Source: Nitrospira sp. MA-1 (GTDB taxonomy: Bacteria > Nitrospirota > Nitrospiria > Nitrospirales > UBA8639). Taken from it: a DNA stretch of 64,000 nt. Each line of letters opens with the position of its first letter. Within the stretch, counting starts at the first letter, position 1. Where the stretch lies: the NCBI GenBank assembly GCA_032139905.1, contig JAQJDB010000007.1:1612001-1676000 (forward strand), in the 5' to 3' direction. The notes under the pieces were generated by a model. The model ran no database searches. It was given only the letters and a program-made list of their open reading frames with translations, and had not been told where the DNA came from. Below are positions 1-64,000 of this stretch, piece after piece. A program made the position numbers and the translations under genes.

Positions 1-546
1 GGAAACATAGAGCCTGCCGTAATTCCCATATATCTTAATTCATTGATGACCTTCTCTCGATCACAGATCGGAAGATCAATTGCTGATAAATAAATTTTCC
101 CATTTGATTCTTTTGATTTTATATAAGATTCTATGTCATCGATATTGGTTACAGTGGAAGCTGCTTGTTGGGAATCATTCGTTCATTCTCAATTGCTAAA
201 AACTCTCCAATTGAAAAATAGGGAGTTGGATGCGATAAAAGCATGCTTTGAGTTCCGTCCTCTTTCCACTGCTCTTGATCGAATATTAGAATTCTAATCG
301 TTTCTTCTCAACGCAGAATGAGGGTTTATTGGCAACAGGAGGCTTGTGCGGAACCGAAGGGAGCGGCTTTTATCAGATGTTTTGAATAAGGCTACCGTAG
401 TTGGGAAATTTTGATCCTGTTCAATTAAATACGCTACCCCTTGGAAGCATGTGGGCCTTTCATCAATATTAAGGATAATAGTTCCACTTGTGTCTCCGAT
501 GTAATTTCCTATCCACTGACCCTTGATTAATCAAATTCCCATCCAT
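1..546 (-). pseudogene. Broken FRG-domain protein gene (partial at window edge)
   Basis: Reading the minus strand from 546, a frame starts MDGNLINQG, then needs a one-base shift to continue WIGNYIGDTSG and NIDERPTCFQG. This resembles the N-terminal region of FRG-domain proteins. It stops at 294-296. A second piece (RILIFDQEQW, FSIGEFLAIENERMIP) and a third after another one-base shift (STVTNIDDIESYI, LPICDREKVINELRYMGITAG, to position 1) match the region after the FRG core. The core with its usual QH-G-PT-LLDW motif is missing, so the gene has an internal deletion and two frameshifts. The 3' end lies outside the window. FRG proteins have no settled function; some occur near defence or toxin loci. 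The family call rests on recalled motifs, but three separate fragments in the right order support it. Confidence 0.62.
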
Positions 547-625
547 TTGAAAAATAGTGAAATTAAATTGTCCGTTCAGTGTACTTTCTTAGCACCTCTT
601 ATGCTGATTTTTCAAACTTCCCTGG

Positions 626-1045
626 CTAAGTATTCATTTCTTCAGTAGAATTATCCACGGGGTCTTGGCCGAGTTCTTTGGCTTTCAAGATGCGGCGCAT
701 GATTTTGCCGGAACGGGTTTTGGGCAGTGAAGGGACAATTTCAATTTTCCGGGAGTTGGCGATTCTGCCTAACTTCCCTAAGATATGATCCTGCAAACTT
801 TTGATGAGGTCGACATTTCCTGCTGACCCTATTTCAAAACTACAAATGCCGTGATTTGTCCTTCTGCGTTTGGGTGTGGATTTCCGATAACGTCGGCTTC
901 CGCCACTGTTCGTGGCTACCTAGAGCCCTTTCAACTTCTGTGGTACCAATCCAGTTCCCGCTTTACAGATCCAGACAAACGGTTCTTTCCCAAAATCAGC
1001 CTCCTCTTTATGCCGGTTGTCCTTCTGCGGAGTAGAAACCTCGAT
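626..1045 (-). pseudogene. Decayed 3' fragment of an acetyl-CoA synthetase gene
   Basis: The minus strand at 626-1045 aligns base by base with the 3' end of the intact acs gene at 9513-11399. The last codons read KAKELGQDP and end in a stop at 626-628, and the region just before it encodes GKIMRR, the acs C-terminal motif. Identity is obvious up to about position 830 and then fades through small insertions and deletions to around 1045. There is no open frame through the fragment and no 5' part. It is therefore a relic of a second acs copy in the same orientation as the intact one, separated from it by the hydrogenase maturation operon. Confidence 0.85.
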
Positions 1046-1163
1046 TCCTTCTGATGAAATCATTTTGGGGCAGATTCGGTATTTCGAGGATTTTGTTCTT
1101 GGTTTTTGGCTATTAAAAAAAGACAAAGCTATACTGGACAACACGCATGGCTTTCTTAGGGTG

Positions 1164-1185
1164 GTTGGCCGGCCAGCCAACTTTT
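1164..1185 (+). terminator. Hairpin with short T run
   Basis: GTTGGC at 1164-1169 pairs with GCCAAC at 1176-1181, and four T follow. The centre is itself palindromic (TGGCCGGCCA). It could be an old terminator from the relic region before the hyp operon, but the T run is short. Confidence 0.3.
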
Positions 1186-1239
1186 CAGGCTAAAGGGGAC
1201 CATCAATGAAGTTTTCCCGTGAGGGGGAGCCTGGGCTAG

Positions 1240-1338
1240 CCCTATCATGTTCAGGTGTATGACAAGTTTGTAGTGGTGTCGGACTCAGGCAACAACCGTA
1301 TTCAACTGTGGGACATTGACGGAGCCTGGCTAATATGA
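1240..1338 (+). pseudogene. NHL-repeat protein remnant
   Basis: After an in-frame TAG at 1237-1239 the plus strand encodes about 32 residues, including VVSDSGNNRIQLWD, a textbook NHL-repeat blade, and then stops at 1336-1338. There is no start codon with a ribosome site, and the rest of a beta-propeller is absent. The relic ends on top of the hypF start codon, which suggests that the hyp operon was joined to the tail of an older NHL-repeat gene. Only the motif is seen; the parent gene is unknown. Confidence 0.55.
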
Positions 1339-3761
1339 TGGAAACAGTAACGGTGAGAACCTCAAACGAACAGGCATTCAATATCCAAGTGTCTGGATTG
1401 GTCCAGGGTGTCGGTTTTCGTCCGAAGGTCTGGCAACTGGCTCAACGATTTGATCTTCGAGGTCATGTTTCCAACAATGGAAACGGTGTTCAAATTCTGG
1501 TGGCCGGCGAGGAAGATAACCTCAGGCATTTCATTCATGATCTGACGCACAATCCTCCACCACTCGCAAAAATTACGGAAATCTTCACAATGCCCATTTC
1601 CTTGAGTGAGATCCCTGAAGGCACATTTGTCATTGCCGGAAGCGACAAAAGTGCTGTGCAGACCGGCATTGTGCCGGATGCCGCCCCATGCCCGGAGTGC
1701 CTGAAGGAAATATTGGATCCTTTTGCCAGGCGCTTCCGTTATCCCTTTACCAACTGCACGCATTGCGGGCCCCGCCTGACGATTCAGGAAGGGATTCCCT
1801 ACGACCGGCCTTCCACCACACTGAAGAATTTTCCTCTGTGCGAGGCCTGCCTGAAAGAATATCACGATCCCCGAGACCGGCGGTTTCATGCCCAGCCGAT
1901 CGCCTGCCACGCATGCGGTCCGAAGGTGTGGCTTGAACGGATAGACGGAAAACCTCTAGCGGTGCATTCCGATATGAAACTTGATGAGGCCGATGCGGTC
2001 TGCAGTCTCCTCCGGAAAGGCCATATTCTGGCTATTAAAGGATTAGGCGGTTTTCAACTTGCCTGCGATGCCACCCAAGAAGAGACGGTCAGACGGCTTC
2101 GTGCCTTGAAACAACGGGAGGGAAAACCGCTGGCTTTGATGGCACGCGACCTGGAGACCATACGACGGTATTGTGTGGTAGGGGAGAGGGAAGCCGAACT
2201 CTTGCAAAGCGCGGCCGCACCCATTGTCATCCTCAAGCGCCATCCGGAGATGACCCTTGCACCGGGAGTGGCTCCCGGCATGTCGACATATGGGTGTATG
2301 TTACCCAACTCACCGCTTCACCATTTGATCCTTTGCTGTATGACTCATCCTATTGTATTAACCAGCGGGAACCATGCGGGAGAACCCCAGTGGATCAACA
2401 ATGACCAGGCCAACGTACATTTGAAAGACATTGCCGAATTTGTGGTTCTGCATGATCGGGGGATTGCCCAACGTATTGACGATTCGGTGGTCAAAGTCAT
2501 GGATCAGGTTCCACGGGTGCTGCGACGGAGTCGAGGGTATGCACCTTCTCCCATTTGGCTTCCTTCGGGCTTCGAACATTCTCCTGCTATCCTTGCTATG
2601 GGTGGTGAACTTAAAAACACCTTCTGCTTACTCAAAGATGGACAAGCCCTGCTCTCCCATCACATTGGAGATTTGGAGGATTCTTTGACCTATGCCGATT
2701 ATCAACGGGCCATCTCCCATTACCAACGTTTGTTTGAACATAGTCCGGATAGTATTGCGGTTGATCTGCACCCGGAATATCTGTCGAGCAAGCTGGGACG
2801 GGCCCAAGCCAACGGTAGCCATCTCCCGATTCTTGAAATCCAACATCACCATGCTCATTTCGCGGCCTGTCTGGTCGAAAACGGAGTTCGCTTAACGACT
2901 GAACCGGTCCTTGGCGTTATCCTGGATGGATTGGGCTATGGAGAAGACGGCACGATTTGGGGCGGAGAGTTTTTGCTGGCGGATTATGGGGGCTTCACTC
3001 GTCTTGGGTCCTTTAAGCCCGTGCCGATGCTCGGCGGACCTCAGGCAATAAAGGAGCCGTGGCGGAACACCTATGCGCATGTGATGGCAGAAATGGGGTG
3101 GGCAGAGTTTGCGATGAACTACTCCGATCTGCCGTTGTTTGATCATTTCGAGATGAAACCTCGCATGATGCTGGACCGCATGCTGAGCCATGGGATTAAT
3201 AGCCCGCTTGCGAGTTCCTGCGGTCGGTTGTTCGATGCCGCCGCCGCTGCGATGGGTATTTGCACAGAGAACGTTCTGCATGAGGGGCAGGCTGCCATGG
3301 AGATGGAAGCTCTGGTGGACGACGAAACAATTCGGCATGAAGACGAATTATTAGCCTATCCATTTTCCATTCCGCGCCTGAAATCCTCTGGAATGCCCTA
3401 TGTCGAACCGTTAGGAATGTGGCAAGCGCTTTTGGGCGATCTAATCCTCCATACACCGGTTCCGGTCATGGCCGCACGGTTTCATAAAGGGCTTGCCAAC
3501 GTGATTTGCAGCATGGTCACCCAATGCTCACACCCTCCTGACGGTCACGGCCGGCATCACACGGTGGTCCTTTCAGGTGGCGTGTTTCAAAATCAGGTGT
3601 TATTTGAACTCGTAAAACACAAGTTGGAGGTAGAAGGATTCACCGTCCTTTCCAACAAACAGGTTCCAATGAACGATGGTGGCATTGCCCTTGGACAGGC
3701 CGCGATTGCCGCAGCTCGTTCCTTGCAAGAGACCAATGAGGTTCGATCCACATGTGTTTAG
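1335..3761 (+). CDS. hypF: Carbamoyltransferase HypF
   Basis: HypF uses carbamoyl phosphate and ATP to carbamoylate the C-terminal cysteine of HypE, the first step in making the cyanide ligands of the NiFe-hydrogenase active site. The 808-residue protein shows the full order: an acylphosphatase-like domain (VSGLVQGVGFRP near residue 20), four CxxC pairs of the zinc-finger region (CPEC, CTHC, CEAC, CHAC, about 118-195), a YrdC-like domain and a Kae1-like domain with the HHHAHFAAC metal motif and GGVFQN near the end. It is slightly longer than typical HypF. It is the first gene of the maturation operon and overlaps hypC by 10 bases. No clear ribosome site precedes the paired ATG codons at 1335 and 1338. 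Confidence 0.97.
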   Translation: MMETVTVRTSNEQAFNIQVSGLVQGVGFRPKVWQLAQRFDLRGHVSNNGNGVQILVAGEEDNLRHFIHDLTHNPPPLAKITEIFTMPISLSEIPEGTFVIAGSDKSAVQTGIVPDAAPCPECLKEILDPFARRFRYPFTNCTHCGPRLTIQEGIPYDRPSTTLKNFPLCEACLKEYHDPRDRRFHAQPIACHACGPKVWLERIDGKPLAVHSDMKLDEADAVCSLLRKGHILAIKGLGGFQLACDATQEETVRRLRALKQREGKPLALMARDLETIRRYCVVGEREAELLQSAAAPIVILKRHPEMTLAPGVAPGMSTYGCMLPNSPLHHLILCCMTHPIVLTSGNHAGEPQWINNDQANVHLKDIAEFVVLHDRGIAQRIDDSVVKVMDQVPRVLRRSRGYAPSPIWLPSGFEHSPAILAMGGELKNTFCLLKDGQALLSHHIGDLEDSLTYADYQRAISHYQRLFEHSPDSIAVDLHPEYLSSKLGRAQANGSHLPILEIQHHHAHFAACLVENGVRLTTEPVLGVILDGLGYGEDGTIWGGEFLLADYGGFTRLGSFKPVPMLGGPQAIKEPWRNTYAHVMAEMGWAEFAMNYSDLPLFDHFEMKPRMMLDRMLSHGINSPLASSCGRLFDAAAAAMGICTENVLHEGQAAMEMEALVDDETIRHEDELLAYPFSIPRLKSSGMPYVEPLGMWQALLGDLILHTPVPVMAARFHKGLANVICSMVTQCSHPPDGHGRHHTVVLSGGVFQNQVLFELVKHKLEVEGFTVLSNKQVPMNDGGIALGQAAIAAARSLQETNEVRSTCV

Positions 3762-4033
3762 GCATACCCGGGCAAATTGTAGAAATCAGCAATGTGGAGT
3801 ATAAGCTCGCGATCGTGAACGTGGGTGGGGTTCGACGGGAAGTGAATATCGCCTGCATTGTCGATGAGGAGCATTCTCCTGTGGCGTGTGTCGGGGATTG
3901 GGTGCTGATTCACGTGGGATTTGCCATGAGTCGGATTGATGAAACGGAAGCTAAGCGGACAATAGAGTTGCTGACTGAAATGGGAGAAGTGCAAACCGCA
4001 ATCCAGGCGATGCGTCAGTCAAATACCTCCTAA
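3752..4033 (+). CDS. hypC: Hydrogenase assembly chaperone HypC
   Basis: This is a small chaperone of the HypC/HupF family. It works with HypD to assemble the Fe(CN)2CO unit and hand it to the hydrogenase large subunit. The 93-residue protein begins MCLGIPGQI, which carries the essential Cys2, and keeps the beta-barrel core VNVGGVRREVNI and the HVGFAM segment. It starts inside the last codons of hypF, so translation is probably coupled. Length and sequence are typical of the family. Confidence 0.96.
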   Translation: MCLGIPGQIVEISNVEYKLAIVNVGGVRREVNIACIVDEEHSPVACVGDWVLIHVGFAMSRIDETEAKRTIELLTEMGEVQTAIQAMRQSNTS

Positions 4034-4044
4034 AGGATGGCCGC

Positions 4045-4737
4045 ATGTCTAATCAAAAAATATTAGCCTCTCTTTATCCCTTCCTGCAGCCGTCTTCGAA
4101 AGATTCGGCATCCGTAAAATCCGGATTACTTGAATCGGTGCGAATGAAATCACAAGATAGCACCCAGGTCATCCAAACATTTTTTGACGCACAGAGCGAA
4201 AAAGTCGTGGCCGCTGCCATGGCCGTAGCGGATATTTACCGGCATGAGGGACGGCTGTTTACGATGGGCAACGGCGGATCGAGCTGTGATGCCGCCCATA
4301 TTGCCGTCGAATTTTTGCATCCAGTGACCACCGGGCGCCCTGAGCTTCCTGCCGTCAATCTTGCGGCCGATCAGGCCATGATGACCGCTGTAGGAAATGA
4401 TGTGGGGTTTGATCACATATTTGTGCGCCAGTTGATCGCTCAGGGAAAGGCCGGGGACGGGGTGATCGGCGTGTCCACGAGCGGCAATTCCGAAAATATT
4501 ATGCGGACCTTTAGGAAAGCTAAGGAGATGGGGGTGACCACCATTGGCCTCACCGGGGGACTTGGAGGAGCCATGGCAACCTCTTCTGCAATTGATCATT
4601 GCCTGGTTGTGCCTACTGAGAGCATTCACCGGATCCAGGAATGTCACGTCCTGATCTATCACATCCTTTGGGATCTCGTGCACACCCTTCTTGCTGATCA
4701 TCGCGGCGCGTCGGCCACAAAAAAGGACACTCCATGA
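4045..4737 (+). CDS. SIS-domain protein, phosphoheptose isomerase (GmhA)-like
   Basis: The 230-residue protein has a SIS sugar-phosphate-binding fold. It shows GNGGSSCDAAHIAVEF, STSGNSENI and a C-terminal RIQECHVLIYH segment, the three landmarks of sedoheptulose-7-phosphate isomerase (GmhA). An extra N-terminal stretch of about 35 residues precedes the fold. An AAAGGA ribosome site lies upstream of ATG 4045, and the gene overlaps hypD by four bases (ATGA). GmhA makes a heptose precursor for LPS, and a heptose kinase gene is present at 45797, so it may be the cell's GmhA. Its place between hypC and hypD also allows a hydrogenase-related role. The fold is certain; the substrate is not. Confidence 0.85.
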   Translation: MSNQKILASLYPFLQPSSKDSASVKSGLLESVRMKSQDSTQVIQTFFDAQSEKVVAAAMAVADIYRHEGRLFTMGNGGSSCDAAHIAVEFLHPVTTGRPELPAVNLAADQAMMTAVGNDVGFDHIFVRQLIAQGKAGDGVIGVSTSGNSENIMRTFRKAKEMGVTTIGLTGGLGGAMATSSAIDHCLVVPTESIHRIQECHVLIYHILWDLVHTLLADHRGASATKKDTP

Positions 4738-5879
4738 AATTCGTCGATGAATTTCGTGATCCCCAAAAAGCTCGGATTCTTCTCCAGGAAATTGAGGGGC
4801 TGGTGAAACGGATACCCGTCTGCCGTGATCGCCCCATTTGGATCATGGAGGTCTGCGGTGGGCATACACACACTATTTTTCGCTATGGCCTCAATAAAAT
4901 GCTCCCGAAGGAAGTAGAGTTCATTCATGGACCGGGCTGTCCGGTTTGCGTCCTGCCACGAGGCCGCGTGGATGACTGTATTGCTCTGGCTGAACGGGAC
5001 GAGGTGATCATGACCACATTCGGGGATGCCATGCGGGTGACCGGCCTCAAGAAAAATCTCCTACAGGCCAAAGCCGAGGGAGCCGATGTGCGCATGGTCT
5101 ATTCACCATTGGACGCCTTGAATCTCGCCCGATTGAATCCTGAAAGAGAAGTGGTGTTTTTCGGTCTTGGTTTTGAGACCACCATGCCCAGCACGGCCCT
5201 GACCCTTCTTCAGGCGAGAGAAGAAGGGATTAACAATTTCTCGATCTTTTGTAACCACATCACGATCATTCCCACGATCAAGGCCATCCTGGATTCTCCT
5301 GACCTTCAGCTTGACGGCTTTTTGGGTCCGGGCCATGTGAGCATGGTGATCGGAACGAAGCCCTACTCCTTTATCGCTGAATATTATCGAAAGCCCATCA
5401 CCATCGCCGGGTTTGAACCACTGGACATATTACAATCCGTCTGGATGGTGCTTAAACAATTGGCGGAGGGACGCTGTGAGGTGGAAAATCAATATACACG
5501 GATTGTTCCTCCTGATGGGAACATGCAAGCGTTACAGGCTATTCAAGAGGTGTTTGAATTGCGAGAGTTTTTTGAATGGCGGGGATTAGGATCCATCGAT
5601 CATTCCGGGGTCAGGGTCCGTGAGGAATTTTCTGCGTTTGACGCTGAACGAAAATTTCCTCTTCCCAATCTGAAAATTGCTGACCCCACGTCCTGCCAAT
5701 GCGGTGAAGTCTTGAAGGGGGTGATTAAACCCAGTCAATGTAAGGTATTTGGCACGACATGCACTCCTCAGAATCCCTTGGGAGCGTTGATGGTTTCGAC
5801 GGAAGGCGCCTGTGCCGCCTACTACAACTACGGCTGGATTCCTGAAGAAGATTTACATCCGGCAAAAAGCCCCGTGTGA
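4734..5879 (+). CDS. hypD: Hydrogenase maturation protein HypD
   Basis: HypD is the iron-sulfur scaffold on which, with HypC, the iron atom receives its cyanide and carbonyl ligands. The 381-residue protein shows the family signatures: MEVCGGHTHTIFRYGL near residue 40, GPGCPVCVLP near 72, and the C-terminal cysteine cluster CQCGEVLKG ... CKVFGTTCTP ... GACAAYYNYG that holds the 4Fe-4S centre. Length is normal. It is translationally coupled to the SIS gene. An 88-base gap with no obvious hairpin separates it from hypE. Confidence 0.97.
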   Translation: MKFVDEFRDPQKARILLQEIEGLVKRIPVCRDRPIWIMEVCGGHTHTIFRYGLNKMLPKEVEFIHGPGCPVCVLPRGRVDDCIALAERDEVIMTTFGDAMRVTGLKKNLLQAKAEGADVRMVYSPLDALNLARLNPEREVVFFGLGFETTMPSTALTLLQAREEGINNFSIFCNHITIIPTIKAILDSPDLQLDGFLGPGHVSMVIGTKPYSFIAEYYRKPITIAGFEPLDILQSVWMVLKQLAEGRCEVENQYTRIVPPDGNMQALQAIQEVFELREFFEWRGLGSIDHSGVRVREEFSAFDAERKFPLPNLKIADPTSCQCGEVLKGVIKPSQCKVFGTTCTPQNPLGALMVSTEGACAAYYNYGWIPEEDLHPAKSPV

Positions 5880-5967
5880 GAAAATGGAAAATCTAAAAAA
5901 TCAGTTGAATATGATGAATCCTTAATCGCTCACTTCTACTCAACCTGCTTTCGTCAAGACCAAGCCC

Positions 5968-7008
5968 ATGCTGAACCGAACCACTAACGATGAACGGATT
6001 ACCATGGCTCATGGGAGTGGAGGAAAAGCCATGCGGGCACTTATCGAGGACCTGCTGGTTCCAACCTTTAATAATTCTCTTCTCGATACCTTAGAAGATC
6101 AGGCCACCATTCCGTTGAGAGAATTACTCCAACATGGTGATCGGCTGGCATTTACGACGGATAGCTATGTCGTGGATCCGTTATTTTTCCCGGGAGGCAA
6201 CATTGGCGAATTGGCCGTGAACGGGACAGTCAATGACCTGGCGGTCAGTGGAGCACGCCCGCTATTTTTGTCATGCGGGCTGGTGATTGAAGAGGGTTTT
6301 CCTTTGGACACACTTACTCTCATTGTCGAAGCCATGAAGCATGCGGCTGATCGAGCTGACGTGTCCATCGTCACGGGAGACACCAAAGTCGTCGAAAAGG
6401 GTTCCGCGGACAAACTCTTCATTAACACCGCAGGAATCGGCGTCATTCGAGAAGGTGTGTCCATTGCCGCGACCAATGCTCAACCGGGAGACGCCGTTAT
6501 CACCAATGGATTTATCGGTGACCACGGGGTGGCCATTCTTCTTGCCAGAAACGAATTGGCCCTGGAAGCCGATGTTCAAAGCGACACTCAGCCGGTCCAC
6601 GATCTGATTTCCCATATGCTGGATGTCTGTTCCCAGATCCATTGTTTGCGGGATGCCACGCGCGGCGGATTGGCCACGGTCCTGAATGAATACGCTTCCG
6701 CCTCGAACGTGTCCATTCAGATCAACGAGCCCCAGGTGCCTATTCGAGAATCCGTTCGAGGAGCCTGTGAAATTCTCGGCCTTGATCCCCTGTACCTGGC
6801 CAATGAGGGAAAAATTGTGGCAGTGGTCCCTTATGAAAACGCTCACGAACTTATTAAGGCCATGCGGGACCATCCCCTAGGCAAACACAGCGCCATCATC
6901 GGGAGGGTCAACTCCTCACCGGCGGGAATCGTGATACTTGCCACTACCTTCGGAGGTACACGAATTGTGGATACGCTGGTGGGGGATCAATTGCCGCGAA
7001 TCTGCTAG
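5968..7008 (+). CDS. hypE: Hydrogenase maturation protein HypE
   Basis: HypE receives the carbamoyl group from HypF on its last cysteine and dehydrates it with ATP to a thiocyanate, the cyanide donor. The 346-residue protein belongs to the PurM/SelD-like ATPase family. It has AHGSGGKAM near residue 14, NGTVNDLAVSGA, VTGDTKVVEKG and DATRGGLATVLNE, and it ends in the diagnostic LPRIC with the acceptor cysteine as the last residue. All key parts are intact. No strong ribosome site precedes ATG 5968, but an internal start would remove the N-terminal motif. Confidence 0.97.
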   Translation: MLNRTTNDERITMAHGSGGKAMRALIEDLLVPTFNNSLLDTLEDQATIPLRELLQHGDRLAFTTDSYVVDPLFFPGGNIGELAVNGTVNDLAVSGARPLFLSCGLVIEEGFPLDTLTLIVEAMKHAADRADVSIVTGDTKVVEKGSADKLFINTAGIGVIREGVSIAATNAQPGDAVITNGFIGDHGVAILLARNELALEADVQSDTQPVHDLISHMLDVCSQIHCLRDATRGGLATVLNEYASASNVSIQINEPQVPIRESVRGACEILGLDPLYLANEGKIVAVVPYENAHELIKAMRDHPLGKHSAIIGRVNSSPAGIVILATTFGGTRIVDTLVGDQLPRIC

Positions 7009-7020
7009 AGAAGAATAGTC

Positions 7021-7587
7021 ATGAAATTATTGACTCCTGAAATACTGGAAATCCTTGAAGACGGGCAACTCCAACGGTTGACCTATGCGGGACTTCCTGC
7101 TTTTCATCGCGGCAACGCCGTTTGGGAAGCATGCGTAGGGTATTGCGCCATGCAGGCAACTGGATGGGCTCTGTCTCATGAGCAATTATGGGATCGAAAG
7201 GGTTTATTCGTTGTCAGCGCCCATCCGGGTCCTGGTGTCCGTGATGCCATCGAGTTTGTGACACGGTGTGTGAGTCGAAAGCGGTTTCAATTACTCGAGC
7301 CTCACCAACCTGCTGTATGTAATCAGCACATGCAATTTCGTTGGTGGGTCACCCATTACGATCGAACGGTTGACGTGGAATTCAAAAATGGATTTGTCCC
7401 TGCACAATTTTTCGACCTCCTGGAGCCGGTGGGATCGGATCGGGAACCGCCTTCAGACTCTCTCAATCTCGAAAAACTGAAAGCCGATCTCACGGAGCGG
7501 CTGTGGGATGAACCCTTAACGGCTCTTTTTGACCTGACCCCCAGTGGAAAATCCACTGTTCTGGACCGGTTCGCATGCACGAATTAG
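7021..7587 (+). CDS. Unrecognised protein in the hyp operon, possibly FmdE-like
   Basis: I do not firmly recognise this 188-residue soluble protein. It lies 12 bases after hypE and overlaps hypA by 13 bases, so it is part of the maturation operon. Its layout weakly resembles the FmdE family: an FHRGNAVWEACVGYCAMQATG segment near residue 28 at the place of the FmdE FHGHLCPG motif, then SAHPGPGVRDAIEFVTRC, then an aromatic FRWWVTHYDRTVDVEF strand region. Cysteines at about 38, 42, 80 and 98 and several histidines could bind metal, but the canonical FmdE motif is not preserved. The C-terminal 50 residues look like a helical tail. The operon position suggests a part in hydrogenase assembly or regulation; the biochemical role is open. 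Confidence 0.8.
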   Translation: MKLLTPEILEILEDGQLQRLTYAGLPAFHRGNAVWEACVGYCAMQATGWALSHEQLWDRKGLFVVSAHPGPGVRDAIEFVTRCVSRKRFQLLEPHQPAVCNQHMQFRWWVTHYDRTVDVEFKNGFVPAQFFDLLEPVGSDREPPSDSLNLEKLKADLTERLWDEPLTALFDLTPSGKSTVLDRFACTN

Positions 7588-7904
7588 GGATCACTCGAAA
7601 TATTGTGTCCATTGTCACAGAAAAGGCTGGTGGAGAACCGGTGAGGCGAGTGACGATCGCCATCGGTAAACTCAGTGCGGTATTGCCCGAAGCCATCCGG
7701 TTTTGTTTCGACATTGTCAGTCAAGGAACCGTGGTGGAAGGCGCTGACTTGGAGATCCTTGAAATTCCGGGAACAGCTGAATGCCGAACCTGTGGAACGC
7801 ATTTTGAACTCGAGCAACTTTACGGCCGATGTCCGTGTGGTTCTGTCGACATCACACGGCTCACGGGAGAGGAACTGCTTGTGAAACACATGGTGATAGC
7901 CTGA
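7575..7904 (+). CDS. hypA: Nickel metallochaperone HypA
   Basis: HypA binds nickel and with HypB delivers it to the hydrogenase large subunit. The 109-residue protein starts MHELGIT, with the nickel-binding MHE N-terminus, and carries a C-terminal zinc loop: CRTC near residue 73, then CPCGS near 90. The second half of the zinc site is CxC followed by G, one residue shorter than the usual CxxC. ATG 7575 lies inside the previous gene, and the stop overlaps the hypB start by one base, so the three genes are tightly coupled. Confidence 0.95.
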   Translation: MHELGITRNIVSIVTEKAGGEPVRRVTIAIGKLSAVLPEAIRFCFDIVSQGTVVEGADLEILEIPGTAECRTCGTHFELEQLYGRCPCGSVDITRLTGEELLVKHMVIA

Positions 7905-8749
7905 TGTGTACGACATGCGGGTGCTCCGATTCAGGCAATCCGAGAGTGACGAACTTGCAAACCGGGCCTACCGATAAAACTGCCCATTCGCATTCCTATC
8001 ACTCACATTCCCATGGTGACCATGACCACCATCACGAGCATGGGCTTGATACTCACCATGACCATCAACAGGGACACGAAACCACTGTTCACCTGGAACA
8101 AGCCATTTTAGAGAAAAATGACCGGCTGGCTGAACGGAATCGTGAGTGGTTCCTCGATAGAAATATTGTGGCCCTCAACCTCGTCAGTTCGCCGGGTTCA
8201 GGAAAAACAACACTTCTTGAACGCACGATTCATGATTTGAAGCATGCCATACCCATTTCGGTGATTGAAGGGGATCAGGAAACCGTATTTGATGCCGAGC
8301 GCATACGAAAGGCAGGGTGTCCGGTGGTACAAATAAATACCGGTACCGGATGTCATCTAGAGGCCGACATGCTGGCACGAGGCATGGAAACGTTGCAGCC
8401 TCCATCCAATTCACTGGTACTAATTGAAAATGTCGGCAATCTGGTCTGTCCTGCTCTATTTGATTTAGGGGAACAGGCTAAGGTCGTCGTGTTTTCGGTC
8501 ACAGAAGGGGAAGACAAACCCTTAAAATACCCGCACATGTTTCAGCATGCGAGCGTCATGATCCTCAATAAAATCGATCTTCTGCCTCACCTCACCTTTG
8601 ATGTCAAAACATGTCTGGAATTTGCTCATAAGGTGAATCCCAAACTTCAGGTGTTTCAGCTTTCAGCCATTACTGGCGAGGGACTTCAACACTGGTATGA
8701 CTGGGTGACTTCACAGATCAAAAATTCAAAAAAACAAGTCATTCGCTGA
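7904..8749 (+). CDS. hypB: Nickel-delivery GTPase HypB
   Basis: HypB is a GTPase that hands nickel to the hydrogenase precursor together with HypA. The start at 7904 (TGATG overlap with hypA) gives 281 residues that begin MCTTCGCS, the high-affinity nickel motif of the family. A longer frame open to 7829 would only add translated hypA sequence. A histidine-rich stretch (HSHSYHSHSHGDHDHHHEH) at about 30-60 can store nickel. The GTPase part has the P-loop SSPGSGKTTLLE, EGDQETVFDAERI, ENVGNLVCPA and NKIDLL. All functional motifs look intact. Confidence 0.96.
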   Translation: MCTTCGCSDSGNPRVTNLQTGPTDKTAHSHSYHSHSHGDHDHHHEHGLDTHHDHQQGHETTVHLEQAILEKNDRLAERNREWFLDRNIVALNLVSSPGSGKTTLLERTIHDLKHAIPISVIEGDQETVFDAERIRKAGCPVVQINTGTGCHLEADMLARGMETLQPPSNSLVLIENVGNLVCPALFDLGEQAKVVVFSVTEGEDKPLKYPHMFQHASVMILNKIDLLPHLTFDVKTCLEFAHKVNPKLQVFQLSAITGEGLQHWYDWVTSQIKNSKKQVIR

Positions 8750-9452
8750 TGTTTATTTTATTGAGGCATGGATTCCTTCTTGGAAGGAGACTTGCCATGG
8801 AAGCCGACCACGCGGCGGCTGTCGCCACACTCGCGACCAAAACCCAATGTGTGGCCCACACCCTTAAGCAGGGACTAACATGGGGGCTGGGTCACACTAT
8901 CACGTTACTGTTGTGTGGCTCGATGGTGTTCCTTCCGGAATCTGCGGTTCCGGAGCGATTGGCTAACTGGCTGGAATTGGTCGTTGGCGCCATGCTGGTA
9001 GGACTGGGAGGCGATGAATTACGGAAAATCATACAAGAGCGTATACATGTTCATGAACACCATCACCAGCCTCCGCACCTTCATGCCCAATCCCACCGGG
9101 AAAAACTCAATCACCGAAAGACTGACCATCAACATTCACATTCAACCGCATTTCCCTACCGCACGTTGTTTGTAGGATTGATGCACGGAATGGCGGGGTC
9201 CGCCGCACTCATATTTCTGACACTCTATTAAACGGTTTCTCCGCTACCAGGAATTATTTACATTTCTATATTCGGTTTTGGATCAAGGTGGGAATGGCCT
9301 CATTCTCGATGGGCATCGCCATCCCTCTTCGATATTCATCCCGCTCAATACGTTGGCTGCACAAGGTTCTTTTGCTGACCTTAAGCTTTAATTTCGTTTT
9401 TCGGCTTCCGATCGCTTCCATACAGGGAAGCAGTGGTCAACCCGCTGATTAG
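8749..9452 (+). pseudogene. Broken nickel/cobalt permease-like gene (UreH/NiCoT type)
   Basis: The open part (8749-9231, 160 residues) begins right on the hypB stop. It has a GRRLAMEADHAAAVATLAT segment (compare the H-x4-DH motif of nickel permeases), a GLTWGLGHTITLLL helix, a histidine-rich cytoplasmic loop (HVHEHHHQPPHLH) and GLMHGMAGSAALIFL. It then hits TAA at 9229-9231. The same frame continues with TVSPLPGIIYISIFGFGS, as expected for the family. A one-base shift near 9288 then gives VGMASFSMGIAIPLRYS up to a TAG at 9450-9452. So two lesions, a stop and a frameshift, break the second half. Nickel import for the hyp system through this protein is probably lost unless the first half works alone. 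Confidence 0.78.
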
Positions 9453-9463
9453 AAATCAGCGGG
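9441..9463. terminator. Perfect 10-bp hairpin between convergent genes
   Basis: CCCGCTGATT at 9441-9450 pairs fully with AATCAGCGGG at 9454-9463 around a three-base loop. It lies between the end of the plus-strand permease relic and the end of the minus-strand acs. Neither side has a real T run, so it may be a bidirectional transcription end or an RNA 3'-end protector rather than a classic terminator. Confidence 0.5.
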
Positions 9464-9512
9464 CTCAGGAAAAAAGAATTGCTCAAAAATTGAAGAAGGA
9501 AGTAATCTGGCT

Positions 9513-11399
9513 TCACTCTTCCAATGTGGAAATATCCCCGGGATCCTGACCGAGTTCCTTGGCCTTTAAGACGCGGCGCATGATTTTGCCGGAGCGGGTT
9601 TTGGGAAGCGAGGGGACCACTTCAATTTCCCGGGGGACGGCGATCTTACCCAATTCCTGTAAGACATGGTCCTGCAAACTTTTAATGAGATCGGGCGTTT
9701 CCTCCTGCCCTTGCTTCAGGATGACAAAGGCTTTGATCTGTTCCCCGGCGGTCTGATGCGGTTTGCCTATGACGGCGGCTTCCACGACCGCTTCATGACT
9801 GACTAACGCGCTCTCGACTTCTGCCGTCCCGATGCGGTTGCCGGCGACTTTTACCACATCATCAGCTCGACCCATAAACCATAAATAGCCGTCCTCATCC
9901 TTATGACACACATCGCCTGCGGTATAGACGCCGGGGATGGTATTCCAATACAAAAGATAACGATCCGGTTCTTTGTAAATGGTCCGCATCATTGACGGCC
10001 AGGGTTTTTTGATGACGCCGAATCCTCCACCATGCTCTACGGTATTGCCTTTGCGGTCCATGACATCGGCTTCGATGCCTAAAAACGGACGGGTGGCTGA
10101 GCCGGGTTTGAGTGGCACGCAAGGGAGGGGTGTGACCATGATCATGCCGGTCTCTGTTTGCCACCAGGTATCCATGATGGGTTTGGTGCCACCCGTCACG
10201 CGATGGAACCATTCCCAGGCTTCCGGATTAATGGGTTCGCCCACTGATCCTAAAATTTTCAGGGAAGAGAGATCGTATTTTTTTGGCCAGTCCTCGCCAA
10301 ATTTCATCAGCAGCCGGATAGCCGTCGGCGTGGTATAGAAGATCGATACCCCATAGCGTTCAATGAGATCCCACCAGCGTCCGGGATTGGGATAGTCGGG
10401 TTTACCTTCTGCCGTTAAAATCGTGGCGCCGTTTAAGAGCGGACCATAGACGATGTAGCTGTGGCCGGTAACCCACCCCGGATCGGCTACGCAAAAATAG
10501 ACATCTTCATCTTTGAGGTCAAAGACATATTTCGTGGTGATATAAGTACCCACCATATAGCCGCCATGGACATGGACCACGCCTTTAGGTTTTCCCGTGG
10601 TTCCTGAGGTATAGAGGATGTACAAGGGCGTTTCGGAGTCTAACGCCTCAGCCTCACATTTTGGTGATTGATCTTTGAGCCAATCCTCCCAATCCAATTC
10701 TTTGGGAGCCTGAAGAGGGGAGGCTGATTGTTCTCGTTGGACGACAATGACTTTTTCCACTGAGAGACATTTGGCGACCGCTTCATCAACGACCGGCTTA
10801 AGGGGTATTTTTCTACTACGGTCATATCCCACATCTGCGGTGATGACCACTCGCGCCTCGCACGCTTCTATGCGTGCGGCCAACGCCGTGGCGCTAAAGC
10901 CGGAATAGACCACCGAATGAATGACCCCGATGCGGGCACAGGCCAGCATGGCAACGATTTGCTCGGGGATTTTCGGGAGATAAATCATGACCCTGTCGCC
11001 CTTGTTGAGGCCCAGGCTTTTGAGACCATTGGCGCACTTGTTGACCTGCCGATATAACTCGCCATAGGTCAGGATTCGTTCCTGACCTTCCTCTCCGACC
11101 CAAATGACGGCCACTTTGTTTTTTCGCCAGGTTTGGACATGGCGATCGAGACAGTTGTAGGCAATATTGCAGGTGCCTCCCACAAACCATTTAGCCCAGG
11201 GATAATTCCACTCCAACACTTTATTCCAGGGGGAAAACCAGTGAAGTTCTTTGGCAATGCCGTCCCAGAACTTTTCCGGATTCACGACAGACTGCATGTA
11301 CGCGGTTTCATAATCCTGAATATGAGCGTTGGCTGTTATGTCGGGGGAGGGAGGAATGACGCGGGTTGATCGTTGCAGGGTTTCAATATTTTCACTCAT
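9513..11399 (-). CDS. acs: Acetyl-CoA synthetase (AMP-forming)
   Basis: Acs activates acetate with ATP to acetyl-AMP and then acetyl-CoA, releasing pyrophosphate. The 628-residue protein has YTSGTTGKPKGVVHVHGG, WWQTETGM, the hinge and adenylate region YTAGDVCHKDEDGYLW and GRADDVVKVAGNRI, and the C-terminal PKTRSGKIMRR with Lys605, the residue controlled by acetylation in known Acs. An AGGAGG ribosome site precedes ATG 11399. The upstream neighbour on the same strand is an inorganic pyrophosphatase, which would pull the reaction forward. A decayed copy of this gene's 3' end lies at 626-1045. Confidence 0.97.
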   Translation of the reverse strand: MSENIETLQRSTRVIPPSPDITANAHIQDYETAYMQSVVNPEKFWDGIAKELHWFSPWNKVLEWNYPWAKWFVGGTCNIAYNCLDRHVQTWRKNKVAVIWVGEEGQERILTYGELYRQVNKCANGLKSLGLNKGDRVMIYLPKIPEQIVAMLACARIGVIHSVVYSGFSATALAARIEACEARVVITADVGYDRSRKIPLKPVVDEAVAKCLSVEKVIVVQREQSASPLQAPKELDWEDWLKDQSPKCEAEALDSETPLYILYTSGTTGKPKGVVHVHGGYMVGTYITTKYVFDLKDEDVYFCVADPGWVTGHSYIVYGPLLNGATILTAEGKPDYPNPGRWWDLIERYGVSIFYTTPTAIRLLMKFGEDWPKKYDLSSLKILGSVGEPINPEAWEWFHRVTGGTKPIMDTWWQTETGMIMVTPLPCVPLKPGSATRPFLGIEADVMDRKGNTVEHGGGFGVIKKPWPSMMRTIYKEPDRYLLYWNTIPGVYTAGDVCHKDEDGYLWFMGRADDVVKVAGNRIGTAEVESALVSHEAVVEAAVIGKPHQTAGEQIKAFVILKQGQEETPDLIKSLQDHVLQELGKIAVPREIEVVPSLPKTRSGKIMRRVLKAKELGQDPGDISTLEE

Positions 11400-11658
11400 T
11401 AGGTCTATTCCTCCTTAGTTACGCATTTTAGAACACCACCAAGAACGTGTCTTCTCAGCGAATTGGCTGACAAGCCCATTATGCTGCCCTTGGCTCGTTC
11501 CTTCAAGAGGGTAGGAATGAAAGTCCGTGATAAAGAGATGGAAAGTGAATAAGGATTGGAGGCGATGAATATGAGAACCGTCGCTGACCGAAAGCTGGTT
11601 GCCATTTTTTGAAAAACGAGATTGGGGAAATTCAATGGGTTGAGAGGGACTGGTTATC

Positions 11659-12348
11659 TCAATTAAGAGCGTGGCGGGGTTTTGCGAGTTGGGCCTGTAT
11701 GTGTCCATATTTGCCGGCGTAATCCTGTTGACTCCGACGAATCACCTCATGGGCCTCCTCTCGACCATAGACATGCGTGATTTCGCAATTCTTTTTTTGC
11801 GAGCCGGGAGCATCTTTGTAGGTCAGGAAGTAATGCATGAGGCGTTCGACAAAGTGAACCGGACAGGCTTTGATGTCTGTCCATTGTTCATGGAGGGCAT
11901 CGCCTTTGAGAACCGCCACAATTTTATCATCGGCTTCATCCCCATCGATCATCCGCAAGCCACCTATGGGAATAGCTTGCAGCAACACGTCCCCATGGAT
12001 AATGCTTTTCTCCGTCAGGACACAAATGTCTAATGGATCCAGATCGCCGACGAGGCCAGGCCGATTGGTACAACCGGCGCTGAATTCCGCGACTGATTGA
12101 CCGCAATAGGTTTGCGGAATTAATCCGTACAGCGTGGGGCACACATTGGAATAGCGCTGAGGCCGATCTACGCGCAAATGGCCTGATTTTTTATCCAATT
12201 CATATTTGACGGTGTCCGTGGGTACAATTTCGACATAAACCGTGACGGTGAATGGTGCCTCTGCTCCTATTTCGACACCGTGCCAGGGATGCGATTTACA
12301 GGGGAACCCAAAGTTTTGCCAAATGGAGAAAAATTCTTGTTCATTCAT
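11659..12348 (-). CDS. ppa: Inorganic pyrophosphatase, family I
   Basis: This soluble enzyme hydrolyses pyrophosphate to phosphate with Mg. The 229-residue protein shows VEIVPTDTVKYELDKKSG, YGLIPQTYCG and the family signature GDLDPLDICVL near residue 113, with the metal-binding aspartates in place. It is longer than the usual 175-residue bacterial enzyme and has a shorter N-terminal approach to the barrel and an extended C-terminal helix region. It is transcribed toward acs about 260 bases downstream, which makes sense because Acs produces pyrophosphate. The 259-base spacer to acs holds no convincing gene. Confidence 0.9.
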   Translation of the reverse strand: MNEQEFFSIWQNFGFPCKSHPWHGVEIGAEAPFTVTVYVEIVPTDTVKYELDKKSGHLRVDRPQRYSNVCPTLYGLIPQTYCGQSVAEFSAGCTNRPGLVGDLDPLDICVLTEKSIIHGDVLLQAIPIGGLRMIDGDEADDKIVAVLKGDALHEQWTDIKACPVHFVERLMHYFLTYKDAPGSQKKNCEITHVYGREEAHEVIRRSQQDYAGKYGHIQAQLAKPRHALN

Positions 12349-12520
12349 AAAAATTTTCCAGGTGTGGGATGAGTAAGCCCAGTCAGGGCGTCATGACCTC
12401 CACTAGCTTTCGGTCTGAGACTTCTTCATCTTAACCGGCCACCCGTGCGGGGGATGTGCTGTTACGTATCGGAAAGGAACAAAGAGAAACGAAAAGGATG
12501 TTCACCCACGCGAGTGGTGG

Positions 12521-14077
12521 TTACTTCTGATTCGTCTCAGGTTGATGGGCAGGGTGAAGCCAATCAAGAAAGGTTTTGACGGGATTAAAGTTGGCGCGGG
12601 GAATTTCCACGAAAATGGTGATCCAATGCGCCATTCCTCCATTCCACAGGCCTGGCCATTCCAAGGCTTTGAGTGGACGACCCTGGTAGGATTTCATGCC
12701 GATGAACCCCGTTCCGGGATCGACGAACTCCAGAAGGTTAAACGGATTGCCTTGAAAGTCACGGACTCCGCAGACCATATCAACCGGATTGAAATGGGTT
12801 CCAGAGGCAAACAACTTTTGCTGAGCTTCCGAATCCGGATTGACCTGTGATTGCTCGACGATTTGCCTGGATGGGGCATCCTCAGGGTGGGCCACCCAAA
12901 ATGGTCCTCCGCCCGGATCGCCCGTATTGGGTACGACACCACAGATCCGGATGGGACGGTCTAAATACTGTTTTAATAATGTGGCTTGATCGGGAAGTGC
13001 CAATTCTCGATACGATTGGGGAAGCGGGAGAAGGAGGTCTTGCAGGATACAGGCTTCGGCCTGGTGAACACTTTTTGCATCTGCGGGGAGCGAGCTGAGT
13101 TGTTCGATATGTTGAAACACATGTTGTTGAAGATCAACCAGATAGCCTCCTAAGGCCTTTCTCCATGCAACGATCGGATCTTTCAAATGGTCGGGGACGA
13201 CATTATCAATATTGGAAATGAATACAATGTCTCCCTGGTAGTCATTCAAATTTTCCAATAGGGCACCATGCCCTCCCGGTCGAAAAACCAGAGTGCCGTC
13301 CTCAGCTCGAAATGGCTGATTGCCAGTGTCCAGCGCGATGGTGTCGGTTGACGGTTTTTGAAAGGAAACCGTGCAATCGAGTTTCCACCCCTCTCTGGCC
13401 AAGGTCTGTCGGATGGTGTGGAGATGGTCCTCAATGGCCTGTTCATATTGAGGAGAAACGGTCAAATGAATTTTAATTGTATGTATTTGATCGGGCTGAT
13501 ATCTAAGGGCTTCATAAATATGTTCTTCCAGTGCGGTGCGCGGGCCTTCTGCGTATCGATGGAAAGAGAGCAGCGCCTTAGGCAATTCGGCATAGCCAAG
13601 TCCCGGCGTTTTCAGTACCGCCTGAAGAATCGTGTTGAGATCGTGTGTGTGCTGATCGGTAGGAGGGGGTTGTCCCTGCCCATGAAAATACTTTTCTAAG
13701 TCCGATATAAATGGAAAATCCTGCAAGCGGGTCCATGCCTGGTCGACAGCATGGGGAAGAGTCGACGTCTGATTGGAACGGAATTCCGATGAGGCCTCTT
13801 CGGACAAAAATTTGAGGAGGTCATTGAACATACGAGTGGCGGCTCCGGACGCAGGAATAAATTTACTGATCCGATCCGCCTGCCGGGCAGCTTCAAATTG
13901 TTGTTGATACTGCGGGAAGTGTTCGGGATTAAGTTGAATAATACCATCGTTCACCCGGCATGGACGGATGATGGTGATCGGTGGGACTCCATGACGCAAA
14001 CGCTGTAGTTGTGATTCCACTTGAAATGTGGAAATTCCACGACGTATTAATTCGAGATGATCCTCAGGGGTAAACAT
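12521..14077 (-). CDS. DUF4301 family protein
   Basis: The 518-residue protein belongs to the DUF4301 family, recognised by SKFIPASGAATRMFNDLL near residue 70 and by HGALLENLNDYQGDIVFISNIDN in the middle. These resemble the nucleotide-binding loop and metal site of sugar nucleotidyltransferases, and the family is usually described as that fold without a known substrate. A C-terminal segment with RPIRICGVVPNTGDPGGGPFW and CGVRDFQGN is also typical. It is the farthest-upstream gene of a minus-strand run with ppa and acs, 172 bases before ppa. No enzyme activity is claimed here. Confidence 0.82.
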   Translation of the reverse strand: MFTPEDHLELIRRGISTFQVESQLQRLRHGVPPITIIRPCRVNDGIIQLNPEHFPQYQQQFEAARQADRISKFIPASGAATRMFNDLLKFLSEEASSEFRSNQTSTLPHAVDQAWTRLQDFPFISDLEKYFHGQGQPPPTDQHTHDLNTILQAVLKTPGLGYAELPKALLSFHRYAEGPRTALEEHIYEALRYQPDQIHTIKIHLTVSPQYEQAIEDHLHTIRQTLAREGWKLDCTVSFQKPSTDTIALDTGNQPFRAEDGTLVFRPGGHGALLENLNDYQGDIVFISNIDNVVPDHLKDPIVAWRKALGGYLVDLQQHVFQHIEQLSSLPADAKSVHQAEACILQDLLLPLPQSYRELALPDQATLLKQYLDRPIRICGVVPNTGDPGGGPFWVAHPEDAPSRQIVEQSQVNPDSEAQQKLFASGTHFNPVDMVCGVRDFQGNPFNLLEFVDPGTGFIGMKSYQGRPLKALEWPGLWNGGMAHWITIFVEIPRANFNPVKTFLDWLHPAHQPETNQK

Positions 14078-14253
14078 AGGGTTATGTCTATCTCAGTGTG
14101 TCTCAAGAATGTTCGGAGAGATCACACCAGACAGGAGTTGTGTTTCAGGACGAAAAATGTCAAAATTTTGATGCTCTCAACCCGACGAATATCCAATTGT
14201 AAAGTGTCATGTCGGCTATGTCATGTTCATGAATTAAGTTAAGGAGAATAATC

Positions 14254-14691
14254 ATGATACCAGGCTTTAAAACGTTTCAAGGTCTCGCGGCATTAGGGGT
14301 TTTTCTGTTGGGAATTTCATCCGGTTGTTCCATCAAGGCGACATCCGATACCACTTCGGATGCCACCACCAATGTTTTGTCCTCCACCTCCGGCAAATCC
14401 TGGTGGACAGAAGATGGGCTTGTCAAACATGGGGAACATGCCAAAGCCTTTGTGGCGGTTAATTATGACACGCTCCTTCAAGAAATAGCCCAAGGTCACG
14501 GGGAGTATGTCCAGGCCTTCGGGACGATCTTAGGAGTCCAATCTCAACAACAGGCTCACTTTCAGGAATTAATTCAGAACGAGTATCCCGTGCTTGTTGA
14601 GATACCTATTTCACTTGGGGATGATCAGCTAAACAGGTTTATCGCCCATGCCCAGCAAGCAGGAACCCATGCTGCATCCTCAAATCTCTGA
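14254..14691 (+). CDS. DUF3015-like lipoprotein
   Basis: The 145-residue protein has a lipoprotein signal peptide with the lipobox GISSGC at about residues 20-25. The mature part includes VNYDTLLQEIAQGHGEYVQAFGTILGV and then FQELIQNEYPVL. This matches the C-terminal half of DUF3015 proteins (pattern: LAEDIAxGxGExLxxxAxxLGV). The N-terminal half of DUF3015 is missing or replaced by a Ser/Thr-rich linker. A good AAGGAG ribosome site precedes ATG 14254. It is probably anchored in the outer membrane; the role is unknown. Confidence 0.72.
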   Translation: MIPGFKTFQGLAALGVFLLGISSGCSIKATSDTTSDATTNVLSSTSGKSWWTEDGLVKHGEHAKAFVAVNYDTLLQEIAQGHGEYVQAFGTILGVQSQQQAHFQELIQNEYPVLVEIPISLGDDQLNRFIAHAQQAGTHAASSNL

Positions 14692-14790
14692 CCCTGGTAC
14701 CGTTAACAAACCGGACAGGGTTGTTTCCCTTTCGTGACATTCATCATTATCCAAATAGCAGTAAGGCCATTTGGAGGATGGAGGGCAGGG

Positions 14791-14961
14791 TCAAGGCTCT
14801 GCCCCTCCTTTTAAATAGCCCAGGCCAATCTTTACCGCACGCCTGGTGATTTCTGCCCATCTGGCTTCCGGATATTCCGCCAGGACCTTGGCGGCTTTTG
14901 CATCCTGAATGTCCAGGTCTTTCAACCGGATAATGCCATCTTCAATTGTTACATCAGCCAC
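14791..14961 (-). CDS. Small conserved-looking protein, 56 residues
   Basis: A longer frame begins at 15126, but the convincing start is GTG 14959-14961, which has an AAGGAGG ribosome site at good spacing. The product begins VADVTIEDGIIRLKDLDIQD and ends YLKGGAEP. It looks like a small soluble alpha/beta protein, acidic at the N-terminus and basic toward the C-terminus (WAEITRRAVKIGLGYL). I do not recognise the family. It stands alone on the minus strand between lipoprotein genes. The ribosome site is the main evidence that it is expressed. Confidence 0.6.
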   Translation of the reverse strand: MADVTIEDGIIRLKDLDIQDAKAAKVLAEYPEARWAEITRRAVKIGLGYLKGGAEP

Positions 14962-15052
14962 AATACATCCTCCTTGGTTTCCTGCATATCTCGAATGATG
15001 ATGAATAAAATTCGAGGTAAGACAGAGTAAGACGGTAAAAAGTCCAATTTTC

Positions 15053-15081
15053 TTGACAGGTTGTAGGTCCGATGCTAGCAT
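15053..15081 (+). promoter_or_regulatory. Sigma-70 type promoter of the LPP20 cluster
   Basis: TTGACA (15053-15058), a 17-base spacer and TAGCAT (15076-15081) lie 65 bases upstream of the first lipoprotein gene of the cluster at 15146. The -35 box is perfect. Confidence 0.6.
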
Positions 15082-15145
15082 TTTCTTGACTCGTCTGACA
15101 GGAAACTCTGTTAAAAATTTTCTCAAAAAAGGTTAGGTTACCCTA

Positions 15146-15718
15146 ATGATTGAACAAGCCCATGAAATGCGTCGGATTGTTCTCCGCATCGGAGGGTATG
15201 CTCTTCTTGCTTTCATGCTTGCGGCATGTGGAGGTCCTCCCAATTGGGTCAAGGAAGGATCGGGTGTCATGAATGCCGATGACTCCAAGTCTATTTATGG
15301 TGTCGGGGCGGTGGTCGGTGTGAAAAATGAACCACTCGCTTGGGAAACGGCTGAAAATCGCGCACGCGCCGAGTTGGCAAAAACCTTTCGCACCTATACG
15401 GCCTATCTCATGCAAGACTATGCCGCTTCAACTTCCGGGGGGAATTTCACCAAATCAACCGAAGAGCAAAACATAGAACGAGCGGTCAAGACTTTTTCAG
15501 CCGTAACCTTAAATGGAGTTCGCCCCATTGACCGTTACAAGGACGACGAGACCTCCACCTATTATGTGTTGACCAAGCTGTCTTTTGCGGAAATGAAAGA
15601 AGCGTTACAACAAGCGCAGGAACTGGACGAAGAGGTTCGGGATTTTGTGCGCAAGAACGCTGAAAAGGCTTTTAAAAAATTGGAAGAGGAAGAAGCCAAG
15701 CGCCCGGGAGGTCTTTGA
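15146..15718 (+). CDS. LPP20-family lipoprotein
   Basis: The 190-residue protein has a basic n-region, a hydrophobic segment and the lipobox LAAC, so it is a lipoprotein. After the lipobox comes the LPP20 pattern PNWVKEGSG ... YGVGAVVG ... AWETAENRARAELAKTF, with conserved alanine-rich and ExRAR spacing. A coiled, acidic C-terminus follows (KKLEEEEAKRPGG). ATG 15146 is used here; ATG 15167 would give a more typical signal peptide and neither has a strong ribosome site. It starts a four-gene lipoprotein operon. LPP20 proteins have been linked to envelope and flagellar functions in other bacteria, but the role here is not shown. Confidence 0.82.
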   Translation: MIEQAHEMRRIVLRIGGYALLAFMLAACGGPPNWVKEGSGVMNADDSKSIYGVGAVVGVKNEPLAWETAENRARAELAKTFRTYTAYLMQDYAASTSGGNFTKSTEEQNIERAVKTFSAVTLNGVRPIDRYKDDETSTYYVLTKLSFAEMKEALQQAQELDEEVRDFVRKNAEKAFKKLEEEEAKRPGGL

Positions 15719-15793
15719 TCCTGGTTAAGTGACGACATTTTGCCTTCTTGGTTTATCAACAACAAAGGAATCACCTTGCTCCCCTTACTCCGA

Positions 15794-16399
15794 ATGATCA
15801 AATCTTGCGCGATTGTTGTTCCCTGCCTTTCTCTCCTCTTGTTGGGCGGATGCGGAAAAGAAAAAAAGGTGACCAGGGTGGACCCCGGGCTCGTGACCGA
15901 TTTTAGTGGTCGGTGGAATGATACCGATTCCAAATTAGTTGCGGAAGCGATGATGAAAGAAATGGTCAGCCAACCCTGGTTGGAAAACTTTTCCACCCAA
16001 TTTAATCGGGTACCCACGGTCATCGTCGGGACCATTCTGAACAAAAGCCAGGAACATATCAATGTGGGCACCTTTATCACGGATTTGGAACGGGAAATGA
16101 CCAATTCTCAAAGGGTGCTATTTGTGGCGAGTAAAAGTGATCGCGAAGAAATTCGCCAGGAACGCCAGGAACAAGCCGTTCATGCTCGGGAAGATACTCA
16201 GAAACGCCCAGGCCAGGAACTGGGAGCGGATTTTATGATGAAGGGAACCATAAGTACGATTGTTGATGAATCCGATGGCGTGAAGGGAATCTATTATCAG
16301 GTTGATTTAGATTTGATTAATTTGGAGACCAATGTGAAATCCTGGTACGGACAGAAAAAAATCAAAAAAGTCGTCGAACGGAAACGTCTGCTGTTTTAA
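15794..16399 (+). CDS. LpoB-like lipoprotein (penicillin-binding-protein activator family)
   Basis: From ATG 15794 the protein has 201 residues with a signal peptide and the lipobox LLGGC. The frame also has a TTG at 15740, which would give an unusual N-terminus. The mature part follows the LpoB/COG3417 pattern: VTDFSGRWNDTDSKLVAEAMM, then RVPTVIVGTILNKSQEHINV, FITDLEREMTNS, LGADFMMKGTI and a final strand YYQVDLDLINLETNVKSW. In E. coli LpoB activates PBP1b, but proteins of this family next to LPP20 and COG3014 genes form a separate group of unknown target. It is the second gene of the lipoprotein operon. Confidence 0.82.
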   Translation: MIKSCAIVVPCLSLLLLGGCGKEKKVTRVDPGLVTDFSGRWNDTDSKLVAEAMMKEMVSQPWLENFSTQFNRVPTVIVGTILNKSQEHINVGTFITDLEREMTNSQRVLFVASKSDREEIRQERQEQAVHAREDTQKRPGQELGADFMMKGTISTIVDESDGVKGIYYQVDLDLINLETNVKSWYGQKKIKKVVERKRLLF

Positions 16400-16413
16400 C
16401 GCAATGTCCTCCG

Positions 16414-17961
16414 GTGAGCCATTTTCATCCCTCGTGGTTCTTGCGTAACCCTCATTCAGCCTTTCCTCAACGTTTTAAATTTTTCCCCATCTCTCCTTTT
16501 TCCTGTCGGCTCCATGAGGCGAACTGCTGGTCGTGGTGGCGCCTTGGTCTGCTCGGTTTTGTTTTTCTCCTCGCGGGATGCAACGGAACATTTTCCCATT
16601 ATAAGGAAGTCGACCACAGTCTCAAAGCGGGCAACCCTGACAAGGCCGTCACCCTGATTCAAGAAGCCGAAGATGACTATGGACGTAAAAACCGGCTTCT
16701 TTATCTGATGGACGAGGGAATGGTCCTGCATTTGGCCGGTCGGTATGAAGAGAGCAACACGGTCTTGGAAGAAGCCTATCTACTGGTTGAGGAACTGTAT
16801 ACAACACGGCTCCGGGATCAGGCTTCGGCGATTCTCATCAATGAGACCCAACTTCCTTTTGAAGGGGAGCCCTTTGAACATGTTCTGATCAACGTCATTA
16901 TGGGATTGAATTATGCGTTGTTACAAAATTGGAATGAGGCATTGGTCGAAGCACGCAGAATCGACCACCGGCTCAATGTTTTGAGTGACCGGGTAGAAGG
17001 CGATGCGTACAAGGAGGATCCGTTTGCCCGTTATCTGACCGGGGTGTTGTATGAAATTGCAGGGGATCTGAATAATGCCTATGTGGCGTATCGCAAAGCA
17101 GAAACCATTTATGACGAGACTCAGTCCTGGTCCAAGATGCCACTCCCGGATGGTCTGAAGACAGACCTGATGCGGGTAGCCGACATTCTCCATTTGTCAG
17201 AAGATCTTGAGGAGTATCGAACGAAATATCTTGAAATGGTCGATGAGGTCCCCCTACCTTATGATGCCGATATGGCTCAACTGATCGTGGTGAGCTACCA
17301 TGGTCGAAGTCCCAAAAAAGAGGATCTTTTCATAGACGTGCCCATTAGCCTGGATGCGCTGGCGTTGGTTGCCTTGGCTAAATCGGTCGGAGGACAAAGC
17401 ACACGATCAAACAGAGAAGGAGAGGCGCTGATCTATGGAATCCACGGGCAAATTGCTCGTGTGGCCCTACCTCGGCTCGTTCCACAACATACGAAGATTG
17501 CCTACAGCACCATCCAACTGACGGATGGAACGACGACCTTCGACGCGCGCTCCCAACGAGTGTACGATATTGATGCCGTCGCAGAAAAGAATTTGGATGA
17601 CGAGTATGCCACTCTGGTTTTGAGGGCTGTGGCTCGAACCGCCATAAAAATGGCAGCGGCGGAAGGAATAGGAATCGGCGCCCGGTCCGCGGTATCCAAA
17701 AATTCACAAGATTGGGTTGGGCTCGTCGCGGTTATTCTGGCTCGAATTTTCGTGCTAATGACTGAAGAAGCCGATATCCGCTCATGGCGGACTTTGCCGG
17801 GAGAAATTCACTTAACCCGCCTGTGGATTCCAGCGGGATCCTATAACCTCATGGTGAACGCGGTTGATCGGCAGGGACGGGTCATTGGACAGCCGAATAC
17901 CGACCAACTGGATTTTCGGAGCGGAGAGGTTCGGTTGTTGCTCCGGCAGTATTCGGAATAA
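16414..17961 (+). CDS. COG3014-like TPR-rich lipoprotein
   Basis: The 515-residue protein is a probable lipoprotein: a late hydrophobic segment ends in FLLAGC near residue 56, after a long N-terminal extension if GTG 16414 is the true start. The mature protein begins with TPR-like helices (SLKAGNPDKAVTLIQEAE, LALGRYEESNTVLEEAY-type repeats, VIMGLNYALLQNWNEALVEARRIDHRL), then a middle alpha/beta region and a C-terminal immunoglobulin-like part (WRTLPGEIHLTRLWIPAGSYNL). This arrangement matches COG3014 proteins, which travel with LpoB-like and LPP20 lipoproteins. The shared neighbourhood suggests one envelope complex; its function is not established. Confidence 0.78.
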   Translation: MSHFHPSWFLRNPHSAFPQRFKFFPISPFSCRLHEANCWSWWRLGLLGFVFLLAGCNGTFSHYKEVDHSLKAGNPDKAVTLIQEAEDDYGRKNRLLYLMDEGMVLHLAGRYEESNTVLEEAYLLVEELYTTRLRDQASAILINETQLPFEGEPFEHVLINVIMGLNYALLQNWNEALVEARRIDHRLNVLSDRVEGDAYKEDPFARYLTGVLYEIAGDLNNAYVAYRKAETIYDETQSWSKMPLPDGLKTDLMRVADILHLSEDLEEYRTKYLEMVDEVPLPYDADMAQLIVVSYHGRSPKKEDLFIDVPISLDALALVALAKSVGGQSTRSNREGEALIYGIHGQIARVALPRLVPQHTKIAYSTIQLTDGTTTFDARSQRVYDIDAVAEKNLDDEYATLVLRAVARTAIKMAAAEGIGIGARSAVSKNSQDWVGLVAVILARIFVLMTEEADIRSWRTLPGEIHLTRLWIPAGSYNLMVNAVDRQGRVIGQPNTDQLDFRSGEVRLLLRQYSE

Positions 17962-17974
17962 AAGGATTTTTGTG

Positions 17975-19060
17975 ATGTGGGTCAAATATTTTCTTCCCTT
18001 CATTGGTGCTCTGATATTGTCCGGATGCTGGTTTGGAAATACGCCACCTCCTCCCGAATGGATCCTGACCCCACAGAAGGCCTATCCTGCCGATCGGTAT
18101 TTAGTCGGAATGGGGGAAGGGTCTACCCGTGACCAGGCGGAAAAACGTGCGTATGCGGCAGTGGCACGAATATTTTCTGCTAACGTCCAAGCCAAGTCCC
18201 TGGATCAGGAATCGTATTCCCTGACCGAAACAAATAATCAATCTTCGACGCATCGGACCTTGCGAATTGATCAGGAGACTCAGGTGACGACAACCAAGCT
18301 CATTGAAAATGTCAAGGTATTGGATGCCTGGTACAGAAGCCTCGATCAACAGTTTTTCGTCCTAGCGGGCTTGGACCGACACCACACGGAGACCCTCCTG
18401 GTCGAACGCCTTAGTGATCTGGATGCCACGATTGAACGTTTGGTCGCGCAAGGTCGATCTCATCCTCAAAAACTTCATCGCATTCAAGGATATAAACAGG
18501 CTCTTGTTCTTCTGCAACAACGAAAGGTGATGAACACGGATTTGCGGGTCATTCGGGCCAGTGGAGAGGGTATATCCTCATCCTATACCCGTTCACAAAT
18601 CCAACGAGAATTTATAGATTTTGTCGCCAAAAATTTGCTCATCTCGGTGGCTATTGAGGGAGAATACCATGATGACCTTGAACGAGCGATATTGGAGGGG
18701 CTCAAGCAAGAAGGCTTATTAGGCAGTCCCGCCAGTTCAAAGCCCTCTGAGATTGCGGACCTGGCTATTGTTGGGCAGGGAAGATTTTGGACGGTAAATT
18801 TGCCGGATCCCTTGTTCAAATATGTGCGCTGGTGTGGCGATATCGATATCTATGAAAACCCTTCGCATCGACTCATCGGTGTGATTTCAGAGACGGGACG
18901 GGAAGGGCATGTGACCGAAAAGGAAGCGCGGATTCGTGCCAGCAAAGTCATGCAGGACGTCATCTCCAAGAAAATCGCCCGTCTACTTACTCAATCCATG
19001 TTCAGTGCCGAACCGGATTCGTCACAGAGTCAGAGCGTTCCCAACGCCTGTTCTCGCTAA
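17975..19060 (+). CDS. Second LPP20-like lipoprotein
   Basis: From ATG 17975, which follows an AAAAGGA ribosome site, the protein has 361 residues. The frame is open back to 17864, but that would overlap the previous gene and bury the signal peptide. The lipobox is LILSGC. The mature part repeats the LPP20 plan of the gene at 15146, PEWILTPQKAYPADRYLVGMGEG and DQAEKRAYAAVARIFSANV, and continues with a helical middle and a C-terminal strand-rich domain (ADLAIVGQGRFWTVN, WCGDIDIYENPSHRLIGVIS). It is the last gene of the four-gene lipoprotein operon. Confidence 0.82.
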   Translation: MWVKYFLPFIGALILSGCWFGNTPPPPEWILTPQKAYPADRYLVGMGEGSTRDQAEKRAYAAVARIFSANVQAKSLDQESYSLTETNNQSSTHRTLRIDQETQVTTTKLIENVKVLDAWYRSLDQQFFVLAGLDRHHTETLLVERLSDLDATIERLVAQGRSHPQKLHRIQGYKQALVLLQQRKVMNTDLRVIRASGEGISSSYTRSQIQREFIDFVAKNLLISVAIEGEYHDDLERAILEGLKQEGLLGSPASSKPSEIADLAIVGQGRFWTVNLPDPLFKYVRWCGDIDIYENPSHRLIGVISETGREGHVTEKEARIRASKVMQDVISKKIARLLTQSMFSAEPDSSQSQSVPNACSR

Positions 19061-19135
19061 CACACAGTCTTCTTGATCTCTTTAAAAAATTTTTTGTTGC
19101 GGTAGATGAATTTAGCTGGTCAGGCCGATTAAAGG

Positions 19136-19654
19136 CTAACAGGACAAGTCTTGCTCCAGGCCTTGGAGGAGTCTTTCCCATTCTTGGGTCTTTCCGATGT
19201 GCCTTTGCTGACGATCCCTCAACAATTCATTGGTGAAATCCGCCAAGGCTTTGAGATCATTCTGTGATTGTTTCACCTTTTCAGCAGCATGGGAAAGATA
19301 TTGACAGACACCCTTGGAGGCCGGTGGCTGACCGCCCGCTCGTTCAAAGAGGGCAAAAGCACGATAGCCCTGTTCTTGGCCTCTAAAGAGGGTTTCTTCC
19401 GCCTGATACAGCAAGCGAGTCTGTTGGTGTTCTTCCTTTTGAGCGAGAATTTTTGCCATGAGCGCGGCCTTTCCAATGGAGAGGGCGGCGCCTTCAGGAT
19501 CACCATTTGCAATAGCATTTTCAGCTTGCTGCTCCAGGCGATCCATCCCCCCAATTTCTCCAGGTACTTGCGCCAGGCCGTTTCCCGCATATGGGATCAT
19601 GAGTACGATAAGGAGCACCCAAATCTCTGGGGGCTGAGGGAGAACCGGTTTCAT
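19136..19654 (-). CDS. Secreted helical protein of unknown function
   Basis: The 172-residue protein begins with a signal peptide (WVLLIVLMIPYAGNGLAQ) and is otherwise predicted to be helical. It is rich in Ala, Glu and Gln (RLEQQAENAIANGDPEGAALSIGKAALMAKI), in a style that resembles TPR or coiled-coil repeats. I do not recognise a family. It lies 33 bases downstream of the HEAT-repeat gene on the same strand and is convergent with the LPP20 operon. It is probably a periplasmic protein acting with its HEAT-repeat neighbours. Confidence 0.75.
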   Translation of the reverse strand: MKPVLPQPPEIWVLLIVLMIPYAGNGLAQVPGEIGGMDRLEQQAENAIANGDPEGAALSIGKAALMAKILAQKEEHQQTRLLYQAEETLFRGQEQGYRAFALFERAGGQPPASKGVCQYLSHAAEKVKQSQNDLKALADFTNELLRDRQQRHIGKTQEWERLLQGLEQDLSC

Positions 19655-19687
19655 AACGTCAGCCGATAAGGCTCAAGATGAGCAGGG

Positions 19688-20791
19688 CTACTGGATCTGC
19701 GAATCCATTTCGATTTGTTTATAGGTCCAACTCGTGGCCTCCCGCAGTTCGGCCATTTCTTTCGAATTGTCATGAATCACCCAAATTTTGTTTTCCAGCT
19801 CAGAAATGGGGGCAACAGCTTTTGCATTTCGCAGTTTGCCTAAACTCCACACGACCTCAGTCATAACGGGAAAATCGATGTCCGAAGATGTCTTGATGTG
19901 TGAAAGATTCTCAACAACATAGGCAAGCATGGGGGGGGTGATGGTGGGATCTCCGGTTAGCGAGGCAATTTCCCCTAACCCTTTGGCTGCGGCTGCTCGA
20001 ATCGCCGAGTCCGTCTGGGTGTGAAAAATTTCTGTCAGGAGGGGAATAGCTTCGCTTCCCGCGCTGGACATGGCCACGATAGCTTCTTCCGCTATTTCAG
20101 GATCTTGGATGAGTTCTTTCAGTAAGGGAATGTATTGTTGGGATTCCACCTGAGGCATTAAGGAAAAGATTCTAATCTTTCGTTTATTTGGTGTCTGAGG
20201 ATTATTGAGGAGCTTGAAAAGTCGGGTATTATGTCCCCATTCCGCAGCGAGCATAACGGGGAAATCGAATTCTTGAATTTGCTTGGCTAATTCTTGAATG
20301 GCATAGGGACCGGGCTGTGGTGCATTCGCGGCCTGGGCGGCTTGGCCGGAATCTTCAAACTTGGTTCGCGCTTCTTTGTACCAACCCAGGTCTCGTCCAT
20401 CCAACTGATAGGAAAAAAGACAGGCCGGCCCCTTCCAAAGACGGGAGGGGGACCCGATTTGGTCGGCATCGCCGCCGGCCCGAGTGGTTCCTGACCATGT
20501 TTTTTGTTCCTCGCATTTGACGTTTACCCTCACATCGTATGGAACATCCCGACTGGTCACGACGGTGTACCCCAATTCTTCCAATCGCTGTCGTACAACA
20601 TCTTCTATGACGGTCCCATCTACTTTCCCATGCTCTGTCAACGCCAGGACATGAATCAGAATGGTTTGAATGGCGTCGAGTTTCGCTTTTTGGTCTGCGT
20701 CGAGATACGTCCGCCTGGCCAAGCCCTCTGAGCCGAAAAGCCCAACGAGCAAAACTATGGTAATGAATCCACATGTTGCCCATGCCCTCAT
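19688..20791 (-). CDS. Secreted HEAT-repeat protein (copy A)
   Basis: The frame opens at 20812, but ATG 20791 is preceded by GGGAGG at good spacing, which lies inside the longer reading and so decides the start; the product has 367 residues. It has a signal peptide, an N-terminal alpha/beta domain (AKLDAIQTILIHVLALTEHG ... LEELGYTVVTSRDVPYDVRVNVKCEEQKT) and two or three HEAT repeats (PLLKELIQDPEIAEEAIVAM, IPLLTEIFHTQTDSAIRAAA). The conserved C-terminus is VWSLGKLRN ... WVIHDNSKEMAELREATSW. A paralogue with the same plan lies just upstream at 20926-22032. HEAT repeats usually bind other proteins; the partner is unknown. Confidence 0.85.
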   Translation of the reverse strand: MRAWATCGFITIVLLVGLFGSEGLARRTYLDADQKAKLDAIQTILIHVLALTEHGKVDGTVIEDVVRQRLEELGYTVVTSRDVPYDVRVNVKCEEQKTWSGTTRAGGDADQIGSPSRLWKGPACLFSYQLDGRDLGWYKEARTKFEDSGQAAQAANAPQPGPYAIQELAKQIQEFDFPVMLAAEWGHNTRLFKLLNNPQTPNKRKIRIFSLMPQVESQQYIPLLKELIQDPEIAEEAIVAMSSAGSEAIPLLTEIFHTQTDSAIRAAAAKGLGEIASLTGDPTITPPMLAYVVENLSHIKTSSDIDFPVMTEVVWSLGKLRNAKAVAPISELENKIWVIHDNSKEMAELREATSWTYKQIEMDSQIQ

Positions 20792-20925
20792 GCCTGACCT
20801 CCCACTGTACAATGTGAAGTGTTAACTGCGTATGATCGCAAATTCCCAACCATCATGACCCTCATGGTGTATGACTTGGTTAACAGGAAATCGTCAAAAA
20901 TTTCTCAGAATTGTCGAGCCTATGA

Positions 20926-22032
20926 TTAATAAGTTTGCAACATCGCAGCATCCTGTAACGCTATGGCCTTATAGGCCCAACTAGTGGCCTCTCGCAATTC
21001 GGCCATTTCTTTCGAATTGTCATGAATCAACCACACTTTATCCTGTAGTTCCGAAATCGGCTTGATCGAGGGGCCCCATCGCAATTTTCCAATTGCCCAG
21101 ACCACTTCGGTGAGCAAGGGGAAATTAATATCTTCTGAGGTTTTTATATGAGGTAACACTTCGGAAACGTAATGCGCCAAGGGGGGAATTGTGCGGGGAT
21201 CTCCCGACTTGGAAGCAATAATCCCTAAGGCTTTCGCCGCTTCGGCCCGCAGATTCGATTGACGACTGGTTTGGAATAAATCGATGAGTAATGGAATAGA
21301 TTCGATTCCGGCACCCGAGAGCGCATTGATGGCTTCTTGCTGTAAGTCCGTGGACTCGAGGAGTTTGGTCAGTTGCGGAAGCGCTTCTTCCGCATGGGCG
21401 TCACTGAGGACCGAAAGGATTTTTACCTTCCGCAATTTGGGTGTGTTGGGATTATCCAGCAGTTTGAGCAGGCGATCAATTTGGCCCCACTCGGCAGAGA
21501 GCAGGACAGGGAAGTCAAATTCCATAAGCCTTTGGTTGAGATGCTCCATCGCATATTTCCCGGCATCGTCAACTTGGGCCTCTTGGGCGGCCTGCCTGGC
21601 ATCAGCAAAGTTCGTGCGGACCTCTTTTTTCCATTGAAAATCGTTCTGTTGGAGGAAATAGGTCAACAGACAGGCTGGCCCCTTCCAGAGCCGATCAGGC
21701 GCATCGGCCAGGTCCACGTCCCCGCCGCTGGGAGAGGTGCCGGTCAATGTTTTTTGTTCTTCACATTTTACTTTCACTTCCACATCGTACGGCTGAGACC
21801 TTTCGGTTGTGACTGCATACCCCATTTCTTCAAAACGCTTCTTGACTGTGGCAGTCAAGGGCTGGGCATCATACCTCCCTTTTTCTGTTAAGGCGAGGAC
21901 CTCGACTAACACAATCTGAGCGGTTTCTAATTTGGTTTTTTGCTCAGTGGTCGGAGAAATCTGCCGGGCGTCGGATTGAGTGCCATCAACCCACAACATT
22001 GCGAAAATCAGGAAAACAGGCCAGGCTTTCAT
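20926..22032 (-). CDS. Secreted HEAT-repeat protein (copy B)
   Basis: The 368-residue product has the same organisation as the protein at 19688-20791 and clearly shares its motifs: VLVEVLALTEKG, PYDVEVKVKCEEQKTLTGT, RLWKGPACLLTYFL, the HEAT repeats (LPQLTKLLESTDLQQEAINAL, IPLLIDLFQTSRQSNLRAEAA) and the end segment VWLIHDNSKEMAELREATSW. A signal peptide (PVFLIFAMLWVDGTQSDA) sends it across the inner membrane. The pair is a tandem duplication that has since diverged. The 134-base spacer suggests each copy can also be expressed separately. Confidence 0.85.
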   Translation of the reverse strand: MKAWPVFLIFAMLWVDGTQSDARQISPTTEQKTKLETAQIVLVEVLALTEKGRYDAQPLTATVKKRFEEMGYAVTTERSQPYDVEVKVKCEEQKTLTGTSPSGGDVDLADAPDRLWKGPACLLTYFLQQNDFQWKKEVRTNFADARQAAQEAQVDDAGKYAMEHLNQRLMEFDFPVLLSAEWGQIDRLLKLLDNPNTPKLRKVKILSVLSDAHAEEALPQLTKLLESTDLQQEAINALSGAGIESIPLLIDLFQTSRQSNLRAEAAKALGIIASKSGDPRTIPPLAHYVSEVLPHIKTSEDINFPLLTEVVWAIGKLRWGPSIKPISELQDKVWLIHDNSKEMAELREATSWAYKAIALQDAAMLQTY

Positions 22033-22385
22033 ACCTTACCTCCTTGGCTTCTAATTTTTGACCATTGTGGATGGCAACGTAGGCGAAATAGGGACGAAAC
22101 AAATGTTTCTAAACGAATTTTCCAGGATTTTTTAATATACCCCTCACATTAAGCAAGGGGCAACCCAATGTCGTCGTGAAAACTTTTGACCAGGTTGCTT
22201 TGGCAAGCTGCTGATCGTCCTGCCACATGCAGAGGCTTTATTGAAAAAGTTAGTTACTCGATATCAATATTCGTTACAGAAAAAGTCCTCAATGGTTTTG
22301 ATTGGGAATACGCAGACTGAAGGATTTTATTAATATTACCTGGGGATAAGTTGAACCCCTATCAGTCTCCGGCTATACTCGGCGC
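22033..22385. other. Divergent promoter region between the HEAT gene and proC
   Basis: A 353-base gap without a convincing gene. The proC promoter occupies its right end. On the left lies the 5' region of the minus-strand HEAT gene, with CCTCC (plus-strand view of its ribosome site) near 22040. Confidence 0.6.
22351..22379 (+). promoter_or_regulatory. Sigma-70 type promoter placing the proC start at the transcript end
   Basis: TTGAAC (22351-22356), a 17-base spacer and TATACT (22374-22379) are followed by only six bases before the proC ATG. Transcription would begin on or next to the start codon, so a leaderless mRNA is expected. No ribosome site is present, which agrees. Confidence 0.65.
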
Positions 22386-23201
22386 ATGGCACAGTCACCA
22401 AAGTTGGCATTTTTAGGAGCAGGTAATATGTGTGAGGCATTGGTGACCGGCATTTTGAAAGCCAACCTTGCGTCTCCTGCCAATATTTCTGTGACCGATA
22501 TTTCCTCAATCCGATTAGAACATTTCCAAAAGACATTTCAAGTCCAGGTGGGATCTCATAACGCTGATGAAGTGAAGTCAGCCGATATCATTGTTCTCTG
22601 TGTGAAGCCTCAGGTTATGGATATCGTGCTTTCGGAGATCAAAGATCAGCTTTCTCCGAAGCATTTAGTGATTTCTGTCGCAGCAGGCTATCCGTTGGCT
22701 CGCATACAACAGCATATCGGGGAAAATGTTTCTCTAATTCGTGCGATGCCCAATACCCCGGCAGTCATTCAGGAAGGCGTAACGGCTTTAGCCGGGAGTT
22801 CAGGTCTTCCCTCCCAGCATCTTCTGCTGGCTCAATCCATATTTGAATCGGTGGGCAGAGTGGTCACGGTGGAAGAATCCTTAATGGATGCCGTTACGGG
22901 TTTGAGCGGAAGCGGTCCCGCGTATATCTATCTGGTGATTGAAGCACTCACCGATGGTGGAGTGCGGATGGGCATCCCACGGACCGTTGCCACGGTGCTT
23001 GCGGCACAAACAGTTTTAGGGGCGGCCAAGATGGTACTCGAAAGTGGGGAACATCCTGCTTTACTCAAAGATCGGGTGACTTCACCAGGTGGGACGACAA
23101 TTGCCGGACTCCAACAATTGGAAATCGGGCGGATACGGGCGACCTTAATGAATGCCGTCGAAGCTGCTACGGCTCGTTCTCATGAGTTGGGCCAATTATG
23201 A
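22386..23201 (+). CDS. proC: Pyrroline-5-carboxylate reductase
   Basis: ProC reduces pyrroline-5-carboxylate to proline with NAD(P)H, the last step of proline synthesis. The 271-residue protein has the Rossmann start FLGAGNMCEALVTG, the middle loop IRAMPNTPAVIQEGVTAL and the family signature GLSGSGPAYIYLVIEALTDGGV near residue 175, then SPGGTTIAGL. Length is normal. The start codon has no ribosome site and sits six bases after a strong -10 box. proA, the preceding pathway step, lies at 27060. Confidence 0.96.
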   Translation: MAQSPKLAFLGAGNMCEALVTGILKANLASPANISVTDISSIRLEHFQKTFQVQVGSHNADEVKSADIIVLCVKPQVMDIVLSEIKDQLSPKHLVISVAAGYPLARIQQHIGENVSLIRAMPNTPAVIQEGVTALAGSSGLPSQHLLLAQSIFESVGRVVTVEESLMDAVTGLSGSGPAYIYLVIEALTDGGVRMGIPRTVATVLAAQTVLGAAKMVLESGEHPALLKDRVTSPGGTTIAGLQQLEIGRIRATLMNAVEAATARSHELGQL

Positions 23202-23262
23202 ACTCGGTCGCACTGACGTGAGATGCACACATGGCATAAGATTTTATTGAAAGGAGTACACG

Positions 23263-23448
23263 GTGCAGTATTGGGTCAAAGTCATTTTTGTGGATAATAA
23301 AGAATTAGAATTCAAGGACGCGATTCGCCATACCATCAGCGATGACATGGAAATTCTTGAAATTGATACTCCCAAGGAAGTCACCATCATTCCCTTGAAG
23401 CAAATTAAGTATTTTTCTTGCGATGCCGGAGTCTTTGCCAAAACATAA
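23263..23448 (+). CDS. Small protein of 61 residues, unknown function
   Basis: The start is GTG 23263 with an AAAGGAG ribosome site at ideal spacing. The product begins MQYWVKVIFVDNKELEF and ends CDAGVFAKT, a short beta-rich protein with acidic and hydrophobic strands (DDMEILEIDTPKEVTIIPL). It is probably a single compact domain. A frame on the opposite strand at 23244-23441 is an overlap shadow without a ribosome site. The gene lies 61 bases after proC and may be cotranscribed with it. Confidence 0.72.
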   Translation: MQYWVKVIFVDNKELEFKDAIRHTISDDMEILEIDTPKEVTIIPLKQIKYFSCDAGVFAKT

Positions 23449-23780
23449 GTAGAGGCAGTAAATCGGGTCAGGGGTCTGTTAATATTCAGATTGAATTATC
23501 CGAAAGGATTTAGGAGGTTCTTGTTCGTTATATGGTCAAATTTCCTATTTTCTTATTTATAATGGAAAGACCCTAAACCTAACCCCTTACATAATCCTTG
23601 CCAACAGAAAGGTATTTGATTTCGTCTCTTATAAAGGGAAATAAGAAAAACTCTTCTTGCCTAATTCATCTCTTTATGCCACCATCATATTATTCCTGTA
23701 ATCCGACGTGGATCTTCTTTCATAAAAACCCCAATTGAAATTTGGAATGACAATTCGTTGAAGACACGGAAGGAATAATC
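23449..23780. other. Gene-free spacer with weak repeat-like words
   Basis: A 332-base AT-rich gap. It contains GGGTCAGGGGTCT near 23466 and a loosely inverted counterpart AGACCCTAAACCTAACCCC near 23570. These resemble the ends of small REP-type elements, but the match is poor. No gene seen. Confidence 0.35.
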
Positions 23781-24521
23781 ATGATCATGGAAACGATCAA
23801 ACAGGTTGGTAAACAAATCAGTCTGGTCCTGGTCTTATTGCTCGGGCTGTTGATCCTTTGGGAGCTTCCCCACCATGATCGAAATTACCTCTCCCATCAG
23901 GAGCGGACCGCCCAATTAGGAACGAAGCTGCCGTCGTATGAGGTAAAGACCTTTTTGCGCCATATTGAGACTAGGCTTCCTTCCTATCGGGAAGAATTTC
24001 AGCAGGCTGAGAAAAAATCAGGGATTTCATGGATGTTATTAGCAGCCATGGCCTATCAAGAATCTCAATGGAACCACAAGGCAGTTAGTCCCACAGGGGT
24101 GCGGGGAATTATGATGCTTACACGGTCCACTGCCTCGGATCTGGGAATCAAAAATCGGCTTGACCCTTCAAAAAGTATTGCCGGTGGAGCCCGTTATCTA
24201 TCCTATTTGCAAAAACGGGTTCCTGACAATATTCGAATGCCAGATCGCATGTTTTTTGCCCTTGCCGCTTACAATGTCGGCATGGGACACATTAACGATG
24301 CTCGATTGCTTGCTAAGCGCCTAGGTAAAAACTCTGATCAGTGGGATGACCTTAAAAGCATTCTTCCCCTCCTGGCTCATAAAGAATATTACCAGGATCT
24401 GCCACATCGTTATGCCCGTGGATGGGAGCCTGTCAAATATGTGAAGCGTATTCGAGCCTATCGGAACATCCTTCAGCAGGTTATGAAGCGTGAAGGGAAA
24501 ATGTCTCAAGTGGATATTTAA
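23781..24521 (+). CDS. Membrane-anchored lytic transglycosylase (MltF-like)
   Basis: The 246-residue protein has one N-terminal membrane segment (ISLVLVLLLGLLILWEL), then a GH23/SLT lysozyme-like domain that cleaves peptidoglycan and leaves 1,6-anhydro ends. The catalytic Glu is in MAYQESQWNHKAVSPTGVRG. GIMMLTRSTASDLGI follows, and then the AAYNVGMGHINDA motif. It resembles the C-terminal catalytic half of MltF but lacks the substrate-binding-protein domain that precedes it in E. coli MltF. It acts in the periplasm. No clear operon partner is seen. Confidence 0.9.
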   Translation: MIMETIKQVGKQISLVLVLLLGLLILWELPHHDRNYLSHQERTAQLGTKLPSYEVKTFLRHIETRLPSYREEFQQAEKKSGISWMLLAAMAYQESQWNHKAVSPTGVRGIMMLTRSTASDLGIKNRLDPSKSIAGGARYLSYLQKRVPDNIRMPDRMFFALAAYNVGMGHINDARLLAKRLGKNSDQWDDLKSILPLLAHKEYYQDLPHRYARGWEPVKYVKRIRAYRNILQQVMKREGKMSQVDI

Positions 24522-24757
24522 TTCGTTCCTCTGTTGTATTTCAGTTGATCTTCAGCCTCTCTCGGATAACATTTTTCTGGCATTATTCCCTTTATTTTAG
24601 TCCTTTCGCATTCCTTGACCTTCCAGATTTCTTCCCTCTTCAAAATATACAGGTGTGAGATTAATGCGCATGGGCGTGACCCCAAAAACAGGGACCATCA
24701 AATGTAGATCTTTGAAGGTGAAATGATCGAACATTTGGGAAAAATTAAATCTGATCT

Positions 24758-25786
24758 CTAGGGCGTTTGGGTCCCAAGGGATTCATCTGGCTTGGCGCGT
24801 TCGATGGTTAGTGCAATATCATTTGGTAAAATTTTGGCTTTAATCCTATCTCCAAATTTAAAGGATTCCGAAATGGATGTTTGGGGAGTAACCTCGATAC
24901 GAATTTCTCCACGGTCGCCTCGGACTATATACATGTTTTCATCAATCATTAAAACCTCGGCCACAACCGTACGAAATTTTGGAGGGGTCTTTGGCGCAGG
25001 TGTTGATGTGTCATTTTTGGAAGGAATTGATTCTGATTCTGGAGCAATCACAATGGAAGGTGCCGTCGGAGTTGAGGGTAAAAGCCCTTCTTCCAACCGA
25101 ATGCCGGGGGATTCATCGGGAGTCGCACGAACAATGGATAATGCTTTATCCTGTGGGGTAACTCTTGCTTTGATTCGATCCCCAAACTCGAAGGATTCTG
25201 ATAACTTGGTTTGGGGTGTCACTTCAATTTGAATCTCTCCATAGTCGCTTCTGATGATATAAAAATTTTTATCCACCATTAGGATGTCGGCAATAATGAT
25301 CCGCACATTCGGTGACACAGTTGTAGGGGGAGTTGTCGGTTCTGGCTTATTAGTGCTTGAAGAGGGAGTAGATGGAGGAGGGGGAGACGTGGTGCCGGGA
25401 ACTCTACTTTGTGTCCCAATCGGTTCGCCTGATTGGGCTTTTGTTATGGCAACTGCCTTGTCGTTTGGTAAGAGAATTGCTTTTATGCGATCGCCAAAGG
25501 TGAATGACTCCGTCACTTGAGTTTCCGTGGTGACTTCTATTCGAATTTCTCCACGTTCCCCACGAACCACATAAAACGCGCCATCGATCATCAAGAAGTC
25601 CGCAACAACAGTCCTGGTTTTTGGGAGAGGGGAAGGTTGAGAAGAGGCTTGGGCCAATTGCTTACCATTACCTTCATCGGCAAATGGGGCTTGAGGCCCT
25701 AGCATTCCCAGGGAGAATAGAAGAATCAACAACGACCCAGAAACATTGAGAGGAGATCTAATTGGAAGGAGGGTTATGAGCTTCAT
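24758..25786 (-). CDS. Secreted protein with three tandem 70-residue repeats
   Basis: The frame opens at 25885, but that start would translate the tRNA-Phe gene. ATG 25786 (MKLITLLPIRS) gives a normal signal peptide and 342 residues. The mature protein has three copies of a repeat beginning with VVADFLMID or similar, then YVVRGERGEIRIEVT, FTFGDRIKA and LLPNDKAVAI, separated by Pro/Ser/Thr-rich linkers. The copies lie at about 25415-25625, 25085-25310 and 24762-24975. It is likely exported and extended. I know no named family. Confidence 0.82.
   Translation of the reverse strand: MKLITLLPIRSPLNVSGSLLILLFSLGMLGPQAPFADEGNGKQLAQASSQPSPLPKTRTVVADFLMIDGAFYVVRGERGEIRIEVTTETQVTESFTFGDRIKAILLPNDKAVAITKAQSGEPIGTQSRVPGTTSPPPPSTPSSSTNKPEPTTPPTTVSPNVRIIIADILMVDKNFYIIRSDYGEIQIEVTPQTKLSESFEFGDRIKARVTPQDKALSIVRATPDESPGIRLEEGLLPSTPTAPSIVIAPESESIPSKNDTSTPAPKTPPKFRTVVAEVLMIDENMYIVRGDRGEIRIEVTPQTSISESFKFGDRIKAKILPNDIALTIERAKPDESLGTQTP
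24762..25625 (-). repeat. Three in-frame coding repeats of about 200 bases
   Basis: Three diverged copies of one unit encode the core GEIRIEVT or GEIQIEVT and the core FGDRIKA. They are separated by Pro-rich linkers of variable length, consistent with internal duplication followed by divergence. Confidence 0.75.
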
Positions 25787-25824
25787 GTGAGTAGGCGAGG
25801 GAACAGGGGAAGTTTTTGTTTTCG

Positions 25825-25900
25825 TGGTGCCGAGGCGCAGAATCGAACTGCGGACACCAGCCTTTTCAGGGCTGTGCTCTACCAACTGAGCTACCTCGGC
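25825..25900 (-). tRNA. tRNA-Phe (GAA)
   Basis: A full cloverleaf of 76 bases is read on the minus strand. The acceptor stem is GCCGAGG with CCTCGGC, followed by A and an encoded CCA. The D-arm contains AGCTCAGTTGGTAGAGC. The anticodon stem CAGCC/GGCTG carries the loop CTGAAAA, giving anticodon GAA. The T-arm contains GTTCGATTC. It overlaps the upstream extension of the neighbouring frame, which decides that gene's true start. Confidence 0.96.
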
Positions 25901-26080
25901 ACATTCATAGAACCTTTAACTTCGACCTGTTTTTATACCATAAAGGATTCTTCCTTTTCCAATCAGTTCCGCAACTTTTTCCTGTTTTGGAGAATTCCTA
26001 GGAGCTGATTTTTTTAGGCCATTCTGACTTTGCTTTCGGGTTATTCGGAGACTTATGTTGGTGAGTTGAAGCAATTTTCA

Positions 26081-26566
26081 CTACCAGGTGAACCGAATGA
26101 ATCCTCCATTGTAATCCGGACTACTGATGGAGGGAGGAAGAAGAAGAGGTTTATCCTGCTTGGGATCCAGACCTTTTGGTAAATTCTCTGAGGGGATAAT
26201 GGATTCAAAAGCCTTAATGCTATGCATTTCGACTCCTAATTCGATGCCTGGCAGTTTTCCTGGGGATTTCAGGTGAAGCAGAGAGCTATTTTGCGATTGA
26301 AATCGGTTATTTTGAAAAGTATTTTGAGAATATGTTTCTCCCAATAACCTTTTCTCCCAACCTTGTGGCTTTCTTACGTCAATAGGCTTTTTTATGGTCG
26401 TATTGTCCGTTGGTATCAGCAGATCCCCAGCGGACAACACGTCTTCATTGGCATTCAGAGCTGCCTCAAGCATCGAACTTTCCAATGGGAAGAGAAAAAG
26501 ACATAAACTGAACGAAATGAATGTGAGTGCCGGGAACGAAAGATGGGCTACTTTTCCTTTTACCAT
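26081..26566 (-). CDS. Secreted protein of unknown function
   Basis: The 161-residue protein starts with a signal peptide (FPALTFISFSLCLFLFPLESS) that precedes a likely cleavage near residue 35. The remainder is Ser-, Pro- and Asn-rich and probably little structured, with no membrane helix and no recognisable domain. A GGGGAAGGG-type purine stretch upstream of ATG 26566 could serve as ribosome site. It is on the same strand as tRNA-Phe and the repeat protein but separate from both. Confidence 0.65.
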   Translation of the reverse strand: MVKGKVAHLSFPALTFISFSLCLFLFPLESSMLEAALNANEDVLSAGDLLIPTDNTTIKKPIDVRKPQGWEKRLLGETYSQNTFQNNRFQSQNSSLLHLKSPGKLPGIELGVEMHSIKAFESIIPSENLPKGLDPKQDKPLLLPPSISSPDYNGGFIRFTW

Positions 26567-27059
26567 GATGACATCCCTTCCCCTTTCGGAGTCAAAAGAT
26601 ATTTTATCATAGAAATGGGTTGTATGTATTGATCTACCATCTGCCTCCGGGTTTCAAGTCGATGCGCATATCCTGCACCATTCATTGTGCTTTAGCTGTC
26701 GGTAGGCATTTCAGGAAACCGTTTCTTGTCTACTTATACCGGGACTGGGATAGGCTCGGGACTGATTTCGAAAAATGAGCGTTTTCCGGTTTTCCTGCCT
26801 AAAGGAGCGTCAACTCTTGATAGCAAATTCGGCAGATGGCTTCAGAAGTGGTGAGGTAGGTTAACAGTTGAATCTATGAGCTGCTCAAAGCCAACTCTAT
26901 GATCTATGATTGCATAAATTTTAATGTTGATTCAGGACGAAACATTTGAACATCCACTCCAAACCTCGCTTCCTTGACGGTTTTTGGAACTGCCAGGTAT
27001 TCTCAACACTGTTCCGCTCATAATATTGTCACCTCGTTTATCCGCCACAGGCTTCTACC
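26567..27059. other. 493-base spacer upstream of proA
   Basis: No convincing gene. The right part holds a candidate promoter for proA. The left part is the 5' region of the minus-strand secreted protein gene. No strong hairpin was noticed. Confidence 0.5.
26975..27004 (+). promoter_or_regulatory. Candidate sigma-70 promoter for proA
   Basis: TTGACG (26975-26980) and TATTCT (26999-27004) are separated by 18 bases and lie 55 bases upstream of the proA start. Both boxes differ by one or two bases from consensus. Confidence 0.4.
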
Positions 27060-28385
27060 ATGGAAAAACATAAGACTATGCCAACAGATGAATCTCAAAA
27101 TGATATTGAAGTTTCAGCGGAAGAAGAAATCTCCCCAGAGGAATACCTGAAACCCTTACTTCAACGAGCCAAACAGGCTGCCCGCCCATTGAGTGGGTTG
27201 ATTGCCATGAAAAAGAATGCAGCGTTAATGGCCATGGCTGATGCCTTAGAGGCTGGAGAGGAAGCGATTCTTGAGGCCAACCAAAAAGATCTTTCAGCAT
27301 TCGAAGAAAATTCCTCACAAACTGCCATGGCGGATCGGCTTCGCTTGACACAATCCAGAATTGCCGATATGGCATTACACATTCGCGAGATTGCGCAATT
27401 GCGGGATCCGGTTGGCGAATCGATGGGGCTCTGGCAACGACCCAATGGAATGAGAGTCGGTCGAGTGCGTGTGCCGATTGGGGTGATCGGGATTATCTAT
27501 GAATCTCGTCCCAATGTGACCGCTGATGCGGCTGCTCTCTGTCTCAAATCCGGCAATGTCTGTGTGCTACGTGGAGGGTCCGAGGCACACCATTCCAATT
27601 TGGCTCTTGCGACCATTCTGGAGGAGGCGGCCCAAAAGGCAGGAATTCCAGAAGGAGCGATTACCTTTATCGACAAGACTGACCGTGAGGTTGTTCTTGC
27701 TCTACTCAAAAGCCACCGGTTTGTTGATCTCATCATTCCTCGCGGTGGGAATACGCTAATGGACACGGTCACTCAGCATGCCACCATCCCGGTGATTAAG
27801 CACGACAAAGGGGTTTGCCATATTTATGTAGATTCGGATGTGGATCTGGCCATGGCCCAACGAGTCAGTTTTAATGCGAAAGTTCAACGTTCCTCCACCT
27901 GTAACAGCATGGAAACACTTTTGGTTCATGAGAAAGTGGCTAAGAAAATATTGCCACCGTTGGCCGATGAGTATATTGAGGCAGGGGTCGAAATACGTGG
28001 ATGTCCGAAAACCTGTCAGATCCTTTCTCAGGCCAAGCCCGCCCAGGATGACGATTTCGGGAAAGAGTTTTTATCCTTAATTGTGGCGATCAAAGTGGTG
28101 AAGGACATAGAGAGCGCCATGGATCACATACATCAATACGGTTCCCGCCATACGGACTCTATTCTGACTAATGACTATGATCGGGCTTTACGATTTTTGC
28201 GAGAGGTGGATTCCAGTACCGTGATGATCAATGCCTCGACGCGCTTGAACGATGGCTATGAGTTTGGGTTAGGGGCCGAAATTGGGATTAGCACAACCCG
28301 TATCCATGCTCGTGGTCCCATGGGGTTAGAGGATTTAACCTGTTCCAAATACGTTGTTTACGGTTCCGGTCAAATCCGGGAGTAA
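27060..28385 (+). CDS. proA: Glutamate-5-semialdehyde dehydrogenase (gamma-glutamyl phosphate reductase)
   Basis: ProA reduces gamma-glutamyl phosphate to glutamate semialdehyde with NADPH, the second step of proline synthesis. The 441-residue protein has RVPIGVIGIIYESRPNVTADAA, LRGGSEAHHSN, IPRGGNTL and the active-site Cys in VQRSSTCNSMETLLVHEK near residue 280, then LNDGYEFGLGAEIGISTTRIHARGPMGL. It has an acidic N-terminal extension of about 28 residues compared with the E. coli enzyme. ATG 27060 has no strong ribosome site, so a start a few codons later is possible. Confidence 0.96.
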   Translation: MEKHKTMPTDESQNDIEVSAEEEISPEEYLKPLLQRAKQAARPLSGLIAMKKNAALMAMADALEAGEEAILEANQKDLSAFEENSSQTAMADRLRLTQSRIADMALHIREIAQLRDPVGESMGLWQRPNGMRVGRVRVPIGVIGIIYESRPNVTADAAALCLKSGNVCVLRGGSEAHHSNLALATILEEAAQKAGIPEGAITFIDKTDREVVLALLKSHRFVDLIIPRGGNTLMDTVTQHATIPVIKHDKGVCHIYVDSDVDLAMAQRVSFNAKVQRSSTCNSMETLLVHEKVAKKILPPLADEYIEAGVEIRGCPKTCQILSQAKPAQDDDFGKEFLSLIVAIKVVKDIESAMDHIHQYGSRHTDSILTNDYDRALRFLREVDSSTVMINASTRLNDGYEFGLGAEIGISTTRIHARGPMGLEDLTCSKYVVYGSGQIRE

Positions 28386-28495
28386 GAGCCCGATCGGTTC
28401 GATGCCGTGGTCCCAACAATTTCTCTCACAATGATCCCGTTTTGGATCTTTGTTCTCAGAGACGATCTGCCTTTTGACATTTCTCATTCCTCATC

Positions 28496-30298
28496 ATGAA
28501 CCTTCAAAGCATATTGGATCATCCACAAGCCCTACGTTTTTCTGCCAATCAGATCTATAGACAGGAATGGAAGTCGGCTGGTGGACAGATCATAGAGCAA
28601 CCCACTGGTCATTGTGTGTTCTATGGCAAGCATGGGCAACGGATTCTTCTGGTAGATCCAGATGGAAATCCCCTCCATGAATGTTTGTGGGAACAAAAGC
28701 CATCGGGTGGGTTCTCCCTGGCATCTGCCCGTCTACGATTGGATTGGGGACAATGGGTCGGGATTAAACCGGAAGGATTGGTCAATACCATTTCCCTGGA
28801 TTTATCTCGGAGGCAAGGTTGGGAACGGATCACGCAGGACGACTTGCGTCAGATGGCAGCCCGATCCTTGAATTCCGACCTGGCGATGGTCCGTTTTTTT
28901 TATCGTGATGAGGATGTCGTCCTTCATGGTGACGGGCAAGCCACGATTCGCCAGGTTAAAGACGCCTTTTATGTCTTGCCAAGTGGATCGTTTGAAGAAG
29001 CAAAGTTCATGTCATGTATGAGCCGGATGGAATGGAGTCGAATAGATTACCTGCCAGTGGTGGAATTGTTTTTATCCCTGTTGCCGGGAACCGGTAGTGC
29101 GACCTTCGAATTCATCCGAGGTCTCTACGACGATCAAAACATCAACGGGGCACTTCCCTTGCACTACAGCGGTATTCCGGTATATCCCTCCGAAGCAGCG
29201 TTCAGACTCTTCAGCCTCTTTTTTACCCCTTCCGTTTCTTCCAGCCAATCCCCGCTGGAAGTGTTTTTGGATGTTGAACGGTCGCATGAAGTCCACTGGC
29301 TTCCAGCGTCTGCCTTCCCAGTTCGGTATATGGATGAGGAACAGCATCTTTGCGTCACGGTCCGAAACCAGATGGTTCAAAAAGTCACATGGTGGGATGA
29401 TCCCTCTGGCCTATCGTTTAACCGAATACCCGAATCAGGTCTTCCGGTTTCCGACAATCGGGGAGTGGAAGTCACGACCGAGGGTTTATGGTTGATTGAC
29501 GGCCGCGAACGAAAGAAATTGACCATTAGACCATCCTGGCAGCTATCCAAGCTTAACCATTCGGTTTCTTGTCAACCGCTCGAGAGCACCTGGCGGGACG
29601 CCTTCCCCATGAGGATGCCGCTACTTACTCCCGTGGAAGCCTTCTCCTCTGTCCTCCTCTATCCACAGAAGTCTGAAATGATTGGCGAACAAGAAAGCCA
29701 ACCTTTTGTTTTTGATTTTCTAGAGGATTTTCTTGAAGAACACCAAGACCTCTTTCGCGCCAGATCTAACGCCACAGAGGTCTTGCTTTCACTTTGCGAA
29801 GCAGGATTGGGTTCGTGTCTTCAATACCAGGAATTTCAAATTCATACGGTTTGGTACAAGTGGCCACATTTTGCGCAAAAACATGCCCAATCTATTTGGA
29901 ATAGGCTTTCCAGGATGGATCGGTTGGCGTGGTTCCCAAATTTTCAATTTTTACCCTTTGAGCGGCACATGTTGGAAACATTGCCGACCAGATATGATTG
30001 GATTTTTCTCTGGATTCCTTTTTCAGATTATTCCAATCACACGATGATCGACTCTTGGGTGAAGTTTTTAAAGACTTCTCTTTCTGAGGGTAGTGTCGGG
30101 TGCGTGGCCGGTCCCCCTGTTCTGGAAGGGTACCTCCGGAGCCAAGGGCTTCAGATTCTCCATTCCGCCGCAGGATCTACTTTGCCTCCCTTCCGGATTC
30201 ACCAAACGATTCTTCCCCATGGATGGTTGAATCCTGAACTGACAGCCTGGATTATTCACAATCCTGCTCCGAATTTGTTTCAAGGATCCCTACCATAA
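28496..30298 (+). CDS. Large orphan protein, 600 residues, unknown function
   Basis: I do not recognise this 600-residue soluble protein. It has no signal peptide and no membrane helix. The N-terminal 120 residues are strand-rich (GHCVFYGKHGQRILLVDPDGNPLHECLWE) and could be a beta-barrel or PH-like domain. The middle and C-terminal regions are rich in Trp and Phe with alternating charge and have no metal or nucleotide motif. It follows proA by 110 bases on the same strand and precedes the pyr leader. The long, unbroken frame with normal codon use supports a real gene. Confidence 0.75.
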   Translation: MNLQSILDHPQALRFSANQIYRQEWKSAGGQIIEQPTGHCVFYGKHGQRILLVDPDGNPLHECLWEQKPSGGFSLASARLRLDWGQWVGIKPEGLVNTISLDLSRRQGWERITQDDLRQMAARSLNSDLAMVRFFYRDEDVVLHGDGQATIRQVKDAFYVLPSGSFEEAKFMSCMSRMEWSRIDYLPVVELFLSLLPGTGSATFEFIRGLYDDQNINGALPLHYSGIPVYPSEAAFRLFSLFFTPSVSSSQSPLEVFLDVERSHEVHWLPASAFPVRYMDEEQHLCVTVRNQMVQKVTWWDDPSGLSFNRIPESGLPVSDNRGVEVTTEGLWLIDGRERKKLTIRPSWQLSKLNHSVSCQPLESTWRDAFPMRMPLLTPVEAFSSVLLYPQKSEMIGEQESQPFVFDFLEDFLEEHQDLFRARSNATEVLLSLCEAGLGSCLQYQEFQIHTVWYKWPHFAQKHAQSIWNRLSRMDRLAWFPNFQFLPFERHMLETLPTRYDWIFLWIPFSDYSNHTMIDSWVKFLKTSLSEGSVGCVAGPPVLEGYLRSQGLQILHSAAGSTLPPFRIHQTILPHGWLNPELTAWIIHNPAPNLFQGSLP

Positions 30299-30346
30299 TA
30301 TTTTAAATGTTGGTTGCTCCTCTGGATGAACATGCCTTTTCCGATC

Positions 30347-30375
30347 TTGACAGCGGAACCTTTCGCGAATAGTAT
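30347..30375 (+). promoter_or_regulatory. Sigma-70 type promoter of the pyr operon
   Basis: TTGACA (30347-30352), a 17-base spacer and TAGTAT (30370-30375) immediately precede the PyrR attenuation leader. Transcription would start near 30382. Confidence 0.75.
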
Positions 30376-30390
30376 GGGGAAACCTTTAAA

Positions 30391-30490
30391 ACCCATCCGG
30401 TGAGGTGGGTAAGGAGAAAAAGAGATGCCGGCCACTAATTGGCCATTTCATGTGTTCCCTTCTCATGTTCTTCTGAGAAGGGTTTTTTTT
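30391..30490 (+). promoter_or_regulatory. PyrR-dependent attenuation leader
   Basis: A hairpin at 30391-30410 (ACCCA pairing with TGGGT) displays ATCCGGTGAGGT, close to the PyrR-binding loop consensus ARUCCNGNGAGGYU. A purine-rich stretch follows, then a small GGCCA/TGGCC hairpin at 30430-30444 and the terminator at 30457-30490. In known systems PyrR bound to UMP stabilises the first hairpin and lets the terminator form, shutting the operon when pyrimidines are plentiful. Confidence 0.8.
30457..30490 (+). terminator. Attenuator terminator of the pyr operon
   Basis: CCCTTCTCA (30457-30465) pairs with TGAGAAGGG (30474-30482) and is followed by eight T. It is a strong intrinsic terminator placed before pyrR, as expected for attenuation. 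Confidence 0.88.
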
Positions 30491-30510
30491 GTCCTGATGA
30501 GGCGTGATAG

Positions 30511-31074
<564 letters not shown>

Positions 31075-31076
31075 TT

Positions 31077-32018
31077 ATGGGTTTAGAACGCAAAGATTTA
31101 TTAACTATTGCGGCCTTAACAGCCGAGCAGATTCAACTGATTCTGACGACAGCCGAATCCCTGAAAGAAGTTGGGGGGAGGGATATTAAAAAAGTTCCCG
31201 CTTTGCGTGGGAAAACGGTGGTGAATTTGTTTTTTGAGCCTAGTACCCGTACGCGAACGTCTTTTGAATTGGCTGCTAAACGTTTGAGTGCCGATGTCAT
31301 TAATTTTTCGCCTTCTACCAGCAGTATGGTGAAAGGCGAAACCTTAGTCGATACCGCCAGAAATATTGAAGCCATGCAGGCAGATATTATTGTGCTGCGC
31401 CATCCATCTCCTGGTGCCGCAGAAAACCTTGCGCGTTCGGTCAAATCATCGGTGATTAATGCGGGAGATGGGTGGCATGAACACCCCACTCAGGCACTTT
31501 TGGATGTCTTTACCATAAAAGAAAAAAAAGGTCGCATCTCGGGGCTCATGGTAGTAATTGTTGGCGATATTGCGCATAGCCGCGTGGCTCGCTCCAATAT
31601 TCTTGCTCTGACCAAACTCGGGGCGGAGGTGAGAGTCGTGGCACCACCAACCATGATCCCCATCGGCCTCGAACATTTCGGTGTGACCGTCTTTTACAAC
31701 CTAGATGAGGCATTAATCGGAGCGGATGTGATTATCATGCTACGCTTGCAACGTGAGCGGTTGGGGCAGGCGTTACTTCCCAGCCTTCGGGAATATGCCA
31801 AACTGTTTTGTTTGACCCCAGAAAGACTCAAACTCGCCAAACAGGATGCCATTGTGATGCATCCCGGTCCTCTGAACCGTGGCGTGGAAATTTCGCCTTC
31901 CGTCGCTGATAGCAAGGTCGCGGTAATTCTGGATCAAGTGACCAATGGGGTGTCTGTGCGAATGGCCCTTATGTATTTATTGTCAGGATCTGGTGAACGC
32001 TCAACCCTTAACGAATGA
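31077..32018 (+). CDS. pyrB: Aspartate carbamoyltransferase, catalytic subunit
   Basis: PyrB condenses carbamoyl phosphate with aspartate, the committed step of pyrimidine synthesis. The 313-residue protein shows [19 protein letters not shown] near residue 55, the phosphate-binding STRTR motif, then [28 protein letters not shown] and [13 protein letters not shown]. It is the catalytic subunit only; no regulatory pyrI gene is seen, so feedback probably acts at the RNA level. Second gene of the pyr operon. Confidence 0.97.
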
Positions 32019-32027
32019 TCGGACAAC

Positions 32028-33350
32028 ATGACCAAAAAGACCGGACAACATCCCACCACTTCTCATCTCCTGTGTATTCAAGGGGGAATCGTGATTGACC
32101 CTGGCCACGTGAATGGACGTGCAGATGTACTCATTCAAGATGGAAACATTCTTGAAGTCGGGTTTCCACTGACGAACCCCCTTAGTCAGGATTCATCGAT
32201 CACCATTTTTGAGGCCAATGGATGGATTGTGGCTCCTGGCCTTGTCGATCTGCATTGCCACTTACGGGAACCCGGCTTTGAATACAAGGAAACCATCTCG
32301 ACAGGAGCAGCCTCAGCTGCGGCCGGAGGGTTTACGACTATTTGTTGTATGCCGAATACGCAGCCCGTGAATGATAACGCGGCCATTACCAAATTTATGT
32401 TGGCCCAAGGACAAAAGGCCGGTAAAGCACGAGTGTTCCCAATCGGTGCAATCACCAAAAAATCCGAAGGAGAAGAACTTGCGGATATTGGTGAGTTGGT
32501 GGAGGCCGGCTGTGTAGCCATTTCGGATGATGGACGGCCCGTGATGAATAGTTTGGTCATGCGACGAGCGTTGGAGTATGCCAAGGCTTTTGGAATTCCT
32601 GTTGTGGACCATTGCGAAGACCTGCACTTAACCGATGGCGGATGTATGAACGAGGGCATGGTGTCGACCGAACTCGGGATGCCTGGGATTCCCGATGCCT
32701 CAGAGGAGGTAATGGTGGCTCGGAACCTGGCTCTGGCAGATCTTACGGGAGTCCATGTGCATTTGGCCCATTTGAGCACCGCCCGTTCGGTGGAACTAGT
32801 CCGTCATGCCAAAGGACAGGGGTTACCGGTGAGCGCAGAAGTCTGTCCTCATCACTTTTCCATTACTGAAGAAGCCGTTCGCTGTTATAATTCCAATGCT
32901 AAAATGAATCCACCACTGCGAACGGATGAAGACGTTCAAGCGCTTAAGCAAGGATTAGTTGATGGAACCATTGATGTCATTGCCACCGATCATGCCCCCC
33001 ATGCTCTTCAAGAAAAACAATTGGAATTTGATACGGCGCCGTTTGGGATCGTGGGATTTGAGACCGCTCTTCCCTTAACCCTCCGCTTAGTGCATGAGGG
33101 GGTATTATCACTTGAGCAGGCACTTGAGAAGTTGACCAGATCTCCTGCTCAGCTCTTTCATCTGCCTGTTGGAAGCATTCGACCAGGTGACTATGCGGAT
33201 ATCGTGGTGTTTGATCCTCAGGAAGAGTGGGTGGTGGATCCCAACAAATTTTTATCAAAAAGTCAGAATACGCCATTTGGGGGTTGGAAAGTGAAGGGAA
33301 AAGTGAAGATGACATTGGTTGATGGCAAGATTGTCTATGATGCCCGTTAA
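32028..33350 (+). CDS. pyrC: Dihydroorotase
   Basis: PyrC closes carbamoyl aspartate to dihydroorotate. The 440-residue protein is a class I (amidohydrolase) enzyme: zinc ligands DLHCHLREPG near residue 80, CCMPNTQPVND, the second His pair in VDHCEDLHLTDGG, HLAHLSTARSVELVRHAK, VCPHHF and TDHAPHALQEK. All are present, so it is probably active rather than a PyrC-like partner of PyrB. It starts nine bases after pyrB. Confidence 0.96.
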   Translation: MTKKTGQHPTTSHLLCIQGGIVIDPGHVNGRADVLIQDGNILEVGFPLTNPLSQDSSITIFEANGWIVAPGLVDLHCHLREPGFEYKETISTGAASAAAGGFTTICCMPNTQPVNDNAAITKFMLAQGQKAGKARVFPIGAITKKSEGEELADIGELVEAGCVAISDDGRPVMNSLVMRRALEYAKAFGIPVVDHCEDLHLTDGGCMNEGMVSTELGMPGIPDASEEVMVARNLALADLTGVHVHLAHLSTARSVELVRHAKGQGLPVSAEVCPHHFSITEEAVRCYNSNAKMNPPLRTDEDVQALKQGLVDGTIDVIATDHAPHALQEKQLEFDTAPFGIVGFETALPLTLRLVHEGVLSLEQALEKLTRSPAQLFHLPVGSIRPGDYADIVVFDPQEEWVVDPNKFLSKSQNTPFGGWKVKGKVKMTLVDGKIVYDAR

Positions 33351-33353
33351 TTC

Positions 33354-33890
33354 ATGCGTATGAAGCGGATCAATTGGGGGGTAGTGGGTTTTCTTTTTGA
33401 ACTATGCGCCTTAATCTTATGGGTTGGCGGTTTGGTTGTCATAATTGGGTTGGTGATTCCGGCTGTATTTAATTCCTTCGGGATGGAACCGGCTGGGCAT
33501 TTTTTACGGAGAGTTTTTGATGGTTTTGTCTTGATGAATGTTTGGATTTTGCTTTTGTTGAGTGTGGTGGCCGGGATTCGATTCCTGGCATTTGGCAAAA
33601 ATCCCTCCGAGATGTTTGCCGTCCCTTCAGTGGAATGGTGGCTTCTGGCTGGAATGGCTCTCATAACGTTTAGCATTCTTGTGGTCCTTGGTCCCCAAGC
33701 CATGGCTTTACAGGAAGAGGCCTTTGCGGCGGTCTCGAAAGAGGATAAAGATATCGCCTATGCGAAATTTTTTCGCCTTCATATGATTGTGCGAGGTTGT
33801 CACTTGGTGAATTTTGGTCTGGCGGCCTCACTGTTTATTGTCAAGGTTCGGAAAATTCTCTTTTTCCACTCCATGGCTGCTCGATCATAA
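33354..33890 (+). CDS. Integral membrane protein, DUF4149-like
   Basis: The 178-residue protein has four predicted membrane helices: FLFELCALILWVGGLVVIIGLVI, VWILLLLSVVAGIRFL, WWLLAGMALITFSILVV and a final one after a conserved FFRLHMIVRGCHLVNFGLAASLFI segment. The arrangement matches DUF4149 (TMEM205-like) proteins, which are membrane proteins without an agreed function. It begins three bases after pyrC, so it is translated with the pyr operon although it has no known pyrimidine role. Confidence 0.78.
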   Translation: MRMKRINWGVVGFLFELCALILWVGGLVVIIGLVIPAVFNSFGMEPAGHFLRRVFDGFVLMNVWILLLLSVVAGIRFLAFGKNPSEMFAVPSVEWWLLAGMALITFSILVVLGPQAMALQEEAFAAVSKEDKDIAYAKFFRLHMIVRGCHLVNFGLAASLFIVKVRKILFFHSMAARS

Positions 33891-33938
33891 TTACTCTTGG
33901 TCGTACGACGGAAATGAGAAGATGATAAAGGAAAGACC

Positions 33939-35123
33939 ATGAAGCCCGCAGTTTTAGCGTTAGCCGATGGAACCATATTCCGAGGACGTGCCCTCGGATT
34001 CGAAGGCGAAACCCTTGGAGAAGTGGTATTTAATACTGCCATGACGGGGTATCAAGAAATTTTAACCGACCCTTCATATAAAGGGCAGATCGTCCTGATG
34101 ACCTCCACCCAAATCGGGAATTATGGGGTCACCCCGGAGGATAATGAGTCCCATCGCGTCTGGGCGGAAGGGTTTATTGTGCGTGAAGCAGCCAGTTGTC
34201 GGAGTAATTGGCGAAGCAGGCAATCCTTCGAGGAATACTTAATTGAGCATCGTATTGTGGCGATTCAAGGGATAGACACCAGAGCTCTGACCTGTCATGT
34301 CCGTGATCACGGCTCACAAATGGGAGTCATTTCCCATTTAAGTTTCGATGACGATGCCTTACGGCAAAAGGCGAAGGCCGTTCCCTCCCTGATTGGACGT
34401 GATTTGGTTAGAGAGGTCACCTGTTCGGAGGCTTACGAATGGACCGAGCGATCCATCGTGATGGACTCGCCTCGTGGTAAATCATCAATTGTTCCTCAGG
34501 ACATCGCTCAGACACCTTTGAAACTGGTGGTCATGGATTTTGGCGTGAAACAGAATATTTTACGAAGCCTTGTGGATCTGGGATGTCAGGTTCGAGTTGT
34601 GCCAGCTTCGACGACAGCCGAGGAAATCCGTCGGCTGCATCCAGATGGAATCGTTTTATCCAATGGACCAGGAGACCCCGAAGGGGTTCCCTATGCGGTA
34701 GAAACCGTCAAGCAGCTCTTGGACTGGAAACCGTTGCTGGGGATTTGCTTGGGGCACCAAGTATTGGGATTATCCTTGGGATTGCACACACATAAACTCA
34801 CATTTGGGCATCATGGGGCCAATCATCCAGTCATGGATCTTCGCACCAGAAAGATTGAAATTACCTCGCAAAACCATAATTTTGCCGTTGGCCTTCCTCA
34901 CAAGGAAGATGGGTGTACGACGTTGAAGTCTCAACAATTTGACTCTGCCGTTGGACGGATGGAAATTACGCATCGAAGTGTGAATGATGGGTGTTGTGAA
35001 GGAATGGCGGGAATAGAGAGTCCGATTCTTTCTATTCAGTATCACCCTGAAGCCTCTCCAGGCCCCCATGACTCATCGTATGTATTTGGACAATTTTTGG
35101 AAATGATGAAAGGCCGTGGATAA
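33939..35123 (+). CDS. carA: Carbamoyl-phosphate synthase small (glutaminase) subunit
   Basis: CarA releases ammonia from glutamine and channels it to CarB. The 394-residue protein has the small-domain start ALADGTIFRGRALGFEG, GMTGYQEILTDPSYKGQ-type motif (MTGYQEILTDPSYKGQ) and the class I amidotransferase nucleophile in GICLGHQVLGLSLG near residue 270, followed by the catalytic His/Glu YHPEASPGPHD near the end. The stop overlaps the next start by one base. It follows the DUF4149 gene by 48 bases. Confidence 0.96.
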   Translation: MKPAVLALADGTIFRGRALGFEGETLGEVVFNTAMTGYQEILTDPSYKGQIVLMTSTQIGNYGVTPEDNESHRVWAEGFIVREAASCRSNWRSRQSFEEYLIEHRIVAIQGIDTRALTCHVRDHGSQMGVISHLSFDDDALRQKAKAVPSLIGRDLVREVTCSEAYEWTERSIVMDSPRGKSSIVPQDIAQTPLKLVVMDFGVKQNILRSLVDLGCQVRVVPASTTAEEIRRLHPDGIVLSNGPGDPEGVPYAVETVKQLLDWKPLLGICLGHQVLGLSLGLHTHKLTFGHHGANHPVMDLRTRKIEITSQNHNFAVGLPHKEDGCTTLKSQQFDSAVGRMEITHRSVNDGCCEGMAGIESPILSIQYHPEASPGPHDSSYVFGQFLEMMKGRG

Positions 35124-36085
35124 TGATAATGACTCGTGGCTTCCTGATTCTTATTCTGTTTTTGGTCAGCGGGTGCATTCACATCGATCTGCTTCCCGGT
35201 GGAGGAAAACTCCATGAAGCCACTCTGTCTGGTGAAGGAGAGGATAAGGTATTGTTGATTGATATCTCTGGCATGCTCACGACAGGCAAATCATCGGGTA
35301 TCTTGGAGGAACCCAGTCTTCCCGCACGAATCAAAGAGGAATTGACCAAAGCTGAAAAGGATGAACACGTCAAAGCCATCGTCCTTCGAATCAATACTCC
35401 AGGAGGATCGGTCACCGCATCAGATTTGGTCTATCATGAGCTGAAAGTCTTTAAGAAAAAACGCTCAGTACCGGTCATTGCCTCTATAATGGATTTGGGT
35501 ACTTCCGGCGGTTATTACATCGCGATGGCGGCTGACCATATTTTTGCCCATCCCTCGACTATCACCGGAAGTATCGGGGTTATTATGGTAACAATGAATG
35601 CCGAGGGTCTGTTGGAAAAAGTGGGGGTTCAACCAGCCGCGATAGTTTCGGGTCCGAAGAAAGCAATGGGTTCTCCGTTTCGGCCGATGAATGATGAAGA
35701 GCGGGCAATATTTCAAGGGGCGATTGATCATTTGTATGAGCAGTTCCTTGCGGTGGTTGAAGAGGGAAGACCCGGATTGAGCAAGGAGCACATTCGTATG
35801 TTAGCGGATGGCCGGATTTTTACCGCCGATATCGCCAGAGACCAGGGCCTTGTGGATGACATCGGGTATCTGGATGAGGCTCTCGATCTGGCCAAAAAAG
35901 AAGCGAAATTGGAAGCGGCCAAAGTCGTGACCTATACCAGGGGAGGGGGAACTCAACAGAATATCTACTCGCAATTCGATCCTCCTCAGATTGAGCCTAT
36001 CAGGTTTCCCCAAGTCGATACGCAGTCTCTTTTCAAGGTATTGACGGGAGGGACAACACAAATGCTGTACATGTGGATGCCGTAA
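35123..36085 (+). CDS. sppA: Signal peptide peptidase SppA-like serine protease (S49), lipoprotein
   Basis: The 320-residue protein begins with a lipoprotein signal peptide (FLILILFLVSGC). A single S49 protease domain follows: VKAIVLRINTPGGSVTASD, the catalytic Ser in MDLGTSGGYYIAMAAD near residue 130, STITGSIGVIM, and a Lys in the SGPKKAMGSPF segment that would complete the Ser/Lys dyad. SppA removes leftover signal peptides in the envelope. It sits between carA and carB, overlapping the carA stop by one base (TAATG). ATG 35129 is an alternative start. Confidence 0.9.
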   Translation: MIMTRGFLILILFLVSGCIHIDLLPGGGKLHEATLSGEGEDKVLLIDISGMLTTGKSSGILEEPSLPARIKEELTKAEKDEHVKAIVLRINTPGGSVTASDLVYHELKVFKKKRSVPVIASIMDLGTSGGYYIAMAADHIFAHPSTITGSIGVIMVTMNAEGLLEKVGVQPAAIVSGPKKAMGSPFRPMNDEERAIFQGAIDHLYEQFLAVVEEGRPGLSKEHIRMLADGRIFTADIARDQGLVDDIGYLDEALDLAKKEAKLEAAKVVTYTRGGGTQQNIYSQFDPPQIEPIRFPQVDTQSLFKVLTGGTTQMLYMWMP

Positions 36086-36121
36086 AGTCTGCTGTTTGCT
36101 GATTTGAGGAATGTTTTGCCT

Positions 36122-37018
36122 ATGACCAACGATCCACCCGTTTCTGGAAACCGATTTCAATGCCTGGTGGCGAGTACGGTGTGTGCGCTTCTATTGCTGA
36201 GCGTAGCTTGTCAAAAGGCTCCAGGAACAGCTAGAGATCAATTAATTTATATTTCGGAGGAAAAGGAAATTGCCCTGGGACTTGCGGCATTTCGCGAGGT
36301 CCTGAAGTCGGCACCATTAAGCAGAGATCCGGAAGTGACGTTAATGGTGAACCGTGTGGGGCAACGCATTGCCAAGGGAGCCAATAAACCGGAATACGTC
36401 TGGGAATTCGCCGTCATTGAGGATGATGATCAGGTGAATGCCTTTGCCTTGCCTGGAGGCAAAGTGGCAGTGTTTACCGGAATTTTGAAATACACAAAAA
36501 CAGAAGCCGGGCTGGCGACCGTCATGGCCCATGAAGTTGCCCATGCGTTGCAACGGCATGGAGCCGAGCGATACAGTCGTGGAATTCTGGAACAAATTGG
36601 TCAACTCGGAGCTTTAGCTGGCGCCGCCGCAGGAGGCGTCGACCCAGGTCTTGCTATTGGAGCTATGAGTGCCTATGGGGTGGGTGTGGCCCTTCCCAAT
36701 TCCCGTGAACAGGAAACTGAAGCCGATTTTATCGGGTTGCAATTGATGGCCAAAGCCGGATATGACCCGCGGGAAGCGGTGCCGTTTTGGGAACGCATGA
36801 GCGGGTGCCCGAGAAAAATGATCGGAAAATTTTGCTTTCGTACACAAAATGCCGTTCCGGAATTTTTATCCACTCACCCTTCGGATGTGACCCGGATTAA
36901 CCGAATTGAAGCCTGGATTCCCCAAGCCATGAAATTTTATCATCCTGAGGGATTACCGCCTGGAGTACCTGAATCCCCGCTCAAAAAACCGACATCTGAA
37001 TCGGATTTAAAATCCTGA
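36122..37018 (+). CDS. M48-family metalloprotease, lipoprotein
   Basis: ATG 36122 follows GAGGA at good spacing and gives 298 residues; the frame opens at a TTG 36104. The signal peptide ends in the lipobox LSVAC, so the protein is probably anchored to a membrane. The M48 zinc-protease core includes VMAHEVAHALQRHGAERYS with the HExxH motif, a long Gly/Ala-rich helix, and the third ligand in REQETEADFIGLQLMAKAGY. This matches BepA/LoiP-type periplasmic proteases. It lies between sppA and carB, apparently in the same transcript. Confidence 0.9.
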   Translation: MTNDPPVSGNRFQCLVASTVCALLLLSVACQKAPGTARDQLIYISEEKEIALGLAAFREVLKSAPLSRDPEVTLMVNRVGQRIAKGANKPEYVWEFAVIEDDDQVNAFALPGGKVAVFTGILKYTKTEAGLATVMAHEVAHALQRHGAERYSRGILEQIGQLGALAGAAAGGVDPGLAIGAMSAYGVGVALPNSREQETEADFIGLQLMAKAGYDPREAVPFWERMSGCPRKMIGKFCFRTQNAVPEFLSTHPSDVTRINRIEAWIPQAMKFYHPEGLPPGVPESPLKKPTSESDLKS

Positions 37019-37027
37019 GAGCCCAAC

Positions 37028-40000
37028 ATGCCACGAAGAAACGACATCCATCGAATTTTATTAATAGGCTCCGGACCGATTGTCATTGGTCAAGGCTGTG
37101 AGTTTGACTATTCCGGAACGCAAGCATGCAGGGCACTGAAGGAGGAAGGCTTTGAAGTCATCCTCGTCAATAGTAATCCTGCCACCATTATGACCGACCC
37201 GGATCTCGCGGACCGAACTTATGTGGAACCGATTACGACAGAAGTGGTGGAGGCGATTTTGGAGCGAGAGCATCCTGATGCCCTGCTTCCGACCATGGGC
37301 GGGCAGACCGCTCTGAATGTCACTATGGAATTAGTGAAGCGAGGGATTCTGGAAAAACACGGAGTGCAACTTATCGGAGCTTCCTATGAATCGATCCAGA
37401 AGGCCGAAGATCGGGAATTATTCAAACAGGCGATGGCACGTATTGGATTAAATGTAGCGGCAAGCGGGTCATTTCGCTCAAGAGAGGAAGCCTTACAGCT
37501 TCTTCAAACGATTGGATTTCCCGCTATCGTCCGCCCATCATTTACTCTGGGAGGAGCAGGGGGCAATATTGCCTATAACCGTGAAGAATTTGATAAGTAC
37601 ATTGATTGGGCTCTTGTGACCAGTCCCGTTGGACAAGCCTTGCTGGAACAATCTCTTCTGGGATGGAAGGAATATGAATTAGAAGTGATGCGGGACTCCA
37701 AAGATAATGTGGTCATTGTCTGCCCCATCGAAAATTTTGATCCGATGGGTGTGCATACAGGTGACAGTATCACGGTGGCCCCCGCCATGACCTTATCCGA
37801 TAAAGAATATCAGCACATGCGGGACGCGGCGATACGTATTATTCGAGAAATCGGGGTGGATACCGGCGGGTCCAATATTCAATTTTCCTTGAATCCGGAC
37901 AATGGGGGCTTGATGGTTATTGAGATGAATCCTCGCGTGTCCAGAAGTTCCGCCTTGGCCTCAAAGGCAACGGGGTTTCCGATAGCCAAAATCGCTGCGA
38001 AATTGGCCATCGGGTATACCCTGGACGAAATTCCCAACGATATTACCCAAGTGACGAAAGCCTGTTTTGAGCCGACCATTGATTATGTGGTCGTGAAAAT
38101 TCCACGGTTTACATTTGAGAAATTTGATGGGGTGGATCGAGTGCTGACCACGCATATGAAATCCGTTGGAGAAGCCATGGCACTCGGAGGCACCTTCAAA
38201 GAAGCCTTGCAGAAGGCGATTCGGTCACTTGAAACAGACCGGTATGGGTTGATGTCGTTGCACGGGCTTGATGGGAAAAAAGACACTGCCGGACCGGATC
38301 ATCCACTACATGACCGCCTTCAATCTCAGGTTCGAATCCCCACTGCCGATCGCCTTTGGTTTCTGGCTGATGGGTTCCGAATTGGGATGTCGGTGGATGA
38401 GCTGTATCAATTGTCTCGGGTTGATCGCTGGTTTTTACATGAAATTGAAGAACTCGTAGAATTTGAAGCCCAATGGGTTCGCAAAAGCAAGGAAGAATTT
38501 AAGACCGATCGTTCACACGACACCCCCAAAGGATGCCCTGATACTCTGCTGATTCCCCTTGAACAAGCGAAGGGCCTTGGATTTTCCGATCAACGGCTTG
38601 GGCAACTCATCGGGAGAGAAGAAGATACCATTCGTCAGTGGCGAAAGAGCAGGGGATCCGGCTATGGCACCGTCTTTAAAAGAGTCGACACGTGTGGGGC
38701 CGAATTCGAGGCACATACCCCTTATCTCTATTCCACGTCCGGTTTAACCTGTGAATCCCGCCCTTCCCAAAAAAGAAAAATCATGATCTTAGGGGGAGGC
38801 CCGAACCGAATTGGGCAAGGCATTGAATTTGATTACTGTTGCGTGCATGCCGCCATGGCCCTAAAAGAAGAAGGCATTGAAACCATTATGGTCAATTGCA
38901 ATCCGGAAACAGTCAGTACGGATTATGACATTTCCGATCGCCTCTATTTTGAACCCTTGACGAAAGAAGAGGTCTTGCGAATTATCCTGGCCGAACGTCC
39001 GGATGGGGTCGTCGTACAATTCGGTGGACAAACGCCTCTCAAGCTGGCCGTTCCGTTAGAGCAAGAAGGGGTAAGAATTTTGGGGACACAACCCGATGCG
39101 ATTGATCGCGCGGAAGATCGAAAACGGTTTAGTGATCTATTGATTGAATTGAATCTCCTGCAGCCGCAAAACGGTACCGCACGGTCCTCGCATGAAGCTC
39201 ATATTATTGCCGTCAATATTGGCTATCCAGTCATGGTACGCCCTTCGTATGTATTGGGGGGGCGTGCCATGCAAATCGTATATGATGCTGACGCGTTGGA
39301 TGAATACCTTCAGCGGCATGACATGGACTTGGGAAGACATCCCTTGTTAATCGATGATTACCTTGAAGACGCCATAGAAGTTGATGTGGATGCCATTGCA
39401 GATGGGACAGACGTCGTGGTGGCTGCCATCATGGAACATGTCGAAATGGCAGGCATTCATTCAGGAGATTCAGCTTGTTCATTACCTGCCCACTCCCTTG
39501 GTGCCGATATTCTTGAGACGATCAATCGCCAAACCATTCTTTTGGCCAAGGAGTTACAGGTGACGGGTTTAATGAATATCCAATATGCGGTCAAGGGTGG
39601 GGCGGTCTATATCCTGGAGGTGAATCCTCGCGCTTCTCGCACGGTCCCTTTTGTAAGTAAGGTCATTGGTGTGCCCTTGGCCAAACATGCGATGAAAGTT
39701 ATGGCGGGACGAACCTTGAAAGACTTAGGCTTTACGCAGTCGCCGCTTTTTTCGCACATTGCCATTAAGGAAGCCGTCTTTCCATTTACGAAACTCGGTG
39801 TCTCTGATGTATTATTGGGTCCGGAAATGCGTTCCACGGGCGAGGTCATGGGGATTGATCGAAGCTTCGGGTGGGCGTTTGCAAAATCTCAAGCCGCATC
39901 AGGAATGCCTTTGCCTTTGGCAGGGACTGCTCTTCTCAGCGTGAAAGATGGGGATAAACCCGCCACACTTGCTATCGCGCAGCGACTGTCGCAACTCGGA

Positions 40001-40330
40001 TTTTCACTGAATGCGACTAAGGGGACTGCGGCCTTTTTGCGGAAACATGGGATCACCGTAGTGACGGTGAACAAACTTAATGCAGCCCGCCCTCATATCG
40101 AGGATTTACTCAAAAACAAAGAGCTGTCTTTAGTTGTAAATACGGTAGGTGGTGCCTCTTCCCAGGATGATTCCGCCCCAATTCGCAAAGCGGCTGTCTT
40201 CGGCGGGATTCCTTACTTTACGACCATTCAAGCCGCGCAAGCAGCCATATCGGGAATAGAGGCGATGAAGAAAACATCCATAGAGGTTCGCTGTCTGCAG
40301 GAATATCATTCTGGATTGCCAGCCGGGTAA
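37028..40330 (+). CDS. carB: Carbamoyl-phosphate synthase large subunit
   Basis: CarB makes carbamoyl phosphate from bicarbonate, ammonia and two ATP. The 1100-residue protein has two homologous ATP-grasp halves: [20 protein letters not shown] at the N-terminus and [20 protein letters not shown] near residue 585, each with its own ATP-binding region, and a C-terminal allosteric MGS domain ([21 protein letters not shown]). About 27 residues longer than the E. coli enzyme. It is separated from carA by two protease genes. Confidence 0.97.
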
Positions 40331-40352
40331 GCCAAAAAGGACCGAACGCGAT

Positions 40353-40370
40353 GATGGTTTATGAACCATC
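40353..40370 (+). other. Short hairpin between carB and greA
   Basis: GATGGTT (40353-40359) pairs with AACCATC (40364-40370). There is no T run, so it may slow readthrough or protect an mRNA end rather than terminate. Confidence 0.35.
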
Positions 40371-40406
40371 CGAGTTTCAGGATCTAATAAAGGGGAGTGT
40401 GGTTTC

Positions 40407-40883
40407 ATGAAAATTCCTATCACAAAAAAAGGATATGAGGCACTGCAAGCGGAACTGGCCAGGCTGCGACGGGAAGACCGCCCTAGAAACATTCAGGCCA
40501 TTACCGAGGCTCGTGAACATGGTGATCTCAAAGAAAATGCCGAATATAAAGCCGCCAAAGAGCAGCAGCAATTTATTGATACACGGATGGCTGAGCTTGA
40601 GCATAAACTCAGCATGGCTCAAGTGGTGGAAATAGCCAGCGGGCAGAGTGACACGGTTGTGTTTGGCGTCACAGTCTCCATTGTCAGTTTAGAGTCTCAG
40701 GAGGAAAAACGTTATACCCTGGTGGGACAAGAAGAAGCCGATATCAAAAATGGTTCCATTTCGGTTCAATCGCCTATTGGGCGTGCGCTGATTGGGCATC
40801 GGGTCGGAGATATCGTTGAAGTGCATCGACCTGCTGGGGTTATTGAATACCAAATCCAGTCCATTTGTTTTGAGGAGCTATAA
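40407..40883 (+). CDS. greA: Transcription elongation factor GreA
   Basis: GreA rescues backtracked RNA polymerase by stimulating transcript cleavage. The 158-residue protein has the N-terminal coiled coil with the tip KENAEYKAAKEQQQFID carrying the acidic pair, and the C-terminal FKBP-like domain SPIGRALIGHRVGDIVEV. Length is typical. An AAGGGGAG ribosome site precedes ATG 40407. It follows carB by 76 bases and is two bases from the next gene. Confidence 0.96.
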   Translation: MKIPITKKGYEALQAELARLRREDRPRNIQAITEAREHGDLKENAEYKAAKEQQQFIDTRMAELEHKLSMAQVVEIASGQSDTVVFGVTVSIVSLESQEEKRYTLVGQEEADIKNGSISVQSPIGRALIGHRVGDIVEVHRPAGVIEYQIQSICFEEL

Positions 40884-40885
40884 TC

Positions 40886-41686
40886 ATGACTTCCCCCATT
40901 TCCTTAGTTACATTGGTCACTGATTTTGGAGATATCGATTATTTTGTCCCAAGTATGAAGGGCGTAATGCTCGGAATTAATTCTCAAATTCGCATCGTCG
41001 ATCTGACGCATCGAATCCCGGCGCATGGGATTGAACAGGCCGCGTTTTTTTTGAAATCGTGTTATCAATATTTTCCAGATGGAACGGTGCATGTGGTGGT
41101 CGTGGACCCTGCTGTCGGGAGTTCCCGACGGGCAATCTTGGCTTCAACCTCCAGACATTTCTTCCTGGCTCCGGATAATGGTGTTCTGAGTTACGTGCTC
41201 CAAGAGGAAACGTCGGTTGAAGTTCGATCGATTGAGAATAAACAATACCGATTAGATTCTGCGGGCGGAACGTTTGATGGCCGGGATTTGTTTGCACCCT
41301 CTGCCGCCTGGTTGACGAAGGGGCAGGTTCCTGGTTCTTACGGACGACTCATTCATGATTATGTCACGCTTCCCCTAGATCCCCCACGTATGCAACAGCA
41401 GGCCCTTCATGGGCGTATTGTCTATGTCGACCATTTTGGTAATGCCATGACGAATATCACCCTGGCCGATATCGAAACATTTCGATCAGTCACCAAGAAG
41501 GAATACTCCGGTTTAAAAATTGGGGATGCACTCATTAATGGAATAAAGACCCATTATGGAGAAGGCGCCATGGGAATCCCGGAAGCCTTAATCAATAGTA
41601 ATGGTCATGTCGAGATTTTTGTGAAGCAAGGGCGAGCGGTGGACCGATGTGAGTTGCACGTTGGCCAAACTGTTGAACTCATCTAG
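40886..41686 (+). CDS. S-adenosylmethionine hydrolase (DUF62 family)
   Basis: Members of this family (SAM hydroxide adenosyltransferase) break SAM to adenosine and methionine using water or hydroxide; relatives are the fluorinases. The 266-residue protein shows LVTDFGDIDYFVPSMKG at the start, VVVDPAVGSSRRAI, LAPDNGVLSYVL, GGTFDGRDLFAP and the C-terminal VDHFGNAMTNI, the standard family landmarks. The TAG stop overlaps the stop of the convergent bioA. It starts two bases after greA. Confidence 0.9.
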   Translation: MTSPISLVTLVTDFGDIDYFVPSMKGVMLGINSQIRIVDLTHRIPAHGIEQAAFFLKSCYQYFPDGTVHVVVVDPAVGSSRRAILASTSRHFFLAPDNGVLSYVLQEETSVEVRSIENKQYRLDSAGGTFDGRDLFAPSAAWLTKGQVPGSYGRLIHDYVTLPLDPPRMQQQALHGRIVYVDHFGNAMTNITLADIETFRSVTKKEYSGLKIGDALINGIKTHYGEGAMGIPEALINSNGHVEIFVKQGRAVDRCELHVGQTVELI

Positions 41687-43062
41687 GTTTGAACTGAGAA
41701 AGATGGGCGGGATGAACGAACAACTGAAATAGCGAGTTTTAGAATCGATACCATTTGCTCAAGTTCCTTGACGCTGGCGGAAAGTGGAGGCATGAGAATC
41801 ATAATTGTGCCGATGGGACGGATCAACATCCCCAAGGTTCTGGCAGTCATGGCTATTTTCTGACCGATGCGTTCGTCCGGAGGGAACGGTTTTTTATTAG
41901 CTCGATCTTGAACCAGTTCAATCCCGACCATGTAGCCACATTGACGGATGTCGCCCACCCAAGGATCGTCGCTCAACGACTCCAGGGCCTTTCGTAATTT
42001 TGGGATTCTTCGTTGAAGCTTTGCAAGTGTGCGTTCGCTCTTAAAAATGCTTAGGTTAGCAAGAGCTGCCGCACAGCCCAAAGGATTTCCTGCGTAACTA
42101 TGTCCATGGAAAAAAGTTTTGCCTTCATGCCCTTCTCCCAAAAACGCGTCATAAATGGCGGCTGTGGTTAACGTGGCAGCCAAGGGTAGATACCCTCCCG
42201 TTAATCCTTTGGCAATGGCCATAATATCCGGAGTTATTTCTTCATGCTCACAGGCAAACATTAAACCTGTTCGTCCAAACCCGGTGGCAACCTCATCGGC
42301 AATGAATAAGACGTTGTAGCGCGTGCATAGATCCCTAACGCGTTTCAAGTAACCTGGAGGGGAGGGAATAATCCCGGCGACTCCTTGCACCATGGGCTCA
42401 AGAATAAGGCCTGCAATTTCTTGATGTGATGTGTGCAGAAGCTTTTCAAGAGGATCGAGGCAGGCAAGCTGGCATTGGGGAAACTCCATATGAAGGGGAC
42501 ATCGATAACAATGAGGTGGTTCAATGGCGTGGCTTGGAAAGAGGAGGGAAGAAAAAGGTCTACGGAATAGTTCGACTCCGCTGAGGCTCACGCTTCCCAC
42601 TGTATCCCCATGATAGGATAGGCCTAGATGGATAAATCGAGTTTTTTGTGGCTGGGGCGTTGGACATTGTTGCCAGTACTGGATAGCCATCTTTGCCCCA
42701 ACTTCAACAGCCGTTGAACCGTTGTCTGAATAAAAGACTTTTCGTAAGCCTTTCGGAGCCAGGCGAATAAGTGCCTTCGCCAATTGAATGGCTGGTGGGT
42801 TGGAAAGCCCTAGTAGCGTCGTATGAGCCACCTGGGTCAGTTGCCGACGGATGGCCTGATTAATGCGGGGATGTTGATGGCCATGGACATTGACCCAGAT
42901 CGATGCTGTGGCATCAAGATAGGCATTGCCGTCCATGTCATAGAGATAAGATCCTTTTCCGCGTCTGATAATGAGAGGAGTCTGGCCCTCCCATTCCTGC
43001 ATTTGGGTAAAAGGGTGCCAAATGTACTCACAATCGTCTTTTTCTAATGCTGTGTGGGACAT
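41683..43062 (-). CDS. bioA: Adenosylmethionine-8-amino-7-oxononanoate aminotransferase
   Basis: BioA makes 7,8-diaminopelargonic acid for biotin, with SAM as the amino donor. The 459-residue PLP enzyme has WHPFTQMQEW near the start, YSDNGSTAVEVG, LSYHGDTVGS, FIADEVATGFGRTG and the PLP lysine in MAIAKGLTGGYLPLAAT. No other biotin gene is in the window. Its stop shares the CTAG with the SAM hydrolase gene, which is notable because both proteins consume SAM. Upstream it diverges from lepA. Confidence 0.94.
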   Translation of the reverse strand: MSHTALEKDDCEYIWHPFTQMQEWEGQTPLIIRRGKGSYLYDMDGNAYLDATASIWVNVHGHQHPRINQAIRRQLTQVAHTTLLGLSNPPAIQLAKALIRLAPKGLRKVFYSDNGSTAVEVGAKMAIQYWQQCPTPQPQKTRFIHLGLSYHGDTVGSVSLSGVELFRRPFSSLLFPSHAIEPPHCYRCPLHMEFPQCQLACLDPLEKLLHTSHQEIAGLILEPMVQGVAGIIPSPPGYLKRVRDLCTRYNVLFIADEVATGFGRTGLMFACEHEEITPDIMAIAKGLTGGYLPLAATLTTAAIYDAFLGEGHEGKTFFHGHSYAGNPLGCAAALANLSIFKSERTLAKLQRRIPKLRKALESLSDDPWVGDIRQCGYMVGIELVQDRANKKPFPPDERIGQKIAMTARTLGMLIRPIGTIMILMPPLSASVKELEQMVSILKLAISVVRSSRPSFSVQT

Positions 43063-43115
43063 TTTTAGATCTCTGGTCCGGTTAAAGACAATAACCTAGC
43101 GGAATCCATCAATTT

Positions 43116-43144
43116 TTGACAACCTTTTAGGGTCACATTACAAT
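43116..43144 (+). promoter_or_regulatory. Strong sigma-70 type promoter of lepA
   Basis: TTGACA (43116-43121), a 17-base spacer and TACAAT (43139-43144) give a near-perfect promoter. The predicted start point, about seven bases on, is roughly eight bases before ATG 43159, so the lepA mRNA would have almost no leader. Confidence 0.72.
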
Positions 43145-43158
43145 CACGGTCACTTCGA

Positions 43159-44973
43159 ATGAGTAAAGCCTTCCCTCAAACACACATCCGCAATTTTTCG
43201 ATTATTGCTCATATTGATCACGGCAAATCCACCCTTGCTGATCGGTTTCTGGAAATCACCGGTGCCGTGTCGCCACGTGAGGCGCGTGCACAATATCTGG
43301 ACGCCATGGATCTGGAACGTGAGCGCGGGATCACCATTAAAGCACATGCGGTCACCACGCGGTTTAAGAGCTCGGATGGGCAAGACTATCAATTTAATCT
43401 CATTGATACGCCCGGGCATGTCGATTTTGCTTATGAGGTATCGCGGAGCCTGGCTGCCTGTGAAGGAGCCCTTCTGTTGATTGATGCTACTCAGGGGGTT
43501 GAGGCCCAGACCATCGCCAATGCCTATCTGGCGATTTCGAATGATTTAGTGATTATTCCCGTCATTAATAAAATCGATTTACCGAGTGCGGATGTGGAGG
43601 GCGTAAAGGTCCAAATTCGAGATGTGTTGGGATTGTCGAGTGAGGAAGCCTTTTTAGTCAGTGCCAAGGATGGACGAGGGGTCAAGGAGGTGCTTGAAGG
43701 TGTGGTGAAGGTCATTCCGGCTCCAATCGGGTCCATTAATCAACCCCTAAAGGCCCTGATTTTTGACTCCTGGTTTGACAATTATCAGGGAGCCGTGGTG
43801 CTTCTTCGAGTCATGGACGGAGAAGTCACCCCCAATATGATGATTAAATTAATGTTTTCCGGACGTGAGTTTGAAGTCCTGGAGGTGGGCGTTTTTTCTC
43901 CGAAACGAACCAAGGTAAGTCGGCTGGGGCCCGGGGAAGTCGGGTATATTTGTGCCGGAATGAAAGAGCTATCCGACACCAAAATTGGTGATACCATTAC
44001 GGATTCAAAGCGCCCCACAAGCGTTGCCCTTCCCGGGTACCGGGATGTCAAACCGGTAGTATTTTGCGGGTTATACACGACGGATAATGCCAAGTTTGAG
44101 GATCTGCGGGATTCTCTAGAGAAGTTGCAACTGAATGATTCCTCCTTTGTCTATGAACCGGAAACCTCCCTGGCTTTGGGATTTGGATTCCGATGTGGAT
44201 TTCTAGGGCTCCTCCACATGGAAATTATTCGAGAGCGCTTGGAGCGGGAATATGGACTGGATCTGATCAGTACCGCCCCAACTGTCGTCTATCGTGTATT
44301 AACCACCAAAGGCGAAACATTGGTCATCGATAATCCATCAAAACTCCCGGATCCATCTCAAATCGAACGAATTGAAGAGCCCTATATCAAAGCCACGATG
44401 ATTACGCCGGAGCGGTATATCGGAAATGTCCTTCAACTTTGCCAGGAGCGTCGAGGCATTCAAATCGGGCTGCAATATCTGGATCCAACCCGGTCCATGT
44501 TAACCTACGAAATCCCGCTCAATGAAATTGTGTTAGACTTTTATGATCGACTGAAATCCCGGACTCAAGGGTATGCCTCGTTAGACTACGAATTGCTGGG
44601 CTATCGCGAGTCTGATCTGGTGAAATTGGATTTATTGCTGAATGGTGAGACGGTGGACGCTCTCTCCATTATCGCCCACAAAGATAAAGTTCAAAGTCGG
44701 GGGCGGCAATTAGCTGAAAAAATGAAAGAACTCATTCCCAAGCAAATGTTTGAAATTGTCATTCAAGCGACGATTGGCAAACGCATTATTGCCAGAGAAA
44801 CGATTGGCGCACTCAAGAAAAATGTGACGGCCAAGTGTTATGGTGGAGATATTTCCCGAAAACGCAAATTGTGGGAGAAGCAAAAAGAAGGAAAAAAACG
44901 AATGAAACAATTAGGACGAGTCGAAGTCCCTCAGGAAGCTTTTCTGGCCATTTTAAAGACCGATCCGAACTGA
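43159..44973 (+). CDS. lepA: Elongation factor 4 (LepA)
   Basis: LepA is a ribosome-associated GTPase that helps with translation under stress and in initiation. The 604-residue protein has G1 [17 protein letters not shown]3 [12 protein letters not shown]4 NKIDLPSAD, and the LepA-specific C-terminal region with [28 protein letters not shown]. Length is normal. No ribosome site was found, and the promoter predicts a near-leaderless transcript. lepB follows after seven bases. Confidence 0.97.
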
Positions 44974-44980
44974 ACCGCTG

Positions 44981-45742
44981 ATGACCACAGAAGATCCACA
45001 ACAACCTAAAATGACCGAATCTTCCGAAAAAAACATTCAAGAGGAATCCTCGGTTGCCTCAAGTTCCCAGGAGGGTGAGGTATCCAAGAAGTCGATTATT
45101 CGAGAATATGCCGAGGCCTTAATCATTGCTATTGTTCTGGCTCTCACCATTCGAGTCTTTGTGGTCCAGGCCTTTAAGATTCCATCAGGGTCCATGATTC
45201 CGACCTTGATGATTGGCGATCATATCCTTGTTTCCAAGCTGTCCTATGGGTTTCAGTTGCCGAAAGACTGTGAGTTTCAGGTTTCGTTCCCGCCGGTGAC
45301 GTGTTTTTCTTCGACGATCGTGATGAATTTTGATCCTCCCTCGCGTGGAGATATTATTGTGTTCCGCTATCCTGAAGATGAAAACAAGGATTTCATAAAG
45401 CGGGTGATCGGACTCCCCGGTGATACCATTCATATTCAAAACAAACACGTAATCGTGAATGGACAGCCATTGTTGGATGAAGGATTTACGCAGAGGGTCG
45501 ATCCCGGAATTATTGATGGTCGTATCAATCCTCGCGATAATCTTGGTCCCTTAACCGTTCCTCCAGAATCATACTTTGTGATGGGTGACAACCGCGACCA
45601 AAGTTTGGACAGCCGTTTTTGGGGATTTGTGCGAATGGATAAGATTAAAGGCAGAGCCTTTCTCGTGTATTGGTCATGGAATGGGCAGGGAGCTTGGACC
45701 GATTGGATCCGATGGGAACGAATCGGAAAGCTCATTGAATAG
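44981..45742 (+). CDS. lepB: Signal peptidase I
   Basis: LepB cleaves signal peptides at the outer face of the inner membrane. The 253-residue protein has a charged cytoplasmic N-terminus, a single membrane helix (ALIIAIVLALTIRVFVVQAF), the catalytic Ser in KIPSGSMIPTLMIGDHILV, the catalytic Lys in DFIKRVIGLPGDTI and the end box GDNRDQSLDSRFWGFV. One clear membrane helix is seen, where E. coli has two. It follows lepA. Confidence 0.96.
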   Translation: MTTEDPQQPKMTESSEKNIQEESSVASSSQEGEVSKKSIIREYAEALIIAIVLALTIRVFVVQAFKIPSGSMIPTLMIGDHILVSKLSYGFQLPKDCEFQVSFPPVTCFSSTIVMNFDPPSRGDIIVFRYPEDENKDFIKRVIGLPGDTIHIQNKHVIVNGQPLLDEGFTQRVDPGIIDGRINPRDNLGPLTVPPESYFVMGDNRDQSLDSRFWGFVRMDKIKGRAFLVYWSWNGQGAWTDWIRWERIGKLIE

Positions 45743-45796
45743 TGAGCACACAATCACTTGACCCAACCAAAACTTCAGCCTTGTACTGATTCAAGG

Positions 45797-46796
45797 ATGA
45801 AATCGCTATCCGTTGTCCCATCGATTTCCGCTCGGAAATTCAAACAGTATATTCAACGCTTTTCTCGCGCCCGCATTCTGGTTGTTGGAGATCTCATTTT
45901 AGATCATTACGTCTGGGGCAAGGTGCATCGTGTCTCCCCTGAAGCGCCTGTACCGATTGTTCATGTGGACTCTGAGTCGTACCGAATGGGTGGGGCAGCG
46001 AATGTGTATCATAATATTCTGACATTAGGCGGGCAGGCTGAATTGTGTGGCGTGGTCGGTGCGGATCATGTTGGGAAACAATTCCTTGCTGACATCCGAC
46101 AATCGTCCCCATTTACCTCCGGTGTGTTTGTTGATTCCGGTCGTCCTACAATTAAAAAAACGAGAGTGGTTGCGCACAATCAGCAAATTGTTCGATTTGA
46201 TGTGGAGCAACGCCATGACATTTCGTCCCAACAGACAAAAAAAATGATACGACATGTGGCTTCCCGACTTCCTGGAGCCTCCTGCCTGGTGATTTCTGAT
46301 TATGCGAAGGGCATGATCACCGTTGAACTGATGAAGGCCATTCATACCCTAGCTGTTCAGTTTAACGTACCGATTGTGGTGGATCCGAAGGTGGAACATA
46401 TGGCCTATTACCAGGGAGTGACGGTGATTACACCCAATCATCTCGAAGCCAAACAGGCTGCAGGGTTCCTCCCAAGCCAGGATGTTCCGATTGATGAAAT
46501 CGGCGTTGCTCTTCAACAACGCTTGCAGTGCCGGGCAGTCGTTGTCACGAGGGGAGAGGAGGGAATGAGTATTTTTGAAAATACAGGCAATTCCTGGAGC
46601 ATCCCGGCTGTGGCCCGACAGGTCTATGATGTGACGGGAGCAGGCGATACCGTTATCAGTACTCTTGCCTTAGCACTGAGTGCAAAAGCCTCACTTCCTG
46701 AGGCTGCGGTCTTAGCCAATCAAGCCGCCGGTATTGTCGTGGGCATGGTCGGTACTGCCACAGTGACACAAGCACAACTTCAAGAGGCATTACTCC

Positions 46797-46810
<14 letters not shown>
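45797..46810 (+). CDS. rfaE1: D-glycero-beta-D-manno-heptose-7-phosphate kinase
   Basis: The kinase (HldE N-terminal domain / RfaE1) phosphorylates heptose 7-phosphate at C1 for LPS heptose. From ATG 45797 it has 337 residues; a TTG at 45758 is an alternative. PfkB-family marks are present: RILVVGDLILDHYVWGKVHRVSPEAP, ESYRMGGAANV, DPKVEHMAYYQGVTVITPN and DVTGAGDTVIST with the catalytic Asp. The nucleotidyltransferase half found in E. coli HldE is absent. The last 14 bases overlap kdsB. Confidence 0.92.
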
Positions 46811-49282
<2,472 letters not shown>

Positions 49283-49297
49283 CGAACAGGAATGATC

Positions 49298-50146
49298 ATG
49301 GCTCAGCCAACTCAAGTCGACATTGGCCCGTTCTCCGTTGGCGGAAGTTCCCCCCATTTTTTAATTGCAGGGCCTTGCGTGATCGAAAGCGAGAAGTTGG
49401 TCATCGAGACAGCTGCAGCGATTGCGGAAATCGCCAAAGATCTTGGTATCCCATACATATTTAAGGCGTCCTATGATAAGGCTAATCGCACATCGGTTTC
49501 CTCATTCAGGGGGTTAGGCATTACAGAAGGATTGAAAATTCTCAAGAAAATCAATTGTGAATTAGGGATACCCATCCTCACGGATATTCACGAAGTCCAC
49601 GACGTTTCTCAGGTTGCGGAAGTCGTGGACGTGTTGCAAATTCCGGCATTTTTATGTCGACAGACAGATTTACTCTCTGCTGCGGCAAAATCAGGCCGGG
49701 TGGTCAATGTAAAAAAAGGGCAATTCCTTTCTCCATGGGATATGGCTAATGTTGTCCATAAACTTGAAGACGCCGGGACCAGAAAAATTTTCCTAACGGA
49801 GCGAGGGGCCAGCTTCGGCTATCAAAATCTTGTCGTCGATATGCGCTCATTACCCGTCATGAGAAATATGGGATATCCGGTGGTATTTGATGCAACTCAC
49901 AGCGTGCAGTTGCCTGGTGGCGGAGGAACGGTCTCTTCAGGACAACGGGAATTTGTGGCGCCGTTAGCCAGAGCGGCAGCCGCTGCTGGATGTGACGGAT
50001 TCTTTATGGAAGTTCATCCTCGTCCTGAGGAAGCCCTATCGGATGGGCCAAATATGATACGGTTAAGTGAATTGCGCGGATTATTGGAACAAATTCAAGC
50101 GATTTGGCAGGTAACAGGAAAGGGAGAAATCTCGCCTGTTACTTGA
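49298..50146 (+). CDS. kdsA: Kdo-8-phosphate synthase (metal-dependent type)
   Basis: KdsA condenses phosphoenolpyruvate with arabinose 5-phosphate to Kdo-8-phosphate. The start at 49298 is preferred over 49292 because an AGGA lies at workable spacing only for it; 282 residues result. It has [13 protein letters not shown] near residue 22, [48 protein letters not shown] and [18 protein letters not shown] Cys in AGPC stands where metal-free enzymes such as E. coli KdsA have Asn, so it is probably the metal-dependent class. Confidence 0.95.
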
Positions 50147-50174
50147 TATTTCAGCAATAAATATCAGAGTTGCC

Positions 50175-50795
50175 ATGAATCAATCGGAAGCAGTAGTAAA
50201 AGAAAAATCTGAACGAAATAATGTAATTATGGGAGAAGCCTATCTCAATCTTCCTAATTCTCTTACTCTTTTGCGGATTTTATTAATTCCTGTTTTCGTT
50301 TGGTTTTTTTCTGAATCCAGCCCTGAACGAGCCTTGGCAGCCGGACTGGTGTTTGCGTGTGCCGCTTTCACAGATTTTCTTGACGGGTATTTGGCTCGAA
50401 AAAGCGGGCAAATTACCAATTTAGGGAAATTGCTGGATCCAGTTGCCGATAAACTTCTGGTGGCTTCAGGACTTATTCTTCTTGTTCAATTTCAGCGAGT
50501 AGCTGTGTGGTTGGCCATCGTTATGATTGCGCGTGAAATGATTGTGACGGGAGCCAGGGTGGTCGCAGCAAAAGAAGGCTTTGTGGTTCCAGCCGACTCT
50601 CTGGGGAAATTCAAAGTGATCGGGCAAATAGGAGGAATTCTTTGCCTTATTCTTCAGGGAGTCTGGGTTCAAAGCGAGGGTCTACTGGCTACGATTGGGA
50701 CCGGACTGCTGTATATTGCCTTGTTTTTCTCCCTTTTTTCCGGCTGGCGATATCTCATGCAAATCTTTAAGAAAATCAGTCCGCAATATTGGTAG
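50175..50795 (+). CDS. pgsA: CDP-diacylglycerol-glycerol-3-phosphate 3-phosphatidyltransferase
   Basis: PgsA makes phosphatidylglycerol phosphate for phospholipids. The 206-residue membrane protein has NLPNSLTLLRILLIPVFVWFF at the start and the CDP-alcohol phosphotransferase motif DFLDGYLARKSGQITNLGKLLDPVADK with its spaced Asp residues. About four membrane helices follow. An N-terminal extension of roughly 20 residues may be untranslated; ATG 50229 would give the usual length. Neither start has a strong ribosome site. Confidence 0.93.
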   Translation: MNQSEAVVKEKSERNNVIMGEAYLNLPNSLTLLRILLIPVFVWFFSESSPERALAAGLVFACAAFTDFLDGYLARKSGQITNLGKLLDPVADKLLVASGLILLVQFQRVAVWLAIVMIAREMIVTGARVVAAKEGFVVPADSLGKFKVIGQIGGILCLILQGVWVQSEGLLATIGTGLLYIALFFSLFSGWRYLMQIFKKISPQYW

Positions 50796-50818
50796 GAGTG
50801 CTCAGAAGTCGATAGGAG

Positions 50819-51415
50819 ATGGAATTCTATTTATTAGGAGTGGTTGGCGCCTATCTCTTAGGATCTATCCCATTTGGCCTCGTCGCCTCTCGTATTTTCG
50901 GAAAGGAAGATCCTCGCACTCGGGGGAGCCATAATATCGGATTCACCAATACCCTGCGGGTATCAGGGAAAAAAATAGGCATACTTACCCTAATTGGTGA
51001 CTTAGGGAAAGGAACGGTCGCGACGGTTGTCGCAGGCTCAATGGGATTTCCTTGGCTATGGATTCTTTTCATAGGCTTTTCAGTCATTCTTGGTCATGTT
51101 TTTTCAATTTTTCTACGATTTAAAGGTGGAAAAGGAGTAGCCACAGCCTTAGGGGCCATTATAGGGATTCATCCGTTGATTGGATGGCTTCTTGTTGGTA
51201 TTTGGTTGGGAGTGGTATGGGGCTTCAGATATTCATCAGGTGGAGCCCTGATAGCATTTGGTGCGTTCCCATTTTTGGTCTTTCTCCTGACTTCTGACTT
51301 CTATTTTTGCATTTTTTCTTTGGGAGTCATGGCAATCATATTCATCAGTCACAAAGAAAACATACACCGTCTTAGGCAGGGAACCGAAAGTAAAATTAAT
51401 CTAACTTCTATTTAA
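50819..51415 (+). CDS. plsY: Glycerol-3-phosphate acyltransferase PlsY
   Basis: PlsY transfers the acyl group from acyl phosphate to glycerol-3-phosphate, the first step of phospholipid synthesis. The 198-residue membrane protein has AYLLGSIPFGLVASRIFG, DPRTRGSHNIGFTNTLRVSG with the conserved Ser/Gly/Asn motif, and LGHVFSIFLRFKGGKGVATALG. Several hydrophobic helices follow. It forms a lipid pair with pgsA, 23 bases upstream. Confidence 0.95.
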   Translation: MEFYLLGVVGAYLLGSIPFGLVASRIFGKEDPRTRGSHNIGFTNTLRVSGKKIGILTLIGDLGKGTVATVVAGSMGFPWLWILFIGFSVILGHVFSIFLRFKGGKGVATALGAIIGIHPLIGWLLVGIWLGVVWGFRYSSGGALIAFGAFPFLVFLLTSDFYFCIFSLGVMAIIFISHKENIHRLRQGTESKINLTSI

Positions 51416-51457
51416 CATAATATTTATTATCCGACGTTACGAAATATAAGGTTTAGG

Positions 51458-52831
51458 ATGAAATTAGGTCACTTTTCACTCGTATTTTCATTATCTTGCC
51501 ATCTTTTGTTTATTGCTCCGTCACCCGCAATTAGCCAGACAGCCAAAGAACTTCGGGGGCTAGAACTTCTTGGAGATATCGAACAGGCCATCACCAGCCT
51601 GGCCGAACGGGTGACTCCTACGGTGGTCAATATTACACCAATCCATGAGATAGCTCAGGGACAAGGGTTTCAGCGACGTGCGCCATTCTCTAAAGGCAGT
51701 GGATCAGGAGTCATCGTGCGGGAAGATGGAATCATCGTGACCAATAATCATGTTGTTGGGGAAGACGCCACGGAGGCAGATGTCCGGCTATCCGATATGT
51801 CCAACATGATTGCTCAGGTCATCGGACGCGACAAGGAAACAGACATAGCGGTTCTCAAAATTCAAGCTGACCGAAAATTTCCTGCAGCCCATTTTGGAGA
51901 TTCCAATGCCTTAAAGGTTGGGCAATGGGTGTTGGCTGTGGGAAATCCGATGGGGTTAGATCGCACAGTGACCCTAGGGGTTGTGAGTGGGATTGGAAGG
52001 GAACGCCTCAATTTATCCCGGTATGAAAATTTCATTCAAACGGATGCGGCGATTAATCCTGGCAATTCAGGAGGACCGCTCTTTAACCTACGAGGTGAAG
52101 TGATCGGGATTAATACCGCCATAATCCATATGGCACAAGGAATCGGATTTTCCATACCCGCCGACATGGTTTCACGTGTGGTCGATCAATTAGTGTCCCA
52201 GGGGCGAGTGGTCCGCGGTTGGCTTGGTGTCGGGATTCAATCTCTCACCAAAGAACTTGCGGAACAATTTGGGATTAAGGAAGGCCATGGGGTTCTCGTC
52301 AACGAAGTCTATGAACACGATCCCGCCCATGTGGCCGGAATTAAACCAGGGGATATCATCGTGTCCGTAGACGACAGCCCGGTTGATTCGCCCAACCAAC
52401 TGTCTAGACTTGTGGCGCGAGTCGGACCTGGTGAGAACGCCAAAATTCTTGTGTTACGGGACGGCAAGGAAATGACCTACCTCGTACCGATGGCCGAAAG
52501 GCAGGAAAAATCCATGTTGGCCTCACTCCCCTTACAAAAATCAGAAGTCACCTTAGGACTAGATGTCCAGGGGCTTACCGCTGCACTTGCCGAGCAATTT
52601 GAACTACAAGAAACTGTGGGTGTGCTCGTGACCAAAGTTGAACCGGGTGGCCTCGCCAACTCTGAGGGAGTTCAAGAAGGAGATTTAATCAACGAGGTTA
52701 ATCGGCAAACGGTTCGAACCGTCACGCAATTTTCTGAAGCGGTGGCCAAAGTAAAGCCGGGTCAAACGGTTTTACTTCGAATTATCCGAAAGACAAGGGC
52801 ATTTTTCATTGTAATCAAAACGCTGCAATAG
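51458..52831 (+). CDS. degQ: Periplasmic serine protease of the DegP/DegQ (HtrA) family
   Basis: The 457-residue protein has a signal peptide (LVFSLSCHLLFIAPSPAIS), then a trypsin-like domain with the His in VTNNHVVGED, the Asp in KETDIAVLKIQ and the Ser in DAAINPGNSGGPLFN, so the catalytic triad is complete. Two PDZ domains follow (from about residues 255 and 370), each with the carboxylate-binding and Gly-rich pattern. It degrades or refolds misfolded periplasmic proteins. Size and two PDZ domains fit DegP or DegQ; which one is not decided. Confidence 0.95.
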   Translation: MKLGHFSLVFSLSCHLLFIAPSPAISQTAKELRGLELLGDIEQAITSLAERVTPTVVNITPIHEIAQGQGFQRRAPFSKGSGSGVIVREDGIIVTNNHVVGEDATEADVRLSDMSNMIAQVIGRDKETDIAVLKIQADRKFPAAHFGDSNALKVGQWVLAVGNPMGLDRTVTLGVVSGIGRERLNLSRYENFIQTDAAINPGNSGGPLFNLRGEVIGINTAIIHMAQGIGFSIPADMVSRVVDQLVSQGRVVRGWLGVGIQSLTKELAEQFGIKEGHGVLVNEVYEHDPAHVAGIKPGDIIVSVDDSPVDSPNQLSRLVARVGPGENAKILVLRDGKEMTYLVPMAERQEKSMLASLPLQKSEVTLGLDVQGLTAALAEQFELQETVGVLVTKVEPGGLANSEGVQEGDLINEVNRQTVRTVTQFSEAVAKVKPGQTVLLRIIRKTRAFFIVIKTLQ

Positions 52832-52858
52832 CGTTTCTCTCTGTTTATCATCAAGCAA

Positions 52859-54961
52859 TTAGTGTGAGGAAACGGCTTCTTTTTCTTTTTTATGTTCTTC
52901 CACTATTCGATTTAGGCAATCCTTCGGAACTTCCTCGTAACCCGAAAATTCCATCACATAAATGCCCTTTCCGGCAGTCATCGACGTTAAGGATGGAGCA
53001 TATTTCAGCATTTCCGCTAGAGGCACAAAGGCCTTCACGATTTGTTTATGTCCTTTCGTCGCCATTCCCTGTATGCGTCCCCGCCGTGAGTTAAGATCTC
53101 CAATCACGGTTCCCATCAAATCATCTGGAACTAGGACTTCTACCGACATGATTGGTTCAAGAAGGGTGCTTTGAGCAGAATCCAGGGCATGCTTGAGGGC
53201 CATTGATCCTGCCACTTTAAAGGCCATCTCGGAAGAATCGACGGGATGATGAGATCCGTCATAGACAGCCACACGGATATCCACGATGGGAAACCCGGCA
53301 ACAATACCATGCTGCAGTGCTTCGATCACGCCCTTTTCCACTGCAGGGATAAAATTTCGTGGAATGACACCACCAACAATGTTGTTGTGAAATTCAAATC
53401 CGGTCCCACGCGGAAGAGGTTCAATTTGTAGCCAACAATCTCCATATTGTCCATGCCCACCGGTTTGCTTTTTATATTTCCCTTGCGCCTGAGCCATCCG
53501 ATGGATCGTCTCCTTATAGGGAACTTTCGGCATATGCAAATCCACTTCCACTCCATACTTGCGCCTCAGCTTATCTAAAGTGGCCTCAAGGTGACCCTGC
53601 CCTACCCCACTCAACAACATTTCTTTTGTCTCTTCATTCCTTAGAAACTCAAGTGACGGATCTTCTTCGACTAACTTATGAAGACCTAAACTGACCTTGT
53701 CAATTTCATTCTTGCTTTTCACTTCTAAGGCATAAGACATGACCGGGCGTGATATTTTCAGGCATGGGAATATGATGGAATGTCGTTCATCACAAATGGT
53801 GTCACCGGTTTGAGTGTCCTTTAATTTACCGATTGCCACAATATCTCCCGCAGAAACTTGATGAACCTGGTGATGTTTCTTGCCAATGGAAAAGAAGAGA
53901 TGCCCACCCTTCTCCCTGGTCTGCCGGGAGGCATTATAAAACCCTGAATCTGCCTGTAAGGTTCCGGACAGCACTCGCACAAATGAAAGACGGCCCATAA
54001 AAGGATCGATAGTGGTTTTGAAAACGAAGGCTGAAAACGGATCATTTGGATCAGATTTTCGTTGACCTTCATCATGTGTCTGGGGTTGCTGCCCGACGTG
54101 TGGATGGAGACTGGAACGGTCGGAAGGGGATGGGAGAAACCGTTGTACTGCAGCCAGCAAGGATGTTGTTCCAATATTGTGAATAGCCGATCCGCACAAC
54201 ACCGGAACAAGCTTCCGTTCCAATGTGCCGATCGTCAGACCATCACGCAAATCTTCGTCTGAGATTTCACCCTGGGAGAGATATTTCTCCACCAATTGAT
54301 CATTCGTTTCTGCCACCTGTTCCATGGCACGGCGCCGGAATTCATTCGCAATGGGTTGATGTTCTGCAACAATCTCGGTTTGCTGGATTTTTGTCGTGCC
54401 GGAAAGCGGAGTGATGACATTCCTCGAAATGAGATCAATCACCCCGGTCGGCATGGCCCCCTCTCCAACCGGGATCGTGATTGGGACTCCGGTGAATCCC
54501 AATGTTTTCTCACACTCCGCCAAAATCGAGCGATAGTCCGCTCCCTCTTTATCCAGCTCATTAATAAACAGGAGACAGGGAGTTTCGTGTTCCTGAATGA
54601 GATCCCAGACTCGTTCGATTTCGGACCGAAGTCCGGTACTGGCTCCTACAACAAGCACCGCACCATCCACCGCCCTGAGGGCGGATTGAATCTCAAAGGC
54701 ATAATCGCTCATTCCCGGTGTATCAATAATATTGATTTTTGTCCCCTGCCACTCGAACTGACAGATAGCCGAACTGATGGAATGGTGTCTGTGGACTTCC
54801 TCGGGTTCAAAATCACCAATGGTGTTTCCCTGGGAAATGGTCCCCATGGCTGGGATGACTCCAGTGGAAAAGGCCAGTGCTTCACAGAGGGTGGTCTTTC
54901 CTACCCCAGGGTAGGAAGTAATGACCACGTTGCGGATGGATGGGGCGGATTCGTGTGGCAT
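52859..54961 (-). CDS. Elongation factor G-like GTPase (divergent paralogue)
   Basis: The 700-residue protein follows the EF-G plan: a GTP domain, domain II, and domains III to V (the latter with EFHNNIVGGVIPRNFIPAVEKGV and MATKGHKQIVKAFVPLAEM). The nucleotide motifs are altered. G1 is SYPGVGKT instead of the AHIDAGKT form. G3 is DTPGMSDY, without the His of EF-G (DTPGH). G4 is NELD in place of NKxD at residues 134-137. It is therefore not the main translocase but an EF-G-like paralogue (EF-G2 type) with probably changed GTP binding. The role could be ribosome-associated stress work. It is convergent with degQ. Confidence 0.9.
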   Translation of the reverse strand: MPHESAPSIRNVVITSYPGVGKTTLCEALAFSTGVIPAMGTISQGNTIGDFEPEEVHRHHSISSAICQFEWQGTKINIIDTPGMSDYAFEIQSALRAVDGAVLVVGASTGLRSEIERVWDLIQEHETPCLLFINELDKEGADYRSILAECEKTLGFTGVPITIPVGEGAMPTGVIDLISRNVITPLSGTTKIQQTEIVAEHQPIANEFRRRAMEQVAETNDQLVEKYLSQGEISDEDLRDGLTIGTLERKLVPVLCGSAIHNIGTTSLLAAVQRFLPSPSDRSSLHPHVGQQPQTHDEGQRKSDPNDPFSAFVFKTTIDPFMGRLSFVRVLSGTLQADSGFYNASRQTREKGGHLFFSIGKKHHQVHQVSAGDIVAIGKLKDTQTGDTICDERHSIIFPCLKISRPVMSYALEVKSKNEIDKVSLGLHKLVEEDPSLEFLRNEETKEMLLSGVGQGHLEATLDKLRRKYGVEVDLHMPKVPYKETIHRMAQAQGKYKKQTGGHGQYGDCWLQIEPLPRGTGFEFHNNIVGGVIPRNFIPAVEKGVIEALQHGIVAGFPIVDIRVAVYDGSHHPVDSSEMAFKVAGSMALKHALDSAQSTLLEPIMSVEVLVPDDLMGTVIGDLNSRRGRIQGMATKGHKQIVKAFVPLAEMLKYAPSLTSMTAGKGIYVMEFSGYEEVPKDCLNRIVEEHKKEKEAVSSH

Positions 54962-55199
54962 GCGAACCTCCTCTCAATTTTCTTGAATTCTAGGTAGGAG
55001 AGGAAAGAGTGTCAATGGAAAAAGCGAAGTGGGCTGTCAGGAGATCAACGCTCTTTTTATTTTATCGTCAGTGGATCGACAGATAAAAGCCAAGAAAATA
55101 TGCGCCGTGGCTCTAAAAAAAACCATTCAGGCAAAATTTTCCTAGTAAAGTCCAAGGTTTTCTCGTAAAAATGGTTCTTCGTCTTTTGTCAGAAAATTC

Positions 55200-55215
55200 T
55201 GGCATTCAGGTTGCT
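55200..55215 (+). promoter_or_regulatory. Sigma-54 type -24/-12 promoter
   Basis: TGGCAT (55200-55205), five bases (TCAGG) and TTGCT (55211-55215) match TGGCAC-N5-TTGCW at every position except one. It lies about 205 bases upstream of the fusion gene, on its strand. Confidence 0.65.
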
Positions 55216-55241
55216 CTAGTGTCATATCTAAGAGAGTTGAA

Positions 55242-55280
55242 TTGATACCAACTCCATGGTGGACCATCCACCCGTATCAA
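55242..55280 (+). other. Two-level stem-loop in the 5' leader of the fusion gene
   Basis: TTGATAC (55242-55248) pairs with GTATCAA (55274-55280), enclosing GGTGGA (55258-55263) with TCCACC (55267-55272). Further small hairpins follow, for example GGATC / GATCC near 55348. Confidence 0.45.
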
Positions 55281-55420
55281 TGACCGAAACGATGTAAGTC
55301 GTTCCATCTCTCACCCCTCTTCTATCACAGGCTGATGCCGACGTGAGGATCTTTTGAGATCCAAGGAAAGCTTTGCGTCAAAATCTAGGTATTAACACTT
55401 AAATTCAAGGGAGGGATCGC

Positions 55421-57691
55421 ATGAGCACATTGACACCAGAGTTGGCGGGTATGACTTCAAAGAATCCATTTGCTGGGTTACAGCAGCTCAATGTGGAAGT
55501 ATTTCCTGCTGACTTTTCTGATGTTCGTGGACATTCACCACTTCCCTTCTCTTTGCGGTGCCTAGGAGGGACTTGGGAGGGGTACCTGATTCAATGGGAC
55601 GAGCACAATGTACGATTGCATTTGACTGGATTTCCTCCAATTGAGCTATCGCAGATCATTGAGTGGGAATATCGTATTTCGGATCAGGACCATTCCCTGA
55701 ACACAATCCAGGGAATGATCAAAGATATCCATGTGGAAACGGGTCATACCGCCTGGGAAGGAACAACAAACATTTTTTTACATTGTTCAACTTCGACGGG
55801 TATTAGATTCCTTCCAAATCAAGGAGAGGGACTCGTGGCGTATGGGCACGTTAAGCCAGAAGGCTCGGATTCAGTTTTTGGTTTTGATCCTCGTGAGCAG
55901 GAGAAAGAGTTCAAGGCCGAGTCCATTCATCCCCCAAAAAAGGGCGTGCGCAGTAATCGTCTCACCATTGAAAAAAGCAATGGGCAGAGGATTCGTGCCT
56001 TTCATGACCGACCAATTGAAGAAAATCCAACAGAAGGACCTGTGGTCGTTATTGCCCCTGGATACGGGGAAACGAAGCGGGATTATCTGACCTTGGCATA
56101 TTACTTTGCCAGCAATGGATTTCATGTCGTACGCTATGACCATACCAATCATATCGGCGAAAGTGATGGGCTGCACCATCAAATATGTCTTTCATCAATG
56201 AAGGATGATTTTCAAACCGTGACCCGTTACGTCAGGACAAATTGGCCGGCCTCAGCAATAATCGGTGTGGCCTCAAGTTTAGCGTCACGAGTCGCCCTCA
56301 AAGCCGAGGTTGAATGTCCATCAGTATCCCTCTTGATCATGCTCATGGGCATTGTCAATGTCGAACGCTCCGCTGCCACGGTTCATCAGGAAGATCTCTT
56401 CGCCGGCTATGGTAAGGGACAGTGCCCTGAGTCAGCGAATTTTTTGGGTTTTAATGTGGGAAATCATTTTTTGGGGGATGCTATTGCGAACCAATTTGTC
56501 ACGCTTGAACACACCCTGACTGATGCGGCATCGGTAACCTCTCCCGTCATACTGGTTTCGGCCGAAAAAGATGCCTGGGTGGCCTCCGATGATCTACAGG
56601 CGTTTCGAAACGCATTGGGTCGACGTCTTGAAGAATGGATTGTGGTGCCTAATGCATTGCATCGTCTACAAGAAAACCCCAAAATAGCACGTGAAACTTA
56701 TCGACAACTCATCGCACAGTGCCAAAACCATATCGCACAGACCCCTTCTTCGGCGACGATCCACAATCCCAATCGACTAGACTTGGGACGTCAAAATCGA
56801 CGAGAAAAAATTGCGCAACAACAACAGGCAGAGACCGACGTCGGGGCAGGCTTTTGGCAGGATTACTTGGGCCATTTTCAGTCGGTTGCCAAATGCCGGG
56901 ATTATGTGAAACTCCTCGACCATGCGTTTCATACCTTGGGCCCCATTACTCCTGGCCAAAGAATTCTGGATGCCGGGTGTGGAAATGGCAATGCGGGGTT
57001 GTATTTTGTGAATGGGCTAGTCTCCACCATTTCTCCTGGAATCTCGTGCCTGGAGGAGTCCATTCAGTATGTGGGAATTGATGTCGTTCCTGACGCATTG
57101 AAGCGCGCCCATGAAGCGATGGTCGCAGCCACCACCGAATGGCAACATACCAAGATCTCTTCAACACCTTCTGTCACAAAATCATGGGCACAAGTCGATT
57201 TAGGTCAGCCGCTCCCCTTTCCCGACAACCAATTTGACCGAATTGTCTCTAATTTAGTGATTGGATATGTTCAGGATCCAGGTGCGGCTTTGCGGGAACT
57301 ATATCGAATCCTGGCTCCAGGCGGACGAATGGTCATATCCAATTTAAAACCGAATGGGGATTTTTCCGGGATTTACCAGAGCCTGGTCAGCAATGCGGCC
57401 CTCCCACAGCAAAGGGAGGAAGCACGGGATCTCTTGAATAATTACGGAAAAATCAGACAGGCCGAAAAGGAAGGGCAATTTTGTTTTTTTGATCGAACAC
57501 AATGGGAATGGATCATCAATACTTTGGGCGGTGCAAATGCGGGGATTTTTTCAACGTTTGCAGGACAAGCCTATCTCATCGTATTAGAGAAACCAGTCGT
57601 CTGCGCCCAAGCGCAAAGACCAATGATCCTGAATAAAAAACAATCACCAAGACTAACACCCCTGCCGGGAGCCTTGAAACAAGTGGCATAA
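55421..57691 (+). CDS. Fusion of LuxD-like hydrolase/acyltransferase and SAM methyltransferase
   Basis: The 756-residue protein has three parts. Residues 1-170 form a strand-rich domain of unknown family (PilZ-like, weak). Residues 180-430 resemble LuxD (myristoyl-ACP thioesterase/acyltransferase): VVVIAPGYGETKRDY, GVASSLASR with a probable nucleophile at Ser286, the acid in SAEKDAW at Asp384 and the His in NALHRLQ at His414. Residues 475-700 form a class I methyltransferase with RILDAGCGNGNAG near 515 and ELYRILAPGGRMVISNL. A ribosome site GGGAGGG precedes ATG 55421. A sigma-54 promoter and a structured leader lie upstream, and a membrane histidine kinase follows. The product is unknown; a modified fatty acid or lipid is an inference. 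Confidence 0.88.
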   Translation: MSTLTPELAGMTSKNPFAGLQQLNVEVFPADFSDVRGHSPLPFSLRCLGGTWEGYLIQWDEHNVRLHLTGFPPIELSQIIEWEYRISDQDHSLNTIQGMIKDIHVETGHTAWEGTTNIFLHCSTSTGIRFLPNQGEGLVAYGHVKPEGSDSVFGFDPREQEKEFKAESIHPPKKGVRSNRLTIEKSNGQRIRAFHDRPIEENPTEGPVVVIAPGYGETKRDYLTLAYYFASNGFHVVRYDHTNHIGESDGLHHQICLSSMKDDFQTVTRYVRTNWPASAIIGVASSLASRVALKAEVECPSVSLLIMLMGIVNVERSAATVHQEDLFAGYGKGQCPESANFLGFNVGNHFLGDAIANQFVTLEHTLTDAASVTSPVILVSAEKDAWVASDDLQAFRNALGRRLEEWIVVPNALHRLQENPKIARETYRQLIAQCQNHIAQTPSSATIHNPNRLDLGRQNRREKIAQQQQAETDVGAGFWQDYLGHFQSVAKCRDYVKLLDHAFHTLGPITPGQRILDAGCGNGNAGLYFVNGLVSTISPGISCLEESIQYVGIDVVPDALKRAHEAMVAATTEWQHTKISSTPSVTKSWAQVDLGQPLPFPDNQFDRIVSNLVIGYVQDPGAALRELYRILAPGGRMVISNLKPNGDFSGIYQSLVSNAALPQQREEARDLLNNYGKIRQAEKEGQFCFFDRTQWEWIINTLGGANAGIFSTFAGQAYLIVLEKPVVCAQAQRPMILNKKQSPRLTPLPGALKQVA

Positions 57692-57750
57692 GGCTTCCCC
57701 GTTCTGCAAATATATTTCAGGAGTACCACATCGCCGCAGGCGACGCATCA

Positions 57751-57900
57751 ATGACATTGATCACGCATGAAGGGGAAAGGACCGTGCCATTCACGGAGGC
57801 ACAAGAGGAGATGCCCTCCGGCATCAAATTGCCAACCCTTTTGACTTCTGGATGCGTTTATTGTCCAATAGCCTTTCTAAATGATGTACATAGCCAATGA
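57751..57900 (+). CDS. Small unassigned ORF, 49 residues
   Basis: The plus-strand frame from ATG 57751 gives MTLITHEGERTVPFTEAQEE and then a CVYC pair near the end. It lies between the fusion gene and the kinase gene. No good ribosome site is seen. It may be a gene or chance. Confidence 0.3.
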   Translation: MTLITHEGERTVPFTEAQEEMPSGIKLPTLLTSGCVYCPIAFLNDVHSQ

Positions 57901-57935
57901 TCTAGTTTAATCAACTATCTTTCATTGTTTTTGAC

Positions 57936-60107
57936 GTGAATTTTTACGCCTTCAGCGGACTCCTGAATGGTCTCGCCGCCACGGCCTCCGGCCTTATTGT
58001 TTACGCTAAAAACCCTCGAAGTCCCAAACATCAAGCCTATGCCCTGTATTGTTTAGCTGCCGCCATTTGGGGATATGGTTTTTGCGCCTGGCAGCTTGGG
58101 TCCTCCCACGATCTCGCCCTTTTCTTTGTTCGCTTGCTGATGGTCGGAGCAATCTTTCTTCCCGCCGCCTATCTGTGGCACGTCCTAACCTTATTGGATG
58201 ATGTGGAATCGAACAGATGGATTATCCGTCTTGGATGGGGAACCAGTTTCATTTATTTCTTCGCAAATTTCACCTCCTATTTTGTGGCCGATGTTCATCC
58301 TGTTGGTGATTTTCTCTTTTGGCCGAAGCCTGGGCCTTTTTTTCATTTCTATCTACTGGGGTTTGGCCTATCAACTATTTATGGAACATGGTTGCTCTAC
58401 CATGGAGCACGGAGCAGAACTGGTCCTGAACGTTCGCGGTTTTACCTTCTCACCATCGGATCAGTCATTGCGTATGCAGGGGGAGTGACGACTTTTCCTC
58501 TTTGGTATGGGATTGAGATCCCTCCGAACGGGACAATTCTTCTGACTGTCTATACGTCGGTCGTAGCCTATACACTCCTGCGATACCGGCTCATGGATCT
58601 CGGGACGGCTGTTGAACGAGGCATTACGGGAAGCCTTCTGTTAGCCCTCGTAGCCTTCCCTGCTTATCCGATCCTCCTTCTTGGGCAAAGTCTGTACTTT
58701 GGGGAAATCAATATCGCCTATTCTTTTGTGGAATTGAGCGTATTGCTTATCTTGGTGCTTGGAGCGTCTTCTTTGAAACGGGAAGCCAAAACATTAATCA
58801 CGAAATCATTGTTCAAAGAACGATATGACCGACATGAAACGGTCGTTCATTTTTCTAAATCACTCGTCTCCATTCTGGAATTAAAAGATTTGACGGCAAC
58901 CATCGTGGAATCCATTTGTCCCACATTAGGATTGGAATGGGGAGTCTTATATCTACGAAGTTCCAGCAGTCAGGATTATCGACCGGTATCCAGCTTTGGG
59001 AAATCCACCAATGATCTTCCTGTCCTCTATTTGCAAAAAACTCCTACTTTGTTAGAAATGTGGAGACAAGGCACGTCTTGTTTTGTCATCAATGAATTGG
59101 AACTCTCTACCATCAACTCTGACTCTGAAGCCGTCATCGCGCAACTCGCGGACATTGGAACAGAAGTTTGTTTGCCCTTGGTTAACAAAACACGCCTTTT
59201 AGGGTTTTGTGTGTTTGGGCCCAATACGAAAAGTGGCGGCGGGTATACGACCCAGGATTTGGATTTATTGACGACCCTATCACAGGAAGCTTCCGTGGCA
59301 TTAGACAATGCCTTGCTGTATGAAGAGCTTAAGCGATCACAGTCGTTAGTTCGTCGGACTGATCGGCTTCGTTCTCTGGAGACCATGGCGGGCGGATTAG
59401 CTCACGAAATTAGAAATCCACTGACGTCGATCAAAGCGTTTGTGGATCTGGCACCTGAACGAAAGGATGATGAGCAGTTTCTCGTACGATTCAGCAAGGT
59501 AGTCAAAGAAGATGTGTTCCGAATTGAACGGCTCACGCGGGAGATCTTGGATTATGCCAAACCGATGGAACCGTTTCTCAAGGAAGAAGACCTTAATGAT
59601 ATTGTAGAATCCTGTTTGTATACCCTCAGGATTCGTCCTTCTCACGAGTTGATTGTTGTCGAAACAGATTTAGCCCATGGGTTGCCAAAGGTATTTGCCG
59701 ACCGGCAACAATTAAAGCAGGTGTTTCTTAACCTATTGTTTAATGCCGTGGAAGCCATGCTTCCAGAGGGTGGCGTGTTGACAGTTCGAACTCGAATAAT
59801 TGGCTCAGGTCTGGCTCAGAATTGGGTGCAGGTGGACATTCAAGATACCGGAAAAGGGATTAATCCTGAAGACATCGAGCATATTTTTGATCCTTTTTTT
59901 ACAACAAAACACTTGAGTCAGGAACATGAGGGAACAGGCTTGGGTTTGGCCATTGCACATCAAATTATTCAAGAACATCGTGGAAGTATTGAGGTACAAA
60001 GTGTGAGAGGAGGGGGAGCCACTTTTCTTGTGAACCTCCCAAGCTCACCAGCACCGACATCAGTTTCTCCAACGCAGAGTGTGTTGCCCAATCCGGAACA
60101 CCGATAA
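57936..60107 (+). CDS. Membrane histidine kinase with GAF domain (PrsK-like architecture)
   Basis: The 723-residue protein starts with GTG. About eight hydrophobic segments fill the first 290 residues, in the style of the 7TM sensor domain. A GAF domain spans about 305-475 (RLLGFCVFGPNTKSGGGYTTQDLDLLTTLSQEASVAL). The phosphorylated His lies in GLAHEIRNPLTS near residue 490. The ATPase domain has the N-box LFNAVEAMLPEGG, the G1 DTGKGI, the F box FDPFFTTK and G2 GTGLGLAIAHQII. This order matches kinases such as PrsK, which act through sigma-54 activators. No response regulator lies in the window. Confidence 0.9.
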   Translation: MNFYAFSGLLNGLAATASGLIVYAKNPRSPKHQAYALYCLAAAIWGYGFCAWQLGSSHDLALFFVRLLMVGAIFLPAAYLWHVLTLLDDVESNRWIIRLGWGTSFIYFFANFTSYFVADVHPVGDFLFWPKPGPFFHFYLLGFGLSTIYGTWLLYHGARSRTGPERSRFYLLTIGSVIAYAGGVTTFPLWYGIEIPPNGTILLTVYTSVVAYTLLRYRLMDLGTAVERGITGSLLLALVAFPAYPILLLGQSLYFGEINIAYSFVELSVLLILVLGASSLKREAKTLITKSLFKERYDRHETVVHFSKSLVSILELKDLTATIVESICPTLGLEWGVLYLRSSSSQDYRPVSSFGKSTNDLPVLYLQKTPTLLEMWRQGTSCFVINELELSTINSDSEAVIAQLADIGTEVCLPLVNKTRLLGFCVFGPNTKSGGGYTTQDLDLLTTLSQEASVALDNALLYEELKRSQSLVRRTDRLRSLETMAGGLAHEIRNPLTSIKAFVDLAPERKDDEQFLVRFSKVVKEDVFRIERLTREILDYAKPMEPFLKEEDLNDIVESCLYTLRIRPSHELIVVETDLAHGLPKVFADRQQLKQVFLNLLFNAVEAMLPEGGVLTVRTRIIGSGLAQNWVQVDIQDTGKGINPEDIEHIFDPFFTTKHLSQEHEGTGLGLAIAHQIIQEHRGSIEVQSVRGGGATFLVNLPSSPAPTSVSPTQSVLPNPEHR

Positions 60108-60265
60108 CATGGATTGAAACACCGGATGAAGGATCCGATCAATGTATGCAGTCTTAGGGTGGAGGGTTGACTTGTATAGCCACGCGAGGAACGGAATCTC
60201 TCCACAAGGCATACTCAGCAAGCTATATGACCGTTGAGTACGGGGTAAGGAACAATAAATTCACG

Positions 60266-61291
60266 TTAACCAGTGCGCGGAAGTCGCCCTTCAATCAATT
60301 GCCCATCCCAATCTCCGGTTCCCTCTTTCAGATGGAGAACCCGAGAACGAGTGAGTCCGGCTCGTTGAAGCCACTCTCGAACATCTCGGACGGAATAGGT
60401 ATTGCCCTGCTCAGTATAAAGTAACATGGAGACGGCAAAGAGATTTGCTTCAAGAGGCCGAAATTCTTTTTGGTCCTCCAAAAATGTGTCTTGGATGAGA
60501 AGCCGTCCGCCAGGGTTGAGAATTCGTTTGATTTTTTTAAAAATTTTCAGGTTGTCTGCCGGAGAATAGATATGAAGAACATTGGAATACCAGACAACAT
60601 CATAGGTGCCGGAAATCCGTGCAGTTAAAAAATCACCAGCTTGACAGGTCAAACGGTTTCCCAAGGAGGACTGTTCCGCCAGCATACGTGCCACATCCAG
60701 AGCAGCAGGCCGATCCATCACTGTGGCGTGAAGGATTGGATTCAGGGCTAAAAACGCCAAAGCATAAGTCCCGGGCCCGCCGCCTAAGTCGAGAAGGGAA
60801 CGAGCCGCTTTTAGAGAAATCTGTTGTGCGACCTCTCTGGCCGGTTGGAGGGAGCGATGATGCATGGCCCAGGAAAACGACCGTCGATATTCCGTGGTTT
60901 CCGGTTCCTTGCTGTCCCATGGCTGACCGACACGTATGACTTCTGTCAGATGGGACCATTCGCTCCATTGACGCTGCATAAGTCCCAGATAGTCTCCCCG
61001 AAAGTCCGGACTGGATTCTTGGAGATAGCGTTTGGAAAATGGGGTAAGATGGTATCCCGATTGAGACTTGACTAATAACCCTGCACTGGAAAGATTCCGG
61101 CATAAGATTCCCAGGCCACGTTGGCTCGCACCTAGATGCTTGGCTAACTTGGAAATCGTCCAATCCCGATTTTCCATCTTGGTAAATAGATTGAGCTCTA
61201 GTGCGGAAAAAATAATCCGTGGCAATCGAAAGGCATAGGCGGCGTCTCGGAATTGTTTGAATGATGTGATAAACGTTTGAGGCTGTTTCAC
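60266..61291 (-). CDS. O-methyltransferase (family 2 type)
   Basis: The 341-residue protein has an N-terminal winged-helix dimerisation part (RIIFSALELNLFTKMENRDWTISKLAKHLGAS) and a C-terminal SAM-binding domain. LDLGGGPGTYALAFL near residue 170, VMDRPAALDVARML and DVVWYSNVLHIYSPADN follow, and KRILNPGGRLLIQDTFLEDQ carries the post-II motif. This is the plan of plant-type COMT-like and hydroxyneurosporene methyltransferases. The substrate is unknown. It is the last of a compact set of minus-strand genes. Confidence 0.86.
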   Translation of the reverse strand: MKQPQTFITSFKQFRDAAYAFRLPRIIFSALELNLFTKMENRDWTISKLAKHLGASQRGLGILCRNLSSAGLLVKSQSGYHLTPFSKRYLQESSPDFRGDYLGLMQRQWSEWSHLTEVIRVGQPWDSKEPETTEYRRSFSWAMHHRSLQPAREVAQQISLKAARSLLDLGGGPGTYALAFLALNPILHATVMDRPAALDVARMLAEQSSLGNRLTCQAGDFLTARISGTYDVVWYSNVLHIYSPADNLKIFKKIKRILNPGGRLLIQDTFLEDQKEFRPLEANLFAVSMLLYTEQGNTYSVRDVREWLQRAGLTRSRVLHLKEGTGDWDGQLIEGRLPRTG

Positions 61292-61343
61292 GATGATCAG
61301 ACTGGTGTGGGTAAGTCGCTTGACCTTGGAGGCGGATGGGTCG

Positions 61344-61787
61344 TTAGTGTGAAGCCGGAAACAGGGTCAGACAGGTCTTAATTTGCTGATGAAGATCGGT
61401 CAGTTTCCCTAAATCGACCGGGCGTTCGTAGTGTGCGGCCACATGCGACTCATTCATCTCAATTCGTTCCTTGAAACCTTGGCGCAGGAGTTTTGGACGG
61501 TGCTTGGAAACCGTTTGTTGCAAATAAAATTTAGCTTGTTTCGCAAGTTCGTCCGTTCCTAAATCTTCGGGCGTTCCATCCGAAAGCATGCTTTTCATAT
61601 CATCCAAATCGTACCCGGCCATGCACACAAGTTTGCCGTCAGCAGTGATTTCAAGCAACCAGTCCTCATCTGGTAGGGGGAGGGTTAGGGCATCCGTCGA
61701 GTGGATATCTAACCACCCGTGAATTTCCTTCACAAGATAGGTCCTGGCCTCTGGCCATAGGGTTGAAGGGTTGAAAGTCTCACTCAT
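61344..61787 (-). CDS. Hypothetical protein, 147 residues
   Basis: This soluble protein has no recognised family. It begins MSETFNPSTLWPEARTY, has a strand pair WLLEITADGKLVCMAGYDL and ends with helices rich in Lys and Arg (KHRPKLLRQGFKERIEMNES). The start overlaps the stop of the TPR gene upstream by eight bases, so it is translated after it. The next gene downstream on the strand is the methyltransferase. Confidence 0.72.
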   Translation of the reverse strand: MSETFNPSTLWPEARTYLVKEIHGWLDIHSTDALTLPLPDEDWLLEITADGKLVCMAGYDLDDMKSMLSDGTPEDLGTDELAKQAKFYLQQTVSKHRPKLLRQGFKERIEMNESHVAAHYERPVDLGKLTDLHQQIKTCLTLFPASH

Positions 61788-62583
61788 GAGTGTTTCCGGT
61801 TTTGGCGCTCAGACGAGATTCTAAGGCTTGTAATCGCTGGGTATTTTCGGTGAGTTTTGGTAATTGATATTTTTGGTCTATACGAACGACTTTTTGTAAG
61901 TATTGCACGGCTTGGTTCCATTGGCCTTGGGCCTCATGGCAACTGGCAAGAACATACCAGGCACCGCCCATACGAAGTTCATCCTTCAGCCGCCTGGCGA
62001 CATCCAGACTGGTCAAGGTGCAGGATTGCGCTTCCTCAAATCGTCGTTGACTCAAATATAACCGCGCCATCATACGAAAGACATCGGATTGCCCGGCCTC
62101 ATTTCCGACCCGACGCATCAGGATTAATGATTCTTGATAGTAGGCGAGCGCTTCTCCTTCCTTGCCGGTTTCCCTCGCAACTAATCCCAAATCAGAAAGT
62201 AAAACTGCCTTTCCGGCATAGTCGGACAACTGATTCATTAAATCCAAGGCCTCTAAATAATAGGCCTGGGCTCGTTCCCATTCTCCAGCATCGGCCGAAA
62301 GATTCCCCAAATTGGCTAAAGTCGTACTAATTCCCCGATCATCACCAAGAATTTTCTGAAGTTCTAACACCTCACTATAATACGCTCTGGCTTGTTCCCG
62401 GCGACCACTCACTGCGCAAATATTACCAAGATTGCCCAGTGTGGTGGCCAAAGATCGTTGGTCTCCATTTTGACGATCAACCTCCAGGGCCTGCGCATAA
62501 TATTGAAAAGCTTCGGTATAGAAGCCTTTCGAAAAGTGCTGATTGCCTAAAGAATTGAGATTGGCGGATTGAGACCAGGCCAT
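61780..62583 (-). CDS. TPR-repeat protein
   Basis: The 267-residue protein consists of about five to six tetratricopeptide repeats from residue 10 on, for example ALEVDRQNGDQRSLATTLGNLGNICAVSGRREQARAYYSEVLEL-type units (N-L-G-x8-A-x3-Y-A pattern). There is no signal peptide, so it is probably cytoplasmic and binds other proteins. The stop overlaps the start of the next gene. It lies between an MBL-fold protein and a hypothetical protein in the minus-strand set. Confidence 0.88.
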   Translation of the reverse strand: MAWSQSANLNSLGNQHFSKGFYTEAFQYYAQALEVDRQNGDQRSLATTLGNLGNICAVSGRREQARAYYSEVLELQKILGDDRGISTTLANLGNLSADAGEWERAQAYYLEALDLMNQLSDYAGKAVLLSDLGLVARETGKEGEALAYYQESLILMRRVGNEAGQSDVFRMMARLYLSQRRFEEAQSCTLTSLDVARRLKDELRMGGAWYVLASCHEAQGQWNQAVQYLQKVVRIDQKYQLPKLTENTQRLQALESRLSAKTGNTHE

Positions 62584-62646
62584 ACATAGTCACTCGGCGT
62601 CACAGGACAGAAAAAATCTTCATGCCATTCTATAATATTGATTGAT

Positions 62647-63246
62647 TCAATTATCTACCAAGAGGTCTTCAAGTGCGGGCTTTGCCCCAGTGAGGATGGA
62701 AGTGCCATCTCCAACAAGGAGACTGTCAAACGTATATTTTAATAACCTACGAAGTCCTTCACGGGCTAGGAGGATGTTCTCATATTTCTCTGGAGGTAAT
62801 AGCCGTAGTGCACCTGCTGGATCCCCAATGATTCCATCTCCAACAATAAGCACACCCTTGCCTTGCTGCAAGAATAAGGCGCTTTCCCCTGGAGATTTTT
62901 GATCGGAAAGTTGAACAACCCAAATTCCCCCTGGAAGCAATTCACCGTCTTTGAAGGTTTTATCAATGGGCAGCGTCATTTCTTTGGCATCCAATTCCGG
63001 AGCCATCACCTGACATTTAAAGGTTTTACTGAAGTTGGCCGCTTCCCGTTCATGATCCCGATTAGTCAATATAATATAATCCGGAGACCCTCCCCGCTGC
63101 GTCATGGCCATATCACCTGCGCTCATGGATGGGGGGTCGACTAGTATCCGATGTTCCCCCACGGCTAATAAATGTCCGTTAAAATTAATCTGTTTTTCTT
63201 CACAGAACCAAGACCATTCAGAAATATTGGGTAGAATGGTTTTCAT
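62647..63246 (-). CDS. Metallo-beta-lactamase-fold protein with altered metal site
   Basis: The 199-residue protein follows the MBL fold: a strand start with LLAVGEHRILVDPPSMSAGDM, the loop ILTNRDHEREAANF, and the segment LSDQKSPGESALFLQQGKGVLIVGDGIIGDP. Normal members show HxHxDH and SPGHT. Here the first two His are replaced (NRDH) and SPGE replaces SPGH, so the metal site is poor or absent. The start overlaps the gene before it by four bases. The protein may be a non-hydrolase binding relative. Confidence 0.75.
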   Translation of the reverse strand: MKTILPNISEWSWFCEEKQINFNGHLLAVGEHRILVDPPSMSAGDMAMTQRGGSPDYIILTNRDHEREAANFSKTFKCQVMAPELDAKEMTLPIDKTFKDGELLPGGIWVVQLSDQKSPGESALFLQQGKGVLIVGDGIIGDPAGALRLLPPEKYENILLAREGLRRLLKYTFDSLLVGDGTSILTGAKPALEDLLVDN

Positions 63247-63482
63247 AAGGTTTCCAGGGTTTCTTGAAGAAGAGTTGTGATTTTGGTTTGAACGCCAGAT
63301 TCTTCTGGAAGGTCCAACATATCATCCTCATGGATTGTAATAAATTTACGATTGGGGCCCTTCGTAAGGGAAATGAGTAAAAGACTGCGCGAAGGAGTGG
63401 TCGGGATGACTACTTCCACAGAGGAATCCAGAGTATTCACTATCTCAAGAAATTTTTGTTTTCCGTCTTCTAATTCGTCCAT
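63243..63482 (-). CDS. Small hypothetical protein, 79 residues
   Basis: This soluble protein, MDELEDGKQKFLEIVNTLDSS..., is an alpha/beta protein with VEVVIPTTPSRSLLLISLT strands and an acidic end (LDLPEESGVQTKITTLLQ). No known family. It overlaps the MBL-fold gene by four bases and lies 45 bases after the thioredoxin-like gene, so it is part of the same transcript. Small size limits any call. Confidence 0.65.
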   Translation of the reverse strand: MDELEDGKQKFLEIVNTLDSSVEVVIPTTPSRSLLLISLTKGPNRKFITIHEDDMLDLPEESGVQTKITTLLQETLETL

Positions 63483-63527
63483 AGTGCCCTAACATCGGTT
63501 CAAGAATGCGTAAAAAGAGTCCTCAAC

Positions 63528-64000
63528 CTACATGGTCGAGGGAGTAGACGGTGACTCCAATAATTTCTCCACTTCCTGCAGAATCGCTTCATGTCCGGCT
63601 AATGTGCCGTCGGTAAAGAAATTCCCTACGCGCTGCCAACGGATGAGGCCATGTTGATCAATAACATACACGTTGGGAATAAATTTTCCCCCGCCATAGA
63701 GTTTGTCTGTTTTTTTCTCGGGGTCTAGGAGATAGGGATACGTCACCTTCACCGGGAATCCTTGTAAGAATTCCCTGACATCGGCCATGGAGTCTCCAGA
63801 GGAATTGACTCCGATCACCGCTACAGGCTTGTCTTTTATGGCCTCATGCACCATCTGCAAATTGGTGCTTTGGATTAAACACGGCTCGCAAATATGAAAG
63901 AGTCCTAGAACCACGACCTTCCCCTTAAACTGCTCAAGAGATAGAGTTTGTCCATCCAGACCCGTCAGTGAGAAATTTGGAGCGGACTCACCGACTTTAA
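63528..64000 (-). CDS. Thioredoxin-fold protein (TlpA/peroxiredoxin-like), partial
   Basis: The gene runs off the right edge of the window; the first codons lie outside. The visible part reads KVGESAPNFSLTGLDGQTLS, LEQFKGKVVVLGLFHICEPC with the CEPC redox motif, then VAVIGVNSSGDSMADVREFL, YPYLLDPEKKTDKLYGG and the cis-Pro region IPNVYVIDQHGLIRWQRVG. This matches AhpC/TSA or TlpA thioredoxin-like proteins that reduce disulfides or peroxides. No signal peptide can be judged because the start is missing. It leads the minus-strand set toward 60266. Confidence 0.85.
   Translation of the reverse strand, partial: KVGESAPNFSLTGLDGQTLSLEQFKGKVVVLGLFHICEPCLIQSTNLQMVHEAIKDKPVAVIGVNSSGDSMADVREFLQGFPVKVTYPYLLDPEKKTDKLYGGGKFIPNVYVIDQHGLIRWQRVGNFFTDGTLAGHEAILQEVEKLLESPSTPSTM

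Follow-up and report, generated by a model that had tools for sequence, protein, structure and literature searches.

Several described systems contain parts comparable to those of the locus considered here. LuxD (PF02273), represented by the myristoyl-ACP thioesterase of Vibrio harveyi (1THT), has an alpha/beta-hydrolase fold, and the Ser, Asp and His residues that carry out its catalysis are established. In the PrsK/PrsR system (TIGR02916/TIGR02915), a membrane kinase is paired with a sigma-54 activator, and AtoS/AtoC and ZraS/ZraR are further kinase-regulator pairs. Sigma-54 promoters with an upstream activator motif are known for the PEP-CTERM genes of Proteobacteria (PMC1569441). The PhcB/PhcS quorum-sensing system of Ralstonia pairs a methyltransferase with a membrane kinase and uses methyl 3-hydroxy fatty acids (PMC8578825). 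Finally, PilZ domains (PF07238) carry the c-di-GMP motifs RxxxR or RRxxR and [DN]xSxxG.

Nitrospirales carry out a large share of global nitrite oxidation, and to our knowledge little is known of their signalling apart from acyl-homoserine lactones. Systems of this latter kind are present in Nitrospira (PMC6606698). The window analysed here (the whole stretch of 64,000 nucleotides) comes from the genome of Nitrospira sp. MA-1, which measures 4.76 Mb and is 99.98% complete, and it contains a three-domain fusion gene followed by a gene encoding a membrane histidine kinase (Table 1). With moderate confidence, we interpret this locus as a sigma-54/two-component circuit built around a fatty-acyl thioesterase-methyltransferase, that is, as an enzyme-plus-sensor module of the Nitrospirales. 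The closest named relatives belong to this order, to which the module is nearly confined, and the fusion protein of the Nitrospirales bacterium NPIRA06 shows 91% identity. The module couples a single enzyme to sigma-54 and two-component elements and, in relatives, to c-di-GMP elements as well; it has been kept together over large distances and comprises one branch that is active and another that has apparently been inactivated. We found no paper in the open-licence literature that describes the fusion or that connects LuxD with either Nitrospira or PilZ. If it operates as proposed, the circuit is previously undescribed, and our findings suggest that its output may be a product or signal derived from a fatty acid. 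The locus supplies an enzyme, a promoter, an activator site and a pair of kinase and regulator that are open to testing, and relatives of the module are found in the cultivated species N. defluvii and N. moscoviensis.

Table 1. Features of the locus (nucleotide positions refer to the window, residues to the fusion protein, except for His490 of the kinase)
Feature	Position	Strand	Details
EF-G-like gene	52859-54961	-	divergent from the fusion gene
Sigma-70-like promoter of the EF-G-like gene	55015-54987	-	TTGACA-17-TAGAAT
Candidate activator-binding site (UAS), GGCAAAATTTTCCTAGTAAAGTCCA	55130-55154	+	conserved; activator binding putative
Sigma-54 promoter, TGGCAT-N5-TTGCT, TGGCATTCAGGTTGCT	55200-55215	+	start of transcription expected near 55226
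Leader stem-loop region (predicted)	55232-55312	+	outer GAGAG/CTCTC, inner TTGATAC/GTATCAA
Leader hairpin (predicted), GGATC-TTTT-GATCC with flanking pairs	55347-55362	+	compensatory changes
Palindromic box, TAGGTATTAACACTTA	55386-55401	+	directly ahead of the ribosome-binding site
Fusion gene	55421-57691	+	756 aa: PilZ-like barrel / LuxD-type domain / SAM methyltransferase
Degenerate PilZ-like barrel	residues ~41-144		
LuxD-type acyl transferase/thioesterase domain	residues 183-428		Ser286, Asp384, His414
Class I SAM methyltransferase	residues 498-702		motif LDAGCGNGN
Membrane histidine kinase gene	57936-60107	+	723 aa: HisKA_7TM - GAF - HisKA (His490) - HATPase_c

Is the fusion gene under the control of sigma-54? 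The first-pass annotation had proposed this on the basis of the TGGCAT-N5-TTGCT motif ahead of the gene. The motif has the correct spacing (GG-N10-GC, from the GG of the -24 element to the GC of the -12 element) and is the only perfect match to TGGCAY-N5-TTGCW in the window. Because one-mismatch matches occur there at chance level (4 observed versus 4.6 expected), the window viewed alone provides a weak case for a promoter. The call becomes strong through two tests, genome-wide enrichment and conservation upstream of orthologous genes. First, a search for further sigma-54 promoters, as the same annotation had recommended, yielded 30 perfect sites in the whole genome, including that of the fusion gene, versus 3 for a reversed-pattern control; about half of the 30 lie outside any spanning open reading frame and have a reading frame beginning shortly downstream. 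Second, the promoter is perfect in 23 of the 26 same-family loci with upstream sequence, where it lies 130-250 nt before the orthologous fusion gene. The three remaining loci, all of one genus, carry TGGCAT-N5-ATGCA, and the loci of the N. defluvii type are without the promoter box. In an alignment of 18 sequences with a mean column identity of 61%, 12 of the 16 promoter columns are invariant. The genome also contains rpoN (PF00309, E 8e-17, with an RpoN-box-like C-terminus) and approximately 28 matches of the sigma-54 activator type. Transcription from a sigma-70 site had been named as the competing possibility, and a search of the + strand from 54950 to 55420 revealed no sigma-70-like site. 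The site almost certainly functions as a sigma-54 promoter, and in this respect the annotation holds.

The genes behind the perfect sites include flagellar-type and Hsp20-like genes (labels read from the N-termini) and a gene for a fatty acyl-AMP ligase. The last of these (L062:6996-8759, at ~586.8 kb on G000:C6) has its perfect site 80 nt upstream and is possibly a member of the same lipid-related sigma-54 set. Across the 30 sites (L032-L061), TGGCAT is found 19 times versus 11 for TGGCAC, and nearly all sites end in TTGCT, making the sigma-54 consensus of this genome slightly unlike the textbook TGGCAC-N5-TTGCA. The divergent EF-G-like gene, which has a promoter of its own, is a neighbour kept throughout the family.

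Upstream of the promoter lies a roughly palindromic sequence that we regard as a candidate activator-binding site. Its counterpart in genus g5 is TTATTCCTAGGAATAA, and in the loci of genus g1 it is kept, with many invariant columns, some 45-70 nt ahead of the -24 element. We considered that it might be common to other sigma-54 promoters of the genome and rejected this idea: when the 300 nt preceding each of the other 29 perfect sites were examined, 27 had no TTCCTAGTAA-like match, and the strings at L049 and L056 are only weakly similar to TTCCTAGTAA, leaving no convincing second copy. Downstream of the promoter, the expected start of transcription gives the mRNA a leader of ~195 nt. The stem-loop region is predicted in the alignments of two sub-groups at the same place, with differing sequences and little covariation within each group, and in the second hairpin two-sided changes affect two pairs in 7 of 18 sequences each and a third pair in 5 of 18. 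Because a combined RNA consensus for the hairpin and the palindromic box over 25 loci contained zero pairs, the leader structure, including the stem-loop, is only suggestive. A sequence related to the palindromic box occupies the equivalent position in ~25 loci, across genera. The palindrome pattern TARGTAWNWNNAYYTA is present just once in the genome, versus 12 occurrences for a reversed control, and a palindrome regulon was rejected on this ground; a known riboswitch was also rejected, as an Rfam search of the leader gave no match. Taken together, these elements indicate that the fusion gene is likely to be under dedicated cis-control.

What might the fusion protein do? Its central domain matches Acyl_transf_2 (PF02273) with 96.3 bits, against a gathering cut-off of 20.3, and the V. 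harveyi thioesterase 1THT is the top match both by sequence and by fold. The similarity to LuxD extends over ~245 residues, and Ser286, Asp384 and His414 align one to one with the LuxD triad. This triad is intact in 46 of 46 short-form rows of the alignment, and all of the short forms keep both the triad and the SAM motif. Unlike LuxD itself, the protein reaches 98 bits against a cut-off of 420 for the LuxD equivalog (NCBIfam) and carries PilZ-like and methyltransferase domains, and we noticed neither luxC nor luxE beside the gene. The structures nearest to the methyltransferase domain, Coq5 and RebM, do not fix its substrate. Judging from the domains and their conserved residues, the fusion protein is likely to perform thioesterase plus methyltransferase chemistry.

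These two domains also make plausible the modified lipid or surface product that the first-pass annotation had envisaged. One reading is that the circuit yields a modified membrane lipid or surface product and has no signalling role, and it gains from the PilZ domains and the HD-GYP regulator of related loci, which point to c-di-GMP and to life on surfaces. However, genes for lipid or polysaccharide synthesis are not specifically kept beside the gene pair in all lineages; the neighbours look like housekeeping genes. We regard a role of this kind as a tentative possibility.

The N-terminal domain bears on a different reading, in which the fusion protein was once a PilZ protein and now serves chiefly as a regulatory receptor rather than as an enzyme. 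By hhalign, this domain aligns with clear PilZ domains, located at the same place in relatives, with a probability of 93-97%. Because the full-length model, when searched with Foldseek, returned only hydrolase and methyltransferase folds, the domain was modelled separately, and the resulting model aligned best with the PilZ domain of BcsA (Z 8.8), with weak Foldseek E-values. The evidence for a degenerate PilZ beta-barrel is of moderate strength. In contrast to typical PilZ domains, however, the protein of the window has no match to PF07238, and both c-di-GMP motifs are gone in its family, whereas they are kept in the N. defluvii-type homologues. Binding of c-di-GMP by the window's protein is therefore unlikely. 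The receptor role would fit the long forms found in many Nitrospira, which have gained REC, PAS and PilZ domains and no longer possess the triad, but the window's form and all of the short forms keep the triad and the SAM motif, and the PilZ motif is lost in the window's own form. We consider such a role quite improbable here.

The first-pass annotation covered positions 55200-57691 and described the next gene, which falls outside them, as encoding a membrane GAF kinase of the PrsK type. The GAF domain and the membrane location were borne out; the assignment to PrsK was not. The kinase carries the motifs HEIRNP, DTGKGI and GTGLGL. Against TIGR02916 the kinase scores 150.1 bits (E 9e-44), with a curated cut-off of 300, and it scores higher with the AtoS (222 bits) and ZraS (178 bits) models, neither cut-off being reached. 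It differs from AtoS and ZraS in its sensor, which consists of a 7TM region and a GAF domain. Thus, the kinase is PrsK-like by distant similarity only. If it were PrsK, and if the promoter belonged to a PEP-CTERM/exosortase regulon, the match to TIGR02916 and the presence of a PrsR equivalog in the genome (TIGR02915, 603 bits, cut-off 502.6, at G000:C6:1022948) would be explained, and the promoter with its upstream site would resemble those of the proteobacterial PEP-CTERM genes (PMC1569441). However, in addition to the low score, the PrsR gene lies elsewhere and adjoins a kinase of its own, which is a closer match to PrsK (269 bits), and exosortase (PF09721) had no match in the genome, whereas a control genome did match. 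On score, gene context and the exosortase result we rejected this membership, which we judge to be very improbable, and with it the link to PrsK/PrsR and PEP-CTERM drawn in the annotation. The PEP-CTERM signal PF07589 gave no match in the genome, nor did it in the controls. PrsR and its adjacent PrsK-like kinase (L086:15703-19286, ~1020.7-1024.3 kb on G000:C6) are situated in an exopolysaccharide-type region.

To which regulator, then, does the kinase signal? The fusion gene and the kinase gene adjoin in 11 of 11 homologous regions of our first set and in nearly all second-set loci with downstream sequence. No response regulator adjoins the kinase of the window; 27 related loci have a sigma-54 activator of the NtrC type directly 3' of the orthologous kinase, often followed by a REC-HD-GYP protein. 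This regulator is AtoC-like (522 bits), and at one locus where it is present (L110) the kinase is of the membrane type seen in the window (51% identity). The position of the NtrC-type regulator directly behind the kinase in relatives is our strongest evidence for a step from the window's kinase to a sigma-54 activator, in agreement with the earlier suggestion that kinases of such a kind act on sigma-54 activators, and we consider it likely that the kinase signals to an NtrC-type activator. An orthologue of this NtrC was absent from 49 of 49 genomes of the window's family (f1) searched at E 1e-140. A retained partner in the window's genome was considered and rejected, since the best candidate shows 46% identity, a level common to several activators, and inspection of the receiver domains of the genome's activators did not yield a clear partner. 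Conversely, a perfect sigma-54 site was never seen upstream of the fusion gene at loci with the NtrC-type regulator. As a consequence, activator and promoter never occur together at one locus: signalling from kinase to activator and action of an activator at this promoter are each plausible, and the evidence does not join them. That the activator of this kinase acts at this promoter seems to us somewhat doubtful. Furthermore, the 244-nt gap between the fusion gene and the kinase gene means that their joint transcription is not a given, which counts against the explanation that we prefer.

In the sigma-54/two-component circuit that we prefer, a dedicated NtrC-type activator would bind the candidate upstream site, sigma-54 polymerase would initiate transcription at the leader, and the structured leader and the unique palindromic box would probably provide a second control step. 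The LuxD-type domain would cleave the thioester bond between a fatty acyl group and its carrier, and the fused methyltransferase would methylate the released product or a partner molecule. The 7TM-GAF kinase may monitor the state of the membrane or the cell, possibly including the product of the enzyme, and would phosphorylate the sigma-54 activator. The sequences themselves show the promoter and its conservation, the domains, the triad, the pairing of the two genes and that of kinase and NtrC in relatives, whereas the action of the kinase's activator at this promoter, the substrate and any feedback are inferred.

If the kinase did sense the product, the circuit might amount to signalling by fatty-acid methyl esters, in which the LuxD-type domain frees the acid, the methyltransferase esterifies it and the 7TM kinase senses the ester, giving positive feedback through sigma-54. 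The stable proximity of methyltransferase and sensor kinase and the intact triad of a LuxD-kind thioesterase accord with this idea, and PhcB/PhcS (PMC8578825) offer a precedent, the likeness being one of kinds of part (a methyltransferase, a membrane kinase and possibly a fatty-acid methyl ester). In contrast to PhcB/PhcS, the thioesterase is here fused in and control is by sigma-54. However, the Coq5/RebM-like nearest structures of the methyltransferase are not diagnostic, and in many Nitrospira the enzyme copy adjoining the kinase is without the triad. A PhcB/PhcS-like role is the more exciting reading, but it is unproven, and we consider methyl-ester signalling rather unlikely.

These triad-less copies are homologues of ~1400 aa, composed of REC, PAS, PilZ, LuxD-like and methyltransferase domains, in which the Ser, Asp and His residues have been lost; the kinase beside them has no membrane sensor. 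The long form is apparently an enzyme turned regulator. N. defluvii (FP929003) has two forms, one of 954 aa in which the triad is intact and a long one from which it is missing. Because many genomes carry the long form only, its role cannot simply be to detect what an active copy makes within that cell. One might imagine a previously undescribed kind of autoinduction in the Nitrospirales, whereby the fused enzyme would make a methylated fatty-acid signal, the 7TM kinase would sense it and a sigma-54 activator would raise expression of the synthase, while in many Nitrospira a duplicated and inactivated enzyme, extended by REC, PAS and PilZ domains, would act as an intracellular sensor feeding an NtrC/HD-GYP operon; we think this combination unlikely.

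The long homologues (L064, L067, L069 and L138-L166) have lost the triad in the same way, with the nucleophile Ser replaced by Asp, and their operon includes a kinase together with NtrC-type and HD-GYP regulators. A rare case from outside the Nitrospirales was observed on an Elusimicrobia contig (L160:2596-10125), where a frame-shifted homologue of the fusion gene lies between two kinase genes, followed by a response regulator. In the kinase of the N. defluvii type (L063:10342-13350; 1002 aa), the 7TM sensor region is doubled.
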